From assembly GCA_900110635.1 (NCBI GenBank), contig FOEK01000006.1, positions 124,001 to 188,000 on the forward strand: 64,000 nucleotides of DNA. The letters are read 5' to 3'. This DNA is from Lachnospiraceae bacterium NE2001 (GTDB lineage: Bacteria; Bacillota; Clostridia; Lachnospirales; Lachnospiraceae). The notes beneath the pieces were generated by a model. The model saw only the letters and a list, made by a program, of their open reading frames with translations, was not told where the DNA came from and made no database searches. This document shows, in pieces, positions 1 to 64,000 of this stretch. A program made the translations under genes and the position numbers. Numbering within the stretch: position 1 is the stretch's first letter; every line of letters begins with the position of its first letter.

Positions 1-60
1 CAGACTCAGCATATCAAACCTGCAATCTTCTTTAGATTTTAGCACTAACCTATTTACCAT
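1..60 (-). CDS. kdgK: Probable 2-keto-3-deoxygluconate kinase, N-terminal fragment (runs off left edge)
   Basis: An open frame begins with ATG at 60 on the minus strand and stays open to the window edge, giving 20 residues ending in RFDMLSL. A good ribosome-binding site (GAGGATATAGAA) sits directly before the ATG. The tail resembles the first beta strand of PfkB-family sugar kinases, which often begin with a line such as FDLLSLGEIMLRL. The gene lies downstream of eda in the same direction, exactly where the kinase linking UxuA product (KDG) to the Eda substrate (KDPG) would be expected and is otherwise missing. Only 20 residues are visible, so the identity rests mostly on context and could be wrong. 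Confidence 0.55.
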   Translation of the reverse strand, partial: MVNRLVLKSKEDCRFDMLSL

Positions 61-83
61 TTCTATATCCTCGTAGTTTAATT

Positions 84-116
84 ATGTGCAAGCGGGGACT
101 GTCCCCACTTGCACAT
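84..116. repeat. Palindromic intergenic repeat, GGGG-TCCCC family, copy 1
   Basis: Perfect 14-bp inverted repeat (arms 84-97 and 103-116) with a 5-nt loop and the core GGGGACTGTCCCC. It sits between eda (stop at 129) and the probable kdgK start. Copies with the same architecture occur at 33661 and 36950. There is no poly-T run, so it is not an ordinary intrinsic terminator; it may stabilise an mRNA 3' end or be a REP-like element. Confidence 0.8.
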
Positions 117-128
117 TTTATTACTCAT

Positions 129-767
129 TTATCTCTGAACCAATGCTGCTGCTTCACAAACCAGTGTTTCGATTTCTTCAAAGCTTCCAGAGTTTATCAG
201 GTCCTTCTTTACCATCCAGCTGCCGCCGCACGCAACTATACGGTCATATGCCAGGTAATCTGAAACATTCTTTGCATTAATTCCACCAGTTGGCATAAAG
301 GACAGCTTAGTATAGGCTGCCGCAACCGCTTTGATCATAGCCAGACCTCCTGATGGTTCAGCCGGAAAGAACTTCACAAAGTCCAGTCCCAGAGCCATAG
401 CCTGTTCCATTTCACTAGGAGTCTGTGTACCAGGTGTAAATGGTATGCCCCGTTCCATAGCATACTTCACTGTGTCTGGATTAAATCCCGGACTCACCAG
501 AAATTCAGCCCCTGCATCCACAGCTCTGTCCACCTGTTCTCTGGTAAGGACCGTTCCCGCTCCCACAAGAAGCTCCGGGTATTTATCCTTCATTCTGCGA
601 ATTGCACCAGCCGCTGCATCTGTTCTAAATGTAACTTCAGCTGCTGGAAGACCACCGCGAAGCAGTGCCTCGGCCAGTGGCTCAGCCTGCTCCTCATCAT
701 CCAGCACTACTACTGGAATGATGCCTATCCTTCTAAACTCTTCTTTTATTTCATCTATTGTTTTCAT
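129..767 (-). CDS. eda: KDPG / KHG aldolase
   Basis: Bifunctional 2-keto-3-deoxy-6-phosphogluconate / 4-hydroxy-2-oxoglutarate aldolase, a class I cytoplasmic enzyme splitting KDPG into pyruvate and glyceraldehyde 3-phosphate, the last step of glucuronate breakdown. The 212-residue protein is normal for the family. Visible marks are the catalytic Glu in AEVTFRT (E44), the Schiff-base Lys in FVKFFPAEPSGG (K132) and the phosphate-binding GGIN near the C terminus. The longest frame starts with TTG at 794 inside uxaC; the ATG at 767, preceded by TTAGGTG and beginning MKTIDEIKEEF, fits the family better. It lies 13 nt after uxaC and is surely co-transcribed with it. Confidence 0.93.
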   Translation of the reverse strand: MKTIDEIKEEFRRIGIIPVVVLDDEEQAEPLAEALLRGGLPAAEVTFRTDAAAGAIRRMKDKYPELLVGAGTVLTREQVDRAVDAGAEFLVSPGFNPDTVKYAMERGIPFTPGTQTPSEMEQAMALGLDFVKFFPAEPSGGLAMIKAVAAAYTKLSFMPTGGINAKNVSDYLAYDRIVACGGSWMVKKDLINSGSFEEIETLVCEAAALVQR

Positions 768-780
768 AGCACCTAATCTC

Positions 781-2232
781 TTAATCAAAGTCAAAGTAAT
801 CCTTGGCGTTGTTGTAGCAGATATTCTCCACCATTTCGCCCAGATATATCATATCGTATGGATACTCTCCATTCTCCACTAATGTTCCAAGACGGTCGCA
901 AAGGATTCGTCTGAAATACTCATGTCTTGGGAAGGACAGGAAGCTTCTCGAATCGGTAAGCATTCCGATAAATGTTGAAAGCAGTCCTGTATCTGAAAGT
1001 ATCTGCAGCTGCTGCTCTATGCCAAACTTGTGATCATTGAACCACCAGGCACTTCCCAGCTGAACCTTTCCTCTGATTCCCTTGCTGTTACCCTGGAAGC
1101 ATCCTGCCAGAGTTGACAGAGCCATAGCATCCTTTGGATTCAGATAATACAGAATAGTGCGTGGCAGCTCATCTTCAGCATCCATAACACTAAGAAGCTT
1201 TGCCAGCTGAGGAATATAGTTAAAATCTCCTATACTGTCATATCCTGAATCTGCGCCAAGAATCTTGAACATTCTTTCGGAGTTGTTACGAAGAGCACCT
1301 ATATGAAGCTGCATAACCATTTCACGCTCTGCATACATTTTACCAAGACAGATAAGTACATATCCTCTAAATGCTGCTGCTTCATCTAAAGTAATCGAAC
1401 AAGACTCTTCTGATAGTCTCTTCTTAAATATCTTATCAACAGCACTAAGAGTTGTTTCTCTAAAGAAATCCTTCTCCAGACTGTGATCTGTCACACGACA
1501 GCCAACACTTACAAAATAGTCGAGCCTCTTACCAAGTGCTGCAAGAAGTGTCTCAATATCTGTAATCTCTATTCCAGCCGCTTCCCCCAGCTCGCTCATA
1601 TAGGAGACAAACCCATCATCTTCAATCTCCAGAACCCTGCCAGGTCTAAAGGAAGGTCTTACGCTTATCTCGAAATCATCAGCCGCTATCTTCTTATGCC
1701 ACTCCAGGGTATCCGCCGGATCATCAGTGGTACATATAGTCTCGGCCTTCTGTTTTCTAAGAAGATTCCGAACTGAGTAATCCCCCTTCTTAAGAAGTGC
1801 ATTACATTTTTCCCATATATAATCTGCAGTATCAGGAGTGAGAGCCTCATCGATATCGAAGTACCTCTTCAGTTCCAGATGAGTCCAATGATACAAAGGA
1901 CTTCCTACCAGGCTTTGAACCGTATCAGCATAGGCCAGGAACCTTCTATAATCCAGCTCCTCTTCCTCAATAAAGCTGTCAACAGAGGTGACATTTTTAC
2001 GACCAGTCACCAGTTCCTCAGGATATCCCATAGCCCTGATGGCACGCCACTTGTAGTGATCGCCCCCCAGCCAGAGCTCGGTCATATTCTCATATACCTT
2101 GTCTTCAGCAATCTCCTGTGGGTTTAGATGGTTGTGATAATCAATAATTGGCATCTTTGCAGCATGCTCATAATAAAGCTTTACCGCCGGTTTACTCTTT
2201 AGTAAGAAAAATTCATCTATTATACTTCTCAT
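781..2232 (-). CDS. uxaC: Uronate (glucuronate) isomerase
   Basis: Converts D-glucuronate to D-fructuronate (and galacturonate to tagaturonate), the entry step for glucuronic acid released by the GH115 enzyme of this locus. It belongs to the amidohydrolase superfamily; the N-terminal metal-binding DYHNHL motif and the GDHYKWRAIRAMG stretch are typical. The ATG at 2232 (MRSIIDEFFLL) was chosen because it aligns with the usual UxaC N terminus and has AAAGGGG ten bases upstream; the longer frame from 2280 adds 16 residues without a good ribosome-binding site. The protein is then 483 residues, somewhat longer than many homologues. Cytoplasmic; co-directional with eda and the esterase upstream. 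Confidence 0.95.
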   Translation of the reverse strand: MRSIIDEFFLLKSKPAVKLYYEHAAKMPIIDYHNHLNPQEIAEDKVYENMTELWLGGDHYKWRAIRAMGYPEELVTGRKNVTSVDSFIEEEELDYRRFLAYADTVQSLVGSPLYHWTHLELKRYFDIDEALTPDTADYIWEKCNALLKKGDYSVRNLLRKQKAETICTTDDPADTLEWHKKIAADDFEISVRPSFRPGRVLEIEDDGFVSYMSELGEAAGIEITDIETLLAALGKRLDYFVSVGCRVTDHSLEKDFFRETTLSAVDKIFKKRLSEESCSITLDEAAAFRGYVLICLGKMYAEREMVMQLHIGALRNNSERMFKILGADSGYDSIGDFNYIPQLAKLLSVMDAEDELPRTILYYLNPKDAMALSTLAGCFQGNSKGIRGKVQLGSAWWFNDHKFGIEQQLQILSDTGLLSTFIGMLTDSRSFLSFPRHEYFRRILCDRLGTLVENGEYPYDMIYLGEMVENICYNNAKDYFDFD

Positions 2233-2284
2233 ACACCCCATACCCCTTTCAAGTTTTTTACTATAACCCAAATCCTGCATCCAC

Positions 2285-2305
2285 TTAGTAGCCTTTTGCT
2301 ACTAA
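2285..2305 (-). other. Short hairpin between esterase and uxaC
   Basis: Perfect 8-bp inverted repeat TTAGTAGC / GCTACTAA with a 5-nt loop, in the gap between the carboxylesterase stop and the uxaC start. There is no T-run after it, so it is more likely an mRNA-processing or stabilising hairpin than a terminator. Confidence 0.5.
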
Positions 2306-2310
2306 CTAAT

Positions 2311-3681
2311 TTAGTCTTCTTTAAGTCTGAACACATTCTGTTTCTCAGCATCATAGCTTTCCCACTTTTGCATCTCGGTTCCATCAGCATCCAGTCCATT
2401 AGGATCCCCAGTCTTAACAAAGTTAGCAAAATAATTGCACATAACTCTTGCCAGATCAAAATGCTTGCCCTTAAATGGTCTCCAGCATTTCTGGATAGAT
2501 TCGAACCAGAACCAGAGATCAACAGAGTGAAATGTACCTGGATTATCCTCACCTGGTATAGATGGATTGAAGCAATAGCAATAGAAGTTTGCTGTCTTTC
2601 CTAAAGCTTTCTCACTTTCGATAGCCTTTGCGACAGAAGTCTTTACACTCTTTTCAACTATATTAACCCCGCCGAATGTAAACTCATCGCTGGTGTATCC
2701 AGTTATCACTGGAACATCCGGATACTTTCCTTCCTCAAGAAGTGTAAGTGGATTTCCCATGTAGTTCTTTCCATCTGTTATAGGGAACATCTTCTTATCG
2801 ATTTGAGGAGGTGAATCTGGATCAAATGTCATTGGAGAGAATTCTCCATAGAGATCACGAACCTTAGCAGCGTCCATAGCCCTGGCCTCTTCAAGACTCT
2901 TAACTCCCATAAACTTAAAGAACTCTTCACCCTTCTTCTCAGCCTCTTCTAGTGTAAGAGGATTGAAGATATCTCCTGGCATTCCGTCCATGTTTATCAT
3001 TCCACTGAAGATGACTGCGCCCTTAACGATGTCTTTATTTGCCTCACAGGTTAACTGCTGAAGTGTACTTCCGCCACCTGCCGACTGACCAGCGATAGTA
3101 ATCCTCTCTGGATCACCACCAAAGGCAGCAATATTTCTATATACCCAGTGAAGTCCAGCCTGCTGATCCAGAAGGCCAAAGTTTGCTGGTGCATCAGGGT
3201 TCTCCTTTGTTATCTCTGGATGCGCAAGGAAGCCCATTACCGCAAGTCTGTAGTTTACACTTACAACTATGATGCCTCTTCTTGCAAGACGCTCACCATC
3301 GAATTCCATTTCAGCTGTATATCCCCACTGAAATGCGCCGCCAAAGTACCACACAAGAACTGGAAGCTTCTCATCTGCACTCTTTGCTGGTGTCCAGACA
3401 TTAAGATAGAGGCAGTCCTCATCCATTGGAATATCTGGATCAACGTGCCACTCCTTGCAATATACGTCTTCACCAACGCCTGGCTGATCCTGCATAGAGA
3501 TAGGAGCAAACTCCTGAGCCAGCAGCACGCCGTCCCAGTCAGGACAAGGCTGTGGTGCTCTCCAGCGATTCTTTCCAACTGGTGGTGCAGCATAAGGGAT
3601 ACCCTTAAATGCTGTTACACGAGGGTCCGCGGATGCGACACCTCTTACTATTCCATTTTCAACTTTTACTTCTCTAATCAT
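2311..3681 (-). CDS. Type-B carboxylesterase (para-nitrobenzyl esterase family)
   Basis: Alpha/beta-hydrolase fold serine esterase. The nucleophile elbow GQSAGGGS and the preceding FGGDPERIT are diagnostic for the type-B carboxylesterases (Pfam COesterase); the catalytic His is probably in FHSVDLWF near the C terminus, and GGAFQWG supplies the oxyanion hole. There is no signal peptide, so it acts in the cytoplasm. In this locus its likely job is removing acetyl, or perhaps feruloyl, esters from imported xylan oligosaccharides, an inference from context. The ATG at 3681 (MIREVKVENG) has AGAGGAT upstream; the longer frame begins with TTG. The 456-residue length is slightly short for the family. 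Substrate specificity cannot be read from sequence. Confidence 0.85.
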   Translation of the reverse strand: MIREVKVENGIVRGVASADPRVTAFKGIPYAAPPVGKNRWRAPQPCPDWDGVLLAQEFAPISMQDQPGVGEDVYCKEWHVDPDIPMDEDCLYLNVWTPAKSADEKLPVLVWYFGGAFQWGYTAEMEFDGERLARRGIIVVSVNYRLAVMGFLAHPEITKENPDAPANFGLLDQQAGLHWVYRNIAAFGGDPERITIAGQSAGGGSTLQQLTCEANKDIVKGAVIFSGMINMDGMPGDIFNPLTLEEAEKKGEEFFKFMGVKSLEEARAMDAAKVRDLYGEFSPMTFDPDSPPQIDKKMFPITDGKNYMGNPLTLLEEGKYPDVPVITGYTSDEFTFGGVNIVEKSVKTSVAKAIESEKALGKTANFYCYCFNPSIPGEDNPGTFHSVDLWFWFESIQKCWRPFKGKHFDLARVMCNYFANFVKTGDPNGLDADGTEMQKWESYDAEKQNVFRLKED

Positions 3682-3713
3682 ATTTCTCAAATCCTCTTTT
3701 ATATTTATTAGAA

Positions 3714-3820
3714 CACCTCATCCGCCTGCTTCGCAGGCACCTTCCTCTCGTCTGCCGACTCGGTCAATCGGCCTAACCCGTGTGCCACCGGCACACAGGC
3801 CGTCCTCAAGGGGAAGGCTT
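3714..3820. repeat. Dispersed repeat, long (107-nt) form, copy A, with nested hairpin
   Basis: Begins CACCTCATCCG, has a small stem (GCCTGC / GCAGGC), and ends with CCTCAAGGGGAAGGCTT. A nested hairpin, GTGTGCC-ACC-GGCACAC framed by GGCC on both sides (3770-3801), sits inside. Copy B at 11473 has the same length and layout; the 53-nt form at 51979 lacks the inner segment. The stop codon and the last few codons (KPSP) of the acetylesterase on the minus strand are supplied by the end of this repeat. Confidence 0.85.
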
Positions 3821-5734
3821 TAGTTCAAAACGGAAAGGAACTACTGGAAGGCGGTCCTCACTGTAAAGGTTTGCATCCAGCGGGCTGTCACTCCAGGCAT
3901 AGCTAAGAACCTCTGCCCCCTTTGGATATGTGACACGCACCTTATTTGCTTCAACAAGCTTTGCCTCTGCCGGATAAGCCTTACCATCAATCCAGTAGTC
4001 GAAGCCAATAACGTCCTTTTCATTTCTATCCTCATCAATCAGCATTCCGATACCATGACTTAGTATCAGTTTAATACTATCTTCAAATATAACCTCTGCC
4101 TCATCTACATTTTCATCCAGATTTGAGAACAGCACCTCAACCTTTTCAGGACCTGGTATATACTTATCCTTGCCATATACAAGATCTTCTGCCGCCAGAG
4201 CAGCGCGTCTTCCAACCTCCTTCTTGTTGGTCGGATGAAGATCATTAAACTCTCCCAGGTCATAGGCCTGAATCATAGCCGTCTTCGGAAGTTCACAGCA
4301 TTTCCTCTGTTCCTCGGTAAGATAGCTTCTTCTGCCGAAATAACCTGCTCTGTTGCCATCATTAAAGGCTGCAAGTTGTACAAACATAAATGGCAGGCTC
4401 TCATCTCCCCAGAGTTTTCTCCAGTCCTTGATTACAGCCTCAAACTCCTCTTTATAGGTAGCGTAATCATCTACATTTGACTCACCCTGATAGAAGAAAA
4501 ATCCCTTACACTTCTGACGCTTGAGGGGATATACCATACAGTTATAAACGCCCGTTGCCTTGTAGGAGAAGAATGTCATATTTTCAATAAATGGCATATC
4601 CTTTGCCACCGTGTACTCCCACTCACCAGCAAGAGATACAGTCTCCCCATCAGGACGCTTTATCATATAATACTTGCCAAGACCAGGCATAAAGCCGCCC
4701 TCACGTCTAAAGACAAGAAGCCTAATCTCGATAACATTTTTACCCTCTTTAAGAAGTCCCTTAGGAACCTTATATATTCTTGGAGGATAGAGATATCCTG
4801 TCTCACCGACATACTGTCCGTTTACATAGACCTTGTCAGAATCAATGATAGCGCCAAGATACAGCTTTGTATCAGTGTCACTCCAGCCCTCTCCCAGCTC
4901 TATCTCTTTCTTAAAATGTACCGCAAGACATTTACCTCCCAGAGGAGTACCCTCAAAGAAGCCTGGCACATTAAAGGTTCCACTGAGATTACCCGAAAGA
5001 TCCTGTTCAAATGACTTATCAGCATCCTCTCTCCAGGCTATATCCTCTGCCTGCTCTCTGGAAATAGTTTCCTGAACCCACTCATCATTCTGACACTCTT
5101 CATACTCAGCAACGTGAAGTCCAAGTTCTCTCATAGTCTCTTCACTAACCCAGGCCTTTATCGGAGTACCACCAATGGCAGTGTTGTATATACCAACAGT
5201 AACTCCTTCTCTTTCACTTATTTCCTTTGCAGTGAAGAATGGAACCGCGCCAAAATCAAGAATCTCAGGCATCTTTGCATATTTCCAGCTTCCACCTTCG
5301 ATCATATCCTCAGTATGATGGAAATTGTACTTCTCAGGAACTCTGAAGAATCGAATATTCTTATTATCAGTGGATGTGATCTCATCAGCATAGCGCTCCA
5401 TGGTACGAGCCAGAGGAAGCTCCATATTGGACTGGCCTCCGCATACAAAGACATCACCATAGGTTATATACTGAATATCGATTTTCTCGGCCGAGTCCTC
5501 TTCCCACACTGTGAGAGTAAACTCACCACCTGCTGGATAGTTAGGAAGCTTTCCACTGAAGAAACCGTTTTCATCTATACTTAGTGCTGTCTTAAAGACC
5601 TCATCTCTCTTCTCAGGATCATCGTTTTGAAACTGAACCAAAACCTTTTTATCGGCATAACCCCAAAGAAGGTTATCATCTGTGTCCCTCTGAAGAACCA
5701 TATAATCGCTAAATATACTTGATAGCTTTATCAT
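3806..5734 (-). CDS. Sialate O-acetylesterase-like SGNH esterase (probable acetyl-xylooligosaccharide esterase)
   Basis: SGNH-hydrolase related to sialate O-acetylesterases; relatives in xylan loci act as acetylxylan esterases (CE20 and similar). Visible marks: nucleophile block GGQSNMELPL near residue 97, oxyanion block GIYNTAIGGTPIKAW, FFYQGESN, and the Asp/His block NDLHPTNKKEVGRRA. Between roughly residues 270 and 400 a beta-rich, galactose-binding-like module (LYLGAIIDSDKVYVNG) is inserted, as is common in this family. There is no signal peptide, so it should deacetylate imported oligosaccharides in the cytoplasm. The ATG at 5734 has AGGGGGT upstream. The final four residues lie in a dispersed repeat, so the C terminus has been rewritten by that element. 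Confidence 0.88.
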   Translation of the reverse strand: MIKLSSIFSDYMVLQRDTDDNLLWGYADKKVLVQFQNDDPEKRDEVFKTALSIDENGFFSGKLPNYPAGGEFTLTVWEEDSAEKIDIQYITYGDVFVCGGQSNMELPLARTMERYADEITSTDNKNIRFFRVPEKYNFHHTEDMIEGGSWKYAKMPEILDFGAVPFFTAKEISEREGVTVGIYNTAIGGTPIKAWVSEETMRELGLHVAEYEECQNDEWVQETISREQAEDIAWREDADKSFEQDLSGNLSGTFNVPGFFEGTPLGGKCLAVHFKKEIELGEGWSDTDTKLYLGAIIDSDKVYVNGQYVGETGYLYPPRIYKVPKGLLKEGKNVIEIRLLVFRREGGFMPGLGKYYMIKRPDGETVSLAGEWEYTVAKDMPFIENMTFFSYKATGVYNCMVYPLKRQKCKGFFFYQGESNVDDYATYKEEFEAVIKDWRKLWGDESLPFMFVQLAAFNDGNRAGYFGRRSYLTEEQRKCCELPKTAMIQAYDLGEFNDLHPTNKKEVGRRAALAAEDLVYGKDKYIPGPEKVEVLFSNLDENVDEAEVIFEDSIKLILSHGIGMLIDEDRNEKDVIGFDYWIDGKAYPAEAKLVEANKVRVTYPKGAEVLSYAWSDSPLDANLYSEDRLPVVPFRFELKPSP

Positions 5735-5811
5735 ATCTATTACCCCCTATTATGAAGGGCACTTTGTCACTTCACATTATCTAAAAGCCCCTTCATCACT
5801 ATAATCTTTCT

Positions 5812-7413
5812 CTATTCATTTACCAGATTTGAGAGTGCTCTTCGAACCGCTCCCGGACCCGCTAGCATTTCAGAGAGATGCTTCTTAATCTTGACATTCA
5901 TATCATCTGTTTCAAATATGTTGATGCCAAAAAGCTCCTCTTTACTGAGTATCCAGTTGACCCCTGACATATCGTTATCAGTATTCCCAAGGGTTATGCC
6001 ATCCATTGCATCCTTCACCACTTCCAGCATAGGATCAGGGCTGAGCTCCATAGGATTTCCCTCATCATCTACACCCACAAGATATCTAAGCCATGCTGCC
6101 AGAACAAATGGAATAATACGCATATTATCCTCTATACCCTTCTGAACATAACCATTTATTGTTTCGCCGAATCTGATGGCCAGTTTCTGACTGGTGTCTG
6201 TGGCAATCCTCTGTGGTGTATCAGGAAGATAAGGATTTGGAAGTCGCTCCTCAAGAACCTCCTTGATAAAGCTTTCCGGACTGATGATCCCCGGACTCAC
6301 CACAACTGGCATGCATTCCTCACCCAGCTTGTAAACCAGCTTACGAAGGTCTTCGTCCTGCATTTCATCTGATATCTTCTTATATCCAAGGAGACAGCCT
6401 GTTATCGCAAGCGCTGTATGAAGCGGATTGAGACAGGTCATAACCTTCATTTTCTCTGCTTTATTTACCGTATCACGGTCAGTCATATAAACTCCCGCAT
6501 CCTCGAGAGGTGGTCTTCCATTTGGAAATGAATCTTCTATCACCAGATATTCAGGAATCTCCGCATTGACAAAAGGTGCAATATATGTGTGCCTGCTGGT
6601 GATGATCGGATCCATATCTTCTACGCCAAGATTCTTAAGCTCCTGGGCAATAGAATCATCCGGTCTAGGAGTGATCTTATCGATCATACTCCAAGGAAAT
6701 GCTACAACTGACTCATCTGAAATATAATCAACAAAGTCTTCTGTTACAAAGCCTCTCTTCTGCCATTTTCTTGCAACAAAGAGAACTCCGTCCCGAAGCT
6801 TCTTTCCGTTCTGGCTGCAGTTATCCATACTGACCAAAGCTATCTTTGCAGCTCCAGCCTTATACCTTGCCAGAAGCATTGAAGTTACAACACCCATTGC
6901 AGTAGTAGGAGCCTCTGGTCCTCTGGCTATATCTGTCTCCACAAAAGGAATGGTATTTCCAGAGATATCCGTGCAGGCGTAACCCTTTTCTGTGATGGTA
7001 AATGATATCATCTTGAGGGAGTCCTTCGATGCGATCCGATGCAGTTCCGCCAGATGCTCGTTATCTGCTTTTATTGCAGCCGCTATCCCAGCCGTCACTC
7101 TTTTCACGCTGTTGCCGTCGGGCTTAAGCCCCACAGAAAGAGTCAGGTTATCGAAGGGTTCATATATCTTATCAATTATCTCACCATCAAATGTATCAGC
7201 TGCGATAATTCCTGTGGAGAGTTCACCCTTTCCAATCAGGGTATCAGCTATACCACCGATAAAACCTCTGAAGATATTTCCTGCACCAAAATGAATCCAT
7301 TCTGGAGTCTCCTTAGTCTTCTCTCTGACTGCTTCTATATTATAGCCCGGGAGACTTACCCCCACCGCCTCCCAGGCCTGTCCAGCTTTAATTCCTTCTA
7401 CTGTAAGCTTCAC
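5812..7413 (-). CDS. uxuB: D-fructuronate reductase / mannonate oxidoreductase (mannitol dehydrogenase family)
   Basis: NAD(H)-dependent long-chain mannitol dehydrogenase family enzyme reducing D-fructuronate to D-mannonate. The N-terminal Rossmann part contains IHFGAGNIFRGFIG, and the C-terminal helical domain carries the family line VMTCLNPLHTALAI with its Asn and His. The 533-residue length is typical. It starts with GTG at 7413, inside the last codons of uxuA (26-nt overlap), and has GAGGTAGAAGAT as ribosome-binding site, so translation is probably coupled. With uxaC and uxuA it completes glucuronate to 2-keto-3-deoxygluconate. Confidence 0.93.
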   Translation of the reverse strand: MKLTVEGIKAGQAWEAVGVSLPGYNIEAVREKTKETPEWIHFGAGNIFRGFIGGIADTLIGKGELSTGIIAADTFDGEIIDKIYEPFDNLTLSVGLKPDGNSVKRVTAGIAAAIKADNEHLAELHRIASKDSLKMISFTITEKGYACTDISGNTIPFVETDIARGPEAPTTAMGVVTSMLLARYKAGAAKIALVSMDNCSQNGKKLRDGVLFVARKWQKRGFVTEDFVDYISDESVVAFPWSMIDKITPRPDDSIAQELKNLGVEDMDPIITSRHTYIAPFVNAEIPEYLVIEDSFPNGRPPLEDAGVYMTDRDTVNKAEKMKVMTCLNPLHTALAITGCLLGYKKISDEMQDEDLRKLVYKLGEECMPVVVSPGIISPESFIKEVLEERLPNPYLPDTPQRIATDTSQKLAIRFGETINGYVQKGIEDNMRIIPFVLAAWLRYLVGVDDEGNPMELSPDPMLEVVKDAMDGITLGNTDNDMSGVNWILSKEELFGINIFETDDMNVKIKKHLSEMLAGPGAVRRALSNLVNE

Positions 7414-8482
7414 TATCTTCTACCTCTGTCTTGTCCAGCATATCCCAGGCACCCAGGATATACATTATTCCCAATGCTCTGTCGTATAGGCCATAGCCTG
7501 GACGACATTTTTCTCCCCAGATATGGCGGCCGTGATCTGGTCTGATGTAGCCATCAAAACCAGCATCGTGATAAGCCTTGATAATATCCAGGATACCTAC
7601 ATCTCCATCACAATCGCGGTGAGATGCCTCACTAAAGTCCCCATTTGGAAAATGCTTAACATTTCTTATATGGGCAAATGCTATACGGTCTGCGTGCTTC
7701 CTTACTATCTCTGCCACATTGTTCTTTGGATTCGAACCAAGAGATCCACTGCAAAGAGTGAGACAATTGTACGGATCATCAACCATAGTTACAAATCTAT
7801 CCACTGACTCAGCATCCACAAGAAGTCTTGGCAGGCCAAATATATCCCAAGGTGGATCATCCGGATGGATTGCCATCTTAATTCCTGTCTCGTGACAGGT
7901 TGGCATCAGTGCCTCCAGGAAATACTTAAGATTCTCCCAAAGGGTCTCCTTATCCACATCCTTATACATTTCAAAGAGCTCCTCCAGCGCTGCAAGCCTT
8001 TCAGGTTCCCAGCCCGGCATGGTATAGCCCTCACACTCCTTCAGGATATAATCCGCCATCTCCTTTGGATCCTGCTTTATTTTTTCCTTCTCATAGTAAA
8101 GAGCAGTGGAACCATCTGGAAGGGGATGGAACAGATCCGTTCTGGTCCAGTCAAAAATAGGCATAAAGTTGTAGCACACAACCTTTACTCCAAACTCCGC
8201 CAGATTCCTGAGGGTCTCCTTGTAATTCTCAATATAGAGATCACGGTTTGGCCCCGCAGTCTTTATATCATCGTGAACATTTACCGATTCAACTACAGCC
8301 ATACCGAAGCCGTATTCATCCAGCTCATCCTTAACCTTCTGGATTTCTTCCTTTGTCCAGATTTCCCCCGGCTGCTTCTCATGAAGAGCCCAGACGATCT
8401 CCTCAACTCCGGGTATCTGTTTTATATCTGATAATGAAACCGAATCATTGCCGGTTCCATACCAGCGAAATGACATCTTCAT
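7388..8482 (-). CDS. uxuA: Mannonate dehydratase
   Basis: Dehydrates D-mannonate to 2-keto-3-deoxygluconate. TIM-barrel, metal-dependent enzyme; the expected metal ligands appear in AIHPDDPPW, LCSGSLGSNPKNN, FAHIRNVKHF and RPDHGRHIWGE. The start MKMSFRWYGTGNDSVSL is typical, the ribosome-binding site is AGGAGGAGAGT, and the 364-residue length is normal. It follows the GH115 gene by 9 nt and overlaps uxuB, placing glucuronate release and glucuronate catabolism in one message. Confidence 0.96.
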   Translation of the reverse strand: MKMSFRWYGTGNDSVSLSDIKQIPGVEEIVWALHEKQPGEIWTKEEIQKVKDELDEYGFGMAVVESVNVHDDIKTAGPNRDLYIENYKETLRNLAEFGVKVVCYNFMPIFDWTRTDLFHPLPDGSTALYYEKEKIKQDPKEMADYILKECEGYTMPGWEPERLAALEELFEMYKDVDKETLWENLKYFLEALMPTCHETGIKMAIHPDDPPWDIFGLPRLLVDAESVDRFVTMVDDPYNCLTLCSGSLGSNPKNNVAEIVRKHADRIAFAHIRNVKHFPNGDFSEASHRDCDGDVGILDIIKAYHDAGFDGYIRPDHGRHIWGEKCRPGYGLYDRALGIMYILGAWDMLDKTEVEDSEAYSRRN

Positions 8483-8491
8483 ACTCTCCTC

Positions 8492-11458
8492 CTACCCGTA
8501 TATTCGTTTTGGTATTCCGGTGTCCGGAATGTATTTCTCAATTATTAGCTTCTCGAGTACATTTTCACGGGAAGCGGCATAGAATCTTACTTTGTTGTTT
8601 CCCTGGTTCAGGTGGATCAAAACTTCCGGGCGCCTTATATGAGTCAGAACTCCGTCACCCCACTCCTCGGAGATACCAGCCTGATAATCATCCGGAAGGA
8701 GCCTTATCTCTTCCACATCCTTCACATCTTCGGAATTAACCGAATATCTGATGAAGATATTATGGCCAAATGTAAATGGGTTAGCTGGAAGCACCTGGAA
8801 GATAAGTCTGTAGTCTCCAGCCTCTTCTACATTAAACTCGTACTCAAGATAAGGAGTATCATCACTTAGTAGTGAATCACTAATAACTGGGAAGAGTTTA
8901 ACTCCACTGTCCCAGCTTCCAACATCTTCAAGGGTAACAAATCTCTTTCCATCCTGAGAATCACTGTCATCCGAATCCGCTTCATCCTTTTTAGTCGTAT
9001 AATCCTCAGCAGCTATTTCTATCAGATCTTTTCTGAAACCAAGAAGCCTGATATCCACCTTTCCATTTGCATAGGATATATATAAATGAATATCCGTCTT
9101 ATCAGAAAGTTTTTCCAGCGTATCCCGAGACGCCTTAATGGTTATATATTCGATCAGATTATCCGGTCCAACTGTACCGCTGGTCTTGTCTATCTCTATA
9201 TCCCAATTACCTAGCTTCTTTATCAAGGAATCACTAATATCCAGATCATCATTAGCTGCAATGTAATTACGTTCTGGTTCCTTCTCATCAGCTCCGTCAG
9301 ATAGTAGCGCTTCGAAACTAACTGCTGTATCACCAGTTGATGCAACAAAAACTCTTGTTTCAAATGTATCATTATCAGAAGTACGCCAATTATTTACAGT
9401 AAGCACCTTCTTAGACCACTCCATACCACTGTTTGAATCAGTGGTACCTGTAAGTCCAGCCATAAGAGTCGGACCCTTTACAGGAATGATAGTCTCAAGT
9501 ATAGGTCTTGCAGACAGCTCACTGTTCCAGTTTCTGAAGCCTATATGTTCAGCCAGCTGGAAGCCGTCCCATTTGCCATCTGCCACAGTTCCAAGCTTAT
9601 CAGCAAGCTCTGCATCCTTATCCAGACATTCTTTAATCTTATCAGCATAGGTATTTGCAACGACAGCTCCAATAGATGCAAAAAAGTGATTGTATGCCTT
9701 ATAAATCCACATCTCTATAAGATTCATACCAGCAAGAGCATTATAGGAAATAAGCTCTGTAAAAGCTGCTTTACTATCTTCCGGACATCTGTTTTCCAGT
9801 TCCAGAATAATCCTCTTTATATCCTCAGTCTCACGCAGAACTGATTCAGCTTTGTAGCCCTCCAGAGGATAGGCCATCTCATTCATATGTTCTGGTCTTC
9901 TATTATGAACAAGTCTTGTATATCTATTATATGTATCCGTAAGCAGATCAATATCCTCAGAACTAAAGGCAGCTCCAAACGCTTTCTCCATCCAGTCTCT
10001 GAGATACTTCTTAGTCTCATTCGGAGAAGTTATTCCATACTTATCATAATCGTAGGCAAGACTAAGGAAGTAACTGAGAGGCATCTCATTTAACCCAAGA
10101 TCACCTACGTTTACTATCCAGAGATCCCTGATCCCGTGCTCATAGGCCGTGGTCATCTGCTCCCAAACCTCTGGAAGATATGTACTATTGATCCACTCAT
10201 AAGAGACAGGCTCGCCGTGATAATCAAAATGATAATACATTCCAAAACCGCCCTTATGGCGTCTCATCTCCTCTGTCGGAAGACTTCTCACATAGCCGTG
10301 ATTGTCATCACAAAGCATGAGGATCACATCATCCAGATCATCACTACTGATCAGACCTTCGGTGGTCTCATCGCCATAGTAGAAAGGTTCCACCTCTTTA
10401 TATAGAGCCAGCATACGAGGCACCTTGGTTATATCACTATTTACTTCTTCTTTAATCAATTGATTCTGTGTACGAAGAACATCACGAAGAAGATCTATAT
10501 TTTCCTTCAGAGTAGCGTCCTTGCCCATTATCTTGGAGTCTCTCTCTCCACGCATGCCAACTGTGATAACATTTTCCAGATGTCCATTACGCTTCAGACC
10601 ATCTCTCCAGAAACGGGTTATGCCATCAGGATTCGTTCTAAAGTTCCACGCGTCACCATAGATTGAATCCTTGCCTCTCACATGGCTGTATTCCTCACCG
10701 TGCCTGAGACAAGGCTCGTGATGCGAGAGTCCCATAACAACTCCCATTTCATCGGCCAGCTCCGCACTGGCAAGACCTGGACCATCCTCTGCAAAGCAGG
10801 ATGACCACATCGCAGGCCAGAGATAATTACCCTTCATACGAAGCAGCATCTCGAAGATTCCTTCATATGCTCCCACGGTGAAACCACCAAAATGTTTATT
10901 GCACCAGGTGCCAAAGCAAGGCCACTCATCATTTATAAAGAAGCCTCTGTATCTTACTGATGGTTCCTTTGAAATGAATCTATCAGCCTCTGTGATGTGA
11001 AGAGACTTTTTTGCAGGAACTGCCAGCGACCAGTTAACCTGAGGAGATACCCCCAGAAGATCCGATATATGGAACAGGCCATAGATGGTTCCGCGCTTAT
11101 CGCTGCCCACGATCACTATACGATTATCAAGAGGAAAGAAGCCATAAACTTCTCTCTTTCCTTCTATCCCGTCAAATGTAATCTCACCCTTCTCAACTAA
11201 CAAGTCGAGCATAGGGCTGTTACCAATTGTTCCAAAGATTATATCAACAGAGTTAGTAGCATTTTGATACGAAGTATCCTCTGACTTAGTAGCACTTGAA
11301 TACGAAGTTTCTTCCCACGTAGCACTAACAGGATGCGAATCTGTTACCATCTCCACATCCTTCATTACAAGTTCAGAAATCTTCTTTACACCGCTCAGGG
11401 TTGAGTTTTCATATATAAAGCGAATGCTTGAATCCTTATTTATTATCATACTTTTCAT
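8492..11458 (-). CDS. GH115 xylan alpha-1,2-glucuronidase
   Basis: Releases (4-O-methyl)glucuronic acid linked alpha-1,2 to xylose, including internal residues, by family definition. The core carries the GH115 signature lines VRYRGFFINDEWPCFG, LLRMKGNYLWPAMW and GVVMGLSHHEPCLRHGEEY at residues 175-270; the last 300 residues match the beta-sandwich C-terminal part of the family. No signal peptide, so it is cytoplasmic, consistent with import of intact decorated oligosaccharides. The 988-residue length is normal. Near residues 50-71 two tandem 11-residue units (ETSYSSATKSE, DTSYQNATNSV) interrupt the N-terminal domain just before DIIFGTIGNSP. The ribosome-binding site of the ATG at 11458 is distant and weak. 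Confidence 0.95.
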   Translation of the reverse strand: MKSMIINKDSSIRFIYENSTLSGVKKISELVMKDVEMVTDSHPVSATWEETSYSSATKSEDTSYQNATNSVDIIFGTIGNSPMLDLLVEKGEITFDGIEGKREVYGFFPLDNRIVIVGSDKRGTIYGLFHISDLLGVSPQVNWSLAVPAKKSLHITEADRFISKEPSVRYRGFFINDEWPCFGTWCNKHFGGFTVGAYEGIFEMLLRMKGNYLWPAMWSSCFAEDGPGLASAELADEMGVVMGLSHHEPCLRHGEEYSHVRGKDSIYGDAWNFRTNPDGITRFWRDGLKRNGHLENVITVGMRGERDSKIMGKDATLKENIDLLRDVLRTQNQLIKEEVNSDITKVPRMLALYKEVEPFYYGDETTEGLISSDDLDDVILMLCDDNHGYVRSLPTEEMRRHKGGFGMYYHFDYHGEPVSYEWINSTYLPEVWEQMTTAYEHGIRDLWIVNVGDLGLNEMPLSYFLSLAYDYDKYGITSPNETKKYLRDWMEKAFGAAFSSEDIDLLTDTYNRYTRLVHNRRPEHMNEMAYPLEGYKAESVLRETEDIKRIILELENRCPEDSKAAFTELISYNALAGMNLIEMWIYKAYNHFFASIGAVVANTYADKIKECLDKDAELADKLGTVADGKWDGFQLAEHIGFRNWNSELSARPILETIIPVKGPTLMAGLTGTTDSNSGMEWSKKVLTVNNWRTSDNDTFETRVFVASTGDTAVSFEALLSDGADEKEPERNYIAANDDLDISDSLIKKLGNWDIEIDKTSGTVGPDNLIEYITIKASRDTLEKLSDKTDIHLYISYANGKVDIRLLGFRKDLIEIAAEDYTTKKDEADSDDSDSQDGKRFVTLEDVGSWDSGVKLFPVISDSLLSDDTPYLEYEFNVEEAGDYRLIFQVLPANPFTFGHNIFIRYSVNSEDVKDVEEIRLLPDDYQAGISEEWGDGVLTHIRRPEVLIHLNQGNNKVRFYAASRENVLEKLIIEKYIPDTGIPKRIYG
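11246..11311 (-). repeat. Tandem 33-bp duplication inside the GH115 gene
   Basis: Two adjacent 33-bp units encode E50-E60 (ETSYSSATKSE) and D61-V71 (DTSYQNATNSV). Both contain ACTTCGTAT and TGCTACTAA at equivalent places, and part of a third unit precedes them (GTGCTACGTGG). They form a Ser/Thr/Asn-rich loop between two strands of the N-terminal domain. The reading frame is kept. Confidence 0.8.
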
Positions 11459-11472
11459 GTATTTCTTTTTTT

Positions 11473-11577
11473 CACCTCATCAGTCAACTTCGCTGACAGC
11501 TTGGTCTCGTCTCCGACTCGGGCAAACGGCCTAAGATGTGTGCCACCGGCACACAGGCCGTCCCTCGAGGGGAAGCC

Positions 11578-11579
<2 letters not shown>
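11473..11579. repeat. Dispersed repeat, long (107-nt) form, copy B
   Basis: Same length and order of blocks as copy A at 3714: CACCTCATC, a small stem (GTCA / TGAC), TCTCGTCT, GGCCTAA, the hairpin GTGTGCC-ACC-GGCACAC, GGCCGTCC and the closing GAGGGGAAGCCTT. It fills the gap between GH115 and GH51, and the GH51 stop codon overlaps its edge. Confidence 0.85.
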
Positions 11580-13053
<1,474 letters not shown>

Positions 13054-13071
13054 TTACTACTCCTACTTGTT

Positions 13072-14487
13072 TTACGCTAAAGTGAAGCTGCGTAGCTGCA
13101 GGCTGCTGGCGCGTCCCACAAAGGTGAAATAGAACGCATATACTCCGTCTGGAAGATCTATATCGGCTGTAAGTGGTGTCCAGATGTTTCGGTTTTCAAC
13201 AGGAAGTGTTGCAAGCACCTCTCCGTCTAATGAGGTTCTTACCTCAAAGACTCCGTCACCATAGCCGCGCTGCTCAAGTGTGATGCTCTTTATTCCTTCG
13301 CATTTATAATATTTGAAACCAAGGGTTGCCCCATCCACGATATGTGTGATAAATGCTTCCGGATGCTCCATTCCTTCGTCCAGTCTTTCCTTCACAGTTG
13401 GAAGTCCAGGCTTTCCAATATAGAGTTCTGGCTCCTTGGTAAACATATTGCAGACTGTATATGCCATATGCTCGCCTTCTCCTGTAAGCGGCGCCGCATT
13501 TAATCCCTGTGATGTAAGCTCAACCTGAGGAATACTTCCATCTTCAGCAAAATGTATTATCTCGGCGCATTCCTGTCTGGAATACCAGGTACCATTTGTG
13601 TGGCGATGGTAGAATATATACCACTGGCCTGCTATCTCCACGATGCTTCCGTGATTGTTAGCTCCGTACATACCAGGTGTATCAGCTTCTTTATAGCTGT
13701 CTATTCCCTTATCGGCATTACTGATGATCACTCCACCATAGGTAAATGGTCCCTTTGGCGAATCAGAGGTGGCATAGCACAGCTCGTGCATCCAGATAGA
13801 TGAGTATATGAAATAATACTTATCTCCTCTTTTTCTTATAGATGATGCCTCAAAGAACTCGTGACCCTCAAAGCTTCCCTTTTCAGGGTTCTCAATGCCT
13901 GGAGCTATAAGAAACGGCTCTTCTTCTATTGTCAGCATATCTGGACCAAGTACTGAAAGAAGTGAACCACTTCTTGATCTGTCTCCGTGAGGAGCAAAAC
14001 CCAGATAGAGATATGTTAGATCACCCTCTGTTATTACTCCTGGATCAAATGAAGGCTCATCCCCTTTTCTATCCCCAAGACGGGTTCCATCTTTATAGTG
14101 AACATATCCGTAAAACTCGTATTTTCCAGCTGGTGTGTCACATACGGCAACGGAAGTAACACCAACCTTATCCAGTACATAATAGAGATAATAACGACCA
14201 TCAGGTCCAACAGTAACATCTGGCGCATATAGACACATAGAACCGTCCGGGTTAAGCGGATCGGCTGTCTTTGGATATATAACCCCTTCATATCTCCAGT
14301 TACCAAGATCATCTACTGGTGCTGAATAGCATATATAATCTCCCAGACAGAATACATGGCCATCAAAGATATCGTGAGAACCATAGATATATACCCTGTC
14401 TCCAAAAACGTATGGCTCACCATCAGGGATATATTCCCAGGATGGAAGGTATGGATTAACTGCTTCTTTTTTAACTACTTCACTCAT
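13072..14487 (-). CDS. GH43 glycosidase with C-terminal CBM6-like domain
   Basis: Five-bladed beta-propeller inverting glycosidase (arabinofuranosidase or xylosidase class). Candidate catalytic residues are the general base D22 (EYIPDGEPYVFGD), the pKa modulator D148 (SFDPG) and the general acid E213 (HEFFEASS). Residues from about 350 to 471 form a beta-sandwich resembling CBM6. No secretion signal. It is the first gene after a terminator, with GAAAGGG upstream of ATG 14487, and probably starts the downstream catabolic block. Whether it prefers xylosyl or arabinosyl substrates cannot be decided from sequence; the GH51 neighbour suggests joint removal of arabinose side chains. Confidence 0.88.
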   Translation of the reverse strand: MSEVVKKEAVNPYLPSWEYIPDGEPYVFGDRVYIYGSHDIFDGHVFCLGDYICYSAPVDDLGNWRYEGVIYPKTADPLNPDGSMCLYAPDVTVGPDGRYYLYYVLDKVGVTSVAVCDTPAGKYEFYGYVHYKDGTRLGDRKGDEPSFDPGVITEGDLTYLYLGFAPHGDRSRSGSLLSVLGPDMLTIEEEPFLIAPGIENPEKGSFEGHEFFEASSIRKRGDKYYFIYSSIWMHELCYATSDSPKGPFTYGGVIISNADKGIDSYKEADTPGMYGANNHGSIVEIAGQWYIFYHRHTNGTWYSRQECAEIIHFAEDGSIPQVELTSQGLNAAPLTGEGEHMAYTVCNMFTKEPELYIGKPGLPTVKERLDEGMEHPEAFITHIVDGATLGFKYYKCEGIKSITLEQRGYGDGVFEVRTSLDGEVLATLPVENRNIWTPLTADIDLPDGVYAFYFTFVGRASSLQLRSFTLA

Positions 14488-14540
14488 AATAAGAACCCTT
14501 TCATTAAAATCTATTAGGTTAAATGTCTCATACTATCTAA

Positions 14541-14575
14541 AAATCAAAGGGGCGTATCCTGGATGAGATACGCCC
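14541..14575 (-). terminator. Intrinsic terminator separating transport and catabolic blocks
   Basis: Nine-bp stem GGGCGTATC / GATACGCCC (14550-14558 and 14567-14575) with an 8-nt loop, followed on the minus strand by TTTGATTTTT. It follows the small membrane protein gene and precedes GH43, splitting the locus into an uptake and a degradation transcript, or allowing partial read-through. Confidence 0.75.
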
Positions 14576-14622
14576 GTCAAAAAAACTTTAAAGGAGGTTT
14601 TATGTCTAGAGCCCTGGTGTTG

Positions 14623-15291
14623 TCATTTCTTTAGAATATAATGAAGCATATCAAGCCCAGCATCATATTCCTTTTCCTTCCCAGAAATGACAAAGTATAC
14701 ATTATCCCCTGAATTAATATATTCCTTTGCAAAGGCTGTATCAGAAATATCAATAGCCGCAGCTATTTCAGCACCTGACTCCTTTAGCTTTCTATAGATT
14801 TTTTTATCCGATACCTGACCAGAAGTTTCTGCGTCTAAAACGCCATCCAGATCTGCAAGACATTCTAGCTCAACTATAAACTCCAGTCCCTTCTCATCAG
14901 TGATCAGATAGTTATATGAATTTGTGGCAAGCTCTGCCTGAAATACGGTATAAGACTGTGGATCATCATCATCCAGAAAAATATCTGGAGCAAGATAAAC
15001 CTTGTTAGTCAGCTTGCTGAGTTCCAGTGATTTCAGATAATCATCACCCAGGAACATCTGACCCTCATCAGTGAGAGTAGTGTTGACAACACCTCCAGTC
15101 ACCACACTATGTCTCATATTCAGGCCAATATCCACAAGCAGCCATATAAGAAGGATAAGCACAATTCCTGCAAAGATGCAGAGTTTCAGATAGTACTCCT
15201 TGAAGTAATCTATCTTCTCCTCCTTATTCATCTCGCCGAGTTTTGTCTTCTCTTCTTCAATATATTCCTTCAGAGTTAAACCATGAATCAA
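14623..15291 (-). CDS. Small single-pass membrane protein of unknown function
   Basis: I do not recognise this family. The 222-residue protein has a charged cytoplasmic N terminus (about residues 1-30, rich in Glu and Lys), one strong membrane helix (about 35-55) and an extracellular C-terminal domain of about 165 residues rich in Asp and Tyr. It begins with TTG at 15291 that overlaps the TGA stop of the YesL-like gene, with GAGGAGA upstream, so it is translationally coupled to that gene and probably works with it. The next ATG would remove the first 20 residues. It may be a helper of the sugar importer, an inference from position only. Confidence 0.6.
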   Translation of the reverse strand: MIHGLTLKEYIEEEKTKLGEMNKEEKIDYFKEYYLKLCIFAGIVLILLIWLLVDIGLNMRHSVVTGGVVNTTLTDEGQMFLGDDYLKSLELSKLTNKVYLAPDIFLDDDDPQSYTVFQAELATNSYNYLITDEKGLEFIVELECLADLDGVLDAETSGQVSDKKIYRKLKESGAEIAAAIDISDTAFAKEYINSGDNVYFVISGKEKEYDAGLDMLHYILKK

Positions 15292-16103
15292 TTCTCTTCT
15301 GTCTCCTCACTACTGTCTTCTGATTCCTCATCAGGCTCTGCCCCTGATTCATTTTCAGACTCATTATCTGCTATATCATCTGTTTCAGTCTCTGTATCTT
15401 TCTTAGCTTTATCATCTGATTCAGCCTCAGTCTCATCCTCAGGAAGAACATAATCAGGATCTTCCTCAGGCTCCTCCTTAGGTCCGAAGGTTCTCTCCTC
15501 CAGCTTATCAAAGGTCTTGATAAAGAACTTAGAATTATAGTAGAGAGCTACACTGGCAACAAACAGCCATATAAGCCATGCCCATTTGTAATACCAGATA
15601 CTTATGACAAATGGTATAACAGCCATAAGGATACCGAGAATAACTCTCGGTAAATGTATGATACCGAAAACCAGTGCATTCCTGAAAGAATCAAAGGTTT
15701 TCATCTCAAATCTTGAAATCATGGGGAAGATGCAAAAACCCATTACGAGTACCATTGCGGTAAACATAGCGAGCATACCGATAACTATAGGATTCGGTGA
15801 ACCCGCACCGGGTCTTATGATGACATACCAATCGACTGCAAAAAAACCAATTATTAGAAGCAGGATAAATGTTATCTTTAGATCCTGAACAAAATTATCC
15901 TTAAAGGCACGGAAAAAGGTTTTAGTAACACCAGGCGCCTGTCCTCGTTCAAGCTTCATAGCAACATAGTACTTCGCTGAAATAGCTGCACCAGCCGTGA
16001 AGATTGGAATACTGCAAATAGCACAAAGTATGTTAAGCCATGCGAGATCAGCCGCTCTGCCGATTGCCTGCATCAGATCACTATCGTATCTGAAAACGTC
16101 CAT
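15288..16103 (-). CDS. YesL-family (DUF624) membrane protein with acidic tail
   Basis: DUF624/YesL proteins are polytopic membrane proteins found beside YtcP/LplB-type sugar importers and YesMN regulators; their exact role is unknown. Here about five hydrophobic segments are visible, starting with a helix near 17-43 and ending near residue 195, followed by a strikingly acidic low-complexity tail from about residue 205 to 271 (runs of Glu and Asp) that would lie in the cytoplasm. The location between the Rex gene and a small membrane protein whose start overlaps its stop fits a transport accessory role. Start ATG 16103 has GGGGGACA upstream. Confidence 0.8.
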   Translation of the reverse strand: MDVFRYDSDLMQAIGRAADLAWLNILCAICSIPIFTAGAAISAKYYVAMKLERGQAPGVTKTFFRAFKDNFVQDLKITFILLLIIGFFAVDWYVIIRPGAGSPNPIVIGMLAMFTAMVLVMGFCIFPMISRFEMKTFDSFRNALVFGIIHLPRVILGILMAVIPFVISIWYYKWAWLIWLFVASVALYYNSKFFIKTFDKLEERTFGPKEEPEEDPDYVLPEDETEAESDDKAKKDTETETDDIADNESENESGAEPDEESEDSSEETEEN

Positions 16104-16124
16104 TAGAACTCTTGTCCCCCGTTT

Positions 16125-17243
16125 CTACCAAACCTTGTAATTTCCACTGAGAAGCAAGTATGAGAAGAAATAAAGGCAATTGTCGTAATATCTTCTATCT
16201 CCAAGTCTAAGAGGAGTTTCGATAAATCTCTTCAGCCATTTATTTGATTTCTCATTATCAATAATCGCAGCAGTTGTTGCATTTGTTGCAATTATAGCTA
16301 TTGGATGGAGAGCCTTCTCAGGTAGCTTTGTTCCATCCAGCTCGAAAATGTGATCCCAGTCATCAGCATTTTCAGGTCTTTCAAAGAAGGATATATACTT
16401 GTCAGCCTCTTCCTTAGCCCAGTCAGAGACTCCGCACCACACAGCATCAGTAGCTATGTTAAGTATGGTTCTGTACGCATCACTATAAAACCAATCATGA
16501 CGACCATTGTACTTCTTATGATCACCAGTATGTGGTGTACCATCATACTCAGCGTATTCTGCTGACAGACCTGTTACAGGATGACAAGCCTTCTTCCAAT
16601 AATCTCTACTTGCTACTGCTGCTCGCTTGCAGAACTCGGCATCAGCCTCATCTGCAACCTGGGCATAGAGCTCATAGAAATGTGGCAGATGATATGAAGG
16701 ATCAGAGAAGTCTTCCTCAGCTATAAATCTTATATAACTGGTCTCTCTATCAAACATCGCCCTGCCACGAGAACCATCATAACCCTTGTTAATACAAGTG
16801 TGGAGCAACGAACGAGCCTCTTTATGATAATCATATATCCCGTCTTTGTTGCCCCATCGGTTACCCGCGAAAATGAGATCCATAATGAAGAACTCTTCTC
16901 CATCAGGAGCAGCGCCCCAGGAGTTCTTCTTACCATTTGTCTGACAAGACCAGGCGAAGTAGCCTTCGTTTGGTCCCTTAGTCATAAACATATTGGTTTT
17001 GGCCCATTTCCACAGCCTATCAAATTCTTCCTGACGGTCCATCTGCACGCACATCATCATGCCATATGACATACCTTCAGTGCGCGCGTCGTGATTTCCC
17101 GTATCCTCGATATATCCGAGGTCGTCTCCAACAGGTGTATAGAAACGTTCTTCATCACTACCATAAAAAATAGTGTTAAATATCTCTTTACATCTTGCCT
17201 TAGCGGCCTCGTCTGATATACCGAATCTTGATAAATAATTCAT
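16125..17243 (-). CDS. GH8 reducing-end xylose-releasing exo-oligoxylanase (Rex)
   Basis: Inverting enzyme that cuts single xylose units from the reducing end of xylooligosaccharides. The sequence matches the Rex branch of GH8: general acid E56 in DARTEGMSYG, D114 in WGAAPDGEEFF, and the probable general base D255 in WFYSDAYR; a conserved His is in KALHPIAII. The 372-residue length and absence of a signal peptide agree with intracellular Rex enzymes. It directly follows the importer genes, so trimming would begin as soon as oligosaccharides enter. The start ATG 17243 has only a weak ribosome-binding site. Confidence 0.92.
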   Translation of the reverse strand: MNYLSRFGISDEAAKARCKEIFNTIFYGSDEERFYTPVGDDLGYIEDTGNHDARTEGMSYGMMMCVQMDRQEEFDRLWKWAKTNMFMTKGPNEGYFAWSCQTNGKKNSWGAAPDGEEFFIMDLIFAGNRWGNKDGIYDYHKEARSLLHTCINKGYDGSRGRAMFDRETSYIRFIAEEDFSDPSYHLPHFYELYAQVADEADAEFCKRAAVASRDYWKKACHPVTGLSAEYAEYDGTPHTGDHKKYNGRHDWFYSDAYRTILNIATDAVWCGVSDWAKEEADKYISFFERPENADDWDHIFELDGTKLPEKALHPIAIIATNATTAAIIDNEKSNKWLKRFIETPLRLGDRRYYDNCLYFFSYLLLSGNYKVW

Positions 17244-17282
17244 ACAAACTATCTATTCTTTCTTAAATATTACTAAATGAAA

Positions 17283-18275
17283 TTACTCCTTAACACCACC
17301 GATTGTAAGACCTGCTACGAAGTACTTCTGCAGGAAAGGATACAGACAAACGATAGGTGCCATAGTAACGATTGTTGCAGCCGAACGAACTGATATAGGC
17401 TGCAGGTTAGCTCCCTCACCTGAGTTAGGATCAGACTTACTTGACTGACTTGATACAGATGAAAGCAGCTTCATAAGCTCATACTGAAGTGTTGTATACT
17501 GAGATGAAAGTCTGTTATACAGCATAGTATCGAACCAAGAGTTCCACTGTCCTACAGCTATGAAAAGTGCGATTGTAGCATACATAGGCTTGCAGAGTGG
17601 AGAAATGATCTTAAGGAAAATTGTTGAATAGCTAGCGCCATCCATCTGAGCAGCCTCTTCAAGAGAATCAGGAATTCCCTCCATGAAGGTTCTCATAACC
17701 AGCATATTGAATGCTGAAATAAGTCCTGGGATAACATATACCCAGAATGTACTTGTAAGATGAAGTGTCTTATAAAGGAGCAGTACAGGGATCATACCAC
17801 CATTTACGTACATGGTTACAACCCAGAAAGCTGTAAGCTGCTTCTTAAGAAGGAATCTCTTTCTAGATACGATAAATGCAAGTATAGCATTTACTGCAAG
17901 TCCGAGAAGAGTTCCAAGAACTGTTCTTGCAACAGAGATGAAAAGACCTGTTGTAAGGTTTTTCATCGCAAATACGGATCTGTAGTTATTAAGCGAGAAC
18001 TTTCTCGGTATGATATGAATACCACCTCTTACTGCATCAATACCATCATTAAATGATAATGCAAGTGTATTGAGGATAGGATATATCGTAATAACTACGA
18101 AAAGTATCATAAAGATAATATTACAAACTGAAAAGATATGGTCACCAGCTGATCTCTTGTACTTCGTTGGCTTTGGAACTGGAAGATATTCATTTCTTCC
18201 GCCCTCTGGAACCGGAGTACGTTTTTTACCTGATGAAGCCTGTTCTAATTCAGTTTCATTTTTGAATTCGTTCAT
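17283..18275 (-). CDS. Carbohydrate ABC transporter permease (YtcP/LplC type)
   Basis: Second membrane subunit of a CUT1-type oligosaccharide importer. Six predicted membrane helices, and the EAA loop EEAAQMDGASYSTIFLKIISPL that contacts the ATPase. The start at ATG 18275 (MNEFKNETELEQ) is preferred because it follows a perfect AAGGAGGTTTTAAAG; the longer frame begins inside the upstream permease. A charged cytoplasmic extension of about 55 residues precedes the first helix. No ATP-binding subunit is encoded here, so a shared MsmX-type ATPase elsewhere is likely, as known for this transporter class. Confidence 0.92.
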   Translation of the reverse strand: MNEFKNETELEQASSGKKRTPVPEGGRNEYLPVPKPTKYKRSAGDHIFSVCNIIFMILFVVITIYPILNTLALSFNDGIDAVRGGIHIIPRKFSLNNYRSVFAMKNLTTGLFISVARTVLGTLLGLAVNAILAFIVSRKRFLLKKQLTAFWVVTMYVNGGMIPVLLLYKTLHLTSTFWVYVIPGLISAFNMLVMRTFMEGIPDSLEEAAQMDGASYSTIFLKIISPLCKPMYATIALFIAVGQWNSWFDTMLYNRLSSQYTTLQYELMKLLSSVSSQSSKSDPNSGEGANLQPISVRSAATIVTMAPIVCLYPFLQKYFVAGLTIGGVKE

Positions 18276-18288
18276 CTTTAAAACCTCC

Positions 18289-19230
18289 TTAGAATAGTTT
18301 GTCTTCACCGGTTCTACGAGCAACATAGTTTGAAATCAGGATAAGTGCAATGGAAACAGCACTTCTGAATATACCGGCGGCAGTACCAAGGGAGTAGTCG
18401 TTCTGACTAATACCCCATGTCAGTGTGTAGATATCTATTGTTTCTGAAACACGCTTTACAAGACCATTTCCGAGGATATACTGTACCTCGAAACCTGCGT
18501 TGAGGATCCAACCAATGTTCATCAGAAGAAGAATCATGATTGTAGGTCTAAGTGAAGGCAGTGTGATATGTCGAATCTGACCCCATCTTCCGGCTCCATC
18601 TATTTTAGCTGCCTCATAGAGGTTAGGATCTATAGATGTAATAGCTGCAAGATAGATGATTGCATTCCAACCTGTTTCCTTCCAGACATTTGCAAATGCA
18701 ACAATGCCCCAGAAGTACTTTGGCTCTGCAAAGAAGTTGATTGGGCTCTGGCCAAGATGACCAAGAAGCTCATTTACGATACCTGATGCTGAAAGTGCAT
18801 CATGAAGGATACCTGTAACGATAATCCATGAAAGGAAGTGTGGAAGATATGAAATAGTCTGTACGACTCTCTTTCCACCACGAGACTTTAACTCATTTAA
18901 GAGAATGGCAAAAAGGATTGCCATAACGAAGGTTGATACCAGGTTTAAGATACCCATTGCCAGAGTATTTCTGATATCAAGCAAGAAATTAGCATCCGAG
19001 AACAGGAACTTGAACTTGTCGAGTCCGATCCACTTTGAATGGAAAAGCCCTGTCTTTGGCTTGTAATTCTGGAAAGCCATTACCCAGCCTGCCAGCGGAA
19101 TATAATTAAATATAATACCATAAGCGAAGAAAACTATTGACCATACAAGAAGTGGCCACTGTCTCTTAACTTCTTTTTTCGAAAATCTGATCTTAGGCGG
19201 CTTAATAAGCTTGTTTTTATTAGCACTCAT
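18289..19230 (-). CDS. Carbohydrate ABC transporter permease (LplB/YteP type)
   Basis: First membrane subunit of the CUT1-type importer, homologous to LplB and YteP. Six predicted helices and the EAA motif YEAAKIDGAGRWGQIRHITLPSL. Start ATG 19230 (MSANKNKLIK) has GGGAGAG upstream; the frame extends five codons further to a TTG. It is separated from the solute-binding protein gene by 87 nt containing a stable hairpin, which would lower permease relative to binding-protein expression. Confidence 0.93.
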   Translation of the reverse strand: MSANKNKLIKPPKIRFSKKEVKRQWPLLVWSIVFFAYGIIFNYIPLAGWVMAFQNYKPKTGLFHSKWIGLDKFKFLFSDANFLLDIRNTLAMGILNLVSTFVMAILFAILLNELKSRGGKRVVQTISYLPHFLSWIIVTGILHDALSASGIVNELLGHLGQSPINFFAEPKYFWGIVAFANVWKETGWNAIIYLAAITSIDPNLYEAAKIDGAGRWGQIRHITLPSLRPTIMILLLMNIGWILNAGFEVQYILGNGLVKRVSETIDIYTLTWGISQNDYSLGTAAGIFRSAVSIALILISNYVARRTGEDKLF

Positions 19231-19259
19231 AACTATCTCTCCCAACTTTTAAAAGGATA

Positions 19260-19281
19260 GCAGCCATATTTCTATGGCTGC
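19260..19281 (-). other. Intercistronic hairpin between binding protein and permease
   Basis: Perfect 9-bp stem GCAGCCATA / TATGGCTGC with a 4-nt loop, 37 nt after the binding-protein stop codon. There is only a short T-rich stretch after it. Such hairpins are known to protect the upstream message from 3' exonucleases and to attenuate downstream genes, giving excess binding protein. Confidence 0.65.
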
Positions 19282-19317
19282 ATAACCCTTTAAAGACTTA
19301 GATTAATCTTTTTAATC

Positions 19318-21042
19318 TTATTTACCAGCTCTTCTCTCGAGCTCTTCCTGCATCTCATCGAGGAAGTCCTGAGGATTACATGCACTGTATGCATCCATAT
19401 AATCGCTCCATGTTGACTCGAAGTCTGAAGCCATAACTACCTTTGGAAGCCACTCGTGCTTTGTCTCACCCATCTTAACCCAAGCAACACCACCTGGTGT
19501 ATCTGTTGTCATATTGTTTGAATATGAATACATTGGGAACCAAGGACCATTTGACTCAACTACAGAACCAATAAGCTCTGGATATGTTGTAGCGCCATAA
19601 GCGTTAAATACGTCGATAACTGGCTGTGGAAGTGTATCGAAGAACTCAGATGTCTGCTCTTCTGGCTTGTTAGCGTTCTTGCCATCTGTTGATGTACCAT
19701 GATACTGAGGCATGTAGCTGTATGCACACTCGTGTGATGCCTGATACTCAGGATCTGACCACTGTGTTCTCTGCTCTTCTGTTCTGTAGAAAAGACCATT
19801 CTCATCTACTTCATAGTCCTCACCTTCAACTCCCCAGAATCTGAGATCTCTGATCTCCTGTGAGCAAAGATCATCAAGGAACTGAAATGCAGCTTCGATA
19901 TCATCGCAGTCCTTAGTAATAGCAACACCTGATGACATGTTAAGTGTATCATCATATGTATGCCATCTGTTCTCCATACCCTTCTCTGCTGTAAGTCCAA
20001 GAGGGATATAGCTGCAGCCTTCTTCATCAAGACCAGACTGCTTGAATACGTCAGAAATAGTATAGTTGAAATCCCAGTTCTGATCGCACATACCAAGTAC
20101 TCTACCTGTTGAAAGCTTTGAAATGTACTCATCATATGTCTGAGTACCAAACTCTACATCAACGATACCCTTGTTGTACTCTTCGTTGAGCTTCTTGAAG
20201 TACATCTTAGCTGTATCTGTTGTGTTGTAGTCAACAATCTTAAGGTTCTCTTTATCAACGATTACAGAACCATCATTTGGATATCCATCAAGGAACTCAG
20301 GTGCGTTCTCAAGACAGAAGTATCTCCAGTCCTCACAAAGGATTGTGTAAGGAATGATCTCTGTTCCATCTTCCATTGTAGGATGCTCAGCATAGTATCT
20401 CTCAAGAAGATCGAAGTACTCATCAAGAGTCTCAATCTTTGGATAGTTATCCCACTCAAGAACCTTAGCCTGAATCCAGAAAGCCTCATCATTGTGAGTT
20501 GTTGCCTTAGACTCACCAAGAGTATTTCCGAAAACGTTCATCCAATAGATGTGTCCATCATCCATACGGAACTTATCCCACTCTTCATCTGTGTAGAATG
20601 CCTTGAGGTTTGGATAATCATCAAGATAATCATCCCAAGCTACAAGTACATCATTGTCATAGAGCTGCATCATAGCATCTCCACCATTGATGAAGTCTGG
20701 ATAGTCACCACCAGCGATGATTGTACCGATTGCCTCAGCGTCTGTCTGACCTGTCAGCCAAGTTTCCTTAACCTTAACGCCAGTCTTGTCAGCGATGATC
20801 TGCTGAATCTCATTGTCATCGTTGATTTCTGTTCCAGGCATGGCAATGAACATATCAAATTCCTTAACCTCACCTGAACCAGATGATGCCTCTTCTGTAG
20901 CCGCTTCAGTTGCACCATTTGAATCATCTGTTGCTGTAGTAGTATCCTCATTTGAAGAAGAACCACCACAACCTGCGAGCATAGTAAGCATCATTGTGCC
21001 TGCAAGCGCGTATGCCCCCAGCTTCTTAGCCTTAATTCTCAT
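19318..21042 (-). CDS. Extracellular oligosaccharide-binding lipoprotein (LplA-like)
   Basis: Substrate-binding subunit of the importer, anchored on the outer face of the membrane. Lipoprotein signal peptide with lipobox MLAGC (Cys25), then a Ser/Thr/Glu-rich linker to about residue 60, then a large type I extracellular solute-binding domain of about 510 residues, the size usual for LplA/YtcQ proteins paired with YesMN. Start ATG 21042 has AAGGAGGTAAAGT. The context (Rex, GH43, GH115) points to glucurono- or arabino-xylooligosaccharides as ligand, an inference. Confidence 0.92.
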   Translation of the reverse strand: MRIKAKKLGAYALAGTMMLTMLAGCGGSSSNEDTTTATDDSNGATEAATEEASSGSGEVKEFDMFIAMPGTEINDDNEIQQIIADKTGVKVKETWLTGQTDAEAIGTIIAGGDYPDFINGGDAMMQLYDNDVLVAWDDYLDDYPNLKAFYTDEEWDKFRMDDGHIYWMNVFGNTLGESKATTHNDEAFWIQAKVLEWDNYPKIETLDEYFDLLERYYAEHPTMEDGTEIIPYTILCEDWRYFCLENAPEFLDGYPNDGSVIVDKENLKIVDYNTTDTAKMYFKKLNEEYNKGIVDVEFGTQTYDEYISKLSTGRVLGMCDQNWDFNYTISDVFKQSGLDEEGCSYIPLGLTAEKGMENRWHTYDDTLNMSSGVAITKDCDDIEAAFQFLDDLCSQEIRDLRFWGVEGEDYEVDENGLFYRTEEQRTQWSDPEYQASHECAYSYMPQYHGTSTDGKNANKPEEQTSEFFDTLPQPVIDVFNAYGATTYPELIGSVVESNGPWFPMYSYSNNMTTDTPGGVAWVKMGETKHEWLPKVVMASDFESTWSDYMDAYSACNPQDFLDEMQEELERRAGK

Positions 21043-21103
21043 ACTTTACCTCCTTAAAATTGTTTTTTGTATGATAGCCTTCACTCGGCAATTAAGTAAC
21101 CTT

Positions 21104-21109
21104 ATTATA
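21104..21109 (-). promoter_or_regulatory. Candidate -10 box of the importer operon
   Basis: TATAAT on the minus strand, about 60 nt before the binding-protein start and just downstream of the yesN terminator. No good -35 box lies at the right distance, which would suit activation by the AraC-type regulator YesN. Confidence 0.4.
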
Positions 21110-21144
21110 TCCCTATAAAAAATCTATTTCCCCCCACAAACTCC

Positions 21145-21180
21145 AAAAAAAAGCCCTACAAATTCTTAAAATTTGTAGGG
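21145..21180 (-). terminator. Intrinsic terminator after yesN
   Basis: Perfect 11-bp stem CCCTACAAATT / AATTTGTAGGG with a 5-nt loop, followed on the minus strand by C and eight T. It ends the yesM-yesN transcript before the importer operon. Confidence 0.9.
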
Positions 21181-21226
21181 TATATGCTTTATGTAAACTA
21201 ATTTGGCATATTTTTAATATAAATCA

Positions 21227-22816
21227 CTACATTTTACTCTTTTTTTGACGTCTGTACTGAGATGGAGTCATCCCTTTTATCTCGATAAACCTTCTGATGA
21301 AGTAGTCGCTGTTCTTGTAGCCTACAGCTGCCGAGATATCAACTATCCTGTCGTCGGTATTGATCAGCATCTTTGCAGCTTCATTTATCCTGTAATCTGT
21401 AAGATAATCCTTAAATGATACTCCATACTTCTTTGTAAAGAGGGAACCAAGATAGCTGCAGTTAATGAAATATTTCTCGCTGAGCTTCTTAAGGCTCAGG
21501 TTCTCGCTATAATTCTCCCTGATTTCTTTTTCAACATCCTTCAGGATTCCACCGGATACATTTTTCCGAAGCTGATTCAGATACTGGGCATACTCGCAGG
21601 CGAACTTATACATATGTATAGAGCTGCCTCTCTTTATTCCTTCATCGAAGGAGCTCTCACTGATCCTGTGAAGGATTTCCTCCTGATCCAGTTCGTCATC
21701 CAGTTCTGTGGCAACGTGGATCAGTTGGAACAGAAGATAGTTCATGTTAAGACTAACAGAATCGCCTAGTCCCGCCTTGGATATATCATCATAGAAAGCA
21801 TTTACACATTTATGTATCTCAGCCTCATCACTCTGTTCTATAGCCTTTACCAGATTATCAAGACTCTTCTTGAAAAGTGTTGCCTTTCCAGGATTAATGC
21901 TCATTTCCCTCTCATAGGTAACAACTGGACGGGCCTCGTGGAACACCTCCTGAGACTTCAGGATACAGGCGGAGCTATAGGACTTGGATACCTGAGTTAT
22001 GTCAGAAACCTTCTTTCCTGAAATGATCCTCACCTTACGCTTAAGGGAAAGCTCCAGCCTGTTCTGAAGAGACGTCAGGAACTCCACATCATCCTCGCCG
22101 CGGTCGTCTGCCATATAATCACAGTAAATAAAGCCTGTATCGTTGGTGCTGTGGTTCAGCGATACATCGTATATCAAATGATTACTATCCTCACCTATTA
22201 TAAGCTTGGCAGCCTCATTCATTTCTCTCCTGTACTGCATCACACTGCCCTCGTGTGTATCCAGTTCATCTGTATCAGGAAGCTCGATTATCACATACCT
22301 GACCCCATTGGAGAGTCGCATGTTTTTCTTAAGATAATCAAGATTTGCGTCATCATATCGGCCAACTATAAGAGCAACCATATGCTGCTCAAGATACGCA
22401 GTCTCAGCCTCCTCATGATGGGCCTTCAATTCAGTATTTTCTTTATTAAGAGCATTTATCTTGCGAAGGATCTTCAGAAGCTCGTCCTTCTTGATAGGCT
22501 TGAGAAGATAATCCAGGCATCCAAGGCGCATAGCATCTCTGGCATACTGGAAATCATTGAAGCCACTAAGCACCACGAAATAGGCATCAGAAATCTGCTG
22601 TTCCTTAACCGCCTGCAGAAGCTCGATTCCAGTCATCACTGGCATCCTTATGTCAGCGATAACAAGATTCACCTCATTATCACGCAGAAAATCCAGCGCC
22701 TCCTGCCCATTTTCTGCCACATTTACTATCTCAAAGCCTTCGCTTTTCCAATCGATGAGCACCTTAAGTCCTTCTACTATATAGGGCTCGTCGTCGACAA
22801 ACATAACCTTTAACAT
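21227..22816 (-). CDS. yesN: YesN-type response regulator with AraC DNA-binding domain
   Basis: Transcription regulator of a sugar-responsive two-component system. The N-terminal receiver domain carries the phosphoacceptor D55 in LVIADIRMP and the acidic pocket FVDDEP. A central region (about 150-400) of unclear fold follows, and residues 425-529 are two helix-turn-helix units of the AraC family (SEKYFINCSYLGSLFTKKYG and the SDYFIRRFIEIKGMTP signature). It lies 62 nt after yesM and ends at a strong terminator, with the presumed target importer genes immediately downstream. Confidence 0.93.
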   Translation of the reverse strand: MLKVMFVDDEPYIVEGLKVLIDWKSEGFEIVNVAENGQEALDFLRDNEVNLVIADIRMPVMTGIELLQAVKEQQISDAYFVVLSGFNDFQYARDAMRLGCLDYLLKPIKKDELLKILRKINALNKENTELKAHHEEAETAYLEQHMVALIVGRYDDANLDYLKKNMRLSNGVRYVIIELPDTDELDTHEGSVMQYRREMNEAAKLIIGEDSNHLIYDVSLNHSTNDTGFIYCDYMADDRGEDDVEFLTSLQNRLELSLKRKVRIISGKKVSDITQVSKSYSSACILKSQEVFHEARPVVTYEREMSINPGKATLFKKSLDNLVKAIEQSDEAEIHKCVNAFYDDISKAGLGDSVSLNMNYLLFQLIHVATELDDELDQEEILHRISESSFDEGIKRGSSIHMYKFACEYAQYLNQLRKNVSGGILKDVEKEIRENYSENLSLKKLSEKYFINCSYLGSLFTKKYGVSFKDYLTDYRINEAAKMLINTDDRIVDISAAVGYKNSDYFIRRFIEIKGMTPSQYRRQKKSKM

Positions 22817-22878
22817 ATTTATTTCCCTTTATAAAATACAATAAGTCAATAATTATCATATATATCAATGAAAATGTA

Positions 22879-24627
22879 TTAAAGCGGAATGGTGATCAGA
22901 ACTGTTGTACCAACTCCCTGCTCTGTCTCCAGATCAAATCTTGCCTTGTTGTCTGTCATCATCTTAAGTCTGAGGCAGGCATTTGTCATACCAACTCCCC
23001 TGCCGGTCTTGATCAGCTCAAGGCTCGCGTTATTCATCTTAAAGAGAAGATTCTCTCTCATCTCCTCATCCATTCCAATACCTGTATCCTCTATCTCGAA
23101 GACCATTTCCGTATCCGTCTTATAGATTCTGACAAATATCCAGCCTGGTTCTGTCTTGCTTTCAATACCATGCACGCAGGCATTTTCCACAAATGTTACT
23201 ATGGACAGCTTCGGCAGCATAGCCTTGTAGCAGTCCGGGGATACATCCAGATTATAGTTGAGTCTCTCACCAAATCTGTACTTCTGCAGTTCCAGGTAGG
23301 CCTGTATGAACTTCAGTTCTTCTTCAACAGAAACTGAGTCCGAGTGCCAGTCAACATTTACTCTCTGCATTACAGCCAGATGCTCAACCATTTCAGAGGT
23401 TTCTTTCTCGTTCTTCAGAAGGCTGTGCATTCTGATACTTTCCAGCGCATTAAAGAGAAAATGTGGATTGATCTGGCTATGGAGTGCGAGCAGCTCTGCA
23501 TTCTGTCTAGCGATATCCATCTCCTGCTGCTTCAGCTTGTCGACATAGGCAGTCTGGATCAGCTGGTTCATCCTGTCTGACATTTTATTATAATTCTTCA
23601 TCAGAGATGCGATCTCATCATCGCCCTCAATATGACTGATCTTGGTGAGCTGTTCATCATCGGTCTTTTCAAATATCTTACTTAGAACGCCTATCCTCTG
23701 TGCAACGGAGTAGTCCAGCTGTCTTATCATATAGATAGGAAGCAGGATACTGAGTGCCAGAAGACAGAATACTATAATAGTAGATTTGAGGTCCAGCACC
23801 CAGATTCCCATACCTCTGTTTCTCAGATATATGGTATAGGTCTCGCCATACAGATATATGTCATACTTGTAGTCATACTTTAGATTTTTGTCTATAAACT
23901 TATAGGACTCCTTATAGTGGGTGCCGCCAACATTAGTCATAAGCAGCTTATCACCAAGACAGATATATGCGTCAGATTCGATACCCTCATTAAGAATGGA
24001 ATCCTGAAATGTTCTATAATTGATGGTCATTCGTACTATCTTCTCGACACGGCTTCTTCTTGCCATATCCATTTTTCTCATAAGAACCACATCTCTTTTT
24101 GAAGACGCATCCGAATATTCCTTGTTAAACTCGAAGTTTAGAACAACTCCGTCACTTTCACTTACCTTTTTGTACCAGGCTTCATTCTTCACTGGTTCCA
24201 GCTTATAGAACATACCACCGTTCAGGATGGTGTCATTATCAGCGTATATCTGGAGAGTTTCATTTCCAATCCCCAGAAGACTATCGTAGATGGACTCCTT
24301 CTTGAAGCCCATATATGCCGAGTAATAATCCAATGGCGTATAGTATTCCCTGTTAAGCAGATCTTCTATCTCATCGTTCTTATATACATTCTGGATGATC
24401 TTCGCCGGATAATCCAAACCATCGATAAAGCTGTATTTTATGGCCTCAGCATCACTTCGAAGCTCCTGCTCCTTTGTAATCTTGTTCACCCGATACAAAT
24501 TGTAGAACACAACCCCGTTGGTAATAATGAGTGGAATCAGAACACAGAAAACAAAAAGCAGCATCAGCTTCTTCTTCAGACTGATGCTAATCAGATATTT
24601 CTTTAGCCTTGTACGCAGAATAAACAT
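22879..24627 (-). CDS. yesM: YesM-type sensor histidine kinase
   Basis: Membrane sensor partnered with YesN. Two membrane helices (about 18-40 and 275-298) flank an extracellular sensing domain of about 235 residues; a HAMP linker follows. The His_kinase domain carries the phosphoacceptor His in HSQINPHFLFNALESI, and the ATPase domain carries IEDTGIGM and TGRGVGMTN. This is the architecture of Bacillus YesM/LytS-like kinases that sense extracellular sugars, often through the solute-binding lipoprotein. Start ATG 24627 with GAGGTGGAGAG. Confidence 0.93.
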   Translation of the reverse strand: MFILRTRLKKYLISISLKKKLMLLFVFCVLIPLIITNGVVFYNLYRVNKITKEQELRSDAEAIKYSFIDGLDYPAKIIQNVYKNDEIEDLLNREYYTPLDYYSAYMGFKKESIYDSLLGIGNETLQIYADNDTILNGGMFYKLEPVKNEAWYKKVSESDGVVLNFEFNKEYSDASSKRDVVLMRKMDMARRSRVEKIVRMTINYRTFQDSILNEGIESDAYICLGDKLLMTNVGGTHYKESYKFIDKNLKYDYKYDIYLYGETYTIYLRNRGMGIWVLDLKSTIIVFCLLALSILLPIYMIRQLDYSVAQRIGVLSKIFEKTDDEQLTKISHIEGDDEIASLMKNYNKMSDRMNQLIQTAYVDKLKQQEMDIARQNAELLALHSQINPHFLFNALESIRMHSLLKNEKETSEMVEHLAVMQRVNVDWHSDSVSVEEELKFIQAYLELQKYRFGERLNYNLDVSPDCYKAMLPKLSIVTFVENACVHGIESKTEPGWIFVRIYKTDTEMVFEIEDTGIGMDEEMRENLLFKMNNASLELIKTGRGVGMTNACLRLKMMTDNKARFDLETEQGVGTTVLITIPL

Positions 24628-24713
24628 CTCTCCACCTCGTATAATTATATTATATCCTATATGTCAAACAGACTTTGTTGATAAATATTTTCATGGAATT
24701 ATTTGAGGGTTGT

Positions 24714-24722
24714 TGTTATAAT
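24714..24722 (+). promoter_or_regulatory. Extended -10 promoter of the LacI-GGDEF gene
   Basis: TGTTATAAT, an extended -10 element, lies 42 nt before the start codon. The -35 region at the usual distance (TGGAAT) is poor, as is common with extended -10 promoters. The divergent yesM gene starts 90 nt away. Confidence 0.5.
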
Positions 24723-24764
24723 AACATTTGGATGGTTTTTTGTTAAAGCTACGGGTTACTAAGT

Positions 24765-26666
24765 ATGAAGAAAAAAATCGCTATATTTTCAACAGGATGG
24801 TGCAGTGAGATTCTATCCCAGTTCCTTACCGGTATGCAGAATGCACTGGCAGATACAAGAGCGGATCTCTTTCTTTTCTTATGCTATCCAATATATATTG
24901 ATTCACATGCAATGAAGCACGGGGAGATGAATATATTCACTCTCCCTGATTTAAGTGAGTTCGATGGCACTGTTATCTTCGGCAGTGGTCTCAATTTCCC
25001 TGGTATAATTAATAATATAATCGATCGAAGCCACTCGGCGGGAATACCTGTCATAATGCAGGGCGGCCGTCACGAGGGGGCATATTATATTGGTTCAGAT
25101 AATTACCTGGCTACTATGGAGATGTGTGCGCATCTTGAAGAAGAGCATAACGCTAAGAAAATCATCTTCTTTGCTGGCACTGTTGATTCCCACGATTCAG
25201 AGGTAAGACTTCGCGCCGTTAAGGAATACCTGTCAAAACAGGGCAGGCAGAGCGATCTGCTGGAGGTTCATTATACCAATTGGGAAAATGCAGCTGTCAC
25301 AAGATACATCAACGACTTTGTTGCCAAAGGACTGGAGCTCCCCGATGCATTTATCTGTGCTAATGATGGTCTTGCTATGGAGTGCTGCATATCACTCAAC
25401 AATCACGGATATAAGGTTCCTGATGATGTACTTGTTACCGGATATGACTTTATAGATGACAGTCAGATATTCGATCCAGCTATTGCCTCTGTGGATCAGT
25501 GTTTTACTGAAATGGGCGAAGCAGCTGCCAGACTTTGGTCTGAAGCAGATAATGGTACTGATAAGAACGAGCAGGTTATTATCCCTTGTAAGTTCATACC
25601 TGGCGAAAGCTGCAACTGTTACTCATATCGTGACAGTGATAAGATAAGAAGACGTGTAGGCAGGGAGAACTTCTCAAAGCGCTCCATGACCACTTACTTT
25701 AACAGAAAGCTTAATCAGATAGACAGCACCGTACTCTCCTGTCTTACATTTCAGGAGTTTTTACAGAGTCTCAGAAATCTGCTTATAGAGAATCATGATT
25801 ACGAAGGAGATTCATTTCACCTGCTCCTTGAACCTAACTTTGGTCTATCAATATATGATCAGAATATCAAGCTCAAGCGTACTGGATACAGCAAATATCT
25901 GGATGTGCTCTATTCAACTGAGGATGGAATAACCTACGAGGATGAACAGTTTGCTTCCAAGGATCTGGTTCCGGGATATAACAGCGAAGGAAAGAATCAT
26001 CTCTATGTTTTCCTTCCTCTTCACGAGGCAGATGAGGCTTACGGATATCTGATATTCCGTGACTGTATGGAGAAGGTGGAGAATCATTTCCTTCAGACCT
26101 ACCAGAGCCGTATGGGACTTGTATTTGATAAGTTCCGCCACGCCCTCAGTCTTGATCTCATCAATAAGCGACTTATCGAGGTTATGAGAAGGGATCCTCT
26201 GACAAATGTTAACAATCGTATTGCCTACGATGACAAGGAGAAATACTTCCAGTCTGAGATCAATATGGGAACCAATCCAGACTTTGCCATTGCAATGTTT
26301 GATGTAAATAATCTAAAGCTGATCAATGACTCAAAGGGACACGACGCTGGTGATTCTTATCTCATCAGAGCCTGCCGACTTATATGCGACGTGTTCAAGC
26401 ATAGTCCGGTCTACCGTATAGGCGGCGACGAGTTTGTTGCATTCCTTACAGGTGATGATTACGAAAATCGTGATATCCTTATGGGGGAGATAAAGGACAG
26501 AATGAATCCATATTCCACGGAGCTTCCACTTCCTCCAAACTATGTATCAATCGCCTGCGGTATGGCTTCATTTGACTCTTCAACTGACAGCTCAATTCAG
26601 GATGTTTATAAGAGAGCTGATGAAGATATGTATCAGAATAAAGCAAAAATGAAGGGGCATTCGTAA
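24765..26666 (+). CDS. LacI-type sugar-binding domain fused to GGDEF diguanylate cyclase
   Basis: The first 285 residues match the periplasmic-binding-protein-like effector domain of LacI regulators (KKIAIFSTGW at the N terminus, YIGSDNYLATMEM, DAFICANDGLAMECCISLNNHG, VTGYDFIDDS), but there is no helix-turn-helix and no signal peptide, so it acts in the cytoplasm. A middle part (about 290-470) is GAF-like by appearance. The GGDEF domain has the intact motif RIGGDEF at 553-557, preceded by DPLTNVNNRIAY and FDVNNLKLIND, so cyclic-di-GMP synthesis is expected. No RxxD inhibitory site lies five residues before GGDEF. It is the only plus-strand gene in the xylan locus and probably ties sugar availability to cyclic-di-GMP. 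The ribosome-binding site is weak. Confidence 0.9.
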   Translation: MKKKIAIFSTGWCSEILSQFLTGMQNALADTRADLFLFLCYPIYIDSHAMKHGEMNIFTLPDLSEFDGTVIFGSGLNFPGIINNIIDRSHSAGIPVIMQGGRHEGAYYIGSDNYLATMEMCAHLEEEHNAKKIIFFAGTVDSHDSEVRLRAVKEYLSKQGRQSDLLEVHYTNWENAAVTRYINDFVAKGLELPDAFICANDGLAMECCISLNNHGYKVPDDVLVTGYDFIDDSQIFDPAIASVDQCFTEMGEAAARLWSEADNGTDKNEQVIIPCKFIPGESCNCYSYRDSDKIRRRVGRENFSKRSMTTYFNRKLNQIDSTVLSCLTFQEFLQSLRNLLIENHDYEGDSFHLLLEPNFGLSIYDQNIKLKRTGYSKYLDVLYSTEDGITYEDEQFASKDLVPGYNSEGKNHLYVFLPLHEADEAYGYLIFRDCMEKVENHFLQTYQSRMGLVFDKFRHALSLDLINKRLIEVMRRDPLTNVNNRIAYDDKEKYFQSEINMGTNPDFAIAMFDVNNLKLINDSKGHDAGDSYLIRACRLICDVFKHSPVYRIGGDEFVAFLTGDDYENRDILMGEIKDRMNPYSTELPLPPNYVSIACGMASFDSSTDSSIQDVYKRADEDMYQNKAKMKGHS

Positions 26667-26683
26667 AGCTCCTTCATTTTTTG
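26646..26683. terminator. Bidirectional terminator between convergent genes
   Basis: Stem of about 14 bp (AAAAATGAAGG and matching CCTTCATTTTT plus GC pairs) with the TAA stop of the LacI-GGDEF gene in the loop. It has a T-run on each strand, so it can end both the plus-strand gene and the minus-strand GH43 gene. Confidence 0.85.
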
Positions 26684-26708
26684 TTCTATATAGTTATAAA
26701 GTGAAATG

Positions 26709-28307
26709 TTATATATAACGGAAATTACTGAAGCAAGCCTCTCCACCGGTTTTCTTTTCCGAGCTTATGAATAATCCGAACCTGCAGCCTGTAAAATGAT
26801 CCAGCCTGAAGGTAAGCTTATGAGGCTTGCCAATAGTTTCGAATCCAGCTCCTGTATCTATCTCACAGAAAGCCGTATCCTCTATCCCTTCACCCTCAAA
26901 GATGGCTGTCAGTCTTAGTAGTAATTTACTACTATCTATCTCTCGTTTCTCGATCAATTCTCCGTGTTCATCACTTAGATTCCATACATCGCCACTTTTA
27001 TTTGTAAAGGAATACATAACAGCATAAAGCTTTCCAGCTTCTTTTTCCACACCAACCCAGGCATAGTTTCCCTGGAAAGCAGCAAGTCCTGCTTTATCCC
27101 CATCATTTAACCTGGAGGCATCTATTGTCACCTCTGCCGTACAGGCTGGAAATCTCATCCTTGTAGTTAGTATATTCTGAGCGTGATATATATTTCCTGA
27201 CAGCTTATCAGTCTTTATCCAGAGGCATCCCTCATCAGCATCAACATTTACAAGACTCAGATTCGGCTCATGATTAAACTGCCACATACTCCTTAAGCCA
27301 AAGCAGCCATATTCCTGCTTATTCTTTTCGAACATTTCATCTGGATCATACTTAAAATCATCGTCACTCACAAGTGGAAGATACTGATAGTCGGGTCTGA
27401 AGCTCTCCTGTTTCAGTATACTCTCAGCCTTCCCATCTTTTCCAAAGACAGGCAGCTTAACATCAGGATCAGCACCATCCTCTTTCCAGGTTACCGGCAC
27501 AACAACAGGTATCCTTCCTATGGCACCACTATCCTGGAAAAGTACCGCATTCCAGGTGCCAGCAGGGCCTTCAACTATGCCCCCCTGGGCGATACCTGAT
27601 TCTCTAAAGCCCATATCGTCATCGAATACATTTCCACCCACAAATTCTCCTTCAAGGGAGTCGCAGGAGTAGCAGGCCTCAACACGGCGCCATCTCTCAT
27701 TTAACGAATGGATCAAAAAGAGATAATATCTTCCATCTATCTTATAGAGATGGGAGCCCTCGTAGCCCAGCCTCTTGCAGCCCTTATCGCTGACGATCAG
27801 TCTATGGAGGCCGCCCTCCTTAGGAGCCGTGAGAGTATCATTTAACTCAGTCAGGAAGATATCCGTATTTCCATATACAATAAACACCCTGTCATCTGAA
27901 TCAAACAAAAGAGACGCATCGTGGTAGAAGCCGTCCACATACGACTTGCTCCACGGTCCCTCTATATTATCTGAACGATAGAGATAAGTCTTCTGGGTAT
28001 CATTACAAACAAACAGCACATAGAAGGTACCCTTGTGGTAACGGAGGGTCGCAGCCCACATTCCTTTACCATAGATTTCTTCGACTCCTTCGAGGCACTG
28101 TCCCGGTGTACTGTCCAGTCTGTCATATACGTAGGTCAGATGCTCCCAGTTGATCAGGTCATAAGACCGAAGAATTTCGGCACCTGGCATAAAATGCATG
28201 GTGGTGCTGATCATATAAAATGTATCATCCACACATATTACGTCTGGATCTGGAAAATCCATTCCAAGTATCGGATTATTCTTTTTAATTTCCCTGGTCT
28301 CACTCAT
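26709..28307 (-). CDS. GH43 beta-xylosidase / arabinofuranosidase, two-domain type (subfamily 12-like)
   Basis: The N-terminal beta-propeller begins NPILGMDFPDPDV with the general-base Asp in the PDPD motif; other candidate catalytic residues are Asp in FYHDASLL and the acid Glu in GYEGSHLYK. The C-terminal half (about 340-532) is a concanavalin-like beta sandwich typical of GH43 beta-xylosidases. There is no signal peptide, so it hydrolyses xylooligosaccharides in the cytoplasm after trimming. ATG 28307 (MSETREIKKN) with GAAGGGAAG is preferred to the TTG two codons earlier. Only a 71-nt gap with a palindrome separates it from lemA and no clear promoter is visible there, so it may be read from upstream. 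Confidence 0.9.
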   Translation of the reverse strand: MSETREIKKNNPILGMDFPDPDVICVDDTFYMISTTMHFMPGAEILRSYDLINWEHLTYVYDRLDSTPGQCLEGVEEIYGKGMWAATLRYHKGTFYVLFVCNDTQKTYLYRSDNIEGPWSKSYVDGFYHDASLLFDSDDRVFIVYGNTDIFLTELNDTLTAPKEGGLHRLIVSDKGCKRLGYEGSHLYKIDGRYYLFLIHSLNERWRRVEACYSCDSLEGEFVGGNVFDDDMGFRESGIAQGGIVEGPAGTWNAVLFQDSGAIGRIPVVVPVTWKEDGADPDVKLPVFGKDGKAESILKQESFRPDYQYLPLVSDDDFKYDPDEMFEKNKQEYGCFGLRSMWQFNHEPNLSLVNVDADEGCLWIKTDKLSGNIYHAQNILTTRMRFPACTAEVTIDASRLNDGDKAGLAAFQGNYAWVGVEKEAGKLYAVMYSFTNKSGDVWNLSDEHGELIEKREIDSSKLLLRLTAIFEGEGIEDTAFCEIDTGAGFETIGKPHKLTFRLDHFTGCRFGLFISSEKKTGGEACFSNFRYI

Positions 28308-28338
28308 AGTCAAAACTTCCCTTCACTTTTTTACACCA

Positions 28339-28375
28339 AAATCACCAACTGAGAAACGTCCCCAGTTGGTGATTT
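28339..28375. repeat. Palindromic intergenic repeat, variant with GAGAAACGTCCCC loop
   Basis: Perfect 12-bp inverted repeat (AAATCACCAACT / AGTTGGTGATTT) around a 13-nt loop GAGAAACGTCCCC, immediately 3' of lemA. It shares placement and the TCCCC element with the GGGG-TCCCC palindromes at 84, 33661 and 36950 but has different arms. Confidence 0.75.
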
Positions 28376-28378
28376 CTA

Positions 28379-28924
28379 TTAGAACATTTTTACATCCTGT
28401 CTCTTGATGGCTTCTGCTTCGAAGAAGTCCTTCTTTACAGCTCCAATGTTGTTTGCTACTACACTGCTTGGAAATGCTACGATCATGTTGTTGTATGATG
28501 TAACATTTGCATTGTATAGTCTTCTGGCTGCCTGAAGATGCTCTTCAACATCCATCACGCTTTTCTGAAGCTCAGCAAAGTTTGCACTGGATCGAAGCTC
28601 TGGATAGTTCTCTGCAAGGAGACGGATATCTGAAGATACCTTATCCATATTTCTGCTTGCTTCATTTCGCTCTTTCATTGACATACCTGAGCGAAGACTG
28701 ATGATCTGCATCAATGTCTCCCTCTCATAGTTCTGATAATTCTTTACAATGTCCAGCATCTTTGTCAGAACATCATATCTTTTTGTAAGAGCAACATCAA
28801 TTCCTGAAAGTGCTTCAGCAACCTTGATGTCAGTTCTCTTTATATTGTTGGAGGTTGTGATATACCATACAAAGAAGCCTCCAACTATAACAAGTAATAC
28901 TACTATTACAACTAATACTCTCAT
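28379..28924 (-). CDS. lemA: LemA family membrane protein
   Basis: Small coiled-coil protein with one N-terminal membrane helix (residues 3-22) and a four-helix LemA domain; recognisable lines are VALTKRYDVLTKMLDIVKNY, YPELRSSANFAELQ and AARRLYNANVTSYN. Its function is not settled; LemA proteins are often linked to envelope or two-component signalling genes. The start at ATG 28924 follows AAAGGAGGAAATAAG; the longer frame adds 21 basic residues without support. It is 33-96 nt downstream of a DUF3137 gene, a pairing common in Firmicutes. Confidence 0.9.
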   Translation of the reverse strand: MRVLVVIVVLLVIVGGFFVWYITTSNNIKRTDIKVAEALSGIDVALTKRYDVLTKMLDIVKNYQNYERETLMQIISLRSGMSMKERNEASRNMDKVSSDIRLLAENYPELRSSANFAELQKSVMDVEEHLQAARRLYNANVTSYNNMIVAFPSSVVANNIGAVKKDFFEAEAIKRQDVKMF

Positions 28925-29020
28925 CTTATTTCCTCCTTTAAGGTTCATTCGAGTCTTTTTTCTTCGACCCTTTTTTTCATACGTCATTTGACACTATCTC
29001 GCAACTATGCGAATAAACCC

Positions 29021-29878
29021 TTACTCTGTGATGAAGAACATCTCGATCACGCTCTTGATGTCATCGATGTCCCTCTGGATCTTTTCCATTTCATCTGGAT
29101 AAACTGTTTCATTTAACCAGTCCTTCTTATCAAACACATCTTTTTCAGGTTCATTTATACCTATCAGCAGCTTATTGCCGTTAAAATGAATACTGAGCTC
29201 TGGATATTTCCGAAGCATGGTCTCCATATATTCCATATACTGAGGTGTCAGAAGATAGAACACGTCGTGGGGATTGTTTGAATAGATATCAAACTCCTCG
29301 TTGAAGCGAACGCTTTCCATCTCCACCTTCTGATCCTTTTGTGTATTATTTCTTCCACGATAGTGAAAACGCCTTGAATAGATTCTGGTTGAGCTGTATA
29401 GATTTGCCGGGCAGTCAAATGCAAACATCCTCCCTCTAAAATATGTAACCGTGCTGGAGGATTTGCCATTTGAACTATGATACTGAACCGTTACATCTGA
29501 CATCTCAAAGTTAATCCCTTTGTAGGTTGCCCTCAGATAATCCTCAGACTTAAAACGGTTACCCATTTCACAAAGCTGAAAGCTTTTTACTGTTGGCTCA
29601 TCAAAACCCGTCCTCCAGGCATAGAATACATTTTCAAAGTTTGCCCTGAGCGGTTCCTCAGCAAACAACTCTTTGTAAAGCTTCTGATAAGCTTCCTTGG
29701 TTCCTTTAGCGTAGATCACGCCGAAAGCTATCATTCCAATTCCCAGAAAGCCAAAGATCATTTTCGGCCAAAAGATAGGTATAAGGAAAACCAGGACTCC
29801 GAGAACGCCTACTGATATTCCGATTTCCGCTCTTTTTCTGACCGCTTCCAGTCTTTCCATCTTTTCAGAAAGTCCCAT
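29021..29878 (-). CDS. DUF3137 membrane protein
   Basis: About 285 residues. A short N-terminal coiled segment, two adjacent membrane helices (about 20-60) and a large soluble C-terminal domain with the line MSDVTVQYHSSNGKSSSTVTYFRGRMFAFD, as in DUF3137 proteins. Function unknown; it is regularly encoded beside lemA. The ATG at 29878 (MGLSEKMERLE) lies 8 nt after AAGGAGG; the frame extends three codons to a GTG. A good promoter lies 50 nt upstream, so this gene probably heads a DUF3137-lemA transcript. Confidence 0.8.
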   Translation of the reverse strand: MGLSEKMERLEAVRKRAEIGISVGVLGVLVFLIPIFWPKMIFGFLGIGMIAFGVIYAKGTKEAYQKLYKELFAEEPLRANFENVFYAWRTGFDEPTVKSFQLCEMGNRFKSEDYLRATYKGINFEMSDVTVQYHSSNGKSSSTVTYFRGRMFAFDCPANLYSSTRIYSRRFHYRGRNNTQKDQKVEMESVRFNEEFDIYSNNPHDVFYLLTPQYMEYMETMLRKYPELSIHFNGNKLLIGINEPEKDVFDKKDWLNETVYPDEMEKIQRDIDDIKSVIEMFFITE

Positions 29879-29928
29879 TCCTGCCACCTCCTTTCACCGG
29901 GCTCTTCGTACTAGTACACAGTTTCCGT

Positions 29929-29958
29929 ATTATATGTGTACTTTTTACACGAATGCAA
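29929..29958 (-). promoter_or_regulatory. Promoter of the DUF3137-lemA operon
   Basis: Minus-strand -35 TTGCAT (29953-29958), 18-nt spacer and consensus -10 TATAAT (29929-29934), about 50 nt before the DUF3137 start. Confidence 0.65.
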
Positions 29959-30084
29959 ATATGATACTACATTTCATCACAGATGATAATACAAATCGAG
30001 GTGATTTATTAAAATCTATTTTTCCATTCCAGCGAAATATAACGATAGAGCATTTTTCTGTCATAGTAGTATCTTGCTGGCAGC

Positions 30085-31419
30085 TTATCCGAGAGGGAGT
30101 ATAAGGGTTACCTCGGTGGTATCCTCAGATTCCCACGCTTTCATAAAGAGATCGCCACCAAGACTCTCCGCCATCTTCTTAGAGACATAGAGCCCAATGC
30201 CCTGGCCTTCCACATTTCCAGCATTTGAGCCACGCCAGAAACTTTTAAAGACGTAAGCTGTCTCTTCTTCTGAAAGGACATTTCCCTTATTTTTTACTGA
30301 AATGATCACATCCTCATCCTGCCGACCGAGGAATACAGTTATTCCCTGACCCGAACCGTATTTGATAGCATTTTCCATTAGCTGGGAAATGATGGTAAAG
30401 ATTCCGTCCTTGTCGCTGGTAATTAGGGGATTGTTTTCCAATTGTACCGTGAACGGAATATGCAGCAGACTGGTTCTCCCTTCATATTCTTTTCGTACCA
30501 GCTTCGCCAGTTCTTCTAAGTAAAATGGAGCCATTCTCGTCTGGTAATCGATATCAACACGGGAGCTCTTATCCATTATTTCCTTTACAAGAGCTTCAAC
30601 CTTTTCCACATTCTGCCCTATCTTTGCGGCGGACTGGGCATCCCTGGGATTGGGAGCCTTATCCTCGTGATAAATGCCCCGCTCAATAGCTTCAGCGTAT
30701 AGCTTTATGTTGGAAAGTGGTGTCTTGATACCATGAGCTATTGAGATAATAAGTGTCTGCTTTTCTCTCTCCAGCTGACTTAGATTTGTATCCTTATGCT
30801 GAATTTCATCCTTCAGCATATTCATTCCCCAGATGTAATTGCCAAATAGTCTTGACTTTGACTCAGGGATTCCTTCCTGCATCCTTCCCTTCGCCAGCTT
30901 CTCAGGATATTCGGACAGATCATTAAATGGTTTCAGGACCTTGTTATATCCAATTACAAGTATTGCCATAATACCAAAATAAGAGATGATGAGAATCATC
31001 TCAACCATCCCTATAGTAAAGCGCTTATCGCCAGATTCGTATGAATATTTTAAAAATCCAATCAATGTCCCGTCATTGTAAAGCGGTTTTACATACTCAT
31101 TGCTATACTCAATGCTATATACATTTTCAGGTAAAGCTTCATTTGATTCAAAAGCATTAACACTGATAAATGATATTTCAGCTGGAATCACTCTGGCCGG
31201 ATACTCTCCTTCATAATCTGCACCGATATCCACCAAAGATATATTGTCAGGAGAATCATCCGCAAGTTTTTCTTCAATGTCCTGAGTGATGCGATTCATC
31301 ACCACATATCGCATTCCATTTTCAGACTTGTACCTTTGGGATATTAGAAGATACCCTCCAACTGATAAAACAATAAATATTACTGTTACAAGACAGAACG
31401 TTTTTTTAAGCTTATTCAA
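30085..31419 (-). CDS. Sensor histidine kinase (OmpR-system partner)
   Basis: Two membrane helices (about 7-28 and 138-160) flank an extracellular domain of roughly 105 residues. The HisKA phosphoacceptor region reads SIAHGIKTPLSNIKLYAEA; the residue after His is Gly where most kinases have Asp or Glu, which may alter phosphatase or kinase balance. The ATPase domain has NAIKYG and EGQGIGLYVSKKMAESLGG. It starts with TTG at 31419 overlapping the TGA of the response regulator gene, with GGTGGTGAT upstream, so the two are translationally coupled. Signal unknown; neighbours suggest envelope stress or the adjacent C45 lipoprotein and ABC exporter. Confidence 0.9.
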   Translation of the reverse strand: MNKLKKTFCLVTVIFIVLSVGGYLLISQRYKSENGMRYVVMNRITQDIEEKLADDSPDNISLVDIGADYEGEYPARVIPAEISFISVNAFESNEALPENVYSIEYSNEYVKPLYNDGTLIGFLKYSYESGDKRFTIGMVEMILIISYFGIMAILVIGYNKVLKPFNDLSEYPEKLAKGRMQEGIPESKSRLFGNYIWGMNMLKDEIQHKDTNLSQLEREKQTLIISIAHGIKTPLSNIKLYAEAIERGIYHEDKAPNPRDAQSAAKIGQNVEKVEALVKEIMDKSSRVDIDYQTRMAPFYLEELAKLVRKEYEGRTSLLHIPFTVQLENNPLITSDKDGIFTIISQLMENAIKYGSGQGITVFLGRQDEDVIISVKNKGNVLSEEETAYVFKSFWRGSNAGNVEGQGIGLYVSKKMAESLGGDLFMKAWESEDTTEVTLILPLG

Positions 31420-32096
31420 TTATCACCACCAAATATATAGCCTTTTCGCCAAACGGTTTTTATGAGTGTTGGCGAATTAGGATCATCCTCGAGTCTCTCG
31501 CGGAGCCACCTTACATGAACATTCAGCGTCGATGGCTCAACAAAGGCATCTGCCCAGACCGCGTTATATAATTCATCCTTATCCAAAAGTCTGCCTGAGT
31601 TCTCCATCATATATAGGAGCAGGTCATACATTTTACCACGAATATCACACTGCAGTGAGTTTTTATACACTGCCCTCTTGCTTCTATCGATGGTTATATT
31701 ACCAACAGTCAGCTTTTCTTCCTGTGCAGTGATCGTCTCGCTTCGTCGCATAAGTGCTCTGATCTTCGCCGTGAGGATCGGAATCGAAAGCGGTTTTTCC
31801 ACATAATCATCCGCTCCCAGCTTGTAGCCCAGAAGCTTACTCTCTTCATCGTCTCTGGCGCTCATCATAATAACTGGGATATTGCCCTGTTCCCTTATCA
31901 CCTTGCAAGCCGCAAATCCATCGATACCAGGAAGCATGATATCCAACAGCACAAGCCGCGGCACTTCCTTCTCAAGGCTGGCTATCCCCTCCTCGGCAGA
32001 ACCTGCCGCTTGAATCGAAAAACCCTCCGCCTCCATAAAGTCCGAAACAAGCTTGCGAAGCTCCTCATCATCCTCAATTATCAAAACATCTATCAT
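31416..32096 (-). CDS. OmpR/PhoB-family response regulator
   Basis: The N-terminal receiver domain has IIEDDEEL, phosphoacceptor Asp in LVLLDIMLPGIDG and Lys in DDYVEKPLS; the C-terminal winged-helix DNA-binding domain ends NVHVRWLRERLEDDPNSP and KTVWRKGYIF. The 226-residue length is standard. It overlaps the kinase gene by 4 nt. Start ATG 32096 with GAAGGAAG; the stem-loop at 32124 lies just upstream in the leader. Confidence 0.93.
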   Translation of the reverse strand: MIDVLIIEDDEELRKLVSDFMEAEGFSIQAAGSAEEGIASLEKEVPRLVLLDIMLPGIDGFAACKVIREQGNIPVIMMSARDDEESKLLGYKLGADDYVEKPLSIPILTAKIRALMRRSETITAQEEKLTVGNITIDRSKRAVYKNSLQCDIRGKMYDLLLYMMENSGRLLDKDELYNAVWADAFVEPSTLNVHVRWLRERLEDDPNSPTLIKTVWRKGYIFGGDN

Positions 32097-32123
32097 AGGT
32101 CTGACTTCCTTCGCTCACGCTCA

Positions 32124-32167
32124 GGCGCTAAAAACGTGTCTGCCACTGGCAGACAACGCGCCTTTTT
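32124..32167. repeat. Stem-loop related to the inner hairpin of the 107-nt repeat
   Basis: GGCGC at 32124-32128 pairs with GCGCC at 32158-32162, enclosing GTCTGCC-ACT-GGCAGAC, followed on the plus strand by TTTTT. The layout (outer GC clamp, spacer with CTAA, inner 7-bp stem, 3-nt loop ACY) copies the nested hairpin at 3770-3801 and 11528-11559, but with different paired bases. It sits between the C45 lipoprotein gene and the response regulator. Confidence 0.6.
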
Positions 32168-32173
32168 GCACAT

Positions 32174-33634
32174 TTACTGGGTTATTCGGACGAAGGATGG
32201 ATGGTCCTCTACGCCTTCTGTCCCAGTAAATACTACATCTATGTTACCTGTACTATAATCATAAATAATTGTCTGAAATACGTTCTCTGAATGAATCTTC
32301 TGAAATCGGCTCATGTGCTCCGTCGACTCACGGGTTACTATTCCCTTCACATCAGCCACAGAAAGTTTCTCCTTCTCCCCAACCCAGGTATTAAACTTTG
32401 TAAAGCGAACAAAGTTATTACCAACGGACGTAAGATTATCTATATTATCCTTTGTCACAAAGGTATTAACTACACAAAGGCTGTCTGGGTTATCCCAGGT
32501 AATGCCGTCCATCAGTGGAGTATCAGCATCTCTAAGAATTGAAAAGCCCATATCGTCTTCATCTATTTCACCTGTCGCTGCATACTTTTCCAACACCTTA
32601 TCCGGATCGTCCACCCAGTCCTCAGCCACAAAAGCATCCGACTTATCAGTGATTATAATATTATGGGAGTAGGTGAAATCCTTACTTTCATCAACCATAT
32701 ATTCGCCAACTGAACGTGCGTCCGACATATGCTCTACCGCATATCTCAGTTCATAAGTATAACACTTTTTACCCTCAGAATAATAGTCAAATCCTGTTCC
32801 AGCGTCCAATATTCCAGCCATAACTCCATCATCATTTATCGTAGTCAAAACGTCCAGCATACCAAGAACTGAAAATGTCACATAACTGTTCCTATCTTCT
32901 GGCATCTTAAAATGTGTCACTGCGTGCGCGAGACACATTTGATTTTTACTACCCATGGACCACTCAAGTGTTCTGCTGGTAATCCTCTCTCCCGTCTCTG
33001 TCTTCTCTCCCCAGACAGAAAGCGCATTGCAGCTGGTTCCTCTCAAGGTGTCAGGCACAATACTAACAAGCAGAGCCTCCTCATAGCTTACCTTTTCATT
33101 TTCTGTAAAACCTGTTTCCCCCTGGGATAAAGCTTCAGCGAACGCGCACAGCTCCACCCTATATTCATCAGGAAGATTAACTAATAGATCATCTATTCTA
33201 TCCTGAACTGGAGAATAATCACCATTTAAGCTTGGAAATGCCATATTGATATTTTCATATAAATAAGGCTCCATTATCTCTCCAAACTTAAAATCCATTT
33301 CGAGAATTGTCTGGGCATAGGCACGACCTACAGCTTCGTAATCTCCCTTCGTATAATCCAGATATACCTCGTAATACGAAGGCTTCTTCTCGATAGTGCA
33401 CAGTCCATCCTCCGAGGAATAGGTATGAATAAACTCCTCAGTCGCTGCCTCCTCGCCCTCGTAGCTTTCATCACACAGAGTCGTGCCAACAGGTTCTATA
33501 CTACTCTCGGCAGAAACATCCGGCGTAAAGCCATCATAGGTTGCCGTGTTTGTACCACAACCAGAGAGTCCCAAAAGCAAACAAGCACCTGACAACAAAC
33601 TAATTATTCTATTTATCCTTATATTATATTTCAT
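32174..33634 (-). CDS. C45-family (acyl-transferase/peptidase-like, NTN-hydrolase) lipoprotein
   Basis: Lipoprotein signal with lipobox LSGC (Cys26), so it is anchored outside the membrane. Residues 200-230 carry the C45-family signature TSCNALSVWGEKTETGERI followed by SRTLEW, where C202 would be the N-terminal nucleophile released by self-cleavage, as in penicillin acyltransferase-like enzymes. ITDKSDAFVAE and a SLCVVNTF stretch agree with the fold. The family hydrolyses amide bonds; the substrate here is unknown. It lies between a two-component system and an ABC exporter module, so it may process a peptide or lipid signal or inactivate an antibiotic. The 486-residue length includes a pro-segment of about 175 residues. 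Confidence 0.75.
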   Translation of the reverse strand: MKYNIRINRIISLLSGACLLLGLSGCGTNTATYDGFTPDVSAESSIEPVGTTLCDESYEGEEAATEEFIHTYSSEDGLCTIEKKPSYYEVYLDYTKGDYEAVGRAYAQTILEMDFKFGEIMEPYLYENINMAFPSLNGDYSPVQDRIDDLLVNLPDEYRVELCAFAEALSQGETGFTENEKVSYEEALLVSIVPDTLRGTSCNALSVWGEKTETGERITSRTLEWSMGSKNQMCLAHAVTHFKMPEDRNSYVTFSVLGMLDVLTTINDDGVMAGILDAGTGFDYYSEGKKCYTYELRYAVEHMSDARSVGEYMVDESKDFTYSHNIIITDKSDAFVAEDWVDDPDKVLEKYAATGEIDEDDMGFSILRDADTPLMDGITWDNPDSLCVVNTFVTKDNIDNLTSVGNNFVRFTKFNTWVGEKEKLSVADVKGIVTRESTEHMSRFQKIHSENVFQTIIYDYSTGNIDVVFTGTEGVEDHPSFVRITQ

Positions 33635-33660
33635 TCCTATATCTCTTCTTTATTCATCCA

Positions 33661-33695
33661 TAATGTGCAATGGGGTCTGTCCCCATTGCACATTA
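33661..33695. repeat. Palindromic repeat, GGGG-TCCCC family, copy 2
   Basis: Perfect 15-bp inverted repeat (33661-33675 and 33681-33695) with the 5-nt loop TCTGT. The outermost TAA on the minus strand is the stop codon of the ABC ATPase gene, so the repeat begins exactly at the gene end. No T-run follows. Confidence 0.85.
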
Positions 33696-34454
33696 ATAGC
33701 CTTGTTCCATGAGCCATTTGTTGATGGTTCGTTCACGCTGTGTCAGGTCTGCCTCATCCACAAGTTTTCCCAGTGCAATCTCACCTTCCAGATGGCCATC
33801 CATCAGGTATATTACCCGGTCGCTGGCAGCGGCCACCCGTGCACTATGAGTTACCATCATTATAGCTGTTCCGTCTTTATTAACATTTACCAGTTCATTT
33901 ATAACGGCGCTGGCTGACTTGGAGTTCAGGGCTCCCGTGGGCTCGTCTGCAAAGAGTACCTTGGGATGATTGATAAGAGCCCGGCATAGGCAGGCACGCT
34001 GAAGCTGTCCGCCTGACACCTCGGTAATTGCATTGTCGGCAATCTCCATGATTCCCAGGCGCCTCATTAGCATTTCAGCTTCCTCACGAATCTCGGCTCT
34101 GTTTTTAAGCCCTGCGTGAAAGCCAGGAAGTAAAATGTTATCCAGAATGCAAAGCTTATGAACCATATACATCTGCTGGAAGATGAATCCCATGCTCACC
34201 AGCCGTTCCCTCGCCATCTCTTTATCCTTCATATCAGCGTATTTTTTCCCCAGAAATGTTATATCTCCTGAGGTTGCCTTATCCATACCACTCACCGTAT
34301 AGAGCATGGTGGACTTTCCACTTCCAGAAGGCCCCATAATGGTTACAAACTCGCCTTCCGCTAAAGCAAAATCAATATTGCGCAGCACATTATTGCTATA
34401 TTTATTCACTATATAGGTCTTGCAAAGACCCTTAACATCAATCACATTTTCCAT
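33693..34454 (-). CDS. ABC transporter ATP-binding protein (MacB/LolD type)
   Basis: Nucleotide-binding subunit paired with the FtsX-type permease encoded 5 nt upstream. Walker A GPSGSGKST, signature VSGGQLQRA, Walker B VLFADEPTGAL and the H-loop MVTHSARVA are all intact. The 253-residue size and the 'DEPTGALNSK' line place it with mechanotransmission or lipoprotein/peptide-handling transporters rather than importers. Its stop codon is the first base triplet of a palindromic repeat. Confidence 0.94.
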   Translation of the reverse strand: MENVIDVKGLCKTYIVNKYSNNVLRNIDFALAEGEFVTIMGPSGSGKSTMLYTVSGMDKATSGDITFLGKKYADMKDKEMARERLVSMGFIFQQMYMVHKLCILDNILLPGFHAGLKNRAEIREEAEMLMRRLGIMEIADNAITEVSGGQLQRACLCRALINHPKVLFADEPTGALNSKSASAVINELVNVNKDGTAIMMVTHSARVAAASDRVIYLMDGHLEGEIALGKLVDEADLTQRERTINKWLMEQGY

Positions 34455-34459
34455 AATAT

Positions 34460-36874
34460 TTATTCCTCACGGATGTTCCAGATATTTATTGTTTTGATTC
34501 GACGGAGACAGAGACGGAACATTACGATTACTACGCCGAAGATAATTCCTGGTATTAACAAAAGTTTATCCAGCATATTGGGCACAAATCTGAAGCCTGT
34601 GATGCTAAATGTCTCGAATACCTTTTCTGCAAAGAGATTACCTGCCGTCACCTCAACAATGTTCGCCAAAATATATGCAATGATAAGAATAATTCCCATT
34701 CGGATCATATGCCACTTTCTTATATCCTTCAGTGAAAACCCTACACATTTCAGCATTGCCACCTGCGGAGTTTCAAACTCCAGATCTACAGTCGTATAAA
34801 GAAGTGTATTGAGAGATAGGATAAACGCCACCATTATTCCGAGTACTATCTTAAGCGCCTGTATAGGTCTCAGGATATATGCGAAATTACTTTCACGAAC
34901 CTCTTTATACGTTCTAATATGCTCGTCACCAAAGTATTCCTTAAGTTTTTTTATATATTCCTTATGTTCTCTCTTCGGAGCATCTATCCAGGTATCAGTA
35001 ACAAAGTAATTATCCTCCACCGCACCTGTGTATTCTTCTCCCAGGATAACTGTAGGGTTCCCTTCCTCCATAATGTCATAAAAACCAGTTATTATAAAAT
35101 CTTTAGTTACTTCATGATAACCGATATGATCATCATCATATTCGTTAAACTTAAGAGTCATTTTGTCGCCAATCTTCATTCCCTCTTTCTTTGCGGTAAA
35201 GTAACTCATGATCAGCTCATTTTCACGGATTGGAAGCTTGCCGCCTTTTCGTAGAGGGTATCTCTCGTTATTTGTATCACCGAAAAGAATCCTGATTGAT
35301 AGATCATCACGTCCTTCTCTAAGCGCCTCGCCATTTGTGCTGCACACATATCTATATTTTACAGGAACTCCGATATCATTTGACTCCTTAACAATAATAT
35401 CCATGGCACCTATATAATTGCCGCCCTTCTGATAGTAATAATTAGCCATATCACCATATACTCTATAGGTAAAATCCATCCTGACCTGAAGGAAGTTCTT
35501 TATATATTCGTGGCTAAAAAGTGTGCTTTGAAGATCAAATACCACCATTATTACCACCATGGCCATCATATAGGTGATGATCAAAAACACATACTTTCCA
35601 AAGCTATTCACTATATTTCCAACCGCAAGGAAGGAGGGGACCTTCAGCTTCTTTGAGTCATATAGATTCATCAGACTAAGCCTGCCAAATCGTTCTCCTT
35701 CACCACTTCCGTGAATAGTTTCAATAACCGAAATCCTACTGATACGTCTCATCATTATCACAGAGAATATAAGTATGACTGCAACTATCATAACTGAAAC
35801 AAGAACGGCTATTGTATATACCCTGGTGTGACTGGTCTGGATCATATTCTTACAGAACTGTCTGATTACGATTCGTGAGATAGCAGAACCAGCTGTAATT
35901 CCAGCTATTCCACCTATGATTGAAAATGTGAGATAGGTTGCTGCAAACATCCAGCGATACCTCATAGAGTCTACGCCGATGGCACGCATCATTCCCAGTT
36001 CTTTTTCCTCCTGCTTTATGGCAGCTATCATCATAAATCGTACAGTTATCAGCATTATGAAAATGATCACAACACTTAGTACAACCAGAAAGTAAGATAT
36101 AGCAACCACTATGGTATAATTCATGTCAATTTCCGGAGTATATTCCCAGGTAGAAAGCCCCATAACCAGATCAGCATCTGTAAGCTCTTTCTCCAGCTTT
36201 CCAGAATATGTAATACTCTTCGCATCCAGCAAAAGCTTATAAAGTCTAAATGGCATTTCACCCTTAAGCTTTTCAAAATCAGCATCTGAAATAACCAGTT
36301 CTTCGCAATTAGCAATGCTTGGATTCTTATAGATTTCTGAAACTGTAAATTCATATATATCACCAAGCTGTGTAGAAACTCTTATCTTGTCTCCCCTCTT
36401 CACTCCAGCAAGATCTGCTATATCCAGAGTTATAGCCACCTCTCCAGTATTTACTGAAAAAGGTTCGTCTTTATCATTAAAAAGAAGATTATAATTCTTG
36501 GACTGAGTAGTAAGATGAAATATATCGTGTTCCGGAAAACTATCATCTGAAGTATATATTCCATTTATGCACACCTCAGAATCTGAAAGCTGAACATATT
36601 CCTTAATCTCTCCCCCGCGGAGCATATCATTGAAATCTATCCATTCTTTCAGTTTATCGCCCTTTTCTTCAAAGTCTCCCATTCCAACAATACAGTTCAT
36701 TGTAATATTGGCAACATTGGTTACCTTATCCGTAGTCTTCCTTCCTGTCAGCTCCATATACATAAGATTTGTCGCCACGACCGTAATAACAGTTGAACAG
36801 ACGATGAAGATAAAAAGTATGATATTCAGACCCTTATGTGCTTTCAGGTCATTTTTCAACATAGTAAAAAACAT
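34460..36874 (-). CDS. FtsX-type ABC permease, large
   Basis: An 804-residue membrane protein with an N-terminal helix (about 18-38), a large extracellular domain, then three helices (about 250-370), a second central helix and large extracellular domain, and a final three-helix bundle near the C terminus. The layout of two FtsX units (VRFMMIAAIKQEEKELGMMRAIG and FETPQVAMLKCVGFSLKDIRKW) is typical for the 800-residue Gram-positive family. It is translated just before its ATPase. Start ATG 36874 with CGAGG upstream. Substrate unknown; likely antimicrobial peptides or lipoprotein handling. Confidence 0.9.
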   Translation of the reverse strand: MFFTMLKNDLKAHKGLNIILFIFIVCSTVITVVATNLMYMELTGRKTTDKVTNVANITMNCIVGMGDFEEKGDKLKEWIDFNDMLRGGEIKEYVQLSDSEVCINGIYTSDDSFPEHDIFHLTTQSKNYNLLFNDKDEPFSVNTGEVAITLDIADLAGVKRGDKIRVSTQLGDIYEFTVSEIYKNPSIANCEELVISDADFEKLKGEMPFRLYKLLLDAKSITYSGKLEKELTDADLVMGLSTWEYTPEIDMNYTIVVAISYFLVVLSVVIIFIMLITVRFMMIAAIKQEEKELGMMRAIGVDSMRYRWMFAATYLTFSIIGGIAGITAGSAISRIVIRQFCKNMIQTSHTRVYTIAVLVSVMIVAVILIFSVIMMRRISRISVIETIHGSGEGERFGRLSLMNLYDSKKLKVPSFLAVGNIVNSFGKYVFLIITYMMAMVVIMVVFDLQSTLFSHEYIKNFLQVRMDFTYRVYGDMANYYYQKGGNYIGAMDIIVKESNDIGVPVKYRYVCSTNGEALREGRDDLSIRILFGDTNNERYPLRKGGKLPIRENELIMSYFTAKKEGMKIGDKMTLKFNEYDDDHIGYHEVTKDFIITGFYDIMEEGNPTVILGEEYTGAVEDNYFVTDTWIDAPKREHKEYIKKLKEYFGDEHIRTYKEVRESNFAYILRPIQALKIVLGIMVAFILSLNTLLYTTVDLEFETPQVAMLKCVGFSLKDIRKWHMIRMGIILIIAYILANIVEVTAGNLFAEKVFETFSITGFRFVPNMLDKLLLIPGIIFGVVIVMFRLCLRRIKTINIWNIREE

Positions 36875-36949
36875 GCTACAACCTCGGCTTTAATTATGAC
36901 GAGATTGTAGCACGTTCACTTTTTCAAATCTTTAAGAAACTCTTAAAAT

Positions 36950-36976
36950 GTGCAGTGGGGTCTGTCCCCGCTGCAC
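36950..36976. repeat. Palindromic repeat, GGGG-TCCCC family, copy 3
   Basis: Arms GTGCAGTGGGG (36950-36960) and CCCCGCTGCAC (36966-36976) around the loop TCTGT, with one G-T wobble. It begins 1 nt after the stop codon of the upstream FtsX gene and separates the two ABC modules. Confidence 0.8.
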
Positions 36977-36977
36977 C

Positions 36978-39344
36978 TTATTCCTGAATAAGGCGGTAAG
37001 CAGAAACCTTTTTCATACGGCCGGACATGATATAGCTGAATACGAATACGAGTATTGATACCACCAGTATAGAGAATACGATAAGAACCGGTTGCATGAT
37101 CAGGTCGGACTCACGCACACCAAAGCTGGTAAAGATAAGGGCAAACAGTGGATTGATAAGGAGATGCCCCATAACCGCTCCTGTGAGAGATGCAATAAGG
37201 CAGGTTGGAAGCAGTGATATAGCAAGCTGAAGTCTCAGCTGACTGCTGGTAAACCCGACCGCTTTCTTTATGCCAAACTCCTTTTCCCTCTTTACGAAGA
37301 TTGACTTGAGCAGGAGTCTTATAACCACCATTACTACCACTATATTGAGCAGGGCAATAACCATCACTACGATGCTTACTGTATAAACAGGAACGTTGTC
37401 CTTGCTTCTTGTATCCTTGAAATGATTCTCTGTCTTTGTACATTTTGAGCCAAGCTTTGCCTCCACCTTCTCATTAAATTCATCAACCTTCTCCACATCT
37501 GGATCTTCTATTCTAACTCTGAGGTAAGAGAAGTTTGGATCCAGTCCAAGTCTCTTTAATCCACCACTTGTTATATATATTCTTTCTCCCAGACCGTATA
37601 CGGCCTGCTGTAGACCAACAACCAGGAATCTTTCTGACTTATCGCCAATCTTAACTTCTACCTCGTCGCCAACTCCGACTCCAGCTTTCTCAGCGGTAAT
37701 ACTTCCAAGGACAGCCTCGTTATCCTCCTTTACCATTTCACCCTCATATACTCCACAATATACAAACTGTGGCTTATCCGAATAAATCAGGGTAGATTCA
37801 TTATCATTCACGTACGCTGGAATATCAGTTCCACCAAGACCATAAACCTCAGTTACGCCATCGATTTCGCTTATCTCGTCCATCACGTCATACACTTCAT
37901 CTTCTGACATTTCAGCAAGATCAACATAGGAATCTGGCGAATCCCCCTGAAGAAGACGCTGGAAGTTGTTCATATCGATCTTCGTATTATAGAAAAGTAC
38001 TCCGGAAAAAATAGTGAGAAATGCAACCGCGAGTATGATTCCAAATATGATAACATTTTGCCCCATGCTCTGAAGCGAACTCTTTAACGCAAGCAGAACG
38101 TTAAGGCTGCCCTTTGCATCTCCCAGTGGCAAATAATTCTTTTTAAATGAGTTGGACGCCAGTCCAAATCTTAGAGCTGTTGCTGGGTGCAGATTACGTA
38201 TCTTTCTAGTAGACATATAAACTACGATCATAATAACTACAATGAAGCCCAGGAGGATTCCCAAAGTATAATCCGGGTAAAATCTCTTCTCCCAGATAAG
38301 TCCTGATATCTGTCTTAAAACATATTCATCTATGTATGGAAATGCTATATAAGAAAGACCTATTCCGATAACAGCTCCGATAGTTCCCATAATCAGAAAC
38401 TCCGCACATAGAGCCATTCGTACCTGTGCCACCGTATGACCAACTGCCCGAAGCGCGCCGATATTCACGATGTCTCGATCAATATTGTTGTTGATAGTGA
38501 AGATGATCATTATAAAACAGATTGCCATAATGATAACTGAGAAAGACTCCATAAATGCAGCCATAATATTGACTACACTGATATAGCCTGTTTTTACAAG
38601 TGTGGTTGTATAACCAGAAGACTCAATGCCTGCTTCATTTAACGCATCATTAACTATCTTAAGACCGTCATCCCTCGAAACTCCGTTCTTAAGATTATCG
38701 GTTACAAATAGCCTGCTAGAATAATCCTGTCCTGAAAATGTAAGTTCATCAGACTTTTCCTTTATTGTCTTATAGGTTTCATCATCCAGGATCCAGGACT
38801 CTCCAGTATATGGATTACCCACCAGATAATCCTCATATAATCCAGCCACCTTAAGATCATAGTTACCAAGATTCTCTGAGTTTATATGAATAGTATCACC
38901 AATTGATATACCGTTATAATACGCAGTATATAGATTAAGATATACATAATCACTGGTTATACTTTCATCTTTTTTGATAAAGTTATCCTCATCAAGAGTG
39001 GTATAGGAATCCCCGTCCATGATAACCGTATATTCCATCTTCTTCTCTTTTTCTGAATCATTTATGGTATATACAAAATCCGATGGCATTATGATCTTCT
39101 GAATGGTATAATCCTCAACCTCAGCTATATCATCCATGGTTTCTTTAACCTCATCTTCATCAGCAACAAGTATAAAGACCCCATCTCCAAGGTGCTGTGT
39201 CACTATCTTTTCATCATATCTCTTCTCGTAGCCCTTAAGGAAAAGACCAGTCTGGAGGACGAAGGCTGACAGTATTATGATCATAAGAAATGCTGTAAGA
39301 ATACCTCGGTCTTTATGTATATTTGACTTAATTAATCTACTCAT
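36978..39344 (-). CDS. FtsX-type ABC permease, large (second module)
   Basis: About 788 residues with the same double-FtsX architecture as its neighbour: N-terminal helix, extracellular domain, helices including ALRAVGHTVAQVRMALCAEF, a second helix and extracellular domain, and a C-terminal helix bundle with VKREKEFGIKKAVGFTSSQLRLQL. ATG 39344 (MSRLIKSNIHK) has AGAGGAAAATC; the frame extends to a TTG that overlaps the ATPase stop. It overlaps or abuts the ATPase gene upstream and forms one transporter with it. Sequence is clearly different from the 34460 permease, so this is not a recent duplication. Confidence 0.9.
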   Translation of the reverse strand: MSRLIKSNIHKDRGILTAFLMIIILSAFVLQTGLFLKGYEKRYDEKIVTQHLGDGVFILVADEDEVKETMDDIAEVEDYTIQKIIMPSDFVYTINDSEKEKKMEYTVIMDGDSYTTLDEDNFIKKDESITSDYVYLNLYTAYYNGISIGDTIHINSENLGNYDLKVAGLYEDYLVGNPYTGESWILDDETYKTIKEKSDELTFSGQDYSSRLFVTDNLKNGVSRDDGLKIVNDALNEAGIESSGYTTTLVKTGYISVVNIMAAFMESFSVIIMAICFIMIIFTINNNIDRDIVNIGALRAVGHTVAQVRMALCAEFLIMGTIGAVIGIGLSYIAFPYIDEYVLRQISGLIWEKRFYPDYTLGILLGFIVVIMIVVYMSTRKIRNLHPATALRFGLASNSFKKNYLPLGDAKGSLNVLLALKSSLQSMGQNVIIFGIILAVAFLTIFSGVLFYNTKIDMNNFQRLLQGDSPDSYVDLAEMSEDEVYDVMDEISEIDGVTEVYGLGGTDIPAYVNDNESTLIYSDKPQFVYCGVYEGEMVKEDNEAVLGSITAEKAGVGVGDEVEVKIGDKSERFLVVGLQQAVYGLGERIYITSGGLKRLGLDPNFSYLRVRIEDPDVEKVDEFNEKVEAKLGSKCTKTENHFKDTRSKDNVPVYTVSIVVMVIALLNIVVVMVVIRLLLKSIFVKREKEFGIKKAVGFTSSQLRLQLAISLLPTCLIASLTGAVMGHLLINPLFALIFTSFGVRESDLIMQPVLIVFSILVVSILVFVFSYIMSGRMKKVSAYRLIQE

Positions 39345-39355
39345 TTGATTTTCCT

Positions 39356-40114
39356 CTACCAACCCATTTCTTCCAGGAATCGTCTGATCTTCTCGTGACG
39401 TTCCTTATCTCCGCTTACATACTTACCCAGCTTTAACTCACCCATAATTCCACCGTCCTGGAGATAAATGATTCTATTAGCACGTCTTGCAGACTTGATA
39501 TCATGGGTAACCATCAGCACTGTCTGACCGCTCTCGTTGATATCTGTCAGCACATCCAGAACTGCCTTTACGCCTGCAGAGTTAAGTGCTCCAGTTGGCT
39601 CGTCAGCAAAGACAACATCAGGATCATTTATCAGTGCTCTTACAAAGGCTCCTCGTTGAGCCTCACCACCCGAAAGCTGGGAAGGAAACTTCTTTGCCAG
39701 ATCCTCACTTATCCCAACTCTTTCGAAAAGCCCCAGCGCCTTCTTCTTTAGGTCTCTAGGCTTCTGACCAACCAGCATACCAGTTGAGATAGCATTATCC
39801 ATAACACTCATGCTATCTACAAGATGTATCTGCTGGAAGATAAAACCGCAATGCTTTCTTCTAAAAACTGCCAGCTTGTCGTCATTCATTTTGGTAATCT
39901 CCTGGCCCGCATATTCGATGGAACCAAGAGTTGGCTTATCCATTCCAGACAGTGCATATAGAAGCGTAGACTTGCCCGCTCCTGAAGAACCCATGATTAC
40001 CGTGAAGTCGCCCTTATAGATTTCCATATCCAGATTCTTTATTATATGCTGCTGCTTACCGCCTACCGAAAAACTCTTCGACAACTTATCAGTCTTTATT
40101 ACCACTTCACTCAT
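39356..40114 (-). CDS. ABC transporter ATP-binding protein (MacB/LolD type, second module)
   Basis: Walker A GSSGAGKST, signature LSGGEAQRG, Walker B VVFADEPTGAL and H-loop MVTHDIKSA are intact in 252 residues. It is the ATPase for the FtsX-type permease immediately downstream. Start ATG 40114 with AAAGGAGAGAAG, 15 nt after the DUF3592 gene. Confidence 0.94.
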   Translation of the reverse strand: MSEVVIKTDKLSKSFSVGGKQQHIIKNLDMEIYKGDFTVIMGSSGAGKSTLLYALSGMDKPTLGSIEYAGQEITKMNDDKLAVFRRKHCGFIFQQIHLVDSMSVMDNAISTGMLVGQKPRDLKKKALGLFERVGISEDLAKKFPSQLSGGEAQRGAFVRALINDPDVVFADEPTGALNSAGVKAVLDVLTDINESGQTVLMVTHDIKSARRANRIIYLQDGGIMGELKLGKYVSGDKERHEKIRRFLEEMGW

Positions 40115-40129
40115 TTATCTTCTCTCCTT

Positions 40130-40597
40130 TTATATACGGGACTCTTCTTCTGTGTTCGCTGGTTTAGCATTTTTACTGTTCAGCTTTTTATAAATAATCA
40201 TCTGAATCACTGTGATAATAATCCAAAAGCTTGTGGCTTCAACTCCTGATACTATCTGTTTTACAAGATATACCTTCTCAGGCTTTTGGGGATTATAAGC
40301 AACCTTTATTTCATCGCCCTCATTCACATGCTTCTTTCCGCTCAGCTTAACAGTCTTGTCGTACTCCTTATCATTTACATAGTACCTAAAGCTTATCTTT
40401 GTGATATTACTGCTGGTGCTTCCGCCCTTAGTTTTCTTGTACCTAATCTTCTTTTGCTGCACCTCAGTGACTACCGCCTTGGTCTGCACCCCAGTGCTAT
40501 ACCGAACCGCCGTATACACCGTAGCCAGCAGATTTCCAGCCGCAATTAAGATAAAAACCAGAAAATATGTCTTTATGCTAATTTCCTTTTTTTCCAT
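40130..40597 (-). CDS. DUF3592-like membrane protein
   Basis: About 155 residues. One membrane helix near residues 9-30, an extracellular beta-rich domain with FRYYVNDKEYDKTVKLSGKK and VAYNPQKPEKVYL, and a second helix near 120-140. This pattern fits DUF3592, whose function is unknown. The start at ATG 40597 follows GGAGGATTGAT; the longer frame runs into the terminator hairpin. It precedes the ABC ATPase by 15 nt, so it probably heads that operon. Confidence 0.75.
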   Translation of the reverse strand: MEKKEISIKTYFLVFILIAAGNLLATVYTAVRYSTGVQTKAVVTEVQQKKIRYKKTKGGSTSSNITKISFRYYVNDKEYDKTVKLSGKKHVNEGDEIKVAYNPQKPEKVYLVKQIVSGVEATSFWIIITVIQMIIYKKLNSKNAKPANTEEESRI

Positions 40598-40610
40598 ATC
40601 AATCCTCCAT

Positions 40611-40642
40611 AAAAAATGGACCATACACCTCTGTATGATCCA
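40611..40642 (-). terminator. Intrinsic terminator between kinase gene and DUF3592-ABC genes
   Basis: Eleven-bp stem TGGACCATACA / TGTATGATCCA (one mismatch-wobble) with loop CCTC, followed on the minus strand by six T. It sits 14 nt before the DUF3592 start, so it either ends the regulator transcript or attenuates the ABC genes. Confidence 0.85.
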
Positions 40643-40701
40643 AGTATATCCGACAAGACATTTTAATTCTTTGTCTATTCTTTAATTATATTTTAAACTT
40701 T

Positions 40702-42048
40702 TTACATCTGAATGCGAAGCGAAACTGTGAGACCTTCGCCATTGTTGCGGCAGGCCAGACTTCCGCCCATTTTATTCATCAGGTAGTTGGAGATATAAAG
40801 ACCGAGACCGGAGCCATCCTTCCCCTCCGCATTGGAGCCTCGCTTAAACTTCTGGGTTATCAGTTCAAGCTCGCTTTCAGGAACACCGCCGCCCTTATCG
40901 CTGAACTCAACCACCAGGAACTTTCGACTATTCTTTGCAATATTTCCCATTTCATCTTGCGAATTATCATTTCTTTCCAAAGCCATCACGTTATCATTTT
41001 CAATATGGCTGATAGCCTTTATATCCGTTCCGGCGTACTTATAGGAATTTGAAATGATATTGGTCACAATCTGGTTCAGTCGAAGCCTGTCCCCTACTAT
41101 GAAGACCTCCTTTATATCTATCTCGGTTACACGATTCAAATAGTCTGCTTCATTTATCATCTGAACCAGATCAACAGAAGAAAGATCTTCAACATTTACC
41201 TCAAGCTGCTCCAGCTCCTCTAAAGTAGCGTGGAACAGGTTTGATATCAGGTTATCAATCTGGTCAGCCTTTCCATTTATCGAAGCTATAACCTTGCGCT
41301 GGTCATCATCCGTAGCAGTAAGACTCATTACGTCAGCCATAGCTTTAATGGATGCAACAGGAGTTTTGATATCGTGGGAAAGTTCAGCCACCAGTTCCTT
41401 ACGACTTCTTACAGCCGCCTCCTCGCGTTCTCTGGAAGACTTCAGTTCCTCCCTCATAATATCAAAGGCTTCGGTAAACTCACCAAATACATGTCCCTTA
41501 TCCATCTCAAGCGGTGAATCAAGATCACCTGACGCTATCCTGGTTGCAAACTTCTTTAATCTGGCAAAGGGACTGATGACTCTCCTCTCAATATAAAACG
41601 AATAGATAACCAGCATAGCAAGTATAACTGCAAACATCATTGCTGCAAGAAGGGCATAATGCTTGTTTCTAGCCTGCTGCTGTTCTCCAGAAGGATTATG
41701 AATTATCAGTTTACCAACTATCTCTCCGTCCACTTCCACATCTCGGATGATGTCATAGTGAGTCGTTGCCGCAGATACAGTCGTAGATATGTCATCCCGC
41801 GTAAACTCAAGAACCTTTGAATCACTATCAATAACTGAATAATCCAGGCTATCTACCGTTTCAGTAAGCTCAGCATCTTTAGCACTTACGCGGTCCCAAT
41901 CCTCTTCTATGCTGATAAGAAGGCGATTTATCTCAGTGGTCTTTGCCTGATTTACGCCTGCACCATCACCACGCGCTATCCTGATACATATAACAGTGCC
42001 AAGAAGAATAAATATTAAAATGTATATGATTAGATATCTTAGTTTCAT
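40702..42048 (-). CDS. Sensor histidine kinase
   Basis: Two membrane helices (about 5-25 and 133-155) around a small extracellular domain, a HAMP domain (ISPFARLKKFATRIASGDLDSPL), HisKA with ELSHDIKTPVASIKAMADVM and an ATPase domain with NSYKYAG, FSDKGGGVPESEL and GSGLGLYIS. The 448-residue length is typical. It follows the response regulator gene at 42080 by 31 nt. Its transcript ends at the terminator at 40611, and the DUF3592-ABC genes just beyond are the natural target. Confidence 0.92.
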   Translation of the reverse strand: MKLRYLIIYILIFILLGTVICIRIARGDGAGVNQAKTTEINRLLISIEEDWDRVSAKDAELTETVDSLDYSVIDSDSKVLEFTRDDISTTVSAATTHYDIIRDVEVDGEIVGKLIIHNPSGEQQQARNKHYALLAAMMFAVILAMLVIYSFYIERRVISPFARLKKFATRIASGDLDSPLEMDKGHVFGEFTEAFDIMREELKSSREREEAAVRSRKELVAELSHDIKTPVASIKAMADVMSLTATDDDQRKVIASINGKADQIDNLISNLFHATLEELEQLEVNVEDLSSVDLVQMINEADYLNRVTEIDIKEVFIVGDRLRLNQIVTNIISNSYKYAGTDIKAISHIENDNVMALERNDNSQDEMGNIAKNSRKFLVVEFSDKGGGVPESELELITQKFKRGSNAEGKDGSGLGLYISNYLMNKMGGSLACRNNGEGLTVSLRIQM

Positions 42049-42079
42049 GTATTCTCATTTACTATATTTCTTATGTATG

Positions 42080-42814
42080 CTACTTCTTGAAAATAAAGCC
42101 TACTCCCCATACAGTCTTTATATGCTGAGGGTTTCCTGGATCTTCCTCCAGCTTTTCTCTTAGGTGACGGATGTGAACATTCAGAGTTACATCACCAACA
42201 AACTGAGTGTCCCATATCTTTTCAAAGAACTCGTCCTTTGAAATTACTCTGTCAGGATTATTCAGCATATACACAAGAAGCTTATACTCCATAGCCTTAA
42301 GGGGCAGTTCCTCACCATCCCTTTCTATGGATGCTGACTGGAGATTCACTACTACATTTCCAACCTTCACCTTGCCCTTCGACGCAGACTCATTTGTTCC
42401 TGATTCATTGTCACCATTCTCTATAGCATTTCCTTTACCTGCCTGGCTGTCCTCGTAACGCTTAAGCTCTGCCTTCACCTTTGCAAGTAGCACGCCAAGA
42501 GAATAAGGCTTACATATATAATCGTCACCACCAATTGAAAGAGCTAAAAGCATATCATCCTCAGCAGATCTGGCACTGATAAAAAATATCGGGATATTCA
42601 TAGTACGCCTAATGGTCTGGCATAGTTCAAAGCCTGAATCCTCTCCCAGATTTATATCCAGAAGAACCAATGAACAGGTATTCTCTTCAAAGAACTCCAG
42701 GGCTGACTTTGCATCCAAAACATATGTTGCACTGACCCCCGACATATTGAAGTATTTCGCAGTATATTCTGATAACTCTTCCTCGTCATCAACAACTAAA
42801 ACCTTGTAATCCAT
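42080..42814 (-). CDS. OmpR/PhoB-family response regulator
   Basis: Receiver domain with VVDDEEEL, phosphoacceptor Asp in LVLLDINLGEDSG and Lys in DDYICKPYS; winged-helix domain ending NVHIRHLREKLEEDPGNP and KTVWGVGFIF. A Gly/Asn/Glu/Ser-rich linker (about 125-145) is unusually long between the domains. ATG 42814 (MDYKVLVVDD) with GGGGG just upstream is preferred over the longer frame, which runs into a terminator hairpin. Confidence 0.92.
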   Translation of the reverse strand: MDYKVLVVDDEEELSEYTAKYFNMSGVSATYVLDAKSALEFFEENTCSLVLLDINLGEDSGFELCQTIRRTMNIPIFFISARSAEDDMLLALSIGGDDYICKPYSLGVLLAKVKAELKRYEDSQAGKGNAIENGDNESGTNESASKGKVKVGNVVVNLQSASIERDGEELPLKAMEYKLLVYMLNNPDRVISKDEFFEKIWDTQFVGDVTLNVHIRHLREKLEEDPGNPQHIKTVWGVGFIFKK

Positions 42815-42825
42815 ATAACCCCCAT

Positions 42826-42870
42826 AAAAAAAATGTGACAAAAGCTATCCTAGTCATCTTTTGTCACATT
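42826..42870 (-). terminator. Intrinsic terminator between Rpn-like gene and response regulator
   Basis: Thirteen-bp stem (AATGTGACAAAAG and CTTTTGTCACATT) with a 13-nt loop, followed on the minus strand by a run of eight T and then directly by the ribosome-binding site of the response regulator. It ends the nuclease transcript, or attenuates the regulator gene. Confidence 0.8.
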
Positions 42871-42924
42871 TTATCATATTACTTCCAAAAATCTAAGACT
42901 TTTCCTTTTTTGTCTAATTAAGCA

Positions 42925-43812
42925 TCATACTTTTGTAAGCATAACATCCTTGGCAGCTTCGTAATCACTTAATTCATATCCAAGTATTTCACAAGCCTCA
43001 GAAGCAGTAAGATTTTTATTCTTCATAAGATTTTCAACACACTTGATAAGAGTGCGAGCCTCGCCTTGTGATATACCTTGTGATATGCCTTGTGATATAC
43101 CTTGTTCTACAAAACCATTTACAATATCACACATAGTTACCACTCCTTTCTCTCGTGGAATCTTTAAACTGATAAATCTGTCATCTCCAGAAATTGCAGC
43201 TAAAAACTTTAAAACCTCATCAACATATTTCAAAGTTCTTTTTGAAGGGGTATAATTCCCATTTGTTCTTTTCTGAACAAAATAATCAGCCACCTCTCTA
43301 AAATCACTTTTAAAAAGTGCAACTTGCTCTGGCTTTAAAAAAGCAATCTCAAACAAGTTTATCTTATAGTCATTAAAATACGGTTTCAGCTTGTCAGAAA
43401 TTATCATTTCTTCAGATAAAGACAACGGATTATTCCAATGCTTCATACCAAAATACAAAACCAAAGTAATAACAGGATACAGCTCATAAGGACTATCTCC
43501 TAAAATTTGACTTCTGTAAGAAGCGCCATCATATCCAATGACTCTGTGAGGCATATAAGAGATTGATTTAATTTGGTTTTCCAATCCAATCAGTGATATT
43601 CTTACGCGGCCCTTTTGCCAATATTTTGCAACATCTCTATCTTCTTGATGTATTGAACCATCATCTGCTTTGTACTGGCTTGTTCTTCCTGTTTCCAATA
43701 ATTGTTCAGGCAAAACAATCTGCTCTCCGTTAAACATCAATACATTACAGATATCTGCAAATATATCAGCTTTTTCTTCGAGTCTTCCTTGGGTTATATC
43801 AATCTCTCCCAT
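42925..43812 (-). CDS. Rpn / YhgA-like PD-(D/E)XK family protein
   Basis: Resembles recombination-promoting nuclease / putative transposase (PF04754-type) proteins. The presumed nuclease core includes QEDRDVAKYW, the ISLIGLENQIKSISYMPHR strand with an ExQ motif, and ITLVLYFGMKHWNNP. The family makes DNA breaks in Escherichia coli; activity here is untested. Near residues 235-250 the motif GISQ occurs three times in tandem, encoded by 12-bp repeats, a position where Rpn proteins typically carry an ExQGxxQG linker. The ATG at 43812 (MGEIDITQG) follows GGAAGGAG. About 295 residues. Confidence 0.75.
   Translation of the reverse strand: MGEIDITQGRLEEKADIFADICNVLMFNGEQIVLPEQLLETGRTSQYKADDGSIHQEDRDVAKYWQKGRVRISLIGLENQIKSISYMPHRVIGYDGASYRSQILGDSPYELYPVITLVLYFGMKHWNNPLSLSEEMIISDKLKPYFNDYKINLFEIAFLKPEQVALFKSDFREVADYFVQKRTNGNYTPSKRTLKYVDEVLKFLAAISGDDRFISLKIPREKGVVTMCDIVNGFVEQGISQGISQGISQGEARTLIKCVENLMKNKNLTASEACEILGYELSDYEAAKDVMLTKV
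43065..43100. repeat. Three 12-bp tandem repeats in the Rpn-like gene
   Basis: Units CTTGTGATATAC, CTTGTGATATGC and CTTGTGATATAC lie head to tail; each encodes GISQ on the minus strand. Copy number can change without shifting the frame. Confidence 0.9.
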
Positions 43813-44026
43813 ACATACTTCTCCTTCCATTATTATCTGATTTTATAGTTTCATCTAAATAAAACAGACGCAAAGAAAGGAATTGTATCTCCGTTCTTAT
43901 GCGTCCATAATTTTCTCGGGCACACACCCACGGAGTATTGTCACTTTTTCTACCTTGAAAGGTACATTTCTCTGCTTCATCCAGATAATAACGAAGCTTT
44001 TTCCTAACCCTCTTAAGACTAGACAT
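43799..44026 (-). CDS. Small hypothetical protein, uncertain
   Basis: A 75-residue frame rich in Arg, Lys and Tyr (MSSLKRVRKKLRYYLDEAEK) fills the leader between a good promoter and the Rpn-like gene, overlapping the latter by 14-32 nt. No ribosome-binding site precedes its ATG, and the promoter would place the transcript start almost on the ATG, so it would be leaderless. I do not recognise the family. It may instead be a long untranslated leader. Confidence 0.3.
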   Translation of the reverse strand: MSSLKRVRKKLRYYLDEAEKCTFQGRKSDNTPWVCARENYGRIRTEIQFLSLRLFYLDETIKSDNNGRRSMYGRD

Positions 44027-44034
44027 ATATTTTT

Positions 44035-44062
44035 AGTATACCTCAAATCAAGATAGAATCAA
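44035..44062 (-). promoter_or_regulatory. Promoter of the Rpn-like gene
   Basis: Minus-strand -35 TTGATT (44057-44062), 16-nt spacer, -10 TATACT (44035-44040). The expected start point is about 215 nt before the Rpn-like start codon. It overlaps the 3' end region of the RNA ligase gene. Confidence 0.55.
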
Positions 44063-44068
44063 GCGCAA

Positions 44069-45124
44069 TCACTCGTTTTTTAGTAGATATTTATTACTTA
44101 CAACTTTCATAGAAAGAGCTCCGCTGATTAGTTGAGAAAACACTGGTTCAGTTGGTCTAATAACTATTCCCTCTTTACGACCACCACTAGAGTAATTTCC
44201 TTCTGCTCTTGCAAGTAAAGAATCTACTGTCGGGTACTTCTCCGGAAGGTTCATTCCCCTCTCCTCTATAGGTACCATATTAAATCCAAGTTCATTACAA
44301 ATCTCAGTCATACGATCAAGACTTACTCTCTTGCCATCTTCCCTGATTGTAAAGACATACCACTCGGGTTTTGCAAGCTTCAGCGGGTTCTTCTGTATTC
44401 CTGGAGCGCATAGCTCTCCCTGTATTGTAAGAGTCTTTAATCCATATTTATCAAAGAAAGCATACAACTTTTCCTTGTATCCTCTCTCTTTAATGAGCTT
44501 GTAGAAGCTGCTTGAATCATCATCCTTGTATTCGTAATTATGGCCAGTCACGTGAAAACCATTTTCATCAATTCCCATAGAATGTGAAGACCCATCCATC
44601 TTGGTACTGATGTAATACTCCAATCCTTCAAATTCTTTTATTAGATCTGGCTCTGCCTGAACTCTTGTCTCATCAGTGTGCGGTATATCATATGGAAGTG
44701 TACCGATAACAGTTCCGCTAGTAGTAGCTCGCTCTTCAATCTCCCATTTCTTTACACCTAGAAGCTCAGTCACATCAGTTCCAACCACTTCATCTCCCTT
44801 AATATTTATATCCTTCAGTTCTTTAAATGTCTCAATTGGCTGAAGCAGGCCCTGAGAAATCTGTCCTCTGAACTTCATTGTTCTAAGCCTGAAACCTTCA
44901 CCCATAATATCTGTGTTTCTGTAACTAGAAGCTCTCATGAACTCAAATTCTTCTCTAATTGGCAGAAAACTGTCCACTTCAAAGTATATCGCAAGATCCA
45001 TAGGCTTAAACTGTCCCTTATTAACAACGCACTGCCAACCTAACACATGTGCAAGCTCGATTCTGTCTGCTCCTTCAATTGGTTCTATATTCCATATTCT
45101 CTGTATACTTGCTAGTTTCCTCAT
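44069..45124 (-). CDS. ATP-dependent RNA ligase, Rnl5 (Deinococcus DraRnl) type
   Basis: Covalent nucleotidyltransferase. The ligase core has motif I STKMDGSS with the adenylated Lys at K175, a TIQGELCAPGIQKN stretch, motif IV KEGIVIRP and motif V MKVVSNKYL at the C terminus. The first 120 residues form an OB-like domain (beginning KLASIQRIWNIEPIEGADRIE), which is the hallmark of the Rnl5 group; DraRnl seals nicks whose 3'-OH strand is RNA. All core motifs are intact, so it should be active. It starts at ATG 45124 with AAGGAGG. It is a single gene with its own promoter; an XRE regulator lies upstream. Its biological role in Firmicutes is not known to me. Confidence 0.88.
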   Translation of the reverse strand: MRKLASIQRIWNIEPIEGADRIELAHVLGWQCVVNKGQFKPMDLAIYFEVDSFLPIREEFEFMRASSYRNTDIMGEGFRLRTMKFRGQISQGLLQPIETFKELKDINIKGDEVVGTDVTELLGVKKWEIEERATTSGTVIGTLPYDIPHTDETRVQAEPDLIKEFEGLEYYISTKMDGSSHSMGIDENGFHVTGHNYEYKDDDSSSFYKLIKERGYKEKLYAFFDKYGLKTLTIQGELCAPGIQKNPLKLAKPEWYVFTIREDGKRVSLDRMTEICNELGFNMVPIEERGMNLPEKYPTVDSLLARAEGNYSSGGRKEGIVIRPTEPVFSQLISGALSMKVVSNKYLLKNE

Positions 45125-45207
45125 TTAAAAATCCTCCTTGTATAATTTCTTCAGCACCAAATACTATAGATACTATCAAAGTGTTTTAAAAAATGCATTC
45201 TACCCTT

Positions 45208-45237
45208 AGTATAATTTCAAAGCTCATAAGCGTACAA
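45208..45237 (-). promoter_or_regulatory. Promoter of the RNA ligase gene
   Basis: Minus-strand -35 TTGTAC (45232-45237), 18-nt spacer, -10 TATACT (45208-45213), 84 nt before the start codon. The palindrome at 45240 abuts the -35 box. Confidence 0.6.
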
Positions 45238-45239
45238 TT

Positions 45240-45255
45240 ATTCGTTTTTTCGAAT
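45240..45255. promoter_or_regulatory. Palindrome abutting the RNA ligase promoter, possible operator
   Basis: ATTCG-TTTTTT-CGAAT, two 5-bp half sites. The half site CGAAA / TTCG also occurs three times in the promoter of the neighbouring XRE gene, so the XRE protein may bind both. Confidence 0.4.
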
Positions 45256-45269
45256 CGCGTATGAAATAA

Positions 45270-45295
45270 TAAAACAGGTTTTTAACCTGCTTTAT
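45270..45295 (-). terminator. Intrinsic terminator after the XRE gene
   Basis: Stem AGCAGGTT / AACCTGTT with a 3-nt loop, followed on the minus strand by TTATTATTTC. Imperfect T-run. Confidence 0.6.
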
Positions 45296-45314
45296 CATAA
45301 ATCCACTCTGTTCT

Positions 45315-45692
45315 TCAATTTTTCTTCTTTAATATTTCTGTTTTATTACCCTTAGAGAATTCCAACATAGCTTCCAAATAACCTATGAGTCGTTCTTTCT
45401 TTTTCTCATCTAATTCTCGATAACCAGAAACTAATCTAAATTCACTTCCTTCTTTATCAATTATAATGTGTTCTGGAATCACATAATTATCATCACCCAC
45501 TCCAGTCAAAAGCGCACTTGGACTTATTTCCAAAACCTCGCAGATAATCATTATTTTATCTGAAGCAGGATTAACATTTTTTCTTTTCCAATCGCTTATC
45601 GTACTTTGAGGAATACCCGTTCTTTCAGAAAACTCTTTTTGAGACATCCCCTTTTCTTTTAATAATGCAAAAACTCTATCACTAATAACCAT
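45315..45692 (-). CDS. XRE-family transcriptional regulator
   Basis: The N-terminal helix-turn-helix (residues 6-62) reads GMSQKEFSERTGIPQSTISDWKRKNVNPA, typical of Cro/CI-type repressors; the C-terminal half is charged and helical with no recognised domain. 125 residues. It has a near-consensus promoter with three direct repeats overlapping the start point, suggesting self-repression. It lies upstream of the RNA ligase in the same direction with a terminator and a separate promoter between them. Confidence 0.88.
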   Translation of the reverse strand: MVISDRVFALLKEKGMSQKEFSERTGIPQSTISDWKRKNVNPASDKIMIICEVLEISPSALLTGVGDDNYVIPEHIIIDKEGSEFRLVSGYRELDEKKKERLIGYLEAMLEFSKGNKTEILKKKN

Positions 45693-45728
45693 GTACTTAT
45701 CCTCAAGTGAAATGAATAAGATATAAAA

Positions 45729-45762
45729 TACTTATTTTCGTATTTATTTTCACTATTTCGAA
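45729..45762. promoter_or_regulatory. Three direct repeats overlapping the XRE transcription start, possible operator
   Basis: On the minus strand the units CGAAATAG, TGAAAATAAATA and CGAAAATAAGTA follow each other at about 10-12-bp intervals just downstream of the -10 box, a position suited to auto-repression. Confidence 0.4.
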
Positions 45763-45790
45763 TTATAATCTATTTAGCAGTATAAGTCAA
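45762..45790 (-). promoter_or_regulatory. Promoter of the XRE gene
   Basis: Minus-strand -35 TTGACT (45785-45790), 17-nt spacer, -10 TATAAT (45762-45767). Near-consensus sigma-A promoter. Confidence 0.8.
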
Positions 45791-45792
45791 CG

Positions 45793-45830
45793 AAAAAGAG
45801 TTGATTTAGATTCTCTCTAAATCAACTCTT
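45793..45830 (-). terminator. Intrinsic terminator after bceB
   Basis: Perfect 15-bp stem AAGAGTTGATTTAGA / TCTAAATCAACTCTT with a 5-nt loop, followed on the minus strand by TTTCG after the stem end. Confidence 0.85.
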
Positions 45831-45850
45831 ATAATTCTATGATATTATTA

Positions 45851-47878
45851 TTATCCCTTGATTATTCTTTTGCTGGTAAAGTAGGTTACCAGGAAGTAGC
45901 CACCGTATATCACAACGATGATCAGGGCTGTGATGAAGATTGCAAATCCCATACCGTCGGATACGAAGATCTGAAGTATCTTGCTGGAGGCCTTTAGTCC
46001 AAAGATCGAGTGGATTACTGCCAGCAGCATTGGGAAGAAGAAAAACATTCCAATCTGCTTAAAGAGTGCCCAGTCGATCATCTTCTCATCAGTACCGATG
46101 CGGCGAAGAACCTCGAAGCGTTCGATATTATCTGCAGATTCTGATAGCTCCTTCAGTGAAAGAACGGCAGCACTTGCAATAAGGAAGATGATTCCAACAT
46201 AAAGGCTTATAAATGTTGCCATAGCTCCAAGTCCTATGGAACCAGCTTTCATTATATCCTTTGATGTATAGAAGATATACCATTCATCCCACGAGGTATC
46301 TTTCTTTTGAAAATTATTCTCTACAAAGCTTGCAACGTAGGCTTCCATATCTTCTCGGGCTTCAGGAGTATCTGCCACATAATCAGCAATAATGTAGTTT
46401 TTAAGTACTTTAGCCCCTTCTACAGCACTATCTGGAACTATGATCACGCCTTCATTACTCTTATTTATATTAAGCTGCACCTCTCCTATCTTACACTCTG
46501 GATAAGCCGGCTTCAGTTCATTTCCCCTGTAAGTAATTTTCATTCCGGCTGATAAAGCATCATTCCTTGCTTTTACTACTGGATCCAGCGAGCATACTAT
46601 CGCATACTCATCATCTGCAAGTTCAATAGTTTCATTTCCAAAATCTTTAGCAAAATCATTATACTCAGAAAGTGCCATAATGGTTTCGTCTGTATCTTCA
46701 GTAACAAAGGTATACATATTGAGGGCAGACTCTATATACTCTCCCATAGTGTCGCCCATTGTAAGTCCTTCAGCATCATAACTATTATAGCTCACTATAT
46801 CCTTCAGCCTATCGGTTTCAAATCCATTTTCTTTGAGTGCTGTCATTACATCCTTATCAGAAATATACAACTCAGAGACCATTTGAAGGTCCTTCGGAAG
46901 CAGTTTTTTGATATTCTGATTCATAGAGCGGGTTAAACTGATCGCACTACCTAAAAGAACAATTGTCAGGAACAGCATCAGACATATAACTGTCATAGAA
47001 AGAACCATAGTGTTGGCCTTGCTGCTGAACTGTCTGAGTGTGAAGCTGTTAAGCTTCTTAAGATAGAAGCCCTTCATCTTTGTAACAATAGTTAGGATAC
47101 TTCCTGACACTGACCAGAAGATGAAAAATGTTGATACAGCGCCCATAATGATGACCTTCACCAGGTCCTTTGGTGTGAATATCTGATCCACATTAAACCC
47201 AACTGTTACAAGGTAATATGCTCTTCCGAGAATTACACAGGATATGGTAAATAGCACAAGACAGAGAATCGGATTACGCACCTTAAGCTGTTCATTCTTC
47301 TTCTCTCCATAGAGCAGATCGATAAGCTTGCATCTTCCAACTGCTATAGTATTGAAGATCATAACTACTATATACATAATTCCGAAGAATATAATAGTCT
47401 TAACAGCTGCCTTGGCCGAGAAGACAAATGCAAACTTGCTCATATCAGCTTCGAACATATGGGCTACTGCTACACTCATAAACTGTGAAAGTGCCACTCC
47501 AAGTATAAGTCCGATAGCCAGAGATATAGTACCTATAAGAAATGTCTCTGTAAGGAGGATCGTAGACATACGACGCTTGCTCATACCAAGAGTCAGATAT
47601 ACTCCGAACTCCTTCTTACGTCTCTTGATAAGAAAGTTGCTGGCGTAGATAATAAGTGCGCCAAGTACTATGGCAACGAATACACTTACTCCGCTGAGGA
47701 ACGTATTCATAAGTATCAGGATATCCCTCGTGGATTCGGATACATTTAACATAGCTGTCTGGGAATCCAGCGCATTAAATATATAGAAGATAATAACGCC
47801 GATTACCAGTGTGAAGAAATAGATTGAATAATCCTTCACGCTTTTTTTGATATTCTTAAGTGCAAGTTTAAAGAGCAT
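45851..47878 (-). CDS. bceB: BceB-type ABC permease (antimicrobial peptide resistance)
   Basis: About 675 residues. The N terminus (MLFKLALKNIKKSVKDYSIYFFTL) and the FtsX core RRKKEFGVYLTLGMSKRRM are characteristic of BceB/YxdM permeases, which have ten helices and a large extracellular domain between helices 7 and 8 (here about residues 325-535). In Bacillus such transporters both remove peptide antibiotics such as bacitracin from their lipid target and signal to a BceS kinase. ATG 47878 with TAGGAGG is preferred to an in-frame GTG that lies inside the ribosome-binding site. It overlaps bceA by 11 nt. Confidence 0.9.
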   Translation of the reverse strand: MLFKLALKNIKKSVKDYSIYFFTLVIGVIIFYIFNALDSQTAMLNVSESTRDILILMNTFLSGVSVFVAIVLGALIIYASNFLIKRRKKEFGVYLTLGMSKRRMSTILLTETFLIGTISLAIGLILGVALSQFMSVAVAHMFEADMSKFAFVFSAKAAVKTIIFFGIMYIVVMIFNTIAVGRCKLIDLLYGEKKNEQLKVRNPILCLVLFTISCVILGRAYYLVTVGFNVDQIFTPKDLVKVIIMGAVSTFFIFWSVSGSILTIVTKMKGFYLKKLNSFTLRQFSSKANTMVLSMTVICLMLFLTIVLLGSAISLTRSMNQNIKKLLPKDLQMVSELYISDKDVMTALKENGFETDRLKDIVSYNSYDAEGLTMGDTMGEYIESALNMYTFVTEDTDETIMALSEYNDFAKDFGNETIELADDEYAIVCSLDPVVKARNDALSAGMKITYRGNELKPAYPECKIGEVQLNINKSNEGVIIVPDSAVEGAKVLKNYIIADYVADTPEAREDMEAYVASFVENNFQKKDTSWDEWYIFYTSKDIMKAGSIGLGAMATFISLYVGIIFLIASAAVLSLKELSESADNIERFEVLRRIGTDEKMIDWALFKQIGMFFFFPMLLAVIHSIFGLKASSKILQIFVSDGMGFAIFITALIIVVIYGGYFLVTYFTSKRIIKG

Positions 47879-48635
47879 CGCTAGCGTCACCTCCTAACAG
47901 CGAGATAACATCTATGATCTCATTAAAGAATTCTTTTCTAGATCTGCCGCCACGGATTATCTCATTAAAAATCTTTCCATCCTTGATGAAGATTACTCGC
48001 TTAGCGTATGACGCAGTAAATGCATCGTGGGTTACCATTAGTATGGTAGCAGGGATGGACTCGTTCAGATACTTGAAGCTTTCCAGAAGCATTTTACTTG
48101 ACTTGGAATCCAGGGCTCCAGTTGGCTCGTCCGCAAGCACAAGCTTTGGCTCAGTGATGATGGCACGGGCTGCCGCAACTCTCTGCTTCTGACCTCCGCT
48201 CATCTGATACGGATACTTGGCTAACACATCCTCAATTCCCAGTGCCGCTGAAATGTCACGGATACGGCCATCGATCTTGGTTGCTCCCATTCCCTGAATT
48301 GAAAGCGCCAGAGCTATATTCTCATAGGCGGTCATAGTGTCCAACAGGTTAAAATCCTGAAATACAAAGCCCAGCTCTTCACGCCTGAACTTATTCAGCG
48401 CATTTCCCTTAAGCTTTGTTATGTCCTTGCCAGCTACATAGATATGGCCTGAGGTTACCTTATCGATGGTTGAGATACAGTTGAGAAGGGTAGTCTTTCC
48501 ACTGCCGCTGGCTCCCATAATTGCAACATACTCGCCCTCGTCCACCTCGAAGCTGATGCCATCGATTGCTTTTGTAAGTGACGACTTGCTGCCGTAGTAT
48601 TTTTCAATTGAATCAATCTTAAGTATTCCTTCCAT
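47868..48635 (-). CDS. bceA: BceA-type ABC ATPase
   Basis: ATPase partner of the BceB-type permease. Walker A GASGSGKTT, signature MSGGQKQRV, Walker B LVLADEPTGAL and H-loop MVTHDAFTA are intact in 255 residues. Start ATG 48635 with GAAAGAGGAAT. The gene is separated from its two-component genes by a 284-nt stretch holding a long palindrome. Confidence 0.93.
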   Translation of the reverse strand: MEGILKIDSIEKYYGSKSSLTKAIDGISFEVDEGEYVAIMGASGSGKTTLLNCISTIDKVTSGHIYVAGKDITKLKGNALNKFRREELGFVFQDFNLLDTMTAYENIALALSIQGMGATKIDGRIRDISAALGIEDVLAKYPYQMSGGQKQRVAAARAIITEPKLVLADEPTGALDSKSSKMLLESFKYLNESIPATILMVTHDAFTASYAKRVIFIKDGKIFNEIIRGGRSRKEFFNEIIDVISLLGGDASDAL

Positions 48636-48667
48636 AATTCCTCTTTCCTCTCTTTTACGATTATCTA

Positions 48668-48830
48668 AGTATAGCGTTTCTTAAATAACTAGACCAATAA
48701 CGCAGAATGTTTTTTCGATAGTGCAGTATCAAAAACGTAGCTGTAGTGGGCTACAGCGAGGCTTTTGATGCTGTGCTATTCGGAAAAACAGGCAAGTTAT
48801 TGGGGCTAGTTATTTAGAAATCGGTATACT
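48668..48830. repeat. 163-nt imperfect palindrome upstream of bceA (MITE-like or structured leader)
   Basis: The two halves are imperfect inverted copies along their whole length: AGTATA and TATACT at the outer ends, TTTCT-AAATAACTAG / CTAGTTATTTAGAAA, AATAAC / GTTATT, a matching stretch around TAGTGCAGTATCAAAA / TTTTGATGCTGTGCTA, and a centre GCTGTAG-TGGG-CTACAGC at 48740-48757. No open frame is inside. It could be a non-autonomous mobile element or, since it lies in the bceA leader, a large RNA hairpin. Confidence 0.8.
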
Positions 48831-48888
48831 ACGTTCTGGGTATATGATACGACGTATGAGAGAGGATGTCGTTTTTCTAACATTACTT

Positions 48889-48910
48889 AATATTACAATA
48901 CTGTAATATT
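48889..48910 (-). other. Short palindrome after bceS
   Basis: Perfect 9-bp inverted repeat AATATTACA / TGTAATATT with a 4-nt loop, 10 nt downstream of the bceS stop codon. It lacks a T-run, so it is a weak terminator at best or an operator for bceA. Confidence 0.5.
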
Positions 48911-48919
48911 GGGGAAGCC

Positions 48920-50002
48920 TTATAGGACGTTGTAATAGTCGTTGTTGTTTATCAGGAGATTTACGCGGGTGTATTCATTTTGGGTAGATTCAATGGTTAC
49001 TTCATGGCCCAGTTTTTTGCAAAGCTCCTTTACGATATAGAGACCCATACCTGTTGACTTCGTTCGGGTTTCACCGTTGTATCCCGTAAAGGATTTCTCA
49101 AAGACTCTCTTCAAATCCTGTTCTGGGATACCGATTCCGTTATCTTCTACAGATATAATTACATTATCAGAGTCACTGCTAACTGATATCTTTACGAAAG
49201 ACTGAACTCCGTCACTCTTATATTTGATGCTGTTGGAGATCAGCTGTCCCATAATGAAGACCAGCCACTTCTGATCAGTATCTACGGTCAGGTCTTTTAT
49301 ATTCAGGTCTCCTGTCTCAGTAAGGAAGTCGATATTATTATCCTGAAGGTTCTCGCGATAGGTCATCGCTGTCTCGTGGATTATATCTGCTACGCTGACC
49401 TTAGCGATATGATAATCCTTCTCTATGCTTCCAGATCTTACATAGTAGAGAACCTGATTTACGAGATTCTCTAGTCTTCTGGTTTCTGTGAGCATTCTCT
49501 TGTACTCTTTAATCCTAGAAGCCTTCTCTAAATCTTCTGTTCCATCCTCCTCGTATTCCTGATTTATCAGGTTGTGGAGTTTGAGACTGATTGCCGACAG
49601 CGGCAGCTTTACCTCATGGAGCCACATCTCGATATATTCAGCAAAGTCGCTGCTCTGTTTCTGGTAGAGCGCCACATTTTCTGCCATGGATTTGTCGATT
49701 TCATAAAGCGCTTCCGTAATCAGCTGCCCTTCCAGAAACTCAGGTGCCTCCAATGTTTCCAACACAAGATACGCTTTATCAAGCTTTGTTACACTATCTG
49801 AAAGGCGATTATAGAAGTCCTTCTTTCTGTTATAGTCATAGATAAAGACAGCCAGCCAGGACAGAATAAAAAGACCTGTTATCAGCGTGCACGCCACCAG
49901 GTTGACCTTAAAAACAAACAGCAGCCAGAGGATTATCAGCCCCACGACTGCTGCTATTATCATTTCTACTATTTTATCTTTTATATATGTCCTTATGTTC
50001 AT
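48920..50002 (-). CDS. bceS: BceS-type intramembrane-sensing histidine kinase
   Basis: Two closely spaced membrane helices at the N terminus (about 12-30 and 35-53) with almost no extracellular loop, the hallmark of kinases that sense through a BceAB partner. The phosphoacceptor region is WLHEVKLPLSAISLKLHNL; the ATPase domain has SNSIKYKS, VEDNGIGIPEQDL and STGMGLYIVKELCKKLGH. 360 residues. It follows bceR by 86 nt. Confidence 0.92.
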   Translation of the reverse strand: MNIRTYIKDKIVEMIIAAVVGLIILWLLFVFKVNLVACTLITGLFILSWLAVFIYDYNRKKDFYNRLSDSVTKLDKAYLVLETLEAPEFLEGQLITEALYEIDKSMAENVALYQKQSSDFAEYIEMWLHEVKLPLSAISLKLHNLINQEYEEDGTEDLEKASRIKEYKRMLTETRRLENLVNQVLYYVRSGSIEKDYHIAKVSVADIIHETAMTYRENLQDNNIDFLTETGDLNIKDLTVDTDQKWLVFIMGQLISNSIKYKSDGVQSFVKISVSSDSDNVIISVEDNGIGIPEQDLKRVFEKSFTGYNGETRTKSTGMGLYIVKELCKKLGHEVTIESTQNEYTRVNLLINNNDYYNVL

Positions 50003-50088
50003 TATAGTCTGACCGTTATTTCTTAATTGATTTTTATAATCTTTTAAACTTTTATAGTTTTGTCCTCTTCATAGGATGGCCAAAAACC

Positions 50089-50754
50089 TTAAACAAGGAT
50101 ATATCCCTGTCCCTTACGGGTTTCGATGGCATTTGCCACTCCGGCACTCTCAAGCTTAGTGCGCAGTCTGCTTATATTCACCGTCAGTGCATTATCGTTC
50201 AGATATTCGCTGTTGTTCCAGAGGTCGGTCATAAGGTCGTCGCGACTTACAATCTGTCCCTTATGGTTAAAGAGAAATGACAAGATCAGCATTTCATTCT
50301 TGGAGAGAACTGTCTCAGTTCCATCTCTGCCGATAATCATGCTCCGTCTGAAATCCAGTCTGACATCACGATATTCTGCAACCTCAGCGCTGCCTCCCAG
50401 GCGTTTAAATATGTTGCCGATCCTAAGCAGCAGCAGGGTTGGATTGTATGGCTTTGTGATATAGTCATCTGCGCCATAGCCCATGGATATAAGCTCATCC
50501 CGCTCCGCGTCACTGCTGGTGACCATTATGATCGGTACATCCGATACCTGTCTCACCTCACGCAAGATATCCTTGCCATTCTTAATCGGCAGATTTATAT
50601 CAAGAAGTACCATATCAGGTGCAGCCGTAAGAATATCATCAACCGAGTTGTCAAATGCTGAAATGGTATCTGCCGCATATCCCGAGGTATTTAGCAGTAT
50701 AACCATTTCATCCCTGATACTTTCATCATCTTCAAGTACTAATATCTTCTTCAT
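50089..50754 (-). CDS. bceR: BceR-type response regulator
   Basis: OmpR-family regulator with receiver residues VLEDDES, phosphoacceptor Asp in MVLLDINLPIKNG, and Lys in DDYITKPYN; a winged-helix domain follows with LMTDLWNNSEYLNDNALTVN, a line found in BceR regulators. 221 residues. The natural target is the bceAB operon downstream. A TATAAT box at 50794-50799 on the minus strand may be its promoter, though no good -35 is seen. Confidence 0.93.
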   Translation of the reverse strand: MKKILVLEDDESIRDEMVILLNTSGYAADTISAFDNSVDDILTAAPDMVLLDINLPIKNGKDILREVRQVSDVPIIMVTSSDAERDELISMGYGADDYITKPYNPTLLLLRIGNIFKRLGGSAEVAEYRDVRLDFRRSMIIGRDGTETVLSKNEMLILSFLFNHKGQIVSRDDLMTDLWNNSEYLNDNALTVNISRLRTKLESAGVANAIETRKGQGYILV

Positions 50755-50863
50755 CTATGTCTATCCTTATATGTCTATCATTCTATGACCATCATTATAT
50801 TTTTATCATTCTGAGTTATATGAGGGCTACCGGTGGAGTGTATACTTCTCTCCTCAGCTATGA

Positions 50864-51973
50864 TCAGTCTGACATATCCACGTCAAGTGTCGCACATACT
50901 TTATACTGAGGATATAGCTTACTTAATTCCGAAACTACCTTATCATATATGCTTTGCCTGTCTTTAATATCGAAATCTATTATAACATCAAATCTATAGT
51001 TCTTCTCTTCCTTATCAAAGAAGAATCCGTGAACCTCCAGAATCTCTTTATATTTCCCGCACACCTCTCTGACTTTCTTTTCTATCTGAACAGATTCCTC
51101 ATCTCCTGTGTTTACTGCATATACCGAAACTCCTGTAATGATAACTCCTGTCTCTTTATAAACAGCTTCACCTATTTTTCTCTCAAGTTTATCTAGTTCT
51201 TTAACCGTCATAGAAGCAGGAACCTCAGCATGAAGAGAACCTACAAGTCTGTCAGGTCCGTAGTTATGGATAACCAGATCATATACTCCTGTCACTTCTT
51301 CAAAAGAATCTACTACAGTAGACTTCACCTTCTTGGAAAGATCTGAATCTATACGTTTTCCCAGAAGTTCGCTTATGGTATCCATCAGGATATCATATCC
51401 AGCCTTCAGAATGATCACAGAGATAATCACACCCAGATAACTCTCCAGGCTGATGCCCGTAATAATAAAGAATATAGCTGCTACCAAGGTTGAAGTGGAG
51501 ATGATTGCATCGAAAAATGCATCCGTTCCTGAAGCTATCAAAGAATCAGACTTTACCTTCTCACCAGTTTTTTTTACATAGGTTCCAAGGATCAGTTTTA
51601 CAAAGATAGCTACTACCACTATTACGATGGTTACTGCAGAATAGTCTGGTGTCTGGGGATGTATTATCTTCTTTACTGACTCTATCAGTGCAGCAAGACC
51701 TGCATAGAGGACGATTACTGCTATCACCATGGCTGTAAGATACTCATATCTTCCGTGTCCCAGTGGGTGGTCCTTATCTGGTGCTCTGGAAGCAAGCTTT
51801 GTTCCAACGATTGTAATAATAGATGACAAAGCATCACTCAGATTGTTTACCGCATCAAGAACTATGGCTACTGAATGGGCTAAGAGTCCCACTCCCGCCT
51901 TAAAGGAAGCTAAGAATATATTTGCTATTATTCCTATGATACTGGTTTGGATTATCTTTTTTTCTCTGTCCAT
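50864..51973 (-). CDS. Cation diffusion facilitator family transporter
   Basis: Proton-coupled efflux of a divalent metal. Six membrane helices in the first 205 residues and a cytoplasmic C-terminal ferredoxin-like domain with extra tail (about 210-369). The metal site reads NNLSD in helix 2 and DAFFD in helix 5, that is Asn/Asp-Asp/Asp rather than the His/Asp of zinc exporters, which hints at manganese or iron rather than zinc (inference). The tail beyond residue 290 is longer than in short CDF proteins. Start ATG 51973. Confidence 0.92.
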   Translation of the reverse strand: MDREKKIIQTSIIGIIANIFLASFKAGVGLLAHSVAIVLDAVNNLSDALSSIITIVGTKLASRAPDKDHPLGHGRYEYLTAMVIAVIVLYAGLAALIESVKKIIHPQTPDYSAVTIVIVVVAIFVKLILGTYVKKTGEKVKSDSLIASGTDAFFDAIISTSTLVAAIFFIITGISLESYLGVIISVIILKAGYDILMDTISELLGKRIDSDLSKKVKSTVVDSFEEVTGVYDLVIHNYGPDRLVGSLHAEVPASMTVKELDKLERKIGEAVYKETGVIITGVSVYAVNTGDEESVQIEKKVREVCGKYKEILEVHGFFFDKEEKNYRFDVIIDFDIKDRQSIYDKVVSELSKLYPQYKVCATLDVDMSD

Positions 51974-51978
51974 TAATA

Positions 51979-52031
51979 CACCTCATCCGTCCTCACTTCG
52001 TTCAGACACCTTCTTCTCAAGGAGAAGGCTT
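51979..52031. repeat. Dispersed repeat, short (53-nt) form
   Basis: CACCTCATCCG at the left, small stem region around CACTTCG, CACCTTC and the closing CTCAAGGAGAAGGCTT. It matches the two ends of the 107-nt copies at 3714 and 11473 but lacks their inner 54-nt hairpin segment. It lies between the surface-protein gene and the cation transporter. Confidence 0.8.
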
Positions 52032-52032
52032 A

Positions 52033-52068
52033 TATAAACCACCCCATCCCTGAAAAAGGATGGGGTGG
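52033..52068 (-). terminator. Intrinsic terminator after the surface-protein gene
   Basis: Perfect 11-bp GC-rich stem CCACCCCATCC / GGATGGGGTGG with an 8-nt loop; TTTATAT follows on the minus strand, and five A precede it, so it may work in both directions. Confidence 0.75.
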
Positions 52069-52075
52069 AAAAAGT

Positions 52076-53179
52076 TTAATATGTTATTGGAGTATTCTTC
52101 TCAATTGCGCCTGCATTTACAAGACTCTTAACCCAGTCAGCCTCACTTACATTTCCAGAAACATAAAGTGCTCCATCCTGGTTTGATCCTTTGTATGACG
52201 TTCCGTTAACATCAAATGATATGCCATTTTCTGACTTAACGTTGGTAAATGTTACATCACCAATCTTTACATAATTGATATACTTTGATACATCTGTCAG
52301 ACTGATTCCAGCAAGAAGCTCCGTTGTCTTAAGGTTAAAGTTGAAGCTTACATTTGCATCCTTGGATACAGCATCTGTTACATAAGCATTCAGAGTCTTG
52401 TCATCCACATAGATAACTCCATCCTTGTTGGATATAGTTCTCTTAGTGCCATTGATGGTCAATTCTTTGAAGATACCCTTCTCAATGGTTGCACTGAAGA
52501 GTGCATTCATTTCATTGACAGCTGTTGCCTTCTGATCAGCAGAAATTGTTACAGATACTGTTGCCTGAGCTGTACTTGAAGGAACAAGAATTGTATACTC
52601 CTTCAGGTATCCTCTATCATCAAACCAATATACCTTTCCATCAATCTTTACAGCGCCGCCCTTCTCATAGTAGCCTGAGGAATCCATGTAGTACCAGCCT
52701 TCACTGTCCTTGTACCACTGAGCCTGTGGCTTATATGTCCAGTAACCATCTGCGCTAAGCCAGTATCCATCAACCCACTCGTTTGCAGCGTATGAACCGT
52801 CCTCATACTGATACCACCAGCCACCAGTTCCGTTAATCCAACCCTTCTCATAGATGTAGCCTTTGCTGTTGAACCAGTACCAGACTCCATCTATCTTGTA
52901 GGATGTATTTTTTGCATACCAGCCTGTAGTATCACCATACCACCAGCCTGTTGAATCCTTTTTCCAGGATGCCTGTGCTGAGTAAGACTGAATACCGTCT
53001 TCCCCAATCCACCAGCCATCGATGTACTCATTTGAAGCATATACTCCGTCTGATACTTTATACATCCAGCCACGGTCGGTATTCTCCCAGGACCCAGCTG
53101 CATTTACCCCTCCAGGCAGACACGCTCCTGCTACGATAAGGGTAGTTGCCAGTGCTGCACTTAGAAACTTTTTAAACAT
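52076..53179 (-). CDS. Secreted surface protein with aromatic cell-wall-binding repeats and unknown C-terminal domain
   Basis: A signal peptide (residues 1-28, ending NAAG) is followed by two tandem units of about 77 residues (about 37-113 and 120-195) rich in Trp, Tyr and Gly, each containing a VDGYWLSADG-like and a KIDGVWYWF-like line. These resemble choline-binding / CW_binding repeats, so attachment to wall polymers is likely. Residues 205-367 form a separate domain with two related lines, 240-271 and 321-354, sharing NGT, SNxDG and YV, somewhat like copper-amine-oxidase N-terminal (peptidoglycan-associated) repeats. No catalytic domain is seen. ATG 53179 with GAAGGAGG; 367 residues. Confidence 0.8.
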   Translation of the reverse strand: MFKKFLSAALATTLIVAGACLPGGVNAAGSWENTDRGWMYKVSDGVYASNEYIDGWWIGEDGIQSYSAQASWKKDSTGWWYGDTTGWYAKNTSYKIDGVWYWFNSKGYIYEKGWINGTGGWWYQYEDGSYAANEWVDGYWLSADGYWTYKPQAQWYKDSEGWYYMDSSGYYEKGGAVKIDGKVYWFDDRGYLKEYTILVPSSTAQATVSVTISADQKATAVNEMNALFSATIEKGIFKELTINGTKRTISNKDGVIYVDDKTLNAYVTDAVSKDANVSFNFNLKTTELLAGISLTDVSKYINYVKIGDVTFTNVKSENGISFDVNGTSYKGSNQDGALYVSGNVSEADWVKSLVNAGAIEKNTPITY

Positions 53180-53271
53180 AAGTAACGCCTCCTTCTCATA
53201 AAAATACAATAACTACACTTCTAATTCTATCATGCTCAAATGAAAAATCAATCACAAGAACACGGATATCC

Positions 53272-53859
53272 CTATTTATTTCTTTGTGTAAGGAGCCAGG
53301 CCATTACGTGCATTGCCTGCTTGAAATTGCCTGAAGCAATCATCTGTTCTATCTCTTCAGCTGTATATTTCTCCACATTAAGAAATTCCATTTCATCCAG
53401 GTTCTGGCCTGACTTCTTCTTGCAATTTCTTGCCAGATATATGTGTGCCAGGTTGTCTGCAATCGTGGCATTGGAAGGTATGGTTATAAGGTGTGTCCAC
53501 TCATCTGATTCATAGCCTGTCTCTTCACTCAGTTCTCTCTTTGCAGCAGCAAGAGCGTCCTCCGAAGAAGTCATAGCTCTTTCGCCATACTGCTTACCAT
53601 CTGCCCTTTCTATACCACCAGCCGGGAACTCCGTGGTCACCTCTCTTATCCCCTGACGGAACTGTCTGACACAGAGGTAATTCCCCTCCTCATCAGAAGC
53701 AACTATTACAACATAGTCACGTCTCGAATATGTGTAAAATGGTTCAAATATATTTCCATCTGGAAATCTAAAGGCGGTCTTTCTAAAATCAATCCACTCA
53801 TCCTGCACTATATGCTCTGTACTTACTTCTTCCCATATCAGGTCTTTATCGTCTGTCAT
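53272..53859 (-). CDS. Nudix hydrolase, ADP-ribose pyrophosphatase-like
   Basis: Hydrolyses nucleoside diphosphate-linked compounds, most likely ADP-ribose. The Nudix helix AAAKRELSEETGYES is intact (REuxEExGu), with the family Glu seven residues before it. The Gly that usually stands six residues before that Glu is displaced by two residues and a longer loop (GIERADGKQYGERAMTSSE) replaces the standard turn. About 195 residues. ATG 53859 with GGAGGATGATC. It follows the terminator of the PEBP-like lipoprotein gene. Confidence 0.85.
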   Translation of the reverse strand: MTDDKDLIWEEVSTEHIVQDEWIDFRKTAFRFPDGNIFEPFYTYSRRDYVVIVASDEEGNYLCVRQFRQGIREVTTEFPAGGIERADGKQYGERAMTSSEDALAAAKRELSEETGYESDEWTHLITIPSNATIADNLAHIYLARNCKKKSGQNLDEMEFLNVEKYTAEEIEQMIASGNFKQAMHVMAWLLTQRNK

Positions 53860-53870
53860 GATCATCCTCC

Positions 53871-53920
53871 AAAAAAATGCTACTCAGAACTGATACCTAT
53901 TGTATCACATTCTGAGCAGC
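53871..53920 (-). terminator. Intrinsic terminator after the PEBP-like lipoprotein gene
   Basis: Long stem of about 16 paired bases (GCTGCTCAGAA and matching TTCTGAGTAGC outside, GATAC / GTATC inside, with two small mismatches), 5-nt loop and a run of seven T on the minus strand. The Nudix start codon follows 12 nt later. Confidence 0.85.
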
Positions 53921-53933
53921 AGCTGTTAATTTC

Positions 53934-54626
53934 TTATTTATTTGTGAACTCACCAGACAGATGGCCGATAGCTACTATATTACCTGTATTACCATCCACA
54001 TCTGTATCTGTAGAATCTATGAAGTCCTGCATATTCAGGGTCTGGGTATTTACACCACCCTTCAGTCTGTCAATTGGATTCTTAAGGGCTATAACATACA
54101 CATCATATGTATGAGTTCCGCCCTCTGGAGGATACGGTCCGACATAATCAGAATCCGGTGCCCAGCCCTCAGCCAGGGAGGTCTCTGTAATACCATTTGA
54201 GTTCCAATGCAGGAAGTAATGCATGCTTATATCTACCATATAGATAGCATAAACTGTAGCGCCCTCTACTGGTTCCCAGGTAAGTTCAGGAGATGCATTT
54301 GACCCCTCATCAGTCTTTGAGATCACATCATTCCACACACCGTCCTGAAGACTGCTGGAGGTCACCTCAAAACTTTCATACTTGCTGACTAGATCGTCTC
54401 CATCATAGGGAAGGATGGCACTGTCCGACTTCTCCTCATTATCTTCAGTGGCAGCCTCTGTTTCTTCTTCTGTTTCTTCCTCTGTCATTTCCACCGTAGT
54501 TGCCTCAGTAGTTGTAAGTGACGTGGTTTCTTCTTCTGTAACATTTGCCTCACTGGTTCCGCAGCCTGCCAGTGACAGGACAAGCAGAGAGCATATTACA
54601 GAAGCTATTCGTTTTCTATGTTTCAT
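53934..54626 (-). CDS. PEBP (YbhB/YbcL)-like lipoprotein
   Basis: Lipoprotein signal with lipobox LAGC (Cys22), then a long Thr/Glu-rich linker to about residue 75 and a phosphatidylethanolamine-binding-protein domain with SNASPELTWEPVEGA, YAIYMVDI, FLHWNSNGI and YVGPYPPEGGTHTYDVYVIAL, all standard PEBP ligand-pocket lines. The function of bacterial PEBP proteins is largely unknown; this one is exposed outside the membrane. ATG 54626 (MKHRKRIASV) with GAAAGGTGAAGG is chosen over an upstream frame without a site. Confidence 0.85.
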   Translation of the reverse strand: MKHRKRIASVICSLLVLSLAGCGTSEANVTEEETTSLTTTEATTVEMTEEETEEETEAATEDNEEKSDSAILPYDGDDLVSKYESFEVTSSSLQDGVWNDVISKTDEGSNASPELTWEPVEGATVYAIYMVDISMHYFLHWNSNGITETSLAEGWAPDSDYVGPYPPEGGTHTYDVYVIALKNPIDRLKGGVNTQTLNMQDFIDSTDTDVDGNTGNIVAIGHLSGEFTNK

Positions 54627-54745
54627 AACCTTCACCTTTCTATATACTTTTTCACTATGGGCGTATGATACAACGTAAATGTACACAAAATGTATCCATA
54701 TGCCTTCCGGACATTAAATCTTTTGTAGAAGTAAAGACTAGCAGA

Positions 54746-54754
54746 TGTTATAAT
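54746..54754 (+). promoter_or_regulatory. Extended -10 promoter of the TetR gene
   Basis: TGTTATAAT, 50 nt before the start codon; a possible -35 TTGTAG is 20 nt upstream, a poor spacing that the extended -10 may offset. Confidence 0.5.
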
Positions 54755-54803
54755 GGCCTTTGTATCTATATCAGGGGAGATTATTAGATAGTTTGGAGTT
54801 TTT

Positions 54804-55385
54804 ATGAACGAATCAGATGAGCGCTACAGCACAGTGGAGGAGGCGATATTCGATGCCTTCTTCCTCTTAATAAAGGATAAAGACCTGGAGAAGATTACTG
54901 TATCCGATGTGATCAAGAAAGCAGGAATAGTTCGAAGTACATTTTATAATCATTATGAAAATATCCCCGCACTGCTTACAGCAGCCGAGGATAAGACCAT
55001 AAATGATATTTTCAAAATTATGGAGAGCTTTCACCCAAAGAATGACCACGATATGTGTCACTCTTATTATCTGGCAATCTGCAACTATACGAAGAAGAAT
55101 CCATTTCTGGCAAATCTTCTGGAAACACCGAGAGGCGATGCCTTTTTTGAGAAGGCAATCACCATGTTTCATAAGTATGTAACAGATGTTACGTCTGCTT
55201 CTATGTCTCAACCAAAGGAGAGAACAGAGTTTTCGTATATGATAGCCGGGGCTATCGGAAGCACCCTGGGTGTTCTGCACAAATGGACCGCAGAAGGTTT
55301 TTCGACCCCTGCGGAAGAGGTTGCGGATGTTCTGGCGAAGATATTCCTGTCAGGGATACTGCCTTATATATCCGGCAACCATTAG
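54804..55385 (+). CDS. TetR-family transcriptional regulator
   Basis: N-terminal helix-turn-helix (about residues 25-68) reads LEKITVSDVIKKAGIVRSTFYNHYENIPALL, diagnostic for TetR proteins; the rest is a helical ligand-binding domain without recognised specificity. 193 residues. It converges on the acyl-ligase gene with only 5 nt between the two stop codons and no terminator hairpin visible, so the transcripts must overlap. The likely target is the three-gene operon opposite. Confidence 0.88.
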   Translation: MNESDERYSTVEEAIFDAFFLLIKDKDLEKITVSDVIKKAGIVRSTFYNHYENIPALLTAAEDKTINDIFKIMESFHPKNDHDMCHSYYLAICNYTKKNPFLANLLETPRGDAFFEKAITMFHKYVTDVTSASMSQPKERTEFSYMIAGAIGSTLGVLHKWTAEGFSTPAEEVADVLAKIFLSGILPYISGNH

Positions 55386-55390
55386 TTTTT

Positions 55391-56914
55391 TTAGTCGAGG
55401 GTGGCGTCGGCACGAACGATCTTGCCAGTTGCATTTCTGTGAAATGGATTCTGACGGATCACCAATGATATAATCTGACGATAGGTTGGCTGCTTCTGGT
55501 TGTACTCTTTGATGAGTGCATCCAGGGCAGTTTTTATATTGTCATCATCAAGCCCCTTTGCCCTTACCACATCCTGATCTGGATAAATGCGGGCTGTGAG
55601 TCCGTTATTCTCACCTGTTACTACAACCTCACCTACAAGCGGGTTTAACCCCAGCTTGTTCTCAATTTCCTCAGGGGATATGTTTTCTCCATTTGACAAA
55701 ATTATAAGATTCTTTACTCGTCCGTTGATAAACAGGAAGCCATCCTCATCTATATAACCCTTGTCGCCTGTATGGAGCCAGCCATCTGCCAGAGTCTCTG
55801 CTGTTTCAGCATGCATCTTGTAATAGCCCTTCATTACACTGGAGCCCTGAACCTGTATCTCGCCATCTACGAAGCGGACTTTTACATTTGACAGAGGTTT
55901 TCCTATGGAACCTATCTTGTAATCCTCTGGATCATTGGAGCTGATAACTGGTGAGCATTCTGACATACCATAGCCCTCCAGAACCTGAACTCCATACTCT
56001 GCCAGTTTTTCTATATAAAATGGATCAAGATGTGCTCCGCCTGTAAAGATGATTCTCAGATTTCCGCCAAAAACATTTGCTGCCACCGCCGCCTTGGGGA
56101 GAGAAGGATCGACGGCTGACAGTCTTTTATATATGGTCTCTATCATAAGAGGCACCATGAGCATAACCTCTGGCTTAAAGATTCCCATATTTCGAACCAT
56201 ATGCATAAATGAGTCGTTGATGCAGACTGTTGCTCCAAGGGAGAAGCCCTTCAGCCAGTCCATTACGAGGCAAAATGCATGATGAATAGGAAGGACACTG
56301 AGCAGTGTGCAGCCCGGTTCAGCTGAGTATGGAACTGACACCACATTCTGAGCCAGATTCAGCTGAGTCAGCATAACACCCTTGCTCTTCCCTGTGGTAC
56401 CAGATGTATAGATTAGTGTTGCCACTTCTTCTGAGGAGCGGCCAGACACATCCTGTACGCCTTCTGCTTTTGCCTTAAGATCTGCAACAGTATCAAAGCC
56501 TTCTTCTGTCTCTTCCTGAAGAAGCCATATCTTCCTTATTTTCGGACATTCAGCCTTTACTATGTCGATCAAGGCTTTGCCCTTCGGTGCCAGAAAAAGT
56601 GCCTCTGCATCGCTGTCATTTAACAGTGCTACCAGGTCCTCAGCCGGAAGACCAGCGTCGAGGGGTACTGCCACATTATTTCCTGTGGTAATTCCAAGAT
56701 AAGCCCCTATCCAGCTGACGGAAGCTGTGCCTATCAGAGAGATATGAGCATTCTCAAAGCCCTCAGCCTTAAGGCCCTTTCTGATACTGACAATATCATC
56801 ATTCAACTCACTATATGTACGGCTCTCTATATCCTTTTTTACGAGCCATTTTACCGCAGGAATCTCAGCATACTTTGTATACGCACTATCCCAGATCTCA
56901 CGAATATTATTCAT
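55391..56914 (-). CDS. AMP-forming acyl ligase (acyl-CoA/acyl-ACP synthetase-like)
   Basis: ANL-superfamily enzyme that activates a carboxylic acid with ATP and loads it as thioester, here probably onto the carrier protein encoded 25 nt upstream. Motifs in order: A3 P-loop YTSGTTGKSKGV at 169-180, A5 GYGMSECSP at 314-322, A7 HTGDKGYI at 381-388, A8 GRVKNLIILSNGENISPEEIE at 398-418 and catalytic A10 NATGKI with K498. The 507-residue length and VPLDAGLP stretch are those of free-standing fatty-acyl or aryl ligases rather than NRPS modules. ATG 56914 with GGAGAAAGAG; the longer frame runs into the ACP gene. The acid used is unknown. Confidence 0.88.
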   Translation of the reverse strand: MNNIREIWDSAYTKYAEIPAVKWLVKKDIESRTYSELNDDIVSIRKGLKAEGFENAHISLIGTASVSWIGAYLGITTGNNVAVPLDAGLPAEDLVALLNDSDAEALFLAPKGKALIDIVKAECPKIRKIWLLQEETEEGFDTVADLKAKAEGVQDVSGRSSEEVATLIYTSGTTGKSKGVMLTQLNLAQNVVSVPYSAEPGCTLLSVLPIHHAFCLVMDWLKGFSLGATVCINDSFMHMVRNMGIFKPEVMLMVPLMIETIYKRLSAVDPSLPKAAVAANVFGGNLRIIFTGGAHLDPFYIEKLAEYGVQVLEGYGMSECSPVISSNDPEDYKIGSIGKPLSNVKVRFVDGEIQVQGSSVMKGYYKMHAETAETLADGWLHTGDKGYIDEDGFLFINGRVKNLIILSNGENISPEEIENKLGLNPLVGEVVVTGENNGLTARIYPDQDVVRAKGLDDDNIKTALDALIKEYNQKQPTYRQIISLVIRQNPFHRNATGKIVRADATLD

Positions 56915-56939
56915 CTCTTTCTCCGTCCCCTGTCTTTTA

Positions 56940-57176
56940 TTAGGCTTCCACAAGTTCTTCAAGCATGTCCAGGGCTTCACCGATGGTGCGTACCTGCACT
57001 GCTCTGTCAAGGTCAAGCTCTACGTCAAAGGTGTCTTCTATCTCACCAAGAAATGTCATAAAGTCCAGTGAGCTGAGGCCAAGGTCCTCACGAAGGCTCA
57101 TATCGTCTGTCATTTCCGCTGCTGGGACACTTGAATACTGTGCTACTAATTCTTTAAAATCTTCTGCTCTATTCAT
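56940..57176 (-). CDS. Acyl carrier protein, dedicated
   Basis: 78 residues, four-helix carrier protein with the phosphopantetheine site DLGLSSLDF (S36). It is encoded between a condensation-like gene (22 nt upstream) and an acyl ligase (25 nt downstream), away from fatty-acid synthesis genes, so it is a specialised carrier rather than AcpP. The DLGLSSLDFM line differs slightly from the DSLD of housekeeping carriers. ATG 57176 with AAGGAGAAAG. Confidence 0.92.
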   Translation of the reverse strand: MNRAEDFKELVAQYSSVPAAEMTDDMSLREDLGLSSLDFMTFLGEIEDTFDVELDLDRAVQVRTIGEALDMLEELVEA

Positions 57177-57198
57177 AATCTTTCTCCTTTTGTATTTA

Positions 57199-58584
57199 TT
57201 ACACTGCAGCGATAATGTCGCTGATCTTCATATCGGGGTTTGAGATGCCCATAAAGAGTATGCGCATCATATAGTAGTATAGGAGCTCCATATCCTTCTC
57301 AGTGAGACTTGCTGTCTGGTAGTGATATGAGAAGTTCATTCCTCCGTTCTCGGTGTGTGAAACCGTCAGGTACATCTTCTTGGTAGCGGCTCCATTGGCA
57401 AACCATTTGGAATGCATTGGGATATTCTTAAGGAATGGGTTATCCATATGTACAGGCATAGGCTGATATGTGAGGTAACAGCTTTCGTAGGTGGTGTCGT
57501 CTGGTGTCTTGTAACGACGCTTCATTTCCTCGCGGATAAGTGCCGGATCGTAGTTGCTGTGCATATAGATGCGGTTCTGAACATTCTGTATCTCATAAGC
57601 CGCCGACATAAAGTCCATATCACCAGGTATCACGGTTCTGCAAGGGAACATTATGGTTCTGCTTCCACCTGAAGTCCATTCATCGTGAGTAGAACGACGG
57701 GAAATGAAGTTCTCTATGGTGATATCCTCCTGTCCGTCATTTACCTTTGACAGATATGTTCTGATTCCAAGCAGCAGCAGGTTTGTCATTGACAGCTGAT
57801 GATTCATACAGAAATCTATCAGTCCCTTTGTAGGCTCCGGCTCCAGGATATAGTCCTTAACCGCAACGAACAGCTTCTTTCTTTCTATGTCTGCAGCCCT
57901 GAGGTTCTTTTTCTTATGCTTCTTTCTGGCTGCCTCCAGAACTCCAGGCCCCTGAATATCTGAATATAGGGGTTCTCCCAGAGCATCCAGCTGGTCATCC
58001 CAGAACTTCTTATCCTTAGCGAAACGCTTCTCATTTCCAGACTTTGCAAGATCCGACTCAAGCACCTTTTCAAAGTCCGCCAGATCCTGTGGATATTCTG
58101 CACCAAAACGATAATGTGTATAAAGCTGCATCAGGTCATTTACCATTACCACAAGTCCGCAGGAATCTATGAGACGGTGATCCATATGTACAAAGAAGCC
58201 ATTATAGCCCTCTGGCAGCTTCACCATTGTCACCTCGCACATAGGGCGGTTATCTCCATCAAGAGTTTCGTATGCCCACTGCTGCATAGTGTTATCAGCC
58301 TCTTCCAGCGTCATTCCTGTCATATCCTTAAGCGGTATGTCACGGGAATCGTGCTTTATAAGATACTGCTTTACCTCGCCCTTCTCATCAGGTTTTGTAA
58401 AGCGAAGCCTCATACATCCGTAACGCTCCATCTCCAGCTGTATACATTTTTTTAACAGCCCGAAATCAAGCTCAGCCTTAAGTGATGCAACGATACTCAC
58501 ACCAGAAACCTGCTGAGTATTGTATTCACGGATCCACTGATAATGCATATTCTGCGCTGCTGTAAGTGGGTACTCTTTTCTCAT
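57199..58584 (-). CDS. Stand-alone condensation-domain-like acyltransferase
   Basis: About 462 residues, a single domain that resembles NRPS condensation / polyketide-associated acyltransferase folds: N-terminal YPLTAAQNMHYQW, the active-site motif FVHMDHRLIDSCG (H136 and D140 keep the second His and the Asp of HHxxxDG; the first His is Asp and the Gly is Ser), and FLKNIPMHSKWF / MNFSYHYQTASLTEKDME near the C terminus. It should transfer an acyl group from the neighbouring carrier protein to an amine or alcohol. The altered motif sets it apart from peptide-forming C domains. ATG 58584 with GGGAGAGAACG; the longer frame has no site. Confidence 0.78.
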   Translation of the reverse strand: MRKEYPLTAAQNMHYQWIREYNTQQVSGVSIVASLKAELDFGLLKKCIQLEMERYGCMRLRFTKPDEKGEVKQYLIKHDSRDIPLKDMTGMTLEEADNTMQQWAYETLDGDNRPMCEVTMVKLPEGYNGFFVHMDHRLIDSCGLVVMVNDLMQLYTHYRFGAEYPQDLADFEKVLESDLAKSGNEKRFAKDKKFWDDQLDALGEPLYSDIQGPGVLEAARKKHKKKNLRAADIERKKLFVAVKDYILEPEPTKGLIDFCMNHQLSMTNLLLLGIRTYLSKVNDGQEDITIENFISRRSTHDEWTSGGSRTIMFPCRTVIPGDMDFMSAAYEIQNVQNRIYMHSNYDPALIREEMKRRYKTPDDTTYESCYLTYQPMPVHMDNPFLKNIPMHSKWFANGAATKKMYLTVSHTENGGMNFSYHYQTASLTEKDMELLYYYMMRILFMGISNPDMKISDIIAAV

Positions 58585-58697
58585 ACGTTCTCTCCCTCTT
58601 TTCTTTGATGATGGAGAGATTACTACAAAGCCTTGTAAAATGCTATACCCCCGGAGAGTTAATGAACACTTCACCATAAATTGACCGAAACATATCG

Positions 58698-58718
58698 AAC
58701 ACATCTAAAACATGTGTT
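58698..58718. promoter_or_regulatory. Palindrome upstream of the condensation operon, possible TetR operator
   Basis: AACACAT-CTAAAAC-ATGTGTT, two 7-bp perfect half sites, extended by TC/GA at the edges, 115 nt before the start of the operon. Size and symmetry suit a TetR dimer. The regulator gene has no copy in front of itself. Confidence 0.45.
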
Positions 58719-58760
58719 TGATAACTGCCACGTTCCCACCAAAAGCCTAAGCAAAAACCA

Positions 58761-58790
58761 TAATAAAAACCGCCAGTGTATCACTGACGG
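58761..58790 (-). terminator. Intrinsic terminator after the alpha/beta hydrolase gene
   Basis: Nine-bp stem CCGCCAGTG / CACTGACGG (one wobble) with loop TAT, followed on the minus strand by TTTTTATTA. It separates the hydrolase transcript from the condensation operon. Confidence 0.85.
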
Positions 58791-58820
58791 TCTCCACTAA
58801 GTATTTCACAAAACTATAAA

Positions 58821-59678
58821 CTAAGCGTCGCACCTTCCAAAAAAGTCTGTAAGCTTCTTCTTATAAAGCTCAGGTGCCACATAAGAACTGCAGAGATGCC
58901 TTGCTCCAGGAACCATCACCAGTTCCTTCGGTGCTCTGCATATCTTATAATTCATTTTAGATGCATAGGGCAGAACAAAGGTATCCTCTTCACCGTGAAA
59001 GAAAAGCACAGGACGGGTATTTTCAAGCAGTGCCTTTGTGGTATCTGCGTCCTTCATCCTGTAGCCCGCAAACAGCCTGCATATAAGATCAATTCGAAGA
59101 AGGATCAGACTATTAAAATGTATATGGAACCACCCCGAAGCCATATCTCTGAACTGCTGTCTCATTGAGTGAAAACTACAGTCTGCTATAATGCCCTTCA
59201 CCTCGTCCGGCATCCTGTGGCCTGACGCCATAATTACAGAAGCTGCTCCCATGGACTGTCCATACAGATATATAGGAAGCCTCTCCTTATTTTTCTTATG
59301 AAGCAGGCGTAACCATCTCAGTATATCGTACTGCTCCTTCGCTCCAAAGGTTATATATCTTCCCCCACTTTCTCCGCAGCATCTCTGATCAATAAACAGA
59401 ATACTGCAGCCATTTTCGTGCAGGAACTCAGCCATATGAGCTATGCTTCCGAACCGGGAGCCCTTATAGCCATGACTCAGAAGTACAATACGCTTCGGTT
59501 CTTCAGCAGGAAGATATGTAGCATGAAGTCTCAGTCCATCGAAGGACTTTATGTACCAGTCCGCCATAGGCTGGGCCTCACACCACTCTGTCACAGCCAG
59601 AAACTCCTTTTCGTAGCCATTTCTGGGATGGTTTATCTTTATAGGTTTTAACGGGATTATTCTATTCCTCTTTTTCAT
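58821..59678 (-). CDS. Alpha/beta hydrolase
   Basis: Serine hydrolase of the BAAT/YqkD-like group. The nucleophile elbow is YLYGQSMGAAS, the oxyanion region LLSHGYKGSR, the acid probably in HGEEDTFVL and the His in GARHLCSS. The CLxG-like line LFIDQRCCGESGG is typical for this family. 285 residues, a basic N terminus with no clear signal. The first 17 nt overlap the 3' end of the hybrid kinase gene, so they are co-translated. It ends at a terminator upstream of the condensation operon. Substrate unknown. Confidence 0.85.
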   Translation of the reverse strand: MKKRNRIIPLKPIKINHPRNGYEKEFLAVTEWCEAQPMADWYIKSFDGLRLHATYLPAEEPKRIVLLSHGYKGSRFGSIAHMAEFLHENGCSILFIDQRCCGESGGRYITFGAKEQYDILRWLRLLHKKNKERLPIYLYGQSMGAASVIMASGHRMPDEVKGIIADCSFHSMRQQFRDMASGWFHIHFNSLILLRIDLICRLFAGYRMKDADTTKALLENTRPVLFFHGEEDTFVLPYASKMNYKICRAPKELVMVPGARHLCSSYVAPELYKKKLTDFFGRCDA

Positions 59679-62220
59679 TTAATATATCACCTAAAGCATC
59701 CGCCAGAGCTTTATATTCCTTCATTACCTCATCGTGATGCTCCTTAACATAGTCCAGCTTTCCATCAGCTGCGGCGAACTCAAGATCCTTTGCCAATTCA
59801 AACAGCTTACTGCTTCCGATAGTTTTGGATGAACTCTTTACAGAGTGTACGATTACCTTGTAATCTTTCATATTCTCATCTGCCAGATAGCCTGCCAGCT
59901 CTTCTATCTTATCCGGAGTAGCGGCAACGTAATCGTGTAATATCTCTATATAGAACTCCTCATCCTCGCCGCAGTAGGTGAGTCCATCATCAGTATTCAG
60001 TCCAAGCTTCTTCAGACTGAGCAGAATCGGTGTTGATTCTGGTTCAACTGATTCAACGCTCTCTGCTGACAGATATTTTACAAGCATCTTCTCCATGGAG
60101 GACAGCTCTATCGGCTTAGAGAGATAGTCATCAAAGCCTGCAGCAAGGTACTGTTCACGAGCACCGACTACTGCATTTGCAGTAAGTGCCACAACCACAG
60201 TATCCCCCACAAGATTTTTCTCCTGAAGGAGCTTAAGAGTTTCTATACCATCCATTTCAGGCATCATATGATCCAGGAACAGCATATCATAATGGTTCTT
60301 TTCCATTATATCTATAGTCTCACGTCCCGACTGACAGAGATCCGGCTTGATACCAAAAAGCTTCATCAGGTTAGACACAACCTTCCGATTCATCTCGTTA
60401 TCGTCTGTAACAAGAATATGGGCATCCTTCACATTGATCAGCACGTCGCTGGCTGCACTCTTCTTAGGTGCCTTGCTTTCCAGATCATACTTTCCGATAG
60501 GCTTCTCGTTAACAACCTCTATTGGCAGTTCAAAATAAAACTCTGAGCCCACTCCGTACTCACTCTTTATCTTAAGCTCTGAGCCCATCATTTGAAGGAG
60601 CTTTGTCACTATTGAGATACCTAAACCAGTACCCTCTATGTGACGGTTCTTTTTCTCATCAACTCTCTCAAAGGAGATGGCCAGCTTATCTATATCCTCC
60701 TGCTTGATACCGATTCCTGTATCCTTAACGGAAACCAGCAGACGGCAGAAGCCCTTTGTGGTGCCAAGATTATACATCTTGAATATGATATAACCCTTCT
60801 CGGTATATTTCACTGCATTTGTAAGTATATTTGAGATAACCTGACTAATCCTTACATCATCACCAAGAAGCACTGATGGTATGGTCTCGTCAATATCAAG
60901 TCTGAGCTCAAGATTCTTTGCTCTTGCTCTTTCATCTACACTATGGACAAGTCCATTTATCATATTTGATAGTTCAAATGAAACTGGCACAAGGCTCATC
61001 TTTCCATCCTCAATCTTTGAAAAATCGAGAATAGAATTAATGATTGAAAGCAGTGTATGACCAGCGTTTTTTATATTGGATGCATACTCCAGAGTCTCTT
61101 TTTCCTTTGACTTCTGAAGTATCATTTCATTCATTCCCAGGATTGCGTTGATCGGCGTTCTGATCTCGTGGCTCATATCTGCCAGGAAATCACTCTTTGC
61201 CTTGTTGGCACTGTCTGCCGCAGACTTCTCCAGCTTAAGCACCTTAGCCTCATAGTCCTTCTTTCGCTCGTTTTCCTTTGCTTCCTCAAGTATCTGATAG
61301 GACTTTCTCTGACTCCTATAACCCAGAGTATAGAACACAGTTAGAAGCGCAAATACTATAAGCGTTATTACTATACTTGAGATCAAAAGCCATGTAGGAC
61401 CCTTGTAAAGCTCTGCATTCTTTGTCACGATAACCAGATACCACTGTTCCATTACTGTATCAACGAATACGGTACATTTATCTCCATCAATAGTTGTGAT
61501 GAAGCTTCCCTTTCCCAGAGCCGTGGCCTGATTGAAGACCTCCTTCTGCTCAGGATCCTCGTTATAGTACTTTCCATTCTCTGAACTGTCACGATGAGCT
61601 ATAACCATTCCATCGTTATTGACAACATAACCGTAACCGTAGCCATTTATCTGTATATCTTCAACTATTTCCTGAACGCCGTCCAGTGTAAGATCCAGTG
61701 CCATAACATTTTCATTATCTGTAAGAGCTCTGCCCACAGTTATGATAACGCTTCCAGTCTGGGCATCCACGTAGGGCGATACTATAACTATATCTCCATG
61801 TCCTTCGGTGGTCATTTTATACCAGTCTCTCTCGGTAGGTTCATAGCCTTCAGGTGGCACCCAGCCAACGCCGTCCACATAGCTGCCATTTATACATCCA
61901 TACAGACCAGTGTAACTCTCGTCGAACTGCTCCTCTGTTCTGGAGGACTCTCTGGTTATATATTCGACTATATCATCATAGGTTGCTCCATTTTCAACCA
62001 TATGGTCAACCGTATCTGCTGTGAGCCACAGAACGCTCTTGGCTGTATCCAGATAATTCTCTAGATCTGCTGTAACTGCTGTGGTCTTGTCTTCACCCAG
62101 CTCCTCCACAGATGAGAATGCCGTTCTAAAGATAACTCTGGATGTAAATATGTCCATAAGAGCCATCAGCAGAAAGGTACAGATTATTATAATAAACAGG
62201 TTTCTTTTACTTTTCTTCAT
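59662..62220 (-). CDS. Hybrid sensor histidine kinase with Cache sensor, REC and Hpt domains
   Basis: Membrane helix (about 8-28), a dCache extracellular domain (about 35-275; DYVGWVPPEGYEPTERDWY-type line visible), a second helix (about 278-300), a coiled coil, HisKA DMSHEIRTPINAILGMNEMI, ATPase with NAVKYTEKG and GTGLGISI, a receiver domain with MLFLDHMMPEMDG and a C-terminal Hpt with the VIVHSVKSSSKTIG phosphotransfer His. About 852 residues. Such a chain can pass phosphate His-Asp-His to a separate receiver, for which the divergent REC-GGDEF protein is an obvious partner. ATG 62220 (MKKSKRNLF) with GGAG is preferred to 62232. Confidence 0.9.
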   Translation of the reverse strand: MKKSKRNLFIIIICTFLLMALMDIFTSRVIFRTAFSSVEELGEDKTTAVTADLENYLDTAKSVLWLTADTVDHMVENGATYDDIVEYITRESSRTEEQFDESYTGLYGCINGSYVDGVGWVPPEGYEPTERDWYKMTTEGHGDIVIVSPYVDAQTGSVIITVGRALTDNENVMALDLTLDGVQEIVEDIQINGYGYGYVVNNDGMVIAHRDSSENGKYYNEDPEQKEVFNQATALGKGSFITTIDGDKCTVFVDTVMEQWYLVIVTKNAELYKGPTWLLISSIVITLIVFALLTVFYTLGYRSQRKSYQILEEAKENERKKDYEAKVLKLEKSAADSANKAKSDFLADMSHEIRTPINAILGMNEMILQKSKEKETLEYASNIKNAGHTLLSIINSILDFSKIEDGKMSLVPVSFELSNMINGLVHSVDERARAKNLELRLDIDETIPSVLLGDDVRISQVISNILTNAVKYTEKGYIIFKMYNLGTTKGFCRLLVSVKDTGIGIKQEDIDKLAISFERVDEKKNRHIEGTGLGISIVTKLLQMMGSELKIKSEYGVGSEFYFELPIEVVNEKPIGKYDLESKAPKKSAASDVLINVKDAHILVTDDNEMNRKVVSNLMKLFGIKPDLCQSGRETIDIMEKNHYDMLFLDHMMPEMDGIETLKLLQEKNLVGDTVVVALTANAVVGAREQYLAAGFDDYLSKPIELSSMEKMLVKYLSAESVESVEPESTPILLSLKKLGLNTDDGLTYCGEDEEFYIEILHDYVAATPDKIEELAGYLADENMKDYKVIVHSVKSSSKTIGSSKLFELAKDLEFAAADGKLDYVKEHHDEVMKEYKALADALGDILNEKEE

Positions 62221-62272
62221 ATATTTCTCCATTTACCGGACAGGATTAAAAGCCCGCCCGGTTTCCTCATAC

Positions 62273-62301
62273 AGTATAATTGGAAAAAAATATCATTTCA
62301 A
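62273..62301 (-). promoter_or_regulatory. Promoter of the hybrid kinase gene
   Basis: Minus-strand -35 TTGAAA (62296-62301), 17-nt spacer, -10 TATACT (62273-62278), 53 nt before the start codon. Confidence 0.75.
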
Positions 62302-62376
62302 GTTTCTTATTAGCTAATTATTTGATACAATGAAGGCGTGCAAACGCACTAGGTTAATTATAGAAAGGTAATTGCA

Positions 62377-64000
62377 ATGACGAATCATATAGTTTTAGTT
62401 GATGATGATCATTTTATTCATAGAATAGGCTCCAGCATACTGTCAAAGCACGGTATTGATGTAACCACGCTGGGATCCGGCGCGGAGCTTCTCGCTTATC
62501 TTGAGGATAATACTCCTGACCTTGTCCTTCTGGATATTATGATGCCAGAAATGGATGGTTTTGAGACTCTGACAAAGCTTCGCAAATTCGAGAAGCATAG
62601 GGGGATAAACGAGATTCCTGTTATATTCCTTACCTCTGATGAGACCAACGAATCAGAATCAAAGGGCTTCGAGATGGGCGTTTCTGACTATATCCGCAAG
62701 CCTTTTAAATCTGAGATACTTATCAAGAGAATCGAAAATGTACTGAACCGTCAGCAGCTTATCAACCGTTTCCACGAAGAAGCTACTATTGATAACCTGA
62801 CTGGACTACTAAATAAAAGTGCGACCAACGACAAGCTTGAGATGGTAGTCAGAAGAAAGCCTGGCTTCCTTATGATGATCGACCTGGATTCATTTAAGCT
62901 GGTAAATGATATCTATGGCCACGATGCTGGAGACAAGATTCTGATCTGTTTCTCTAATCTGCTTAAGAAGCTGATGGGGTCGGATGATATCATCGGCCGA
63001 ATTGGCGGCGATGAGTTTACAGCATTTTCAGTATCATTTAGCACAAAATCAGATTTACAGAAGTTTTCTGACAATCTGAACTCTGAACTTACCACTGAAG
63101 CAAAGCAAATACTTGGGGAGGATATGGATATTCCTCTCGGAGCATCTATCGGTGTTATATATCTCCGTGGCAAGAGCGAGGATTACGCGGAGGCCCTGAA
63201 GAAGGCCGACAAAGCACTCTACCAGGTGAAAAACAACGGGAAGCATGGCTTCTATGTTTACACAGACGATATAGCTCCAGATGACTCCTGTATTATGGAT
63301 CTTGAGACTCTTACCAAGATCATGTCCGAGAGAAATGTTGCTGCTTCAGCTCTGAAGCTGGACAAGTCTTCATTTGTAGGCGTGTACAGATTCGTTATGA
63401 GATACGCTATGCGCTATCACCGAAATGCCTGCAAGCTTCTTATCTCTCTCTATGCTGATGAAAGTATATCCGACAAGGATGCACTGGAAGCCTATGAAAT
63501 GTTTGGCGACCACATAGGAAATATCCTGAGACGAAGCGATCTTTTAATGCAGGTCCGCAACAATATGTACTTCATAGTCCTAACTGATATCAAGGAAGAG
63601 GCTGTGGAGCAGGTTGTGGGAAATATCATCAGGAACTGGCGTGAAAAGCACGGTGACCTGCTTAGGATCACCTACGAGACTGAGTTCCTGGAGTCAGAGC
63701 TTCTCTACACTGGCGGCGGCGACAAGCTGTGGGTTGCAGTTGTTGATGATGATGAAATGAATCTGAAGCTTGCTGAAAGGATTCTTACAAAGAGCGATAT
63801 AAATGTATCAAAGCTCAGTTCTGGCGAGGATCTGATGGTATTCCTGAAGGATCACCGTCCAGACCTTATCCTGCTAGATGTAAATATGCCAGGAATGGAC
63901 GGCTTTGAAACCCTGACTAAGCTCCGTGCTGAGGAAACTGAGATAGCTGATATCCCAGTTGTATTCTTAACCTCGGAAAATGATACTGATACTGAGAAGA
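62377..64000 (+). CDS. REC-GGDEF-(degenerate GGDEF)-REC protein, partial, runs off right edge
   Basis: The frame stays open from ATG 62377 (GAAAGG upstream) to the window end: 541 codons. Residues 1-125 are a receiver with phosphoacceptor D53 (LVLLDIMMPEMDG). Residues 140-300 are a GGDEF domain with intact RIGGDEF at 210-214, so active cyclic-di-GMP synthesis is expected; no RxxD inhibitory site precedes it. Residues 310-445 look like a second GGDEF fold in which the motif is replaced by RNNMY (394-398) and which should be inactive. A second receiver starts near 452 (VAVVDDDEMNLKL, LILLDVNMPGMDG). It is divergent from the hybrid kinase and probably its output partner. Confidence 0.88.
   Translation, partial: MTNHIVLVDDDHFIHRIGSSILSKHGIDVTTLGSGAELLAYLEDNTPDLVLLDIMMPEMDGFETLTKLRKFEKHRGINEIPVIFLTSDETNESESKGFEMGVSDYIRKPFKSEILIKRIENVLNRQQLINRFHEEATIDNLTGLLNKSATNDKLEMVVRRKPGFLMMIDLDSFKLVNDIYGHDAGDKILICFSNLLKKLMGSDDIIGRIGGDEFTAFSVSFSTKSDLQKFSDNLNSELTTEAKQILGEDMDIPLGASIGVIYLRGKSEDYAEALKKADKALYQVKNNGKHGFYVYTDDIAPDDSCIMDLETLTKIMSERNVAASALKLDKSSFVGVYRFVMRYAMRYHRNACKLLISLYADESISDKDALEAYEMFGDHIGNILRRSDLLMQVRNNMYFIVLTDIKEEAVEQVVGNIIRNWREKHGDLLRITYETEFLESELLYTGGGDKLWVAVVDDDEMNLKLAERILTKSDINVSKLSSGEDLMVFLKDHRPDLILLDVNMPGMDGFETLTKLRAEETEIADIPVVFLTSENDTDTEK

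Follow-up and report, generated by a model that had tools for sequence, protein, structure and literature searches.

Three adjacent genes of Lachnospiraceae bacterium NE2001, which encode a free-standing condensation protein, an acyl carrier protein and an AMP-forming ligase, very probably constitute a cassette for fatty acid amides (FAA) of the same kind as OaaA/OaaACP/OaaC, to judge from their sequences. They lie in the window, the stretch of 64,000 nucleotides analysed here, and add to the known FAA pathway a further branch with a linked hydrolase, a regulator and a promoter element (Table 1).

The oleoyl aminovaleric acid system OaaA/OaaACP/OaaC was described in a 2026 preprint by Singh, Grant and Gulick, who credit Chang et al. 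2021 (PMC13142362). Together with OaaA and OaaACP, OaaC joins oleoyl, palmitoleoyl and lauroyl groups to aminovaleric acid and to GABA as amides, and it is a homodimer that is opened by the holo- or acyl-carrier (PMC13142362). OaaC-like proteins carry the motif (D/H)HxxxDS, whose last residue varies across 127 FAA proteins (42% Ser, 36% Ala, 17% Gly) (PMC13142362).

Table 1 Features of the cassette and its neighbourhood (positions in the window).
Feature	Position	Strand	Evidence
Condensation protein of the OaaC-like FAA type, free-standing; motif DHRLIDS	57199..58584	-	Pfam PF00668; phmmer to 12KH
Acyl carrier protein dedicated to the cassette; phosphopantetheine site at Ser36 of GLSSLDF, as read from the sequence	56940..57176	-	Pfam PF00550
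Fatty acid ligase, AMP-forming; adenylation protein with a role like that of OaaA	55391..56914	-	Pfam PF00501, PF23562
TetR-family regulator, TetR_C_8 type, convergent with the ligase	54804..55385	+	Pfam PF14278
Alpha/beta serine hydrolase (GQSMG), conserved neighbour of the cassette	58821..59678	-	
31-bp palindrome, 12-nt arms and 7-nt centre, 5′ of the condensation gene; candidate operator	58693..58723	.	
Terminator-like hairpin between hydrolase and condensation genes	58761..58799	-	Hairpin scan

Results

The open reading frame coordinates bear out the layout given in a first-pass annotation, a minus-strand trio with gaps of 22 nt (condensation–carrier) and 25 nt (carrier–ligase) and a convergent TetR gene with 5 nt between its stop and that of the ligase. 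The products are 461 (condensation protein), 78 (carrier), 507 (ligase) and 193 (TetR) residues long, counted for the condensation protein from the ATG at 58584 and for the ligase from the ATG at 56914; the mechanical list of frames begins 120 nt further upstream for the former and at an upstream TTG for the latter. Pfam assigns the trio to Condensation (PF00668, E 1.6e-34), PP-binding (PF00550, E 1.4e-12) and AMP-binding (PF00501, E 1.6e-59) with AMP-binding_C_3 (PF23562), and core motifs are legible in all three. Those of the ligase read YTSGTTGKSKG, YGMSECSP, GWLHTGDKGYID and NATGKIVR, that of the carrier GLSSLDF and that of the condensation protein DHRLIDS. The best NCBIfam match of the ligase is the long-chain-fatty-acid--CoA ligase PRK06187, at 237.8 bits against a cut-off of 476. 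The first reading drew the limits of the cassette too tightly, as the conserved neighbourhood also holds an operator-like palindrome and a hydrolase gene; the latter, next upstream on the same strand, was overlooked when the cassette was said to have no thioesterase-like neighbour.

The condensation protein aligns over residues 2–460 with PDB entry 12KH (phmmer E 6.8e-178), which the data statement of the published work identifies as OaaC of Coprococcus eutactus (PMC13142362), at 53.7% identity across 458 aligned positions. Its PDB matches are OaaC and the NRPS PvdL, and only OaaC falls below 1e-20. The motif DHRLIDS (residues 135–141; DHRLMDS in OaaC) occurs in 86 of 89 sequences of the branch to which the protein belongs, hereafter branch A, and OaaC matches 176 of the 261 columns that are at least 95% conserved in this branch. 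In a FastTree phylogeny of 121 sequences, from which canonical NRPS C domains and one fragment (L149) were left out, branch A, OaaC and three OaaC-like proteins form one side of a branch with a support of 0.986. The marks of an FAA system are thereby present, namely a free-standing PF00668 protein with a (D/H)HxxxDS-type motif, separate adjoining adenylation and carrier proteins, and grouping with OaaC. Separate proteins and DHRLIDS rather than HHxxxDG speak against a canonical NRPS module or fragment, the relation to NRPS C domains being taken from PMC13142362, and a housekeeping enzyme is set aside given the PF00668 assignment and OaaC as the sole PDB sequence match at that level. The motif had been read correctly at the outset, but the stress laid on its oddity falls away, since it is that of the OaaC family. 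This motif and the identity to OaaC also mean that the class of product is not unknown, and the statement that it was is superseded by a solved and reconstituted relative.

Of 299 genomes sampled from the bacterial family, 9 have a branch-A member. Conservation of the three genes together, on which the first-pass annotation had staked its reading, holds in relatives: the carrier adjoins the condensation gene in 83/83 eligible branch-A loci and the ligase is kept beside it in 75/75, eligible loci being those with enough flank. The TetR gene is convergent in 56 of 62. The same order of condensation, carrier and ligase genes recurs in all three OaaC-like loci, and in a distant FAA-like branch the carrier is found in 25/29 and the ligase in 22/25 eligible loci. 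The same genes lying side by side in relatives indicate that the cassette is more than a chance arrangement. At least two loci are duplicated under two identifiers (L062 = L111, L083 = L114) and were kept in the gene-order, basic-residue and palindrome counts. Among the best 80 of 158 loci, a selection that consequently leans to branch A, named cultured members of the branch include Eubacterium ruminantium, Butyrivibrio sp. AC2005 and XPD2002, and strains LC2019, AC2029 and MA2020; an animal-gut sample appears in 17 of these 80 record titles, and in 16 of the 17 it is ruminant gut.

Identity to OaaC at this level leaves the amine unfixed. Six positions that are basic in branch A and OaaC were compared in 25 distant-branch proteins (L122, L123 and L148 left out). 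Arg137, within the motif, is basic in 4 of the 25 (mostly Met/Leu) and Lys403 in 1 (mostly Ala/Gly/Thr), whereas Arg187 (mostly Ala), Lys243 (mostly Asp), His300 (mostly Leu) and His421 (Glu in 25/25) are basic in none. Because these residues of OaaC are kept here and lacking in the distant branch, we tentatively favour an omega-amino acid acceptor (5-aminovalerate or GABA, both of which OaaC is known to use) over an aromatic amine. An FAA cassette that uses another acceptor, such as an aromatic monoamine, ethanolamine or cadaverine, is a somewhat less probable but serious alternative: selectivity for the amine is reported for FAA systems, with several products cited (PMC13142362), an excerpt of a review ascribes oleoylethanolamide to a Eubacterium rectale cluster, branch A is separate from OaaC, and a decarboxylase gene of the OKR_DC_1 family (lysine/ornithine/arginine) in the genome is a possible source of diamine. 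The retained basic residues argue against it. No match to the PF00282 decarboxylase was found in the genome, so GABA made via glutamate decarboxylase, or aromatic amines made via this family, would have to come from outside; a search for D-proline reductase (PrdA) matched none of the control genomes and so carries no information.

The upstream hydrolase probably serves the same pathway as the cassette. Of 80 eligible branch-A loci, 56 have it next to the cassette, and its GQSMG serine is invariant in 50 aligned sequences (49 of 56 listed relatives and the hydrolase of the window, the alignment used for the model). The structure comparison took a second look at 1000 Foldseek-ranked chains and returned 50, and families missing there may still match. 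It is rather unlikely, in our estimate, that the hydrolase is a passenger, adjacent through shared descent and unrelated to the cassette. Pointing that way, in 24 of the 80 loci the 2.2 kb upstream contain no such gene on the strand of the cassette (6 of these loci carry one elsewhere within 6 kb), and none of the three OaaC-like loci has one nearby, so that it is not essential to the FAA kind. In the window a terminator-like hairpin also separates the hydrolase and condensation genes, which in this genome would then be separate transcripts, the hairpin scan (2 sites against 3.7 in shuffles) being weak on its own. Against a passenger, strong matches to the hydrolase (at least 345 bits) are confined to 6 of the 299 genomes, each of them one of the 9 that carry a branch-A condensation gene, and the next best genome reaches 221 bits. 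Moreover, a different hydrolase lineage takes this position in 26 of the 29 loci of the distant branch. A tree in which the two lineages linked to cassettes share an origin that excludes 19 other hydrolases is rejected (p-AU 0.006), the grouping having been specified with the first tree already in view. The hydrolase trees used 60 of 112 sequences, namely every fifth branch-A sequence, the hydrolase of the window and all others.

The convergent TetR protein is probably a dedicated regulator of the cassette. It matches TetR_C_8 (PF14278; 27.7 bits, cut-off 26.1) and falls just under the cut-off for TetR_N (23.7 against 24). Its best NCBIfam match is to the DhaS-type regulators (TIGR02366), but the score of 37.3 bits is far under the cut-off of 129, and assignment as a DhaS regulator was rejected; a literature search for a DhaS operator returned no paper naming DhaS. 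The palindrome 5′ of the condensation gene is, from its sequence and conservation, a candidate operator, a single site at which TetR would act. It is the sole match with at most three mismatches in the 3.72-Mb genome and the sole match in the window (none in 100 shuffles), and it recurs with at most five mismatches in 55 of 88 branch-A upstream regions, against 2 of 88 when shuffled. No 9-mer common to the condensation-gene and TetR promoters was found, the nearest being A-rich words in at most 4 of 71 TetR promoters, and nothing accordingly suggests that TetR autoregulates by way of this palindrome. Sigma-70-like sites were about as frequent as chance predicts (10 found, 11.0 expected).

Discussion

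In the proposed reaction, the ligase would adenylate a free fatty acid and load it onto the phosphopantetheine arm of the carrier at Ser36, and the condensation protein would transfer the chain onto a small amine that diffuses freely, releasing an N-acyl amine. The genome contains one PPTase-family gene that could arm the carrier. The outline of this scheme, in which a simple conjugate results, was already set out in the first-pass annotation and agrees with the published FAA systems. The most likely product would be a signalling-type lipid made from a fatty acid and a small amine, as already described in human gut bacteria. That the condensation protein is instead a PapA or wax-ester type acyltransferase, giving an ester or structural lipid rather than a diffusible amide, is very improbable: these enzymes and condensation proteins have the broad CoA-dependent acyltransferase fold in common and the ligase is of the fatty-acid-ligase type, but Condensation (PF00668) is the only family matched at E 0.001 or better, and OaaC stands alone among the strong PDB matches.

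Within an amide-forming pathway, the hydrolase could free fatty acids from esters, clear mis-loaded carrier or turn the amide over. We suggest, as a conjecture that may well not hold, that FAA cassettes of this kind are five-part regulons and not units of three genes. On this view a dedicated serine hydrolase was recruited on at least two independent occasions, each time to the same place upstream of the condensation gene, and a dedicated TetR acts on a single genomic operator. If so, the hydrolase would select the fatty acids that reach the cassette, by lipase action or carrier editing, or degrade the amide, and a host-type lipid signal would be both made and broken down within one coupled bacterial circuit. 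The hydrolase and single-operator TetR would then give handles on the timing and limits of amide production. Words for a hydrolase or TetR are absent from the main text of PMC13142362. A literature search on rumen FAA clusters returned no 'fatty acid amide', which does not imply absence from print. The cassette extends a pathway for GPCR-active lipids, already solved and reconstituted from the human gut, to a branch with cultured strains, and since the cassette is found in such strains and in animal-gut samples, N-acyl amide production outside the human gut is directly testable.

Like OaaA/OaaACP/OaaC, the cassette comprises three separate proteins with matching domain types, and its condensation protein aligns end to end with OaaC, although 46% of the aligned residues differ. 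The three OaaC-like loci depart from branch A in having no linked hydrolase and in the absence of the exact palindrome spacing, one of them (L120) having similar arms one base closer. The distant branch, from the same bacterial family and with condensation proteins 29–39% identical, has the same condensation–carrier–ligase order and an alpha/beta hydrolase directly upstream, but its motif ends in DA in 25/28, another, divergent TetR is present in 20/29 loci and an SCP2-like protein in 16/29. Starter condensation domains of lipopeptide NRPSs, the nearest neighbouring clade of FAA condensation proteins (PMC13142362), likewise use an acyl donor, but they are parts of multidomain proteins and act on carrier-bound amino acids, whereas the system described here is built of three separate proteins.

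Identity and organization of the cassette

The condensation protein strongly matches structure 12KH (E 6.8e-178, residues 2-460 of 461), followed among solved structures by chains of the NRPS PvdL at 5e-06 and weaker. 12KH is OaaC from Coprococcus eutactus; fatty acid amide (FAA) systems comprise adenylation, carrier and condensation as three free-standing proteins, and OaaC-like proteins carry the motif (D/H)HxxxDS (PMC13142362). The first-pass annotation had described a three-gene cassette facing a TetR gene, and open reading frames and Pfam matches bear out this layout, with gaps of 22, 25 and 5 nt. Among the matches listed (25 of 101 for the ligase), none of the four proteins reaches an NCBIfam cut-off. 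The whole 3.72-Mb genome, with the window on contig C59, holds a single match to the condensation protein. Upstream, the start of an alpha/beta serine hydrolase gene overlaps the end of a histidine kinase gene; this hydrolase lacks the hydrophobic N-terminus found in 7 of 8 relatives listed. A YbhB/YbcL-like protein adjoins the TetR.

Features of the window and of compared loci (L-numbers)
Feature	Location	Strand	Assignment
YbhB/YbcL-like protein	53934-54686		Phosphatidylethanolamine-binding type
TetR	54804-55385	+	Pfam TetR_C_8
Ligase	55391-56914	-	Pfam AMP-binding
Carrier	56940-57176	-	Pfam PP-binding
Condensation protein	57199-58584	-	Pfam Condensation
Palindrome	58693-58723		Candidate operator
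Hydrolase	58821-59678	-	Alpha/beta serine hydrolase
Histidine kinase	59662-62232		
Orphan condensation protein	L122:7072-8475		
Orphan condensation protein	L123:7441-8829		
SCP2-type protein	L124:10262-10591		
Divergent TetR	L124:10831-11466		

Relatives and conserved gene order

Condensation relatives at E 1e-20 or better occur in 42 of 299 sampled genomes of the bacterial family. Nine of these belong to branch A, which includes the window, with identities of 72-100%; three have proteins 53-59% identical (the OaaC-like L119, L120 and L121), and 30 fall in the distant branch at 29-39%. Named genomes gave 158 relatives, from Lachnospiraceae; the best 80 of these, 78-93% identical, include Eubacterium ruminantium, Butyrivibrio sp. 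AC2005 and XPD2002, and strains LC2019, AC2029 and MA2020. Of these 80 titles, 17 mention a sample from an animal gut, taken from ruminant gut sites in 16 cases and from wild mice in one. DHRLIDS is the motif in 86/89 branch-A proteins. In a FastTree phylogeny built from 121 condensation sequences, a branch with support 0.986 has OaaC, the three OaaC-like proteins and branch A together on one side; branch A by itself has support 0.815.

Across 88 branch-A loci besides the window, counted over eligible loci, the carrier is kept in 83/83 and the ligase in 75/75. TetR is convergent in 56/62 and lies elsewhere within 6 kb in 3 more; the hydrolase is upstream on the same strand in 56/80, and 6 of the other 24 hold one elsewhere within 6 kb. 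The three OaaC-like loci have carrier (3), ligase (3), convergent TetR (2) and hydrolase (0). Distant-branch loci retain carrier (25/29), ligase (22/25) and hydrolase (26/29), with the branch-A-type TetR convergent in 0/25.

When all ORFs of at least 80 aa in 121 loci were clustered, nine families proved to be present in at least 10 loci. Besides the condensation, ligase, hydrolase and TetR families, these comprise an ORF lying antisense across the carrier (27 loci), the carrier itself (17, most carriers being below 80 aa) and an ATP-binding cassette-like protein (13, of which 10 are in branch A and 3 in the distant branch). The other two, a different TetR in divergent orientation (20) and an SCP2-like protein (16), are confined to the distant branch. 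The YbhB/YbcL-like family is not among the nine. The SCP2-type protein lies upstream of the hydrolase in 16/29 distant-branch loci and the divergent TetR occurs in 20/29; in L124 the latter weakly matches BetI and the fatty-acid regulator FadR, below cut-off. Gene order in the distant relative L148 (genome G047; 27-29% identity) is condensation, ligase, carrier. Neither carrier nor ligase matches lie within 6 kb of the orphans in L122 and L123 (38% identical, motif DHRIMDS), whose neighbours are AbiH and TetR_C_8 proteins (L122) and a LacI regulator and solute-binding protein (L123).

A candidate operator upstream of the condensation gene

Branch-A upstream regions contain an inverted repeat, TATCAAACAC-N11-GTGTTYGATA. 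With up to 2 mismatches per arm and free spacing it occurs in 43/88 regions vs 2/88 shuffled, all 43 with identical spacing, and in 1/3 OaaC-like (L120, one base closer) and 0/29 distant loci. Fixed spacing with up to 5 mismatches in total finds 55/88 vs 2/88 shuffled, and 0/3 OaaC-like and 0/29 distant loci. Only a minority of matches lie elsewhere in branch-A loci, since 1.16 Mb holds 69 overall against 55 upstream regions. The window genome has the palindrome once, 108 nt ahead of the condensation start codon.

Both arms are altered together in L083 (TAACAAACAC/GTGTTTGTTA) and L112 (TATCATACAT with GTGTATGATA), paired changes that point to selection on symmetry beyond mere shared descent. 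L058 and L095, the two full-flank branch-A loci without TetR, also lack the palindrome, yet 25 loci possessing convergent TetR lack it as well. We infer that the palindrome is a candidate operator of this TetR, whose segment VRSTFYNH, judged by its position to be the recognition helix, is nearly constant. In L116 the TetR is diverged (54%) and relocated, and the palindrome differs (GGACAC...GTGTCC) with unchanged spacing, possibly a co-varied operator.

Acceptor amine and comparison with known FAA systems

Branch A and OaaC share basic residues, including Arg137 (within the motif), Arg187, Lys243, His300, Lys403 and His421, at positions that are seldom basic among 25 proteins of the distant branch. 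This pattern tentatively favours an acceptor bearing a carboxylate, as with OaaC. The 3.72-Mb genome has no match to the PF00282 decarboxylase; it carries an OKR_DC_1 gene and one ACPS-family gene.

Reconstituted FAA products are amides of aminovaleric acid and GABA with oleoyl, palmitoleoyl and lauroyl chains, and OaaC gave no product with oleoyl-CoA (PMC13142362). The main text of that preprint, as distinct from Chang et al. 2021, which it credits with first describing the system, does not contain 'hydrolase', 'TetR', 'rumen' or 'Butyrivibrio'. The parts deserving follow-up are the extras, namely the hydrolase, the TetR and the single palindrome. By sequence, the condensation, carrier and ligase genes are a well-conserved FAA cassette, a further branch of a kind already known.
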